From Alphaproteobacteria bacterium (lineage in GTDB: Bacteria; Pseudomonadota; Alphaproteobacteria; Bin95), in contig JAPORR010000036.1 of assembly GCA_026710105.1 (NCBI GenBank), forward strand, positions 1-39,418: a stretch of DNA of 39,418 nt. Direction: 5' to 3'. The notes below the pieces were generated by a model. That model was not told where the DNA came from and ran no database searches. It was given only the letters and a program-made list of their open reading frames with translations. Positions 1 through 39,418 of the stretch are shown in pieces; positions within the stretch are counted from its first letter, which is position 1; each line of letters begins with the position of its first letter. The position numbers and the translations under genes are program-made.

Positions 1-7
1 AAGTCGG

Positions 8-1549
8 TCACTGTCGAATAGTCCCACCAATCCGGCCGGTCCGGCTGATCAGTAAACAGACCGGCAGCATCGGCAGTACGCAGAATAGTGCCATGGTGAG
101 GAATCCGTCCTGGAACCCCAGCATGTTCGCTTGTGCGGCCACGACATGGCTCAGATAGTCGAGTGCCGCCTGTTCGCGCATGCCGTCCGGCAGGCCAGCG
201 CGACCGAGAATGCTGCCCACCCGGCCGAGCAGTTCGCGCGTGGCGTCATTGGCCGCGGTCTGCGTTGCAGCGAAGGCGTCGCTGTGGTGGCCGATGCGCC
301 GTTCGAGTACCACGACCAGGATGTTGATACCGCAGGACCCGCCCAGCATCAGCAGCAAATTCGCCACGCCCGCACCGCTGTCAAGCTGGCGCGGCTCTAG
401 CGCGGCGAGCGCAGTGTTATTGAGCGCGGGCGTGACGAAGGCAACGCCGATCCGGTTCAGGAGGAGATAGCCCGCGATGGTCCAGAAGGCGGTGTCGCTG
501 TCCGCGTTCGCCATCAGCACGGCGCTCGTCATGGCCGCCGCCATACCGCCGATGACGATCAGCGGAGCGGGAAACCGGTCGGAAAGCCGGCCCGCAAGTG
601 GCAGCAGAACGGCAGCGACGGCGCAGCCCGGCAACAGCAGCGACCCTGCTTCGCTGGCAGTGTAGCCCGGTACGATCTGGCCGAAGACAGGAAAGATATA
701 AACCGTGCCGAAGGAAGCGAAGGCGAAGACGAAACTGGTTGTCCCGGCGGCGGCGAAGCGCAGGTTCCGAAAGAGGGAGAGGTCGAGCAGGCTCGCCCGC
801 GCTCGGCATTGCGAGAGCAAGAATCCCCCGCCGGCAATGACGAACCCGCCCCAGATCACCAGCATGTAGTCCGAGAACCAGCCTTGGCGCTGGCCGGAGG
901 CGATGCCGGTGGTGAGCAAAAAGATGGCGATGGCGACGAGCACAAAGCCGAGCGCATCAAAGGGCCCAGGTACCGCACGCTGCTGGCGTTCGGGGATGAA
1001 GAGGAAGCCGAGCGCTAGCGCCAACGCCGCCGCTGGCAGCGGGACAAGGAAGATATAGCGCCATTCCAGCAGGTCGATGGTAAGGCCGCCTATGGCGGGG
1101 CCGAGGCCGAGCGCGAAGACCACGCCCATGCTGAACAAACCCATGGCGAGGCCGCGCCTGTCCGACGGGAAGACCTGGAACAGCACTACCATCACCAGCG
1201 GCTGGACGATGCCCGAGGACAGGCCCTGCACGATGCGTCCGGCCACGACCAGGCTGAAATTGGGCGCCCACCAGCAGATCATGCTGCCGATGCCGAACAG
1301 GACGAGCGAGAGAGTGAAGGCACGGCGTTGGCCAATCCGCGCGACAAGCCAGCGGTTGACGAGCAGGCTCGCCGTGTTGGTGGCCAGGAATGCCGTGGCG
1401 AGGAACTGGGCCCGGTCCTGCCCAATGCCGTAGGCGCCCATCACATGCGGGATCGCGACATTCGCCATCGTGCTGGAGAACACCATGGTGAAGAATGCCA
1501 GCAGCCCTGTCGCGGTGACGAGCCAGATATGCAGCGGGCTGCGACCCAA
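8..1549 (-). CDS. MFS transporter, DHA2 (EmrB/QacA-like) family
   Basis: 513 aa, many TM segments; MANVAIPHVMGAYG N-terminus and GRIVQGLSSGIVQPLVMVVLFQVFP motif typical of DHA2 drug:H+ antiporters. Confidence 0.85.
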   Translation of the reverse strand: MGRSPLHIWLVTATGLLAFFTMVFSSTMANVAIPHVMGAYGIGQDRAQFLATAFLATNTASLLVNRWLVARIGQRRAFTLSLVLFGIGSMICWWAPNFSLVVAGRIVQGLSSGIVQPLVMVVLFQVFPSDRRGLAMGLFSMGVVFALGLGPAIGGLTIDLLEWRYIFLVPLPAAALALALGFLFIPERQQRAVPGPFDALGFVLVAIAIFLLTTGIASGQRQGWFSDYMLVIWGGFVIAGGGFLLSQCRARASLLDLSLFRNLRFAAAGTTSFVFAFASFGTVYIFPVFGQIVPGYTASEAGSLLLPGCAVAAVLLPLAGRLSDRFPAPLIVIGGMAAAMTSAVLMANADSDTAFWTIAGYLLLNRIGVAFVTPALNNTALAALEPRQLDSGAGVANLLLMLGGSCGINILVVVLERRIGHHSDAFAATQTAANDATRELLGRVGSILGRAGLPDGMREQAALDYLSHVVAAQANMLGFQDGFLTMALFCVLPMLPVCLLISRTGRIGGTIRQ

Positions 1550-1633
1550 GGAGAGCCCTCATGCTGGAAGCCAGAGGAAACGAGATAATAAGCCGCCCGT
1601 GTCGGGAGGCCAGGAGACGAAGCGCTCCTGTGC

Positions 1634-5211
<3,578 letters not shown>

Positions 5212-5214
5212 GGA

Positions 5215-6339
5215 TCAGACGCGCATCGGCATCAACACGTAGAGCGCACTCGAGTCCACCATGTCGCGGACCAGGGTGGGCGCCGCCGGGTCGGCGAGCT
5301 CAAGCGCCACCGTGCCGCCTTCGATACGGCGCAGGATTTCGAGCAGATAGCGGGCGTTGAAGCCGATCTCCATCGGTGCCGTCCCGTCGAAGCGCACGTC
5401 GATCTCCTCCGTCGCCGTGCCGTGGGTCGGGTCGGCGGCGGTGAGCTGCAGGCTGGCAGTATCGACGGCGAGCTTGATCGCGCGGGTACGCTCGGAGGAG
5501 ATCGCCGTAACCCGGTCTACGGCTTCTGCCAAGACGCGGCTTTCGACTTCGAGCCGCTTGTCATTGCCCGTCGGGATTACCCGTTCATAGTCGGGATAGG
5601 TACCGTCAATGAGCTTGGAAGTAAGCTCCACGCTGCCGATGACGAAGCGAATTCCGGTCTCCGACAGCGCGACCGATACATCATCGTCTTCGCCTTCCAG
5701 CAGTTTGCGCAGCTCCTGTACCGCCTTGCGTGGCACGATTACGCCGCCCGGCATGTCCTCCGCGCCGGCAGGTCTTGGCACCTCGACGCGCGCTAGCCGG
5801 TGGCCATCCGTTGCCACCGCGCGCAGCACCGGCACGCCCTCATGCTCCGTGGTGTGCAGGTAGATGCCGTTCAGATAGTAGCGCGTCTCTTCGGTCGAGG
5901 CGGCGAAGCCGGTCCGGTCGATCAGCCCGCGTAGGTCGTCGGCAGCAAGCTGGAAGCGGCAGGCGAACTCGGCCTTGGAAAGCTGCGGGAACTCGTCTGG
6001 CGGCAGGGCGGAGAGCGTGAAGGTGGACCGCCCGCAGCGCAGCCTTATGCGGTCCGTACCATCCTCGGTCTCCAGCTCCACCTGCGCCCCATCGGGCAGT
6101 TTGCGGGTGATGTCGTAAAGCACTTGCGCCGACAGCGTGGTGCCGCCACCGGAAACTGCTTCGGCGTCCACTGTCTCGACGGCTCCGAGCTCCAGATCGG
6201 TCGCCGAGAGGCGCAGCCGCCCGTCTGCCGCTTCGAGCATGACATTTCCCAGGATCGGAATAGTGTTGGCCCGTTCAACCACGCTCTGCGCATGGCTGAG
6301 GGATTTCAGGAACTGGCTGCGTTCGATGGTGAGCTTCAT
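5215..6339 (-). CDS. dnaN: DNA polymerase III subunit beta (sliding clamp)
   Basis: Start trimmed to MKLTIERSQFLKSLSHAQSVVERANTIPILGNVMLEA; C-terminal ALYVLMPMRV. Confidence 0.96.
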   Translation of the reverse strand: MKLTIERSQFLKSLSHAQSVVERANTIPILGNVMLEAADGRLRLSATDLELGAVETVDAEAVSGGGTTLSAQVLYDITRKLPDGAQVELETEDGTDRIRLRCGRSTFTLSALPPDEFPQLSKAEFACRFQLAADDLRGLIDRTGFAASTEETRYYLNGIYLHTTEHEGVPVLRAVATDGHRLARVEVPRPAGAEDMPGGVIVPRKAVQELRKLLEGEDDDVSVALSETGIRFVIGSVELTSKLIDGTYPDYERVIPTGNDKRLEVESRVLAEAVDRVTAISSERTRAIKLAVDTASLQLTAADPTHGTATEEIDVRFDGTAPMEIGFNARYLLEILRRIEGGTVALELADPAAPTLVRDMVDSSALYVLMPMRV

Positions 6340-6484
6340 CGTCGCTCCCGGAGCGGCTATGGTATCGCGCAACGGTGTTTCGCTAACTGCCCACTATAGC
6401 AGCCTGGATTCCGGAGGGGAAACCCAGCCCTGTCCTCTTGCGGTGCCCTGAAGCAGCCGGCCCGGCCTTGCGGGACAACGGGGG

Positions 6485-8809
6485 TCAATCTCTCGCCCGT
6501 GCGGCCCTGATTGCCCGCCAGACCCGTTCCGACGTCAGCGGCATTTCGATATGGCGGATGCCAAGGTCCTGCAGCGCGTGGCAGACCGCATTGACGAGCA
6601 GGCCAAGGGCGGGCGTCGTGCCCCCCTCGCCACCAGGGCGGATGCCGAAGGGGTGGGAGCTGGCCGGCACCTCGCTTATCAGCGTGCGGATCGGTGGCAC
6701 GACATCGGCCCGCGGCATGGCGTAGTCCATGAAGGAGCCGGTGAGGAGTTGGCCGTCCTCTGGCGTGTAGCGTACCTCTTCCATCAGCGCCTGGCCGAGG
6801 CCTTGCGCCACCGCGCCCTGCGCCTGCCCGTGCAGGATCAGCGGGTTCACGGCAAGGCCGACATCATCGAGCGCGGTCCAGGCCGCGACATGCACATGGC
6901 CCGTTTCGGGATCGATCTCGACCTCACAGACATGTGCGCCATAGGGATAGCCGCCCGAGCGGTCGGTGATGTCGCCAATGCCTTCGAGCGGCCCGTCGGT
7001 GAGCGCCGACGCTTCCGCCAGGCCGAGGCTGGCACCGCCTGCGGCATGGAATGCAGCGTCGCGCCAAGCGATACTGTCGGGCGCCGTCTGGAGCGCGCGG
7101 GCGGCGACGGCTGTTCCCCGGTCTAGCAGCGCAGCGGCCGCCCTGCCGATAGCGATGCTCGCAAGTCGCATGGAGCGGCCCGAATGCGAGCCGCCGCCGA
7201 TCGAGACGCGGTCGGTGTCGTTGGCGACATAGCGGATCCGCTCGAAGGGCAGGCCCAGCCATTCGGCCGCTAATTGTGGCAGGCTGGTCTCATGGCCCTG
7301 GCCGCTGCTAGTCGTGCCGACGACCAGCTCGACTGTACCGTCGGCGAGCGTCCGGAGCTCTGCCCGCTCGCGGGGTATGCCACTTGTTACCTCGATATAA
7401 TTGGCAACCGCTTGGCCCCGGAGGCGGCCCCGCCGCTGCGACGCCGTGCGCCGCGCCTCGAAGCCCGCCCAGTCGGCCGCCATAAGCGACGCATCCATAC
7501 CGGCAGCGTAGTCGCCACTGTCATAGGTGACGCCGACGGCGTTGGTGAACGGCAGGGCGTCCGGTGCAATGAGGTTGCGCCGGCGCAACGCCACCCGGTC
7601 AAAACCGTGTTCTGCGGCCGCCAGGTCGATCAGCCGCTCGATCATGTAGATCGCCTCGGGTCGCCCGGCGCTGCGATAGACGGCAGTCGGCGCCGTGTTG
7701 GTAAGCACCGCATGGCCGCGGAAGTGGACGGCGGGAATGCGGTAGGTCCCCTGCATCATTGAGAGGCCCTTACGCAGCGGCCAGAAATAGACCGTGTAGG
7801 CGCCAAGATTAAGGGTGTTGACGCCGCGGAGGGCAAGAAAATTGCCGTCTTCGTCAAGCGCCAACACCGCCTCAGAATGGAGATCGCGCGCTTGATAGTC
7901 GGACAAGAAGCATTCGCGCCGGTCCGCCGTCCATTTCACCGGCCGGCCCGTCCGCCGCGCTGCCCAGGGCATAAGTGCGAATTCTGGCGAGAATGCGTTT
8001 CGCGTCCCGAAATTGCCGCCCATGTCGCCGAACACGACCCGGCAGCGCGCGACCGGAACGCCGAGCGTGGCGGCAAGCCGCTCGCGTGTCTGCACGGCCC
8101 CGCGCCCCGATGCCGCACGCAAAATGTAGCGGCCCGCCTGGACATCATAGGCGCCCACAACGCTGCGCGGCTCCATGGGAACGCCGTTCACGCGGTGGAT
8201 ATGGCTGTCGAGCGCTGTCACATAGGCCGCTCTTGCGAAAGCCGCGTCGGCCGCCTCTCGGTCGCCGACCTCGCAGGCAAGCGCCAGATTGCCGGGGCGA
8301 TCGGGCCAGAGCCGGGGCGCGTCCTTGCGCATGGCGGCCCGTGCATCCGTCACGGCTGGCAACGGCTCGTAATCCACTCTCACCAATTCTGCGGCCTCGG
8401 CCGCAAGCGCCGCGGTCTCGGCCACGACGAGCACCACGGCCTCGCCGCAATAGCGCACGATATCGACCGGCAAGGGTAGATTCGGGGTTGGCACCACCTC
8501 GAACCCGTCGGGCAGGTGGAGTTCAGCGTCGGGCGGGCCTCGCCAGTCTGGATTGTGCGGAATCGGCCCCATCCCGTCGGCGACCGCATCGGCCCCTGTC
8601 AGCACGGCCAACACGCCGGGCAGGGCGGCGGCGCGCGAGGTATCGAGGCGGCGCAGGCGGGCATGGGCGTGTGGCGCGCGCACCAGCGCGGCGTGGGCGA
8701 GTCGCTCGGAAGTAGCGTCGTCCGCGAAGGCGCCCCGGCCCGTCACCAGCCGCCGATCTTCCACCCGCCTCCTCGGCTTGCCGATCTCCCCGCCACCAGA
8801 CGTCGTCAT
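6485..8809 (-). CDS. Xanthine dehydrogenase/CO dehydrogenase-like molybdopterin-binding large subunit
   Basis: Start trimmed to MTTSGGGEIGKPRRRVEDRRLVTGRGAFADD; GDMGGNFGTRN, AVYRSAGRPEAIYMIERLID, GTTSSGQGHETSL, GGEGGTTPALGLLVNAV motifs; N-terminal part of the listed ORF is antisense to the next gene. Confidence 0.9.
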   Translation of the reverse strand: MTTSGGGEIGKPRRRVEDRRLVTGRGAFADDATSERLAHAALVRAPHAHARLRRLDTSRAAALPGVLAVLTGADAVADGMGPIPHNPDWRGPPDAELHLPDGFEVVPTPNLPLPVDIVRYCGEAVVLVVAETAALAAEAAELVRVDYEPLPAVTDARAAMRKDAPRLWPDRPGNLALACEVGDREAADAAFARAAYVTALDSHIHRVNGVPMEPRSVVGAYDVQAGRYILRAASGRGAVQTRERLAATLGVPVARCRVVFGDMGGNFGTRNAFSPEFALMPWAARRTGRPVKWTADRRECFLSDYQARDLHSEAVLALDEDGNFLALRGVNTLNLGAYTVYFWPLRKGLSMMQGTYRIPAVHFRGHAVLTNTAPTAVYRSAGRPEAIYMIERLIDLAAAEHGFDRVALRRRNLIAPDALPFTNAVGVTYDSGDYAAGMDASLMAADWAGFEARRTASQRRGRLRGQAVANYIEVTSGIPRERAELRTLADGTVELVVGTTSSGQGHETSLPQLAAEWLGLPFERIRYVANDTDRVSIGGGSHSGRSMRLASIAIGRAAAALLDRGTAVAARALQTAPDSIAWRDAAFHAAGGASLGLAEASALTDGPLEGIGDITDRSGGYPYGAHVCEVEIDPETGHVHVAAWTALDDVGLAVNPLILHGQAQGAVAQGLGQALMEEVRYTPEDGQLLTGSFMDYAMPRADVVPPIRTLISEVPASSHPFGIRPGGEGGTTPALGLLVNAVCHALQDLGIRHIEMPLTSERVWRAIRAARARD

Positions 8810-8950
8810 TCTCCTGTGCCCCTCCAAGATCCGGTCTCCACGTCCCCGTCTTTTCGCCCTCATCTTCCCGCCTATGTGGGCCATTCTTGGCATTGTGGCC
8901 CGCGCCGGCAATGATGCGCATCGTCCCGGCCGGCAAATGGAGGGTCTCCC

Positions 8951-9931
8951 TTGAAGGTCATCGATTCGCACGCCCATTACTTGCCCCAGGCGGTGTTCAA
9001 TGCGCTGTCCGCAGACGCCGCCCATTTCGACGGGGTCGAATGCCTGCATCAAGACGGGCACTTTCGCCTCGCCTTCGCGGGGCGGGCGCCGACACGGCCA
9101 GTCATGCCGAAGCTGCGTGAGACCAATCAGCGCCTCGCCTGGATGGACGAACAGGGTCTTGATCGGCAGGTGGTCGCACCATGGACCGACAGTTTCGGCT
9201 ATGAGTTGGAGGGTGGTAGTGGGGCGGACTGGAACCGCTTCTGCAACGAGGCACTCTGGCGGGCCTGTGAAGACGAGGAGCGGCTGGTGCCGCTTGCCGG
9301 CCTGCCACTCCAGGATGGCGAGGCGGCGGCCGGGATGCTGTGCGAAGCCCTCGACCACGGGTTTCGCGGCTTCATGATCGGCACGCAGCCGAAGGGCGAT
9401 TCGGGCGTGCTCGACGATCCGGGCCTGGAGCCCTTTTGGGCGGCCGCGCATGAGCGCGGGGCCGTGCTCTATATCCACCCCATGTATGCAGCGGGCGACG
9501 CGCGCGTTGTGGATTACGACATGATAAACGCGGTTGGACGGCTGACGGACACGACCGTGGCCGTGGCACGGCTGCTGTTCTCCGGTCATGTGCTGAAATA
9601 TCCCGGCGCGACACTCATCCTGAGTCATGGCGGGGCGGCGCTGCCCTTTGCGCTCGGCCGGCTGGTTCGGAATGTTCAGGCCCATCCGGGGCAGTACGCC
9701 GACCCGGCAGCGAGCATGACGCGGCTCTATGTGGACAGTTGTGTCTTCCGCCCGGATGCGTTGCGCTTCCTTGTGGACTTGATGGGCGCGGCGCACGTCA
9801 TGCTCGGCTCGGATTATCCCTTCCCGATCGGCGACCCGGAACCCTGCAAGGTGGTTGACGACACCCCCCTTACCGCCGCCGAGCGTGCCGAAATCCTGTC
9901 GGGCTCAACGGCGCGGCTACTGGGGCTGTGA
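8951..9931 (+). CDS. Amidohydrolase family protein (ACMSD-like, TIM barrel)
   Basis: TTG start; MKVIDSHAHYLPQAVFNAL (DxHxH), ILSHGGAALPFALGRL, MLGSDYPFPIGD. Confidence 0.85.
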   Translation: MKVIDSHAHYLPQAVFNALSADAAHFDGVECLHQDGHFRLAFAGRAPTRPVMPKLRETNQRLAWMDEQGLDRQVVAPWTDSFGYELEGGSGADWNRFCNEALWRACEDEERLVPLAGLPLQDGEAAAGMLCEALDHGFRGFMIGTQPKGDSGVLDDPGLEPFWAAAHERGAVLYIHPMYAAGDARVVDYDMINAVGRLTDTTVAVARLLFSGHVLKYPGATLILSHGGAALPFALGRLVRNVQAHPGQYADPAASMTRLYVDSCVFRPDALRFLVDLMGAAHVMLGSDYPFPIGDPEPCKVVDDTPLTAAERAEILSGSTARLLGL

Positions 9932-10101
9932 GCGCGAATGTGATGACGCCGGGCGCCTTTATTGCCCAATCGTGGCCAAGATGGGGCCTACTGGAGATCC
10001 AGGTTAGCATAGAATGGAACGAAAGGACGGTTCATACCCAAAGTGAAGGGGTTATTAAGAGTCGCAAAGCATAAGATCTGCGCATGGCAACATGACAAGC
10101 C

Positions 10102-11586
10102 ATGACACATCTATCGGGGGCCGGCTTGTCGGACGGTTTGATTGAGGGGAATAGGCCTGTGAACCGCGAGGGGCCGGTGCTCATGCGGTTCCGTCGCGAT
10201 CTTCGGCTGGCTGACAATCCGGCACTCGCCTGGGCTGCGCAGACTGGCCGGCCGGTCATCCCTTTCTTCGTGCTTGATAACGAAGAGCAGCAGCGGGGCG
10301 GCGCCTCCCGCTGGTGGCTACATGGCGGCTTGGACGCACTGGTCGAAAGCCTCGCACGCTTCGACAGCCGTCTGGTCCTGCGCCGCGGCCCCGCCGGGGC
10401 AGCGATCGCCGCCCTGGTGCGAGAGACGGGCGCGGCAGCGATCGTCTGGAACCGACTCTACGAGCCGACGGTGATCCGGCAGGATAAGAAGCTCAAGATA
10501 TGGTGCCGAGAGTCGGGCGTGGCACCTCGGTCCTTCAACGCAGCGCTGCTGCTCGAACCCTGGACTGTTTCGACGCAGACGGGCGGGGACTACCGGGTGT
10601 TTGCGCCCTTCTGGCGCCAATGCCAGAAACAGGGTTGGGAGCCACCGCAGGAGGTAGTCCGGCGGCTGCCGCCACCGGCGCAGTGGCCCGCGAGCGAGGA
10701 TCTGGCGAGCTGGCAGCTCCGCCCGACGGTCCCGGACTGGGCCTCCGGCCTGCGCGAGACCTGGAGACCGGGCGAGGTGGGCGCGCGCCTGCGGCTCGAA
10801 CGACTTCTGGGCAAGCGCGTCGCCGGCTATGGCGAAAGCCGAGATTTCCCGGCGGAGCCGGGCACGGGTATGCTCTCGCCGCATCTGCATTTCGGCGAGA
10901 TTGGGCCCCGGCAGGTAGCCGCCGCGCTCGGTGCGCGCGAGCCCGGTTCCGGCGCGGATGCCTTTCTGCGCCAACTTGGTTGGCGCGAGTTCAATCACCA
11001 GCTGCTCTACCACAACCCCGACATGGACAGGGCCAATCTCCAGCGCACGTTCGACCGCATGCCCTGGCGCAACGATCCAAAGGGCCTAAGTGCCTGGCAG
11101 CATGGACGCACCGGCTATCCACTGGTCGATGCCGGCATGCGCGAGCTCTGGACGACCGGCTGGATGCACAACCGGGTCCGCATGGTTGCCGCCTCCTTCC
11201 TGACCAAGAATCTGCTGATCGACTGGCGCCTCGGCGCCGCATGGTTCATGGATACACTCGTGGATGCTGACCTGGCCAACAACAGCGCCAATTGGCAATG
11301 GGTCGCGGGCAGCGGCGCGGATGCCGCGCCCTATTTCCGCATCTTCAACCCAGTCGCGCAGTCGCGACGCTTCGATGCCGCCGGCAGCTATCTCCGCAAA
11401 TGGCTGCCGGAGCTGCGGCGCCTGCCCGACAAATGGATTCATACCCCCTGGGAAGCGCCCGCACCGGTCCTTGCATATGCCGGTGCCAAGCTCGGCAAGA
11501 CCTGGCCCTGCCCGATCGTGGATCACAAACAGGCGCGTGATCGGGCTCTCAGGATTTACAGGACGATCATCCGCAAGGAGGCATGA
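10102..11586 (+). CDS. phrB: Deoxyribodipyrimidine photolyase (cryptochrome/photolyase family)
   Basis: RFRRDLRLADNPAL, SPHLHFGEIGPRQV, WREFNHQLLYHNPDM, GYPLVDAGMRELWTTGWMHNRVRMVAASFLTKNLLIDWR, NWQWVAGSGADAAPYFRIFNP; start may be downstream of 10102. Confidence 0.93.
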   Translation: MTHLSGAGLSDGLIEGNRPVNREGPVLMRFRRDLRLADNPALAWAAQTGRPVIPFFVLDNEEQQRGGASRWWLHGGLDALVESLARFDSRLVLRRGPAGAAIAALVRETGAAAIVWNRLYEPTVIRQDKKLKIWCRESGVAPRSFNAALLLEPWTVSTQTGGDYRVFAPFWRQCQKQGWEPPQEVVRRLPPPAQWPASEDLASWQLRPTVPDWASGLRETWRPGEVGARLRLERLLGKRVAGYGESRDFPAEPGTGMLSPHLHFGEIGPRQVAAALGAREPGSGADAFLRQLGWREFNHQLLYHNPDMDRANLQRTFDRMPWRNDPKGLSAWQHGRTGYPLVDAGMRELWTTGWMHNRVRMVAASFLTKNLLIDWRLGAAWFMDTLVDADLANNSANWQWVAGSGADAAPYFRIFNPVAQSRRFDAAGSYLRKWLPELRRLPDKWIHTPWEAPAPVLAYAGAKLGKTWPCPIVDHKQARDRALRIYRTIIRKEA

Positions 11587-11672
11587 TATCAACACATGAC
11601 GGGAAGATGCCAACAATCGGACCCGGTCGCGCACGCCTGCGAACCCGGCGCTCATAACGCTTAGGACCGCGG

Positions 11673-12374
11673 GTGGTGCGTCGCTTATTTGTCGAGGCCA
11701 CGCTCCATGAGGGGGCGTCCGTGGTGCTCGACGGAGCGCAGGCGGCGTGGCTTGGCCGCGTCATGCGCCGCCACACAGGCGACCGCATTGCCCTCTTCAA
11801 CGGCCGGGACGGGGAATGGGAGGCGGAAATCCTGCGGCTCGAGCGCGGCTCAGGGCAGGTGGCGGCGCTAGGGCGGCGGCGTATCCAGACCGCGCCCTCG
11901 GATATCTGGCTCGCCTTCGCACCGACGAAGCGCGGCATGGCAGACCTCGCCGTGAGACAGGCGACAGAGCTCGGCGCGGCACGTATCCTGCCCGTCATCA
12001 CCGCGCGCAGCGTGGTGGACCGGCTCAATCGGCAGCGCCTCCGCCGCATCGCTGTGGAGGCGGCGGAGCAATGCGGACGGCTCGATGTGCCAGATGTTAT
12101 ATCGCCTGCCTCTTTGCAGACCCTGCTTACAGAATGGCCGACGGAGCGGCCGCTGGCAATCTGTCATCCGGGTGGCGGGGCCATGCAGGCCGGCCCCTCG
12201 CCTGGTGGGCTTTTGCTCGGCCCGGAAGGCGGCTTTGCAGCGGCAGAGCTTGACGCTTTCGCCGAAACCCGTTTCGTTCGGCTCGTCGATCTTGGCCCAC
12301 GAATCCTGCGGGCAGAAACGGCGGTCGTGGCCGCGCTTTCCATGCGGCAGGCAATATGGGGGGATGAGGCTTGA
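11673..12374 (+). CDS. rsmE: 16S rRNA (uracil(1498)-N(3))-methyltransferase RsmE
   Basis: GTG start; RRLFVEATLHEGASVVLDG, AFAPTKRGMADLAVRQATELGAARILPVITARSV, LLLGPEGGFAAAELDAFAE, LGPRILRAETAVVAAL. Confidence 0.92.
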   Translation: MVRRLFVEATLHEGASVVLDGAQAAWLGRVMRRHTGDRIALFNGRDGEWEAEILRLERGSGQVAALGRRRIQTAPSDIWLAFAPTKRGMADLAVRQATELGAARILPVITARSVVDRLNRQRLRRIAVEAAEQCGRLDVPDVISPASLQTLLTEWPTERPLAICHPGGGAMQAGPSPGGLLLGPEGGFAAAELDAFAETRFVRLVDLGPRILRAETAVVAALSMRQAIWGDEA

Positions 12375-12390
12375 AGCAAGGGAATAGCCG

Positions 12391-13752
12391 ATGGCGGCTG
12401 CGGTAGAGGCGGAAGGCGTGATAGAGGACCACCGCGAACTCGTCGAATGGTTCGAGCAGGGCTGCAAACCGCGCGAAGACTGGCGCTGCGGCACCGAGCA
12501 TGAGAAATTCGTCTTCAGGCGGTCTGATTTCTCCCGCCCCGCATATGACGATCCAGACGGCATCGGCGAACTGCTGCGCCGCCTGGAGGTGTTTGGCTGG
12601 GAACCCAGATATGAGGACGGGAAAATCATCGCGCTCGCCCAGGATGCGGCCGGCATCACGCTGGAGCCGGGAGGGCAATTAGAGCTTTCGGGCGCGCCGC
12701 TGGAAACGGTCCACCAAACCTGCAGCGAGGTGCATGCCCATCTCGACCAATGCCGGCAGGTGGGCGACATCATGGGGCTCGGCTTCCTTGGCATCGGTTT
12801 TGATCCCAAATGGCGCCGGCAGGACATCCCCTGGATGCCGAAGGGCCGCTATGCCTTGATGCGCCGCTACATGCCGCAGGTCGGATCGCTCGGCCTCGAC
12901 ATGATGCTCAGGACTTGCACCGTGCAGGTCAATCTCGACTTCGCCGACGAAGCCGACATGGTAGACAAATTCCGCCTGTCGTTGGCCCTGCAGCCGCTGA
13001 CGACGGTACTCTTCGCCGACTCGCCCTTCAGAGAGGGGCGGCCAACGGACTATCTGAGCCTTCGCTCACATGTCTGGACCGACACCGACCCAAATCGCTG
13101 CGGCATGCTGGGCTTCGTGTTCGAGGAAGGCTTCGGGTTCGAGCGCTATGCTGAATACTGCCTCGATGTGCCGATGTATTTCGTCTATCGGGACGGGCAC
13201 TATATCGATGTGGCGGGCCGGTCTTTCCGAGATTTCCTGGAGGGACGACTGCCGGAATTGCCTGGTGTGCGCCCGCATATCGGCGATTGGTCGGACCATG
13301 TGACGACCGCCTTCCCCGAAGTACGGATGAAGCGCTATCTGGAGCTGCGCGGCGCGGATGGCGGCCCCTGGGGCCGTCTTTGCGGACTGTCGGCACTTTG
13401 GATCGGCCTGCTCTATGATGGCGCGGCACGTGCCGCTGGCTGGGATCTCTGCAAACACTGGACGGAAGAAGAGCGGACATGGCTGCGCACAGAGGCACCG
13501 CGCCTCGGTTTCGCAGCGGAGATCGGCGGGCGTTCGCTCCACAATATTGCGAAGGATATGGTTGCCATCGCCCGGCAGGGATTGAGGGCGCGTGCGCGCC
13601 TCGATGGCGCTGGCAATGATGAGACCGGCTTCCTGTCCGACCTTGAGGAGATCGCAGACAGTGGCGTCACTGCTGCCGAGCGCAAGCGCACGCTGTTCGA
13701 GGGCCGCTGGGGCGGCAGGGTGGAGCCTGTATTCGAGGAGTTTGCCTATTGA
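12391..13752 (+). CDS. gshA: Glutamate--cysteine ligase (plant/alphaproteobacterial GCS2 type)
   Basis: ELVEWFEQGCKPREDWRCGTEHEKFVF, EPGGQLELSGAPLETVHQTC, FLGIGFDPKWRRQDIPWMPKGRYALMRRYMPQVG. Confidence 0.92.
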   Translation: MAAAVEAEGVIEDHRELVEWFEQGCKPREDWRCGTEHEKFVFRRSDFSRPAYDDPDGIGELLRRLEVFGWEPRYEDGKIIALAQDAAGITLEPGGQLELSGAPLETVHQTCSEVHAHLDQCRQVGDIMGLGFLGIGFDPKWRRQDIPWMPKGRYALMRRYMPQVGSLGLDMMLRTCTVQVNLDFADEADMVDKFRLSLALQPLTTVLFADSPFREGRPTDYLSLRSHVWTDTDPNRCGMLGFVFEEGFGFERYAEYCLDVPMYFVYRDGHYIDVAGRSFRDFLEGRLPELPGVRPHIGDWSDHVTTAFPEVRMKRYLELRGADGGPWGRLCGLSALWIGLLYDGAARAAGWDLCKHWTEEERTWLRTEAPRLGFAAEIGGRSLHNIAKDMVAIARQGLRARARLDGAGNDETGFLSDLEEIADSGVTAAERKRTLFEGRWGGRVEPVFEEFAY

Positions 13753-13922
13753 CCGAAGACCGCCGCGCAAAGGACGCCGGCCTGGACCATCTGAAAGGCG
13801 AGGATCGGGCAGCGCTCGACGCCGGCACGGCGCTGGCCGGTGCGCTCGCCGCTGCTCTGCCGCGCGATCACCACATGTATGAGGAACCCGTCCTGGCCTG
13901 GCGCCCGGAGCCCGGTCGGTGA
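13749..13922 (+). CDS. Small AtzG-like/DUF4089-like protein, putative amidase partner
   Basis: 57-codon ORF not in supplied track; TTG start overlaps gshA TGA, stop TGA overlaps amidase GTG (4 nt each). Translation (M/L)TEDRRAKDAGLDHLKGEDRAALDAGTALAGALAAALPRDHHMYEEPVLAWRPEPGR; C-terminal EEPVLAWRP resembles the EPAxxFRP ending of AtzG-like proteins (from memory). Confidence 0.6.
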   Translation: MTEDRRAKDAGLDHLKGEDRAALDAGTALAGALAAALPRDHHMYEEPVLAWRPEPGR

Positions 13923-15298
13923 CAGCGCTCCACTGGTTGACGCTCGCCGAGGCGGCACAAGCGCTCCGCCGCCGGGAGCTATCTGCGCTGGAATATACGG
14001 AGGCCCTGCTCGCGCGCATAGAGGCAGTCAACCCGAAGCTCGACGCCGTCATCACGCTTCTCGCGGACCGAGCTAGGCTGCGCGCCGCTGCGCTGGATGA
14101 CGGCCCTGTGCGCGGCCCGCTGCATGGCGTGCCCTTCGGCCTGAAGGATATCATTGATGTGGCAGGCGTGCCCACGACCGCGCATTCGGCGGTTCTGAAG
14201 GACAATATCGCGGCGAAAGACGCGGGCGTGACACGCCGCCTGGAAGCCGCGGCCGGTGTGTTGCTTGCCAAGCTCTCGACGCATGAATTCGCCATCGGGG
14301 GTCCAAGTTTCGATCTTCCCTGGCCGCCGGCGCGCAATCCCTGGAACATAGACTGCCATCCGGGCGGGTCGTCCTCAGGGTCCGGTGCCGGCGTGGCAGC
14401 AGGATTGTTCCCGCTGGCACTCGGCACAGACACGGGTGGGTCTGTCCGCAACCCGGCCTCTTGTTGTGGCATTGTCGGCATGAAGGCGACTTACGGGCGG
14501 GTAAGCCGGGCGGGCGTCGTGCCCCTCTCTTGGTCGATGGACCATATCGGCCCGATGACACGCACGGTCGAGGATAATGCACTGGCGCTGGAAGTGCTGG
14601 CCGGTCACGACCCCGACGATCCTGTGAGCGCGCACGAGCCGGCACCCTTCTATACCGCGGGGCTGGAACAGGGTGTCAGGGGCATGAAGATCGGCCATGC
14701 CCGCCGCTGGCATGAGGAGGACATGACGGCCGCGCCAGAGATGCGCACCGCCCTCGACGAGGCGCTTCGCGTGCTGGAAGGTGAAGGTGCGGACATCGTC
14801 GAGGTCGATCCTGGCCCGTTACAGGACTATTCGCGGGTGAACCGCATCATCCTTTGGGCCGAGGCCTGGTCGATCCATGAGCGCTGGCTGAAGGAAAAGC
14901 CAGCGGCCTATGGCCAGCTTGGCCGGGAGCGGCTGATGGCAGGCGCCTATCTTTCCGCCGGGGACTATCTACGCGCGCTTCGGGAGCGGGGGCGCTGCGT
15001 GAGGCGTCTGTCGGAAGCGCTCTCGGGCGTGGACGCGCTCGTCTGCGCCTCCAGCATGGAGCCGGCCTGTGCCATTGAGGACGAGCCGGAATTGAGGCGC
15101 ACCTATTCCCGCCAAGCGCGCCTCCCCTTCAATGTCACAGGTCATCCAGCACTTGCCGTGCCAGCAGGGTTTTCCTCCGCCGGCATGCCACTCTCGTTCC
15201 AGATAGCGGCCCGGAATTTCGGCGAAGCCACGATCTACCGTGTCGCCCGCGCCTATGAACGCGTGACCGGTTGGACAGATCGCCATCCAGTGCTCTGA
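13919..15298 (+). CDS. Amidase (amidase signature family, AtzF/GatA-like)
   Basis: GTG start; PFGLKDIIDVAG, HPGGSSSGSGAGVAAGLFPLALGTDTGGSVRNPASCCGIVGMKATYGRVS Ser-cisSer-Lys signature. Confidence 0.92.
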   Translation: MTALHWLTLAEAAQALRRRELSALEYTEALLARIEAVNPKLDAVITLLADRARLRAAALDDGPVRGPLHGVPFGLKDIIDVAGVPTTAHSAVLKDNIAAKDAGVTRRLEAAAGVLLAKLSTHEFAIGGPSFDLPWPPARNPWNIDCHPGGSSSGSGAGVAAGLFPLALGTDTGGSVRNPASCCGIVGMKATYGRVSRAGVVPLSWSMDHIGPMTRTVEDNALALEVLAGHDPDDPVSAHEPAPFYTAGLEQGVRGMKIGHARRWHEEDMTAAPEMRTALDEALRVLEGEGADIVEVDPGPLQDYSRVNRIILWAEAWSIHERWLKEKPAAYGQLGRERLMAGAYLSAGDYLRALRERGRCVRRLSEALSGVDALVCASSMEPACAIEDEPELRRTYSRQARLPFNVTGHPALAVPAGFSSAGMPLSFQIAARNFGEATIYRVARAYERVTGWTDRHPVL

Positions 15299-15346
15299 CA
15301 GGCGCTCTGAGTGGCGAGAAGCGGCATGCGAGGAAGGAAAACCCCG

Positions 15347-15952
15347 ATGGAAGCGCTGCTGGTGGTGGATGTGCAGAACGATTTCTGCACAGGCGGAGCC
15401 TTGGCTGTGCCGGGCGGCGAGGCAGTCGTGCCCGGCATCAACCGGCTCTGGGACCGCTATGCCTGCAAGGTGCTGACGCAGGACTGGCACCCGCCGGGGC
15501 ATGCCTCCTTCGCGAGCAGCCATCCGGGCAAGCGGCCTTTCGACACTGTCATGCTGGACTATGGCGAGCAGGTGCTCTGGCCGGACCACTGCGTACAGGG
15601 CAGATCCGGCGCGGCGTTTCATCCAGAGCTTCGCACGGACGGCGCCGATCTGATGCTACGCAAGGGCTTCCGGCCCGGTATCGACAGCTATTCGGCCTTC
15701 TTCGAAAACGACCGCTGCACGCCGACCGGGTTGGCTGGCTATCTGCGCGAGCGGGGCGTCGAACAGGTCGTGCTGACTGGGCTCGCGACTGATTTCTGCG
15801 TCGGTTTCTCGGCACTCGACGCCCTAGCGGCGGGCTTCAGCACTGTCGTGCTGGAGGATCTCTGCCGCGGCCTCGACATGGACGGTTCGTCCGCCCGGAT
15901 GCTCGGCGCTATCCGGGATGCTGGCGGGCGCATCAAGTGCGGCCACGCCTGA
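15347..15952 (+). CDS. pncA: Nicotinamidase / pyrazinamidase
   Basis: MEALLVVDVQNDFCTGGALAVPGGEAVVPGIN, TQDWHPPGHASF, WPDHCVQGRSGAAFH, LTGLATDFCVGFSALDA. Confidence 0.93.
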   Translation: MEALLVVDVQNDFCTGGALAVPGGEAVVPGINRLWDRYACKVLTQDWHPPGHASFASSHPGKRPFDTVMLDYGEQVLWPDHCVQGRSGAAFHPELRTDGADLMLRKGFRPGIDSYSAFFENDRCTPTGLAGYLRERGVEQVVLTGLATDFCVGFSALDALAAGFSTVVLEDLCRGLDMDGSSARMLGAIRDAGGRIKCGHA

Positions 15953-16018
15953 CGCATTGTCAAAGCCCCGCCGTATCCCATCTGAAAGGACAAGGCGGCG
16001 TCTAGAGCGGGAGGACTC

Positions 16019-17005
16019 ATGCGCGCATTGATCGAACGGGGCGCAGACTGGCTGACAGTAGCGCGCAACCGCGTCCGGATAGATGACTGGCGCAGCGCTC
16101 GGCCTTGGCTGCGTTGCACCCTTGCCGGTCTCGTGCTGTTCGTGATGCTCTGGTACCCGGTCGGCATGGCAGTCTATACGCATATTGACGACGACCCGAG
16201 CTTCGAGCCGCGGCCGACCGCCTACGATGCCGGCGGCTCCAAGGCAGTGGCGACGGCGGCCGCACTGGTCGAGCGGGAGATCGGTCGCTGGGCGCCCAAC
16301 AAGCCCTTCTGGCATCCGGCAGCGGCGCTCGACAATATGCCGAACTACCAGCTAGGCCTCATGTACGCTGTCTCCCGCTTCGCTATCGAGATGGGGGATC
16401 AGTTGGGCCGTACGCGCGGCTCCAGCGCCATCGACGCCGATCTCGACAGGGCCGCAGGCCTGCTGAAATACGACGGGCGCATCTGGTATTGGGGCTCGGG
16501 CGGCCTCTTGCCCGTCGCACCGGCAGAGCGGCAGTACCGCAACGCCGCCGAAGCGCTCGCCCGCTACAATGAGCGCCTGGCAAACGGCGAGGCGACCTAC
16601 GACCGCCGCGCCGACAATCTGATCGCCTTACTCGACCGGGTTGGCGCCGACCTTGGCGCCTCCAGTGCCGCACTCGACAAGCGGGCCTTGGAAACCAATG
16701 CTGGTTGGTTCGACACCATCGCCGACGACCTGTTGTTCAATGTCAAGGGCCGCCTCTACGCCTATTTCCTGCTGCTGCGCGACATCGGCGCGGATTTCGA
16801 CAAGGCTATCGCCGAGAAGCAAGCAAGCAAGGTCTGGCAGCAAATGCTGACGAGTTTGCGCCAGGGCGCAGAACTCTACCCACTGGTCGTCTCGAACGGG
16901 TATGAGGACGGTCTCTTCATGCCCTCGCATCTGACCGCCCTTGGCTTCTATCTCCTACGCGCCCGCACGCAATTGAAGGAGGTAGCGGACGCGCTGTCGA
17001 AATAG
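16019..17005 (+). CDS. DUF2333 family protein
   Basis: Single N-terminal TM (LAGLVLFVMLWYPVGMAVYTHIDDDPSF) followed by a conserved alpha-helical domain; recognised as DUF2333-like. Confidence 0.75.
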   Translation: MRALIERGADWLTVARNRVRIDDWRSARPWLRCTLAGLVLFVMLWYPVGMAVYTHIDDDPSFEPRPTAYDAGGSKAVATAAALVEREIGRWAPNKPFWHPAAALDNMPNYQLGLMYAVSRFAIEMGDQLGRTRGSSAIDADLDRAAGLLKYDGRIWYWGSGGLLPVAPAERQYRNAAEALARYNERLANGEATYDRRADNLIALLDRVGADLGASSAALDKRALETNAGWFDTIADDLLFNVKGRLYAYFLLLRDIGADFDKAIAEKQASKVWQQMLTSLRQGAELYPLVVSNGYEDGLFMPSHLTALGFYLLRARTQLKEVADALSK

Positions 17006-17015
17006 AGCCGGGGCG

Positions 17016-17783
17016 CTAACGCGGCGCTAACCTTATTGCACCGTCGAGGCGGATGGTTTCGCCGTTAATATAGTCGTTCCGGACGATCTCCATGACGAGA
17101 GAAGCAAATTCTTGGTCGCGGCCGGTGCGTTTCGGGAAGGGCACTTGCTTGCCAAGCAGGTCCAGTGTCGAGTCCGGCAGGCCGGCAAGCAGCGGCGTGT
17201 CCATGATGCCGGGCGCGATAGTGCAGACGCGCACGCCCCATGAGGCCAGATCGCGCGCTGCCGGCAGCGTCATGCCGACAATGCCGGCTTTAGCCGAGGC
17301 ATAGGCGATCTGCCCGATCTGGCCTTCATAGCCTGCGACCGAGGCGGTGTTGACGATCACGCCGCGCAGGCCCTCGCCGTTCGCCGGTTCCTGTTTCGCC
17401 ATATCCTCTGCCGCTTGCGAGAGCATGTTGAAGGAGCCAAAAAGGCAGATATCGACGATGCGCTTATAGTTTTCGAACGGGATGCGCCGGCCGTTGCGAT
17501 CCACGATGCGCTGCGAACCGCCCACGCCCGCGCAATTGACACAGATACGTGCGATCCCATGCGCCTCGCGGGCCGTCGCGATGGCGGCCGTCACCGCCTC
17601 CTCGCTCGTCACATCGCAGGGAACGGCGAGCGCACCGAGCTCCCGCGCGGTCTCCTCGGCAAGCGCCGCATTGCGGTCGAGCAGTGCCACGCGTGCGCCC
17701 GCCGCGTGCAGCGCCGCCGCGGTTGCGCGCCCGAGGCCTGACGCCCCGCCAGTTACCAGCGCTGCTTCACCCTTCGCTTCCAT
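17016..17783 (-). CDS. SDR family NAD(P)-dependent oxidoreductase (3-hydroxyacyl-CoA dehydrogenase type 2-like)
   Basis: ALVTGGASGLGRATAAALHAAGARVALLDRN, NCAGVGG, YASAKAGIVGMTLPAARDLASWGVRVCTIAPGIMDTPLL. Confidence 0.92.
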   Translation of the reverse strand: MEAKGEAALVTGGASGLGRATAAALHAAGARVALLDRNAALAEETARELGALAVPCDVTSEEAVTAAIATAREAHGIARICVNCAGVGGSQRIVDRNGRRIPFENYKRIVDICLFGSFNMLSQAAEDMAKQEPANGEGLRGVIVNTASVAGYEGQIGQIAYASAKAGIVGMTLPAARDLASWGVRVCTIAPGIMDTPLLAGLPDSTLDLLGKQVPFPKRTGRDQEFASLVMEIVRNDYINGETIRLDGAIRLAPR

Positions 17784-17894
17784 CGGCCTTTACCCTCCGC
17801 ATCCGATTGCTGAGCCCACTCTGCCATAGCGAGCTTGTGCTTTCGACGGCCTTGATTTCCACGCTTCCTCGTCCATTATGCACGTCTTCCGCTC

Positions 17895-17970
17895 GGCCCC
17901 TTCGTCTAGCGGTCCAGGACGCCGGCCTCTCACGCCGGAAACACGGGTTCGAGTCCCGTAGGGGTCACCA
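17895..17970 (+). tRNA. tRNA-Glu (anticodon CTC), CCA encoded
   Basis: GGCCCCTTCGTCTAGCGGTCCAGGACGCCGGCCTCTCACGCCGGAAACACGGGTTCGAGTCCCGTAGGGGTCACCA; acceptor GGCCCCT/AGGGGTC, anticodon stem CCGGC/GCCGG with loop CTCTCAC, T arm ACGGG/CCCGT. Confidence 0.95.
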
Positions 17971-18022
17971 AAGCCGGCGGCGGTAGCTTCGACAAGTCGG
18001 CAATTTTCGATGAAAAGCAGGA

Positions 18023-18038
18023 GCGGGCCAAAGCCCGC
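18023..18038 (-). terminator. Putative terminator for the ABC/hydantoinase transcription unit
   Basis: Minus-strand GCGGGC-TTTG-GCCCGC hairpin downstream of the ABC binding-protein stop, followed by a T-containing tract (TCCTGCTTTTC); T-tract is weak. Confidence 0.45.
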
Positions 18039-18051
18039 CCCAGAGACGCCC

Positions 18052-19041
18052 TTATTGCAGGGCCTTATCAGTGATTGCGTGCGTCCAGGCGCCTTCGGGA
18101 GCCATGGTGATTACCGGATCCGAGCCGCCTTTCAGCAGCGTCGCGACAGTGCGCTCGTAATCGGCGGGTGCCAGCGCGCCGCTGCTGCCCGCGGTCAGTT
18201 TCGCGACCTCACCCATCATGCGCTTCTGGTGCTTCTCGGTCTGAGCACCGGTCGCATCGTTGTCCAGCACGATTTCGGCGGCTACGTCTGGGTTCTCCTC
18301 GGCCCATTTCCAACCCTTCATCGATGCGCGCACGAAGCGGACCATCCGATCCTGGAAGGCGGTGTCTTCTAGTGCGGATTCGAGCACGTAGATGCCGTCT
18401 TCCAGCGTGGCGACGCCTTGGTCCTCATATTTGAAAACGACGAGGTCATCGGCCGAGAGACCTGCGTCGATAACCTGCCAGTATTCGTTATAGGTCATGG
18501 TCGAGATACAGGCGGCTTGCCCCTGCAGGATTGGATCGACATTGAAGCCCTGTTTCAGCACGGTCACGCCTTGGTCGCTGCCGTCGGTTGGAATGCCAAG
18601 CTGGCTCATCCAAGATAGAAACGGATATTCATTGCCGAAGAACCAGACGCCGATCGTCTTACCCCGGAAGTCCTCAGGCGTCTTGATACCGGTGTCCTTG
18701 CGGCAGGTGAGCATCATGCCAGAGCGCTTGAACGGCTGGGCGATATTTACCAGCGGCAGTCCCTTTTCGCGCGTGGCAAGCGCAGAAGGCATCCAGTCGA
18801 GGATGACGTCCGCGCCGCCGCCGGCCAGAACCTGGGGCGGTGCAATGTCCGGGCCGCCAGGCTTGATTTCAACTTCCAGGCCTTCGTCGGCATAGAACCC
18901 CCTGTCTGCGGCAACATAGTAACCGGCGAACTGCGCCTGTGTGACCCATTTGAGCTGGAGCGTGACCTTGTCGGCAGCGTCTGCGCCCCCGGCTGACAGG
19001 GCGAACATCGCCGCCGCTGTAAAGATAGTTGTTCTTCTCAT
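18052..19041 (-). CDS. ABC transporter substrate-binding protein (NMT1/THI5-like)
   Basis: Signal peptide MRRTTIFTAAAMFALSAGGADA; VTLQLKWVTQAQFAGYYVAADRGFYADEGLEVEIKPGGPDIAPPQVLAGGGADV. Confidence 0.92.
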   Translation of the reverse strand: MRRTTIFTAAAMFALSAGGADAADKVTLQLKWVTQAQFAGYYVAADRGFYADEGLEVEIKPGGPDIAPPQVLAGGGADVILDWMPSALATREKGLPLVNIAQPFKRSGMMLTCRKDTGIKTPEDFRGKTIGVWFFGNEYPFLSWMSQLGIPTDGSDQGVTVLKQGFNVDPILQGQAACISTMTYNEYWQVIDAGLSADDLVVFKYEDQGVATLEDGIYVLESALEDTAFQDRMVRFVRASMKGWKWAEENPDVAAEIVLDNDATGAQTEKHQKRMMGEVAKLTAGSSGALAPADYERTVATLLKGGSDPVITMAPEGAWTHAITDKALQ

Positions 19042-19068
19042 ATTGCTCTCCTTAGCGAAAAGTAGCGG

Positions 19069-19914
19069 CTAAAGTGATCCTCGGATCGAAGGATGCCAAT
19101 GGGTTACCGTTCTCTCGGTCAGCGTTACGCATCCATAGAAGGCCGATCCGGCCAGGGCTGCAACCGCTATCTCGGCCCAGACCATGTCAAGCGCCATTCG
19201 ACCGATCTCGGTGGAAATGCGGAAGCCCATGCCCACAATGGGGGTCCCGAAAAATTCTGCAACGATCGCGCCGATCAGCGCAAGCGTGGTGCAGATTTTC
19301 AACCCGTTGAAAATAAAGGGAGCGGCCGCAGGCAGGCGCAGTTTCCAGAGCGTCTGCCAGTAGCCGGCCGCATAGGTGCGCATCAGGTCCCGCTGTATGG
19401 CTTCAGCCATGCGCAGCCCCTCAATGGCATTCACCAACATCGGGAAGAAACACATTACGACAACCACGGCGGCCTTGGAGTGCCAGTCGAAACCGAACCA
19501 CATTACCATGATCGGCGCGATCCCGACGATCGGCAGGGCCGCTGCGAGATTCCCCATGGGCAACAAGCCCCTTTGCAGGAAGGGAGAACGGTCGATGGCG
19601 ATAGCCGTAAGCAATGCCAACCCGCACCCCATGGCATAGCCCGGCAAGACAGACCGGATCACGGTCTGCACGAAATCGGCCCACAGGACTGGCAGGTTTG
19701 AGGCGAAGGCGGCGGAGATCGCCGAGGGCGCCGGTAGGATGACCGCCGGCACCTCAAGCCCGCGAACCAGTCCTTCCCAGATCATCACCAGCGAAATGCC
19801 GAAGATTGCGGGCATCAGAAGACGCGTCAACCGCCCTGTCTGACGCGCCAGCAGAATGTTGACGGCCCATCCGCCGAGCCAGGCGGCGGTCGCGACCGTG
19901 ACCCAACTCATCAT
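19069..19914 (-). CDS. ABC transporter permease (SsuC/ThiX-like)
   Basis: Start trimmed to MMSWVTVATAAWLGGWAVNILLA (19911 or 19914); multiple TM; FPMLVNAIEGLRMAEAIQRDLMRTYAAGYWQTLWKLRLPAAAPFIFNGLKI EAA loop; overlaps upstream permease stop. Confidence 0.88.
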   Translation of the reverse strand: MMSWVTVATAAWLGGWAVNILLARQTGRLTRLLMPAIFGISLVMIWEGLVRGLEVPAVILPAPSAISAAFASNLPVLWADFVQTVIRSVLPGYAMGCGLALLTAIAIDRSPFLQRGLLPMGNLAAALPIVGIAPIMVMWFGFDWHSKAAVVVVMCFFPMLVNAIEGLRMAEAIQRDLMRTYAAGYWQTLWKLRLPAAAPFIFNGLKICTTLALIGAIVAEFFGTPIVGMGFRISTEIGRMALDMVWAEIAVAALAGSAFYGCVTLTERTVTHWHPSIRGSL

Positions 19915-20771
19915 GCTTGCCCCATTCGGCCTAGAACGGCGCGCTGCACCATCCCGACGGCGCCCACCATAAGTGCCGCGCATATAGCGGCACCGAAGAG
20001 CGCCGACCAGATAATCAACACTTGGCCGTAATAGCTGCCATTCAGCATCCGCGCCCCAAAACCACCCTGGCTGCCGGTGGGCAGTTCACCGATGATCGCG
20101 CCAACCAAGGCGATGGCAATGGCGACCTTGAGGGACGCGAAAAGATAGGGCAGCGAAGAGGGCCAGCGCAACTTCCAGAACACCTGCCAGGCAGACGCAT
20201 TATAGGTCCGCATCAGGTCCAGCTGCATGCCGCCCGGCGCGCGCAGCCCTTTGACCATGCCGACCACCACCGGAAAGAAGCTGAGATAAGCCGAGATGGC
20301 GGCCTTCGCGACCAAGCCCGATATCCCGATATTGTAAAGCACGACGATAATCATCGGCGCGATGGCAAGAATGGGGATCGTCTGGCTGGAGATAACCCAA
20401 GGCATGACGGATAAATCCATCGCCCGGTTGTGAACGATGCCGACTGCCAGCAGGATGCCCAGGCCAACCCCCATGGCGAAGCCCAGGAAGGTCGCGGACA
20501 GCGTGATCCAGCCATGATAGACGAGACTGCGCTTGGAGGTGATGCGCTTATTAGCGGTCGTCTCCCAGATCTCGGCTGCCACCTGATGGGGGGCGGGTAG
20601 GACGGGACGCTCCTGGGACATCGTGGCCGGGATGATATCCGCCCATCCGATCTCGACGCCTGCGCGCGCGGCCTGGTCACGCTCCCATTTGGCATTCAGG
20701 CCGACAGCACCGACATACCAGGCGGCCAAAATGGCAAGGCAGATTGCCGTAATCGAAAGGGCGATCCGCAT
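19911..20771 (-). CDS. ABC transporter permease (second SsuC/ThiX-like subunit)
   Basis: FFPVVVGMVKGLRAPGGMQLDLMRTYNASAWQVFWKLRWPSSLPYLFASLKVAIAIALVGAIIGE EAA loop. Confidence 0.9.
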   Translation of the reverse strand: MRIALSITAICLAILAAWYVGAVGLNAKWERDQAARAGVEIGWADIIPATMSQERPVLPAPHQVAAEIWETTANKRITSKRSLVYHGWITLSATFLGFAMGVGLGILLAVGIVHNRAMDLSVMPWVISSQTIPILAIAPMIIVVLYNIGISGLVAKAAISAYLSFFPVVVGMVKGLRAPGGMQLDLMRTYNASAWQVFWKLRWPSSLPYLFASLKVAIAIALVGAIIGELPTGSQGGFGARMLNGSYYGQVLIIWSALFGAAICAALMVGAVGMVQRAVLGRMGQA

Positions 20772-20810
20772 CAGGCTAGCCGCACCGCGACGCCTATACT
20801 AGGGGCTTGT

Positions 20811-21596
20811 TCAGTCATCATAGCTGTGTCCCGCGCGCAAGCCTTCGCGCACCCGCGTGGCTAGCTCCAGGAAAGCCGTGCTTTCGCGTATGTCGAGCGG
20901 GCGCTCCGCCGGCATAGGGCTTTCGATTATGTCGATAATTCGCCCCGGCCTCGGGCTCATCACGATAATCTTTGTCGAGAGGTAGACCGCCTCTGGAATC
21001 GAATGGGTAACAAAACAGATCGTCTTGCCGGTGCGAGCATGAAGAGCAAGCAATTGTTCGTTCAGATGGTCCCGGACGATTTCGTCGAGCGCACCGAAGG
21101 GCTCGTCCATCAACAACAGGTCCGCATCGAAAGCGAGCGCGCGTGCAATCGAAGCCCGTTGCTGCATGCCCCCCGAAAGTTGCCAGGGAAACATACGGCC
21201 GAAGTCGCCGAGGCCAACAAGGTCGAGGACACGCCGGACCCGCTCCGCCCGCTCATGCGCAGGATAGCCCATGACCTCCAGAGGTAGGCGTACGTTCTTC
21301 TCGATAGTGCGCCAAGGATACAGTCCGGCCGCTTGGAATACATAGCCATAGGTACGGTTTAACCGCGCTTCCCGCGGTGTCATTCCGTTGACGGAGATAG
21401 TGCCACCTGTCGGCTGCTGAAGATCGGCGATCACGCGCAACAGTGTCGTCTTCCCGCAACCCGAAGGCCCGATGAAGCTGACGAACTCGCCCGGCGCCAC
21501 CTGAAGATCGATCTGCGACAGCGCGTGAACAGGCCCATCCCTGGTCTCGAAGACCAAGTCGAGCGAAGATGAGACGATCGCGCCCGCGCGATTCAT
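20811..21596 (-). CDS. ABC transporter ATP-binding protein (SsuB/TauB-like)
   Basis: SFIGPSGCGKTTLLRVIADLQQPTGG Walker A; LSGGMQQRASIARALAFDADLLLMDEPFGALDE signature and Walker B. Confidence 0.95.
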   Translation of the reverse strand: MNRAGAIVSSSLDLVFETRDGPVHALSQIDLQVAPGEFVSFIGPSGCGKTTLLRVIADLQQPTGGTISVNGMTPREARLNRTYGYVFQAAGLYPWRTIEKNVRLPLEVMGYPAHERAERVRRVLDLVGLGDFGRMFPWQLSGGMQQRASIARALAFDADLLLMDEPFGALDEIVRDHLNEQLLALHARTGKTICFVTHSIPEAVYLSTKIIVMSPRPGRIIDIIESPMPAERPLDIRESTAFLELATRVREGLRAGHSYDD

Positions 21597-21657
21597 CGAA
21601 AACCGCCGTTCCAGATGCCGCGAAACGCACGCATGGGCGCTCTGGCGTCGGGCGTGC

Positions 21658-23118
21658 TCAAACTCCGCTCGGGATGTTGAGTGGATCGCGCTGGACTTTG
21701 CGCGGTGCAGTCAGTGCTTTCCAGCGGGCAAGGGCCTCATGGACGGCAGGGAACGCCCGCCGCCGCACGAATCGCCCGCGCCCGGGACGAGGTTGCGAGT
21801 TCTTGCCGTATTCCCAGATCACTTCGCCACGACTCAAGGTATAGCGCGCCTGGGCCGAGACTTCGATACCCTCGAAGACATTGTAGTCGATGATCGACTT
21901 CTGGGCGGTGGCGGAGATCGTCTTCTTGATCTTCGGGTCCCAGACCACGACATCGGCGTCTGCCCCTTCGACAAGCGCCCCCTTCTTCGGATAGAGGTTC
22001 AATATCTTGGCAATGTTGGTGGACGTGACTGCCACGAACTCGTTGGGGGTGAGCCGCCCGGTTTCGACACCCTTGGTCCAGAGCACTGGCAATCTGTCCT
22101 CAAGGCCTCCTGTCCCATTGGGGATCATTGGGAAGCCAGCCAGCCCCATGCGTTTCTGGTCCGTTGTGAAGGCGGCATGGTCGGTGGCCACCACCTGCAG
22201 GGACCCTGCTGCTAGCCCGTTCCAGAGTCCATCTTGATGCGCCTTGCCGCGGAAAGGGGGCGACATGACACGCTGCGCGGCATAGTTCCAGTCCTGGTCG
22301 AAATACTCCGACTCATCGAGCGTGAGATGCTGGATCAGAGGTTCGCCATAGACCCGCATGCCCTTCTGGCGCGCACGCCGGATAGCCTCATGCGCCTGTT
22401 CGCAGGAAACATGCACGATGTAGAGCGGCACACCCGCCGCATCGGCGATCATGATCGCGCGGTTTGCGGCCTCACCTTCCACCTCCGGCGGGCGCGAATA
22501 GGCATGCCCCTCGGGCCCGGTAAGGCCCTCCTCCATGTATTTCTCCTGGAGCGCCGCCACGATGTCGCCGTTTTCCGCATGAACCAGCGGCATCGCCCCA
22601 AGCGCAGCGCAACGACGGAAGGAAGCGAACATCTCGTCGTCCTCGATCATCAGCGCACCCTTGTAGGCCATGAAGTGCTTGAAGGTGTTGATGCCACGCT
22701 TCACGACCTCAGCCATCTCGTCGTGAATCTGCTCATTCCAGTCCACAATCGCGCAGTGATAGCCGATATCGACGCAAATCTGGTCCTTGGATTTGGCGTC
22801 CCAGGCATCGACGGCGCTAAGCAGCGAGCCGTCCTCGCCGGGCAACACGAAATCGACCAGCATGGTCGTTCCGCCGGTCGCCGCCGCCCAGGTGCCGGAT
22901 TCGAAGGTCTCAGCGGCGGTCGTGCCCATGAACGGCATTTCCAGATGCGTGTGCGGATCGATGCCGCCGGGGATGACATACGCCTCCGATGCGTCGACGA
23001 CCTCATCGCCGACCAGGTTCTCGCCGATGGCGGCGATCTTCTCGCCCTCGACCAGAACATCGGCTTTCCAGGTCCGATCGGCTGTAAGGATGGTGCCGCC
23101 CTTGATGACTTTGCTCAT
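21658..23118 (-). CDS. hydA: Dihydropyrimidinase / D-hydantoinase
   Basis: MSKVIKGGTILTADRTWKADVLVEGEKIAAIGENL; GGIDPHTHLEMPFMGT; NTFKHFMAYKGALMIEDDEMF carboxylated Lys region; VATDHAAFTTDQKRMGL. Confidence 0.93.
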   Translation of the reverse strand: MSKVIKGGTILTADRTWKADVLVEGEKIAAIGENLVGDEVVDASEAYVIPGGIDPHTHLEMPFMGTTAAETFESGTWAAATGGTTMLVDFVLPGEDGSLLSAVDAWDAKSKDQICVDIGYHCAIVDWNEQIHDEMAEVVKRGINTFKHFMAYKGALMIEDDEMFASFRRCAALGAMPLVHAENGDIVAALQEKYMEEGLTGPEGHAYSRPPEVEGEAANRAIMIADAAGVPLYIVHVSCEQAHEAIRRARQKGMRVYGEPLIQHLTLDESEYFDQDWNYAAQRVMSPPFRGKAHQDGLWNGLAAGSLQVVATDHAAFTTDQKRMGLAGFPMIPNGTGGLEDRLPVLWTKGVETGRLTPNEFVAVTSTNIAKILNLYPKKGALVEGADADVVVWDPKIKKTISATAQKSIIDYNVFEGIEVSAQARYTLSRGEVIWEYGKNSQPRPGRGRFVRRRAFPAVHEALARWKALTAPRKVQRDPLNIPSGV

Positions 23119-23185
23119 TAGAGGCCTCCACTAGATCTCGTTTCCCGAGCGACACACCGCTGGGACTTGCCTGCAGGCGCCCGCC

Positions 23186-24436
23186 TCAGTCCAGAAGTTC
23201 CGCAGTTTCCACCACGGCATGAAACAGCACGTCGCAGCCTCGGGCGGCCCATTCCGGCGTGATCTCCTCGGCTTCGTTGTGGCTCAACCCGTCGACGCAG
23301 GGACACATCACCATCGCCGCCGGCGCAACTTCATTGATCCAGCAGGCGTCGTGGCCAGCACCCGAGACGATATCCATATGGGAATAGCCGAGCCGCTCAG
23401 CCGCGGCGCGGACAGTCGTGACACAGCCATTGTGGAATTCGGGTGGGTCGAAGCTGCCAACGATCTCGGTCTCGATCTCGCAGCCCAGGGCTTCGCAGAT
23501 CGCAGGCGCCTTCTCCGTGACCTCGGTTACCATAGCCTCCAGCGTTTTCAGGACATGACTGCGAAAGTCGATGGTGCAGACGACCCGGCCGGGAATGATG
23601 TTACGGGAGTTCGGATAGACGTTGATATGCCCGATGGCGCCGACAGCATTGGGCTGATGTTTCATCGCCGTCTCGTGGACCAGTTCAGTGATCTGAGCCA
23701 GTCCACGCCCGGCATTGCGGCGCATCCGCATAGGCGTGGAGCCGGTGTGGCTCTCCTTGCCGGTGATCCGGCATTCGACCCAGCGCAGTCCCTGGCCGTG
23801 AGTAACGACGCCGACATCGCAGGCCTCGGCCTCCAGGATCGGGCCCTGTTCGATATGCAATTCGAAATAGGCGTGCATTTTGCGCGCCCCGACCTCTTCC
23901 TCGCCGCGCCAGCCTATGCGCTCGAGTTCATCTTCGAAGCGCTTGCCTTCGGCATCTGTCAAGCCGTAAGCCCAGTCTTCCTTATGGACGCCGGCGAAGA
24001 CGCCCGAAGCCAGCATGGGCGGTGCATAGCGGGTCCCTTCCTCATTGGTCCAGTTGACGACTGCGATCGGGTGCTTTGTCCTGATGTCCAGGTCGTTGAG
24101 GGTCCGCACAATCTCGAGCCCACCGAGCACGCCCAGCACGCCATCATATTTGCCGCCGGTTGGTTGCGTATCGAGGTGGCTGCCGACAAAGACCGGCAAT
24201 GCGTCCGGATCGGTCCCGGCTCGTGTCGCGAACATGTTGCCCATCCGGTCCAACCCCATCTCGCAGCCTGCCGCTTCGCACCACTGCTGAAACAACGCAC
24301 GGCCTTCGGCGTCCTCGTCCGTCAGGGTCTGGCGATTGTTGCCGCCGGCCACACCGGGACCAATCTTCGCCATTTCCATCAGGCTGTCCCAGAGCCGCTT
24401 GCCGTCAATCTTGAGGTTCTCTCCGGGTGCGGGCAT
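23186..24436 (-). CDS. Zn-dependent hydantoinase/carbamoylase family amidase (beta-ureidopropionase / N-carbamoyl amino acid hydrolase type)
   Basis: Start trimmed to MPAPGENLKIDGKRLWDSLMEMAKIGPGVAGGNNRQTLTDEDAEGR; VGSHLDTQPTGGKYDGVLGVLGGLE; NWTNEEGTRYAPPMLASGVFAG; SGAGHDACWINEVAPAAMVMCPCVDGLSHNEAE. Confidence 0.93.
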   Translation of the reverse strand: MPAPGENLKIDGKRLWDSLMEMAKIGPGVAGGNNRQTLTDEDAEGRALFQQWCEAAGCEMGLDRMGNMFATRAGTDPDALPVFVGSHLDTQPTGGKYDGVLGVLGGLEIVRTLNDLDIRTKHPIAVVNWTNEEGTRYAPPMLASGVFAGVHKEDWAYGLTDAEGKRFEDELERIGWRGEEEVGARKMHAYFELHIEQGPILEAEACDVGVVTHGQGLRWVECRITGKESHTGSTPMRMRRNAGRGLAQITELVHETAMKHQPNAVGAIGHINVYPNSRNIIPGRVVCTIDFRSHVLKTLEAMVTEVTEKAPAICEALGCEIETEIVGSFDPPEFHNGCVTTVRAAAERLGYSHMDIVSGAGHDACWINEVAPAAMVMCPCVDGLSHNEAEEITPEWAARGCDVLFHAVVETAELLD

Positions 24437-24548
24437 AGGGGTCTCACTCTCTGGGTCGCATGGCGAACCGGACGCTACCAAGGTCCTTGAGCCGGTCAAG
24501 CGTAAAGTCAGCTCAGACAAGGGGCGACGAAAGCCGGTTGTCGCGCGC

Positions 24549-25550
24549 TCACCGGAGTCTCGGAATGATCGACCTGCCGTATTCGGCGATAATTTTTTCT
24601 TCGTCCCCATTGTCGAGATAGATGTTGAATTGGGTGATGCCTGCCGCCCGTAGCTCCTCCAGCTTGGCGATGTGCTCTTCCGGCGTGCCGAGCACGCTGA
24701 ACCCGTCGATCACATCATCGGTTATGAAATCGAGGAACGTATTGTCACTCTGCCCATGTTTCAGATAGTCGTAACCTCTGCGGCCTTCTATGTAGGCTGT
24801 CAGCGAGGGCGGGATGTCCTTGCGGCCGGTGCCGTATCTCTCGACGATATCCGCCACATGATTGCCGACCATTGCCGGGAACCAGCGCGTGGCCTCCCGG
24901 CAGGTTTCTCGGTCACCGAAATAGGCAGGCGCAGCGGACATGATACGGTAAGTCGACATGTCCCGCCCCGCTTCCCTGCCGGCAGCAATCGCCCGGTCAG
25001 CGAGCCATTTGCAAATAGAAGGCTCGGCAATCTGGAGAATGAGGCCGTCGCCGACGCGGCCTGCCGAGTTCAGGGCCTTGGGGCCGTAAGCAGCGACCCA
25101 GACCGGGAGGTCGTAGCCTGTTGCCCAGGGGAACTGGATCGGATTCGGTACATTGCCATACTGCACTTCTTCGCCGCGCACGAGAGTGCGGACGACATGG
25201 ATGAATTCCTCCATCCGCGCCAGCGAGGACGGCTTGTTGCCCATGACCCTGACGGCGCTATCGCCGCGGCCCACACCGATTTCGAAGCGATTGTCCGACT
25301 GCAATGCCAGTGAGCCAAAGAGCGAAGCGGCCGCCGACCAGTCGCGCGTGTTGGGGTTGGTGACACAAGGGCCGAAACGCAGGTTCCGGGTGTGCTCCAT
25401 GCACATCGCCATCGCCGGATAGCTCTCACGCCAGAGGATATGGCTATCGTAGAACCAGCAATATGCGAAGCCCGCGTCCTCGGCCTGTTGCACCAGCCTG
25501 CGTGCCTGATCGGGTTGCACGAATCCCTTGAAGGTGATGCCGAATTCCAT
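24549..25550 (-). CDS. LLM-class (luciferase-like) flavin/F420-dependent oxidoreductase, TIGR03842-like
   Basis: MEFGITFKGFVQPDQARRLVQQAEDAGFAYCWFYDSHILWRESY; RFEIGVGRGDSAVRVMG; LPVWVAAYGPKALNSAGRVGDGLIL. Confidence 0.85.
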   Translation of the reverse strand: MEFGITFKGFVQPDQARRLVQQAEDAGFAYCWFYDSHILWRESYPAMAMCMEHTRNLRFGPCVTNPNTRDWSAAASLFGSLALQSDNRFEIGVGRGDSAVRVMGNKPSSLARMEEFIHVVRTLVRGEEVQYGNVPNPIQFPWATGYDLPVWVAAYGPKALNSAGRVGDGLILQIAEPSICKWLADRAIAAGREAGRDMSTYRIMSAAPAYFGDRETCREATRWFPAMVGNHVADIVERYGTGRKDIPPSLTAYIEGRRGYDYLKHGQSDNTFLDFITDDVIDGFSVLGTPEEHIAKLEELRAAGITQFNIYLDNGDEEKIIAEYGRSIIPRLR

Positions 25551-25730
25551 GTCTTCCTCCTGAGCGGGTTTGCGGTCTGTGCCCCTGGCCGGCCGGGACG
25601 TTAGTGTATTGGCGATTTGTCCGCCAAGCGGTCAACCGCATGTGGCGCAAGCGCAAAAGTTGGACAAGTGTAAATTCCTGGGTCTATTTTCTGGGACTTG
25701 TCTTCGAGTGCCAGCCTCAATGGTCCCGAA

Positions 25731-25773
25731 ATGCCGGGCGCCCCCCGGTGCTTCTGGTGGGGGGCGACCGCAT
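25731..25773 (+). promoter_or_regulatory. GC-rich 5' UTR hairpin upstream of FAD oxidoreductase
   Basis: Perfect 8-bp stem CGCCCCCC (25739-25746)/GGGGGGCG (25759-25766), 12-nt loop; possible extension GCCGG/CCG(C) and ATG/CAT outward with one mismatch and one bulge. Confidence 0.5.
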
Positions 25774-25789
25774 GACAGGGAGGCCGCTC

Positions 25790-27073
25790 ATGCAGAGAGC
25801 CCTCAAGACCGATCCCTTCTGGTGGGAAGCTGCGCCGCGTCCCGATCCGGAGCCGGAAGACCTACCGGCGCGCGCCGATGTGGTAATTGTCGGCGCCGGC
25901 TTCACGGGATTGAGTGCCGCGCTCACGCTGGCGCGGGCCGGTCAGCGCGTCGTGGTGCTGGAAAAGGACAGGCCAGGTGAGGGGGCCTCGAGCCGCAATG
26001 GGGGCATAGCCAGCGGCAATCTCCGCCGTAATTTCGGTAGCATGATCCACGCCTGGGGGCTGGAGCGCGCGAAGGCCGTGGAAGCCGAAGGGCAGGCCGC
26101 GCGCGCTGACCTCGCGCGCTTCATCGAAGACGAGAACATCGACTGCGACTGGAAGCTAACGGGGCGCTTCACCGGCGCGATGCGGCCGAAGCATTACGAG
26201 GCCCTGGCCTCGGAATGCGCACTGCTGAATCGCCATCTGGGCGGCGAGGTCTGGATGGCGTCAAAGGCGGAGCAGCATGCAGAAATCGGCTCGGACCTCT
26301 ATCACGGCGGCATGGTGCGCGAGGATATTGGGGGGCTACATCCGGGCAAATTCCACCAAGGTATACTCGACCGGGTGCTCGCAGCCGGTGTTGCCCTCCA
26401 TGCGCGCACGCCTGTCCTGACCGTCGAGGACGACAGCAGCCTGAAGCGCGTCCGCACTGACCGGGGCAGCATCGCTGCCCCACATGTCATCGTGGCGACC
26501 AACGGCTATACTGGCCGGGCAACGCCCTGGCTTCGGCGGCGCATCGTGCCGATCCCGAGCCAAATCATCGCCACTGATCCGATCCCCCAGGACATGCTCG
26601 ACCGGCTTATGCCGAAGCGCCGGATGCTTAGCGAAACGCGCAACCTCTACCATTATTTCCGTCCGGCGCCCGACGACAGCCGGATCGTGTTCGGCGGCAG
26701 AGCGGGCGCGCTCACCGAAAACGAGTCCCGCAAAGCCGCGCGACTCGGCGCGGGGCTGGCGCAAATCTTCCCGGAGCTCGCCGGCATCGGCATGACCCAT
26801 TGCTGGTTCGGCTATACAGGCTTTACCTTCGACTTCATGCCGAAGCTGGTGGTGCATAACGGCGTCCATTACGCCGCTGGGTTCTGCGGTTCGGGGGTGG
26901 TCTGGGCGCGGTGGCTCGGCATCAAAGCGGCGCAAGGCATCGCCGGCAACCACCCGCCGGAAACGGTCTTCGCTGCCGGCGACTTCGCCACCCGCCCGCT
27001 CTATTACGGCCGCCCTTGGTTCCTGCCATTGATGGTCGGCTGGTACGAATTCAAGGACCGGACCGGGCTTTAG
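25790..27073 (+). CDS. FAD-dependent oxidoreductase (DAO family, gamma-glutamylputrescine oxidase-like)
   Basis: ADVVIVGAGFTGLSAALTLARAGQRVVVLEKDRPGEGASSRNGGIASGNLRR dinucleotide-binding motif; start 25790 chosen because GGGAGG SD lies 6 nt upstream (alternative 25772). Confidence 0.9.
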   Translation: MQRALKTDPFWWEAAPRPDPEPEDLPARADVVIVGAGFTGLSAALTLARAGQRVVVLEKDRPGEGASSRNGGIASGNLRRNFGSMIHAWGLERAKAVEAEGQAARADLARFIEDENIDCDWKLTGRFTGAMRPKHYEALASECALLNRHLGGEVWMASKAEQHAEIGSDLYHGGMVREDIGGLHPGKFHQGILDRVLAAGVALHARTPVLTVEDDSSLKRVRTDRGSIAAPHVIVATNGYTGRATPWLRRRIVPIPSQIIATDPIPQDMLDRLMPKRRMLSETRNLYHYFRPAPDDSRIVFGGRAGALTENESRKAARLGAGLAQIFPELAGIGMTHCWFGYTGFTFDFMPKLVVHNGVHYAAGFCGSGVVWARWLGIKAAQGIAGNHPPETVFAAGDFATRPLYYGRPWFLPLMVGWYEFKDRTGL

Positions 27074-27083
27074 CCGTCGGGAT

Positions 27084-27707
27084 TCAGACCTCCTGTGCCT
27101 TGAGGCCGCGTTGGACGGCGGGGCGGGCGGTCATGGTGTCGAACCAGCGCTTAACATTGGGGAAGCGGTCGAAATCCAGGTCGATCCATTCGTAACGGCA
27201 GGCCCAGGGATAGACGGCGATATCGGCGATGGAATAGTCGTCGCAAATGAAGCCGCGCGCCGCCAGCCGCCTGTCCATCACGCCGTAGAGTCGGTAAGTC
27301 TCTTGCGTATAGCGCTCGATGCCGTAGGACACCTCCACCTTGGCGGCACGGCGGAAATGGTGTGCTTGACCCTGCATCGGCCCGACGCCGCCCATCTGCC
27401 ACATCAGCCATTGCAGCACCTCGTAGCGCCGGCGCGGCTCTGTGGGCCATAGCTGGCTGCCTGTCTTCTCGGCGAGATAGATCAGGATAGCACCGCTCTC
27501 GAAAAGCGAGATCGGCGCGCCGCCGGGCCCGTCGAGGTCGATAATCGCCGGGATGCGATTGTTCGGGCTGATCTTCAGGAAGTCGGGATGGAACTGCTCG
27601 TCCTTGCTGATGTTCACCGGGTGCCACTGATATTCCAGCCCCAGCTCCTCCAGCATGATCGAGATCTTGCGCCCATTGGACGTGTTCCAGCTATGGAGAT
27701 GAATCAT
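27084..27707 (-). CDS. Glutathione S-transferase family protein (YfcG/Ure2p-like)
   Basis: MIHLHSWNTSNGRKISIMLEELGLEYQWHPVNISKDEQFHPDFLKISPNNRIPAIID; SGAILIYLAEKTG; YSIADIAVYPW. Confidence 0.93.
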   Translation of the reverse strand: MIHLHSWNTSNGRKISIMLEELGLEYQWHPVNISKDEQFHPDFLKISPNNRIPAIIDLDGPGGAPISLFESGAILIYLAEKTGSQLWPTEPRRRYEVLQWLMWQMGGVGPMQGQAHHFRRAAKVEVSYGIERYTQETYRLYGVMDRRLAARGFICDDYSIADIAVYPWACRYEWIDLDFDRFPNVKRWFDTMTARPAVQRGLKAQEV

Positions 27708-27746
27708 TTGGCCCGGTTCCTTCGATCTTGCATGCGCCCGCGGACC

Positions 27747-28859
27747 TTACGCGCCCGTCGCGTCATTGGCGAGCAGGGCGTCGATGCGGACGGAGGCGAG
27801 TCCCGTCATGCGGACGGAGGCGACAATGGCGTTCCAGGCGTCATCGGAAAGCGGCAGGCCGTTTGCGCGGCGTTCAGAGGCGGTCATCCGCTCCGGGTCG
27901 CCGGGCACCAGCACCGGTTTGTCTGGATCCGCAGGCTCTGCCGAGAGCAGCCACGCGATATAGTCTTCCACGGCTCGCGCAAAGGCCTCGCCTGGGCCAA
28001 AGGCGTCCGGTGCGGCGTAAAGCGAGAACATGCCGTTGGCAAAAGGCTTGTCCGTCGGTCCGCAGACGCCGTTGCCGGTAAGGGCACCGCCCAGCAATTC
28101 GCACATCAAGGCGAGGCCTGAGCCTTTGTGCTGACCCATCGCGCGGATGGCCCCCTTGCCGTTGCGGCATTGCGGCGGCGCATCGGGGCCGGCTGAACCG
28201 TAGAGTGCCGCGGGATCGTTCGTGTACCGGCCCTCGCCGTCGATCAGTGCCTCTTCCGGTACCGGCTTGCCGCCCTTCGCCGCGACCAGCACCTTGCCTT
28301 CCGCCACCACCGAGGTAGCGAAGTCCAGCACCAGCGGGTCATGGCCCTCGCGCGGCACGGCCACGCAGAAGGGCGCGGTGGAAAAGCGACGTTCGCGAGC
28401 ACCGTGAGGGGCGACAAGTATGCTGCCGCGCGCATTGACAAAATGGACCGAGACCAGCCCTTCAGCGGCCGCCATGGCGGCCCATTCACCGATGCGCCCG
28501 AGATGGCCGGTATTGCGCAGTGCCACCACGCCGACGCCGCCCATGCGCGCCTTGTCAACACCGCAACGGACGGCCTGTGGGCCGATGGTCTGGCCGAAAC
28601 CGAGCTTGCCGTCGAGCACCGCCATGGCCCCCATATCCGACACAATCTCGACTTTTTGGTCGGCTACGACGCGGCCGTCGCTCAGCATCTCCAGATAGCG
28701 CGGTACGCGCACGATACCGTGACTGTCATGGCCGGCGAGATTGGCGGACACCAGCGAGACGGCGATGCGCGCGCCCTCGGCAACAGAACAGCCCGCCGCT
28801 GTGAAGGCTTCGCCGACCAGAGACTCAGCTGTATTGACCAGTATGCGGCGCACCAGCAC
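27747..28859 (-). CDS. Ldh family oxidoreductase (malate/L-lactate/ureidoglycolate dehydrogenase type)
   Basis: ANLAGHDSHGIVRVPRYLEML; GVVALRNTGHLGRIGEWAAMAA; GQHKGSGLALMCELLGGALTGNG. Confidence 0.92.
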   Translation of the reverse strand: MLVRRILVNTAESLVGEAFTAAGCSVAEGARIAVSLVSANLAGHDSHGIVRVPRYLEMLSDGRVVADQKVEIVSDMGAMAVLDGKLGFGQTIGPQAVRCGVDKARMGGVGVVALRNTGHLGRIGEWAAMAAAEGLVSVHFVNARGSILVAPHGARERRFSTAPFCVAVPREGHDPLVLDFATSVVAEGKVLVAAKGGKPVPEEALIDGEGRYTNDPAALYGSAGPDAPPQCRNGKGAIRAMGQHKGSGLALMCELLGGALTGNGVCGPTDKPFANGMFSLYAAPDAFGPGEAFARAVEDYIAWLLSAEPADPDKPVLVPGDPERMTASERRANGLPLSDDAWNAIVASVRMTGLASVRIDALLANDATGA

Positions 28860-28878
28860 CTCCTCAGAGTTTCAAGCT

Positions 28879-29158
28879 CATTGAGCCTTGCAAAACCGTT
28901 CGAACGACCGTGATTTCCGCTGATATGAGCTGATTTTGGGGTAGAAGCGGGGTCGGGTTTCGGAGTCGCTCTGTGGTATCTTGGGTTTGCGAGCCACAAG
29001 CGACCAAGGAGACAACCCCGATGACCCTGGGCGCGAAGCTATCCAATTTCTGGCATCGGTTTCAAGGGGAGCTGTTCCCGTCGCTGGCGGAGGAGGTGGG
29101 TCCCCTGCTCGGGACGCACCGCCGTTTTGTAGCAGCGCTGCACAACGCTCTCAGTGGG
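28879..29158 (+). mobile_element. Truncated IS5-like insertion sequence remnant (5' end and transposase N-terminus)
   Basis: ORF at 29021 encodes MTLGAKLSNFWHRFQGELFPSLAEEVGPLLGTHRRFVAAL, resembling the N-terminus of IS5-type transposases, then ends in unrelated HNALSGSLSKQ; boundaries approximate. Confidence 0.5.
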
Positions 29159-30481
29159 TCACTCTCCAAGCAATAAGCCAGAAGCATGCCCTAGCGGTCC
29201 GAGCCGACGCACCCTGAGCGCCAGAATGGCGGCCTCCGCGCCATAGCCGGCCATCCAGGCGGTAAGGCCGATGACGGCGCCGTTACCGCCAGGCAGGAAC
29301 AATCCGGCTGCCGCAACGAGCGCAGCGGCAGCAATGCGGGAGAGGCCCGATACGGCGAGCGTGCTCGTGTCTCTTGCGCCCGCCAGAAGGCCACGAAAGA
29401 CCGCGGACAGGCCCCAGAAGGAGGCCATGAGAAACGCGATCTGCATAGCAGGCGCGCAATAGGCTTCCAGAGCGGGTTCTAAGCCCATCGCACCGGAGAG
29501 CACTGGCCGGTCGAGCGGTGTATGGAACAGCAGGGCGGCGACAGCCCCAAAGAACAGTATCAGATGCGAGGCGAAGCGTAACAACACCGGGCGATCCTCC
29601 GCCCGGCGCACCAGCGTTTGCGCGCTTTGCACGAGGTTGCGTAGCGGGCTCAGCAAGAGGCTCGACAAGCCGTACACCACCGCGAAAGCGGCAAGCGCGA
29701 GGTCCGGGTCCGGCAGGCGGCCGAGAAACACGCTGATGACGAAGACCATGCCCATCTCGGCGGAGGAGTTCAGCATGAGCGGCCAGGAAAAGCGCCATTG
29801 CGCCCAGAAGGTTGGTGGCGTTTCGCCTTCTTCGGGCAGGCCGATATAGAAGCGCCGGGCGAAACCGGCTGCGACTACCGTTTCGCAGAACATGGCGAAA
29901 ACCAGCGCGCCAGCGCCGACCGCAGCGCCCTCCAGCACGAGCGGCAGCACGGCGAGCGAGCCGGCGAGTGATGCCAGCCGCGCCAGCGTTGCCCAAGTGA
30001 TAAAGATGGTCTTCTTGGCGATCATCAGGAGGCCAAAGCAGATCGACCGGCAGACCAGGATTGGCGCGCTGAGCGACAGGAGGAAGGTCACCGTCTTGGC
30101 CTCGGCGACTGCGGCGTCGCTGATGCCGAACAATATGCCGAACGCAAGGTTCCCCAGAGGTGTAAAGGCCAGTAATTGCGCCACCGCCCAGGGTGCGGCG
30201 ACGATGATGGCCATAAAGCGCAGCAGGCGGCTGAGCGCGCGGCGGGTGCGCATATAGGAAAGTGTCAGGAGCAAACAGACTTCGGTACCGCTGGCGATGC
30301 AATAGTAGAGCGTGAAGGCGCTATGAAAGGCCGCAAGCACGATGCTGCTATCGTCCATTCGCGCCAGGAATGCGTTGATGACCGATTTCGAGATCATGTT
30401 GAGTTCGGTCATGAAAATGAGAGGGATGAAAAACCGGTAGCAGGTCCCCAGATTGATGTCGTCTTCGCTTGCGCCGCTCAT
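29159..30481 (-). CDS. Polytopic MOP-superfamily membrane transporter (MATE/ANK-like)
   Basis: 440 aa, about 12 predicted TM; RSICFGLLMIAKKTIFITWATLARLASLAGSLAVLPLVLEGAAVGAGALVFAMFCETVVAA; two-fold repeat with WRFSWPLMLNSSAEMGMVFVISVFLGR. Confidence 0.65.
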   Translation of the reverse strand: MSGASEDDINLGTCYRFFIPLIFMTELNMISKSVINAFLARMDDSSIVLAAFHSAFTLYYCIASGTEVCLLLTLSYMRTRRALSRLLRFMAIIVAAPWAVAQLLAFTPLGNLAFGILFGISDAAVAEAKTVTFLLSLSAPILVCRSICFGLLMIAKKTIFITWATLARLASLAGSLAVLPLVLEGAAVGAGALVFAMFCETVVAAGFARRFYIGLPEEGETPPTFWAQWRFSWPLMLNSSAEMGMVFVISVFLGRLPDPDLALAAFAVVYGLSSLLLSPLRNLVQSAQTLVRRAEDRPVLLRFASHLILFFGAVAALLFHTPLDRPVLSGAMGLEPALEAYCAPAMQIAFLMASFWGLSAVFRGLLAGARDTSTLAVSGLSRIAAAALVAAAGLFLPGGNGAVIGLTAWMAGYGAEAAILALRVRRLGPLGHASGLLLGE

Positions 30482-30544
30482 ACGGCCATTAGACAGCGGA
30501 GATTCGGGCTTGCAAACTCCGACCCCCTGCGCCTCTGGATCGCG

Positions 30545-31909
30545 TCACCAGCCGACGGCATTGAGCGCCACGCCGAGTGCCGAACCGAGCGCTGCCACGG
30601 CCCCAGCGCACGCCAGCACCGGCCATGTGAGAAGCCGTCGGGCGAACCGCGCGACGAGGCGAGTCCAAGCCCCGTCAACGGGCGGATTGGCGAATATGGC
30701 GAATGCAGCGAAAGAAGGGAGAGCTGCCAGGATGAAGCCGATCCCGTAGGAGCCCGTCCAGGCGAGCAGCGCGCCGTAAAGCGCAGGGTAGATCATCATG
30801 GCGATGGAGGTGAAGGCCAGCACCCCGCCGGTCACGCCGCCGACCTGCCCCTCGGGGGCAAGGCGCGCGGTTTCCGCGAGCAGGACGCCGTGCCAACTCA
30901 GCGCCGTCATGTTGAAGACGACGGCGACAGCGGTGATGTCCCAGAAGGTCCATCCGGGGCCGTAAAGCGCAATCGCTACTGCCGAAAACCCGGCCACCAG
31001 CCCGATACCGGCCATGATGAGGCGTGGTGGCACAGCACCGCCGCCGAGAGCGCCCCACAGAATGCGCGCCCAGACCGCAGAGAAGGACGCGATGGCAAAG
31101 GCGGAGCCGGCCTCGGCTTCCGAGTAGTCCAGCCCATCGATCAGGAACAGGATGAAGAAGCCGGAAAACAGCGACTGCAGGCCGCCGAAAGCAAAGGCGG
31201 CGAAGGACAGGTCGCGCAGCGGGCGTATGGCGAGCACTGTCCTAAGCGTTGCGGAGAGGTCCCCGAAAGCGATCCTGGTATCGGGCCGGCGGTCGGCGTC
31301 GAAGTAAGCGCGCACCGGCTCCAGCGAGATCATCACGGCGAAGACGATCAGGCCAGTGACGAGGGCGGCACCATATGGCCCGAGCCGAACCGGCATGCCG
31401 AGCGTCTCGGAATAGAAGGTCAGACCCAACAGGAAGGGCACCAGCAGACCCCCGATGAGGGCACCAACCGGCACGCCCGTCTGCTTGATCGAAAAAACCA
31501 GCGGCGCGAGGCGCAGCGGCGTCACCCGCGCCAGAATATGCGAGCTGGCGGGCGTCGAGACGGAGGCCGCACCCAGCAGCACCGCGCCCAGCGGGAACAG
31601 CCAGAGCTGCGCTGAGGCCGTTACCAGCAGACTCGCCCCCATGAGCAGGAGGGCGAACTGGCTTACCCGTAAGGGACCATAGCGCAGGATAAAGCCGCCA
31701 CAGCCGACCGCTGCCAAGATGGCGGCAACATTCTGGAGAAAGAGATAGAAGCCGAGCCATGCTCGCGAGATGCCGAAATCTTCGGCGATCCGGTCAGCAA
31801 GGATCGGCAGCGCGATCTGGCAGACATAGGAGAAGGCCTGCTGGACCAGCATAGCGGCTGTCGCCGCTGCCATGATCGTGCGTGGGCTGAAACGCGCGAG
31901 ATCCATCAC
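30545..31909 (-). CDS. MFS transporter (12-TM, CynX/NarK-like)
   Basis: 454 aa, about 12 TM; SRAWLGFYLFLQNVAAILAAVGCGGFILRYGPLRVSQFALL; ASSHILARVTPLRLAPLVFSIKQTGVPVGALIGG; start GTG 31909 or ATG 31906. Confidence 0.88.
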   Translation of the reverse strand: MMDLARFSPRTIMAAATAAMLVQQAFSYVCQIALPILADRIAEDFGISRAWLGFYLFLQNVAAILAAVGCGGFILRYGPLRVSQFALLLMGASLLVTASAQLWLFPLGAVLLGAASVSTPASSHILARVTPLRLAPLVFSIKQTGVPVGALIGGLLVPFLLGLTFYSETLGMPVRLGPYGAALVTGLIVFAVMISLEPVRAYFDADRRPDTRIAFGDLSATLRTVLAIRPLRDLSFAAFAFGGLQSLFSGFFILFLIDGLDYSEAEAGSAFAIASFSAVWARILWGALGGGAVPPRLIMAGIGLVAGFSAVAIALYGPGWTFWDITAVAVVFNMTALSWHGVLLAETARLAPEGQVGGVTGGVLAFTSIAMMIYPALYGALLAWTGSYGIGFILAALPSFAAFAIFANPPVDGAWTRLVARFARRLLTWPVLACAGAVAALGSALGVALNAVGW

Positions 31910-32970
31910 CGTATGCGGATGTTGACCGCCGCGCGCATTCCTGGCCAGACGGTCGCCTCCACTGGCGGCATGTCGATGAACACCGGGATCCTACGCGCGC
32001 CATCGCCGTTCTGCTCGCTTCCACCCACAGTGGTGTGCCCGACCGCTCTAACGCGTCCCTCCAGCGTCTCGTCCGGCCAGGCTTCGAAATCGACGGTGAC
32101 CATCTGACCCGGCCGGATATGACGTATGTCGGCCTCATCGATATCGGCCTCAATCCAGACCCGGTCGGGGTCGTGGATCAGGAATACCGGGGTACCCTCT
32201 TCTACATAAGCGCCCGGATTGACATGTATCTCATTGATCACGGCGCGGCCCGGCGCGCGGATATGCATCTCCTCCAATCGGCGGTGCGCCTGTTCAACTT
32301 CGATCGCGGTCTTGTCGATATCCCGGTCGATGACCGCAAGCCGGGTTCGGAACAGCTGTTCCCGCCAAGCCGTGTCAGTAAGTTCTTCGGCTCTCCCCAG
32401 ATTGATGGCGATGCGGGTCTGGACATCGCGTAGCCTACTTTCCACTTCCAGCAATACGCCACGAGCCTCGTCGATCCGACCTTGCGGCACGACATTGCGG
32501 CCGGGCCGCCTGTTTCGCTCAAGATTGTCCTCTGCGATCTGCTTGCGGCGTTCCAGCGTCGCGAGTTCCAGGCGCAGCAAGCGGACGGTTACCTCTACGG
32601 TCGCGATCTTGCCAGCCAGTTCGGACTTGAAGAGTGCCAGCTCCGCTTCCACCTGGCCGCGCTGCGCCTTCTGTTTCTCCAGCCCAGCCTGGAGTGCGCG
32701 GAGGTTGAGGGCAGCGACGGTATCGTCCATGTCGGCAAGTGCCGCTCCCTTTTCGACGATATCCCCCTTCCGAACCCGGATCGCGGCGATGCGGGCATTG
32801 ACTCTCGAAGAGAGCAGAGCCAAATCCGCGGCGACCCGCGCATTTGGCTCATAGACATTGTGCCACCAGTGGATTGCCTCATTGACACCCGCGGCGACCA
32901 GCGTCACCGGCAGCACCAACAACAGATAAACATAGCGGTTGCGTCGCTTCCTGAGGGGGGATTCGGCCAT
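31906..32970 (-). CDS. HlyD family secretion / membrane fusion protein
   Basis: N-terminal TM YVYLLLVLPVTLVAAGVNEAIHWW; SSRVNARIAAIRVRKGDIVEKGAALADMDD; coiled coil; APGRAVINEIHVNPGAYVEEGTPVFLIHDPDRVWIEADIDEADIRHIRPGQMVTVDFEAWP. Confidence 0.9.
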   Translation of the reverse strand: MAESPLRKRRNRYVYLLLVLPVTLVAAGVNEAIHWWHNVYEPNARVAADLALLSSRVNARIAAIRVRKGDIVEKGAALADMDDTVAALNLRALQAGLEKQKAQRGQVEAELALFKSELAGKIATVEVTVRLLRLELATLERRKQIAEDNLERNRRPGRNVVPQGRIDEARGVLLEVESRLRDVQTRIAINLGRAEELTDTAWREQLFRTRLAVIDRDIDKTAIEVEQAHRRLEEMHIRAPGRAVINEIHVNPGAYVEEGTPVFLIHDPDRVWIEADIDEADIRHIRPGQMVTVDFEAWPDETLEGRVRAVGHTTVGGSEQNGDGARRIPVFIDMPPVEATVWPGMRAAVNIRIR

Positions 32971-33063
32971 CGGGGACGATTTATTCTATGCTGGACGAGT
33001 ATCGCACTGTGGAACCCTAGCACGGGCGGCGCGCGAAGCGAGGGCGGCGTGGAAGCAACAGGG

Positions 33064-33918
33064 ATGAACGACAGCGACTGGCGCCGTGCGCCCTGGCCCG
33101 GCGGGGCACGGATTGCCCTCTCCCTGGTGGTGAATGTCGAGGAAGGCGCGGAAGCTCGCATCGATGACGGCGACCCTTGGCCCGAGCCCGTGGACGAGCT
33201 CAGTGCCAGCCCGAGGCGGGCGATCCGCAATTACGGTAATGAAAGCAACTACGCTTACGGCATCAAGGCAGGCGCACCGAGGGTCATGCGACTGCTGGAG
33301 GAGCGCAGGCTGAAGGCGACCTTTACCGCTGCCGCGGTGGCGCTGGAACGCGCCTCGACGCTAGCGACGCAGATTGTGGCGGGCGGCCATGAGGTCTGCG
33401 CGCACGGGCACCGCTGGATTCATCAGTTCCGTATGGATGAGGCGCAAGAGAGAGCCTTCATCCAAGACGCCGCCGCGTCGATAGAGCGGACGACCGGCAC
33501 GCGGCCAATCGGCTGGCTCTCGCGCTATCTGTTGACCCCCAACACGAGGCGGCTGCTGATCGAAGAAGGTTTTACCTACCATATGGACGACTATTCCGAC
33601 GACCTCCCATTCCGGCATGAGGAACCGGGCGGGCGGATTGCGGTCGTGCCCTATGCGATCGACACTAATGACATGAAGATGTGGACTGATCCCGCCTATA
33701 CGCCAGCGCACTGGCTCGACTATGCGCGCGAGAGTTTCGACAGGCTTTACAAGGAAGGCATGGAAGGCGCGCCGAAAATGATGAGTCTTGGCCTGCATTT
33801 GCGGATCATCGGGCGTCCCGGGCGGATCGGCTACTTCGAACGCTTCCTCGACCATATCCAGGCGCATGAAGGCGTCTGGGTGGCGCTGAGGCGCGACATC
33901 GCGGACTGCCTGCCGTGA
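33064..33918 (+). CDS. Polysaccharide deacetylase family protein (PuuE-type allantoinase-like)
   Basis: IALSLVVNVEEGAEARIDDGDPWPE; VAGGHEVCAHGHRWIHQFRMDEAQERAFI; GWLSRYLLTPNTRRLL; MSLGLHLRIIGRPGRIGYFERFLDHI. Confidence 0.88.
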   Translation: MNDSDWRRAPWPGGARIALSLVVNVEEGAEARIDDGDPWPEPVDELSASPRRAIRNYGNESNYAYGIKAGAPRVMRLLEERRLKATFTAAAVALERASTLATQIVAGGHEVCAHGHRWIHQFRMDEAQERAFIQDAAASIERTTGTRPIGWLSRYLLTPNTRRLLIEEGFTYHMDDYSDDLPFRHEEPGGRIAVVPYAIDTNDMKMWTDPAYTPAHWLDYARESFDRLYKEGMEGAPKMMSLGLHLRIIGRPGRIGYFERFLDHIQAHEGVWVALRRDIADCLP

Positions 33919-35267
33919 GCGGCCTTTTCAGCCGGCTCAATGTAGAGGCTATTCTCCGGGACTACCCGATGGGCGTGGCCTTTCTCGAAGGGCCTGCAGC
34001 GCTCTCCCGCGATGCACTGCGGGCGCTCCAGGAGTACCGTTTCGCCCGCGTCATGGCGCGGGCCTGGCAGATACCATTCTACCAGGAGCGCTGGGGCGCT
34101 GCAGGCCTGGAGCCAGGCGATATTTCCAGCCTTGACGACCTGGCGTTGATCCCGCCCATCTCCAAGGACGATCTGATGGCGAGTGTGGCCGGGGCTCCAC
34201 CTTTCGGGAACTTCCACGGGCGCGATGCTGCACATCCCTTCGCCGTGTTCCACACGACCTCCGGTACGACCGGCATGCCGCAACCCTTATTCTACGGAGC
34301 CGAAGACCGGGAAATCCAGAATCTGCTTCTGGCTCGTGCCTACCGGCTGATGGGGCTTGAGGACGACGATATCATTCATTCCGTCTATGGCTTCGGCACG
34401 GTCAATGGCGGCCATTATGTCCGCGAGGCCGTGACACACTTCACCGACGCCTTGTTGGTGCCAGCCGGGACCGGGCGCGACATGCCGTCCGAGCAACAGG
34501 TCGAGGCGATGGCACGGTTCGGCGTGACGGTGCTGGTCGGCTTCGTCGACTATGTGCGCCGCCTTGCTGAGATCGCTGGCAAGAAAGGCCTGAAGATCCC
34601 GCTCCGCCTAGTACTCGGTCATTTTGGCAGCGGTGACCGGCAGGCGGTCTCAGACGCCTGGGGCGGCGCCGCGGTTTATGACTGGTACGGGGTCGGCGAT
34701 ACTGGTGTCATCGCTGCCGAAAGCCCGAGCCGGAGCGGGCTGCATGTTTTCGAGGATGCGCATGTTGTGGAAGCGCTCGACCCGGAAACAGGCACCCCGG
34801 TCGAGGACGGCGATGCTGGCAATCTCTGTGCGACCGTTCTCTTCAAGACCGGCATCTACCCGATCGTCCGCTTCGACACCAAGGACCTGACGACGTTATC
34901 GCCGCCGGACCCCGGTTCCGGCATTAATTTTCGCCGCATGTCGGGGTTCGAAGGCCGATCGGACAATATGGTCAAACTGCGCGGCATCAATGTCTATCCG
35001 ACGGCAATCGGCACCTTTCTCGACGAGTTCGAAGCGCTTACAGGCGAATATGTCTGTCGGGTCTTCACGGACAAAGGTCGCGAGGACATGGCGGTCATCG
35101 CGGAAGCGCGCGAGCGGAGCGCACGGCTGGCGGAGAACCTAGCCGAACGGCTGAAGCGAGGGCTCGGCGTCCAGGTCATGGTCGAACTCGTCGCGCCCGG
35201 CGGAACGGCCGCACTCACGCAAATCAACGAACGACAGAAACCGGTCAGGCTCGTCGATGAACGCTGA
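33915..35267 (+). CDS. Phenylacetate-CoA ligase-like (PaaK-type) adenylate-forming enzyme
   Basis: GTG start overlapping upstream stop; VFHTTSGTTGMPQPLFYGAED; YDWYGVGDTGVIAAES; RFDTKDLTTL; GRSDNMVKLRGINVYPTAIG. Confidence 0.88.
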   Translation: MSGLFSRLNVEAILRDYPMGVAFLEGPAALSRDALRALQEYRFARVMARAWQIPFYQERWGAAGLEPGDISSLDDLALIPPISKDDLMASVAGAPPFGNFHGRDAAHPFAVFHTTSGTTGMPQPLFYGAEDREIQNLLLARAYRLMGLEDDDIIHSVYGFGTVNGGHYVREAVTHFTDALLVPAGTGRDMPSEQQVEAMARFGVTVLVGFVDYVRRLAEIAGKKGLKIPLRLVLGHFGSGDRQAVSDAWGGAAVYDWYGVGDTGVIAAESPSRSGLHVFEDAHVVEALDPETGTPVEDGDAGNLCATVLFKTGIYPIVRFDTKDLTTLSPPDPGSGINFRRMSGFEGRSDNMVKLRGINVYPTAIGTFLDEFEALTGEYVCRVFTDKGREDMAVIAEARERSARLAENLAERLKRGLGVQVMVELVAPGGTAALTQINERQKPVRLVDER

Positions 35268-35275
35268 GTGTTTTA

Positions 35276-36565
35276 GTGCGAAGCCGAACTTCCAGCTTGC
35301 CTCCTGACCCGCCTCCAACACCGCCCGACGAAGCCAGCCGCAGCATGTATCGCGGCTGGTGGGTGGCAGCGGGCGGGTTTGTCATGGCGTTCTACGCTTG
35401 GGGCGTGGGGTTTTACGGTCATGGCTTCTATATGATCGTTCTGGGCCGTGTGACCGGCTGGCCAGTTTCCATGGTGTCGAGTCTCGTCGCGGGGTTTTGG
35501 CTGACAAATGTGGCCGCCAGCCTCGTATTGGGTCGGGTCACTGACCGGTTCGGCGCGCGCCCGGTGGTGGTTTACGGCGCGCTTGCAATGGCGGCAGGAT
35601 GCGTTGCGCTGGCTGCCTTAGAGGCCGGGTTCGGCGGGGCGCGATGGCAGTTTTTCGCAGTCTTTGCGCTCATGGGCAGCGCTTATCCCGGTCTGGCGAC
35701 CATGGCGATCAGCGCCGCGCTAGTGCCGTGGTTCAAGCGCCGCCTTGGCCTCGCTCTCGGCATTGCGTTGACCGGGGCTAGCGCCGGCGGGGCGGTGATG
35801 CCGCCCCTGATGGCATGGCTCTCCATCCGGTACGGGTTTGGGTCCGCTATGACAGGGATCGGGGCTGCCCTCATCCTCTCCGTGCTGCCGGTCGCGCTCT
35901 TCATCGTCCGGACTCCTGGACACCAAGAAGCCGCGAGAGAGCTGGGCGCGGCCTCGCCCACCGGGGTGAGGGACAAGCCGCGACCGGCCCAGTTCCTGCG
36001 CGAGTCCCGGTTCTGGTTCATTGTATCGGCCTGTAGCCTGTCACTCGGCGCACAGGTCGGTTTCCTGATGCACCAGATACCGCTTCTGCAGGGTGCTCTG
36101 GGGCTTTCTGGGGCGGCCTTCGCTGTCAGCGTCGCTGCATTGAGCGCGGCGGCGGGCCGGTTCGCGCTCGGCGCCTTGAGCAAACGGTTTTCACTGCCGG
36201 TCATGGCCGCTGGCTGCTATCTGATCCAGGCATTCGGGCTGCTACTCCTGCTGGCCGAGGGGCCGCCCGCCTTGCTGTTTGCCGCTTCCGCCATAGCCGG
36301 TTTCGTCATCGGTTGCATCGTGATGCTGCCGCCGCTGCTACTGGTGGACAGCTTCGGCCAGCATGGTTACGGCACCGCATATGGCGTCACAGCGGCGAGC
36401 ATGTTCGTCATGGCGGGTCTTGCGACCGTGGCCAGCGGCTGGCTCTTCGATGCGACTGGTGCTTATGCCTGGCCACTGCTAGGTCTCACCGGACTGCATG
36501 CGCTGGCCGCCGTCCTGGTCCTGTGGCACGGTCGCCGGCAACAAAGCCGCGAGGCCGTGCAATGA
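35276..36565 (+). CDS. MFS transporter (monocarboxylate/OxlT-like)
   Basis: YRGWWVAAGGFVMAFYAWGVGFYGHGFYMIVLGRVTGW; LGRVTDRFGARPVVVYGALAMAAGCVAL; WFKRRLGLALGIALTGASAGGAVMPPLMAWL; start may be ATG 35345. Confidence 0.9.
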   Translation: MRSRTSSLPPDPPPTPPDEASRSMYRGWWVAAGGFVMAFYAWGVGFYGHGFYMIVLGRVTGWPVSMVSSLVAGFWLTNVAASLVLGRVTDRFGARPVVVYGALAMAAGCVALAALEAGFGGARWQFFAVFALMGSAYPGLATMAISAALVPWFKRRLGLALGIALTGASAGGAVMPPLMAWLSIRYGFGSAMTGIGAALILSVLPVALFIVRTPGHQEAARELGAASPTGVRDKPRPAQFLRESRFWFIVSACSLSLGAQVGFLMHQIPLLQGALGLSGAAFAVSVAALSAAAGRFALGALSKRFSLPVMAAGCYLIQAFGLLLLLAEGPPALLFAASAIAGFVIGCIVMLPPLLLVDSFGQHGYGTAYGVTAASMFVMAGLATVASGWLFDATGAYAWPLLGLTGLHALAAVLVLWHGRRQQSREAVQ

Positions 36566-37800
36566 CACCAGAGATGTCTCTGTCCGCGCTCTGCGAGGGC
36601 TATGCCGCCGGCAAGCTCGACCCCGTGGCCGTTGTGGAGGCTTGTCTGGACCGGATCGAACGGGAGAACCCTCGTCTCAATGCCTATGTTGCGGTGACGG
36701 CGGAGATCGCGCGCCAGGCTGCGGCGGCCTCTGCGGCGCGCTGGCGGGCAGGCCGCCCGGCCTCTGCCCTCGACGGCGCGCCTATCGCGGTCAAGGACAA
36801 TATCGATATGGCCGGCGCCGTCACCGCGAATGGTTTGCCGGGAGGCAAGGTCGCCGGGACAGATGCGCCCGTCATTGCGCGACTCCGGCAAGCGGGCGCA
36901 GTGCTGCTCGGCAAGACCAATCTGCATGAAGCGGCCTTCGGCACCACCACCTTCAATCCCCATTGGGGTATGACCCACAATCCGTACCGCGAGGGTTGGA
37001 CGGCAGGCGGGTCGAGCGGCGGTTCCGGCGCCGCCGTGGCGGGCGGACTCGCCGCTGCCGCGCTCGGCACCGATACCATGGGCTCCGTGCGCCTGCCGGC
37101 GGCCTATTGCGGTTGTTTCGGCCTGAAACCAACACAGGGCGCGGTGCCGCTGGAAGGCGTCACGCCGCTTGCGCCGAGCCTTGATCATGTCGGGCCGCTT
37201 ACGCGGTCGGCTGAGGATATATTGACACTGTTTGAGGTCATGGCGGGACGTCCGGCGGAGCCTGAGGGGAGCTGGCACCCCGTGCGGTTGGCCGCGTTCG
37301 ATCATGTGGTGCTCGAGCCGGATGTAGCCGAAGCCATGCCTGCACTCGACCTGCCAGTGCTGGACTGGCCGGATTACGACCCCTCGACGGCGCGCCGGGC
37401 CGGACTGTTGGTGATCGAGGCGGAAGCCTTTGCGGCGCTCGGCATGCCGGAGGGGGCCTCGAACGAATTACGCGGCTACTTGGACTATGGCGCTTCGCTC
37501 GCCCCGAAACGGCTCGCCGCCGCGCGCGAGGTCATCCGGCGCATCCGGGAAGACGCAGCCGCGCGCATCGGCGATGCCGTTATCATCGCGCCGGTTGCAC
37601 CCTGCGGCCCCTTCCCGCGTTCGCGTAAAGTGCCAGCCGGCCAGGCCGAATTGCTGGCCTTTGCCAATCTCACTAGCCTGCCTGCGCTTGCCTTTCCCTG
37701 CGGCCGCATGGCGAACGGCATGCCCTTCGGCCTACAGGCGATTGCGGGCCCGGGCCGGGAGGCAGCGCTTATCGCGGCGGGCCGGGCGTTCGGCAAATAA
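36562..37800 (+). CDS. Amidase (amidase signature family)
   Basis: Start trimmed to MTPEMSLSALCEGYAAGKLDPVAVVEACLDRIERENPRLNAYV, ATGA overlap with MFS; IAVKDNIDMAG; TAGGSSGGSGAAVAGGLAAAALGTDTMGSVRLPAAYCGCFGLKPTQG. Confidence 0.92.
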   Translation: MTPEMSLSALCEGYAAGKLDPVAVVEACLDRIERENPRLNAYVAVTAEIARQAAAASAARWRAGRPASALDGAPIAVKDNIDMAGAVTANGLPGGKVAGTDAPVIARLRQAGAVLLGKTNLHEAAFGTTTFNPHWGMTHNPYREGWTAGGSSGGSGAAVAGGLAAAALGTDTMGSVRLPAAYCGCFGLKPTQGAVPLEGVTPLAPSLDHVGPLTRSAEDILTLFEVMAGRPAEPEGSWHPVRLAAFDHVVLEPDVAEAMPALDLPVLDWPDYDPSTARRAGLLVIEAEAFAALGMPEGASNELRGYLDYGASLAPKRLAAAREVIRRIREDAAARIGDAVIIAPVAPCGPFPRSRKVPAGQAELLAFANLTSLPALAFPCGRMANGMPFGLQAIAGPGREAALIAAGRAFGK

Positions 37801-37837
37801 GGGAGCCCCGCTCGGGGTAACCACCTAAGGAGTGCGC

Positions 37838-38425
37838 ATGAACAGGCGGGGGGACGGCGTGTGGGTATTTGGTTACGGCTCTCTCATCTGGCGTCCGGAT
37901 ATCCCGTTCCGCGAGCAGCGGGTCGCGTATGCGCAGGGTTGGACGCGTCGCTTCTGGCAGGGATCGCATGACCATCGCGGGCTGCCGCACGCGCCCGGCC
38001 GGGTGGTGACGATAGTGCCCGGGACTGGTGTTTCCTGCGGCGGCATGGCCTACTTCGTCGAGGTGGCAGCGATATGCGAGACATGGGACGAACTCGACGA
38101 CCGCGAGAAGAACGGTTACCAGCGCGAGACCGTCAGACTGACGTTTCGCGGCGGTGCGTCCGATGGGACAGCCATTGGGGCCGCCGACGGGGCGGTCTAT
38201 GTGGCACCGGTCGGCAACAGCGCTTGGCTCGGCCCCGCGCCATTCCCTGAGATAGCCCGGCAAATCCTGCGCTCGGAAGGTTTGAGCGGCACGAATATCG
38301 ACTATATGAGGCAGCTTGCAGGTGCGCTCAGGCGCTTTGGGATCAAGGACGACCATGTGTTCCGGCTGGAGCGCCATGTCGAGGATCTCGCCAGGCAGGC
38401 CCGGTCACGGGAAAACAGGAGATAG
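37838..38425 (+). CDS. chaC: Gamma-glutamylcyclotransferase, ChaC family
   Basis: VWVFGYGSLIWRPDIPFREQRVAYAQGWTRRFWQGSHDHRGLPHAPGRVVTIVP; LDDREKNGYQRETVRL. Confidence 0.92.
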   Translation: MNRRGDGVWVFGYGSLIWRPDIPFREQRVAYAQGWTRRFWQGSHDHRGLPHAPGRVVTIVPGTGVSCGGMAYFVEVAAICETWDELDDREKNGYQRETVRLTFRGGASDGTAIGAADGAVYVAPVGNSAWLGPAPFPEIARQILRSEGLSGTNIDYMRQLAGALRRFGIKDDHVFRLERHVEDLARQARSRENRR

Positions 38426-39306
38426 TGATGTACGATGAAGAAATGATTCGTGATGAGGAGGACCGTTTACGCCGGTCGGGTGGGATGACCCGGCGGGAGT
38501 TCGGCGCCCTGTCGGTCGGGGCCGGGATGGCCATGCTGCTACCTCGGGCCGCGAATGCGCTGGCGGTGACGGCCGCGGATATCGAGATGCCGACTCCCGC
38601 CGGCGTGGCTGACTGCCATTTCGTGCATCCCGCGAATGGTGCCTATCCCGGCGTGCTGGTTTGGCCGGATGCGCTCGGCCTCAGGCCCGCTTTCAAGCAG
38701 GTGGCGCGCCGGCTGGCCGAATCAGGCTATGCCGTGCTGGTCGTCAACCCCTATTACCGGACCGAGCGCGCGCCGATCCTGCCGGAAGGCGCCTCCTTCC
38801 GGGATGAGGCCACGCGCCAGAAGGTCTTCCCCCTGATGCGCTCACTCACCCCCGAGAAGACAGTGGCGGACGCCAGGGCCTTTGTCGGCTTTCTCGACGG
38901 CCGGGACGCGGTGGCCGAGGACCGCAAGATGGGGACGACGGGATATTGCATGGGCGGCGCCATGACCATGCGGACTGCGGCGGCCTTCCCCGAGCGGATC
39001 GGTGCTGGTGCCTCCTTCCACGGCGGTAGGCTCGTAACCGACAAACCTGACAGCCCCCACCTGCTTGTCGGCGCCTTGCGCGCGCATTACCTATTCGCCA
39101 TCGCTGAGAACGATGACGAAAAGGACCCGGAATCCAAGACCGTGCTGCGCCGGGCCTTCGATGCGGCTGGCCTGCCGGCGGAGATCGAAGTCTATGCCGG
39201 CACATTGCATGGCTGGTGCCCGCCGGATTCCGCCGTCTACAACGAAGCGCAGGCGGAGCGGGCCTGGAGCCGGATGCTGGCGCTCTTTGAAACCACGCTC
39301 GCTTGA
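38425..39306 (+). CDS. Dienelactone hydrolase family protein with TAT-like signal
   Basis: MTRREFGALSVGAGMAMLLPRAANALA twin-Arg leader; GVLVWPDALGLRPAFKQVARRLAESGYAVLVVNPYYR; GTTGYCMGGAMTMRTAA nucleophile region (GYCMGG); LHGWCPPDS. Confidence 0.9.
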   Translation: MMYDEEMIRDEEDRLRRSGGMTRREFGALSVGAGMAMLLPRAANALAVTAADIEMPTPAGVADCHFVHPANGAYPGVLVWPDALGLRPAFKQVARRLAESGYAVLVVNPYYRTERAPILPEGASFRDEATRQKVFPLMRSLTPEKTVADARAFVGFLDGRDAVAEDRKMGTTGYCMGGAMTMRTAAAFPERIGAGASFHGGRLVTDKPDSPHLLVGALRAHYLFAIAENDDEKDPESKTVLRRAFDAAGLPAEIEVYAGTLHGWCPPDSAVYNEAQAERAWSRMLALFETTLA

Positions 39307-39418
39307 GCGCCTGGGCTTAATACCATTGTCTGTCACCCATCGTCACCGTCAGCATCGCGGCTCCCCGCCGTTCTGGATCAGGTAGGTCCGGAAGGAGGGG
39401 ATCGGGCAGTGGTAGAGC

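Follow-up and report, generated by a model that had tools for sequence, protein, structure and literature searches.

The question raised by this locus was whether three neighbouring transporter genes on the minus strand of a 39,418-bp alphaproteobacterial contig (JAPORR010000036.1; the whole stretch is called the window here) encode the components of one exporter. The initial annotation proposed a cassette of a HlyD-type membrane fusion protein, a 12-TM MFS carrier and a MATE/ANK-like protein acting as a third component. The three minus-strand ORFs were found where they had been placed (Table 1), and the overlap reported between the first two was verified: the ATG of the MFS gene at 31906 shares one base with the stop codon of the HlyD gene (TGATG). 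The MATE gene is separated from the MFS gene by 63 bp, without any overlap. We consider it quite probable that the run represents two independent things, namely the hlyD-mfs pump pair and a separate MATE gene, which were brought next to each other most likely by deletion of a hydrolase/racemase gene pair.

Table 1. Features of the three-gene run and their positions in the window
Feature	Position	Strand	Remark
MATE-fold (MOP superfamily) transporter, 440 aa, uncharacterised family, possibly ANKH-like	29159..30481	-	
MFS-MATE junction, 63 bp	30482..30544	.	about 1976 bp and two opposite-strand genes in six sister species
Promoter-like footprint TTTGCA, 17 nt, TCTAAT	30488..30516	-	six bases before the MATE ATG
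Probable remnant of the lost alpha/beta hydrolase C-terminus (LDRVTSRRH-stop)	30535..30564	+	sisters LDRVTSxxR-stop
MFS carrier, 453 aa, 12-helix core and C-terminal helix	30545..31906	-	start overlaps HlyD stop
13th C-terminal MFS helix, residues 428-450	30557..30625	-	model pLDDT about 75-79
HlyD/EmrA-type periplasmic adaptor, 354 aa	31906..32970	-	N-terminal membrane anchor, split lipoyl domain, alpha-hairpin, beta-barrel
Hairpin-tip site, degenerate TolC-docking RLS motif (RNRRP-GRNVVP)	32485..32517	-	compared with the motif of the orthologues

The MFS-MATE junction was compared with the gene order of the sister species. In six sisters from the same genus, PaaK-PuuE (minus) is followed by HlyD-MFS (plus), after which come an alpha/beta hydrolase gene and one of the mandelate-racemase/enolase family (opposite strand) and finally MATE (plus); in one of these species the pair does not lie on a single contig, and the presence of the two intervening genes was deduced from the matching ~2-kb spacing. 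From the MFS stop to the MATE ATG, 1976-1977 bp were counted in the five sisters measured versus 63 bp in the window, giving a net difference of 1913-1914 bp (~1.91 kb). A three-gene operon was rejected on the basis of this comparative order, in which MFS and MATE are kept apart by two genes of the opposite strand. Orthologues of the hydrolase and the mandelate-racemase genes were absent from the window genome, where the best matches showed 29% and 33%. A probable trace of the former is retained, however, in the hydrolase frame after the MFS stop, where the LDRV codons differ from those of the sisters at third positions only; this stretch is partly constrained by the overlapping end of the MFS gene. 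The presence of this C-terminal remnant makes deletion of the two intervening genes in the window lineage the likelier cause. The MATE gene adjoins the pair in the window species only, probably through the loss of these two genes. The opposite course, in which MFS and MATE were ancestral neighbours and an insertion brought the hydrolase/racemase pair into the sisters, would also leave MATE as a separate unit. Among the sampled members of the genus the window branches basally, so parsimony alone leaves the direction of the two-gene change unset, and in other genera neither the hydrolase nor the racemase gene adjoins the pair. Nevertheless, the hydrolase C-terminal codons kept in the window argue against insertion, which we regard as unlikely. 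Beyond MATE, NfeD and SPFH-family genes follow in the sisters (L024 8423-9935) and a lactate/malate dehydrogenase-family gene in the window; no match to the NfeD/SPFH DNA of the sisters was obtained among the 40 of 195 candidates scored in the window genome.

The association of the first two genes is of another kind. The MFS gene directly follows HlyD in 20/20 genomes from two alphaproteobacterial groups, 13 of this family (the window included) and seven others, and in nearly all of them the two ORFs overlap or lie within about 20 nt, the exception being a gap of 213 nt in G308. As judged from this arrangement, hlyD-mfs is a putative translationally coupled two-gene unit. The carrier matched PF07690 (E 1.4e-18) and no NCBIfam model, and its conserved start (MDL...) corresponds to the ATG at 31906. 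Profile search of the PDB with the MFS core returned matches to MCT10 only, while the fold matches extended to many MFS carriers, including MCT1, MCT2 and OxlT; in its predicted fold, the core is monocarboxylate/oxalate-porter-like and not EmrB-like. Consequently, the proposal that this HlyD-type adaptor is accompanied by something other than a 14-TM EmrB was borne out, and the 12-TM description fits the core but misses a 13th helix at the C-terminus.

This helix appears to be linked to the presence of the adaptor gene. About 40 additional C-terminal residues with a hydrophobic helix were found in all 15 HlyD-paired carriers examined, whereas the closest unpaired MFS homologues (G198, 65% and G286, 60% identical) stop short of it. 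In the phylogenetic tree the paired carriers formed one clade (support 0.955) with the two unpaired homologues as its sister, which maps HlyD pairing and helix 13 to the same branch; being a single event, it renders the link between them suggestive only. In the EmrAB-TolC structure, the N-terminal helix of the adaptor contacts helix TMB of EmrB (PMC13139468), and the function of CprB requires a C-terminal helix (PMC11002906). By analogy, the C-terminal helix of the carrier described here could serve like EmrB TMB or the CprB helix, and it is plausible that it is the contact for the membrane anchor of the adaptor, replacing the two extra helices of EmrB. The existence of close homologues without HlyD indicates that the MFS core can work alone, and the neighbouring genes are catabolic, both of which would suit an HlyD protein that partners another, distant transporter and an MFS carrier that acts by itself as importer or exporter. 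The invariable adjacency in the 20 genomes, nearly always with an overlap or a short gap, and the appearance of the C-terminal helix on the branch of HlyD pairing make such a division improbable.

The adaptor matched PF16576 (E 1.9e-22). Its hit to TIGR00998 (EmrA/EmrK; E 1e-29) reached 103.6 bits and did not pass the family cut-off of 390.8 bits, so it stands far below the EmrA family level. The R-x3-L-x6-S/T (RLS/RLT) motif, whose binding to TolC was established by mutation in HlyD, MacA and AcrA (PMC3391258), was present at the hairpin tip of 13/13 adaptor orthologues from other genera. In the window, as in five sister species (L022-L025, L031), this site is one residue shorter and proline replaces serine. 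By sequence comparison, the genus of the window has lost a motif that every one of those 13 orthologues retains. The adaptor of this genus may use another channel or dock more weakly, and the loss weakens the TolC step assumed for the window species. As the initial annotation stated, there is no TolC-type gene in the contig and no obvious regulator linked to the HlyD-MFS pair; two TolC-type channels (PF02321) were detected in the window genome, both on other contigs. E. coli EmrAB likewise relies on an unlinked tolC, so the lack of a linked TolC gene is nothing unusual. Elsewhere in the genome, another HlyD gene (29% identical) precedes an MFS gene in a 528-aa frame (G000:C74:3879-6186), possibly a canonical EmrAB pair.

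Among known systems, EmrAB-TolC of E. coli, VceABC, FarAB-MtrE and CprABC share with the pair an adaptor of the EmrA/HlyD type that is anchored in the membrane by its N-terminus, and in EmrAB-TolC and its relatives the adaptor gene also stands directly before the MFS carrier gene. The TolC-docking motif is carried by the orthologous adaptors outside the window's genus. EmrB belongs to the DHA2 carriers and has 14 TM helices and a periplasmic helix bundle (PMC8277102, PMC13139468), while the carrier described here combines a 12-helix monocarboxylate/oxalate-porter-like core with one C-terminal helix. MCT1, MCT10, OxlT and SfMCT are alike in the core; however, they possess only 12 TM helices and lack an HlyD adaptor, in contrast to the 13th helix and the coupled adaptor gene found here. 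For an HlyD adaptor combined with a 12-TM MFS carrier, the part of the open literature covered, which was incomplete, contained only EmrAB-like systems and unspecified MFS-HlyD clusters. The HlyD-MFS pair is most likely a two-gene variant of the EmrAB-like pumps with an unlinked TolC-type channel. A more far-reaching reading, which we put forward tentatively and with some doubt, is that of a distinct MFS tripartite pump, in which a carrier resembling monocarboxylate porters joined an EmrA-like adaptor via the gain of a C-terminal helix 13 that docks the adaptor's membrane anchor and takes the place of the two additional EmrB helices.

The third protein had been called MOP-type, and its AlphaFold2 model (pLDDT 87, pTM 0.85) indeed adopted the MATE/MOP fold. 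Foldseek gave the best E-value with 5yck (3.6e-09) and the best TM-scores with 5y50 (0.75/0.74); the fold is thus shared with MATE, MurJ and WzxE at best TM-scores of about 0.75, while the identity to the solved MATE/MOP structures listed was 11-17%. The window protein had no match of its own in Pfam and NCBIfam, no curated bacterial MATE family matched it, and a profile search with its family against PDB sequences gave nothing significant. Weak similarity to ANKH (PF07260) was seen in 7/17 aligned family members (best E 2e-4), though not in the window protein; the matches were weak or under the Pfam threshold, and the two members for which bit scores were given fell below the 22-bit cut-off. 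The MATE/ANK label is nevertheless a fair one, considering the fold together with these ANKH matches.

Upstream of the MATE ATG, GGAGTTTGCAAGC and CTGTCTAATGGCCG are identical in the window and the six sister species, with variable bases between them. A scan of 28800-33200 with the sigma-70 consensus called no site; the strict rule applied demands A at position 2 of the second hexamer, where the MATE footprint has TCTAAT. Since the scan made no call, TTTGCA-17-TCTAAT is to be regarded as a footprint and not as a proven promoter. The footprint suggests that MATE may have a transcript separate from the pair, which would possibly be leaderless. The short gap would allow read-through from MFS to MATE in the window genome, which counts against separate units.

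The distribution of the MATE gene was compared with that of the pair in the 18 genomes that carry a MATE orthologue, the window's included. In none of the 17 others (0/17) did a contiguous HlyD-MFS-MATE order recur, with MATE directly after MFS, so the contiguous same-strand trio, on which the role of MATE as third component had been based, was seen in the window genome only. For the contiguous trio, this is the lack of recurrence that the initial annotation itself had named as refuting its proposal. In G008 the MATE gene is arranged head-to-head with HlyD; in eight alphaproteobacterial genomes (G009 and seven further ones) it lies on another contig than the pair; four relatives (G010-G013) have the pair and lack MATE; and a SAR324 and a gammaproteobacterial MAG (G309, G310) carry MATE without an orthologous adaptor. 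On the other hand, every alphaproteobacterial MATE carrier checked also has the HlyD-MFS pair. Among 289 class-level genomes, 5 contained a MATE orthologue and 6 a HlyD orthologue; both were found together in 5, all belonging to two families. Accordingly, co-occurrence of the trio holds for gene content within two alphaproteobacterial families and fails for gene order, and it can be explained by shared descent. The head-to-head position in G008 and the spacing of only about 2 kb between MFS and MATE in the sisters point to some neighbourhood association within the family.

That the unique order might be an assembly artefact, that is, a metagenome contig misjoined between MFS and MATE, is suggested by the fragmentation of the assembly into 246 contigs. 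However, the flanks are continuous and separately recognisable on both sides of the junction, and both intervening genes are missing anywhere in a genome of 100% reported completeness, thus we hold a misjoin to be very unlikely. Least credible of all is a real three-component exporter, in which three co-transcribed genes would supply an adaptor serving both MFS and MATE, or a MATE protein feeding the HlyD-MFS pump, because the contiguous same-strand order with its 63-bp gap, the nearness of MATE to the pair in g1 and G008 and their constant co-occurrence in alphaproteobacterial MATE carriers are outweighed by the restriction of this order to one genome, the opposite-strand genes in six sisters, the relatives in which MATE is absent, unlinked or without an orthologous adaptor, its own conserved promoter-like block and a co-occurrence for which shared ancestry can account. 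What stood of the unusual exporter combination was consequently the pairing of HlyD with a non-EmrB MFS carrier, not a three-component type.

Regarding the substrate, export direction, channel use and adaptor-carrier contact of the HlyD-MFS pump, we infer the following scheme. The MFS carrier would move a small substrate, of organic-acid type or similarly amphipathic, out of the cytoplasm in exchange for protons, the adaptor would oligomerise on the carrier, and it would pass the substrate on to a TolC-type channel encoded at an unlinked site, as in EmrAB-TolC. The gene of the MATE-fold transporter would stand apart, with a conserved promoter-like sequence to itself, and probably became the next downstream gene when the opposite-strand hydrolase/racemase pair was deleted.

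The surroundings of the run contain further recognisable clusters. At 33103-37800, a divergent catabolic-looking cluster comprises genes for a PuuE-like deacetylase, a PaaK-like CoA ligase, a lactate/oxalate-type MFS carrier and an amidase, and its first part is conserved beside HlyD-MFS in the sister species. As read from the translations, the 18052-24433 region is a probable dihydropyrimidine/hydantoin utilisation cluster (a substrate-binding protein, two permeases, an ATPase, dihydropyrimidinase-like and carbamoylase-like proteins), and 1634-6339 holds a gyrB-recF-dnaN run, which suggests that the window lies near the replication origin.

These results remove a tempting but wrong three-component exporter from consideration and illustrate that an apparent operon can arise from one gene-loss event. 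The HlyD-MFS pair is useful in its own right as a conserved adaptor combined with a non-EmrB carrier. The paired carriers with helix 13 and their close unpaired relatives without it offer a natural comparison for the recruitment of periplasmic adaptors by MFS carriers.
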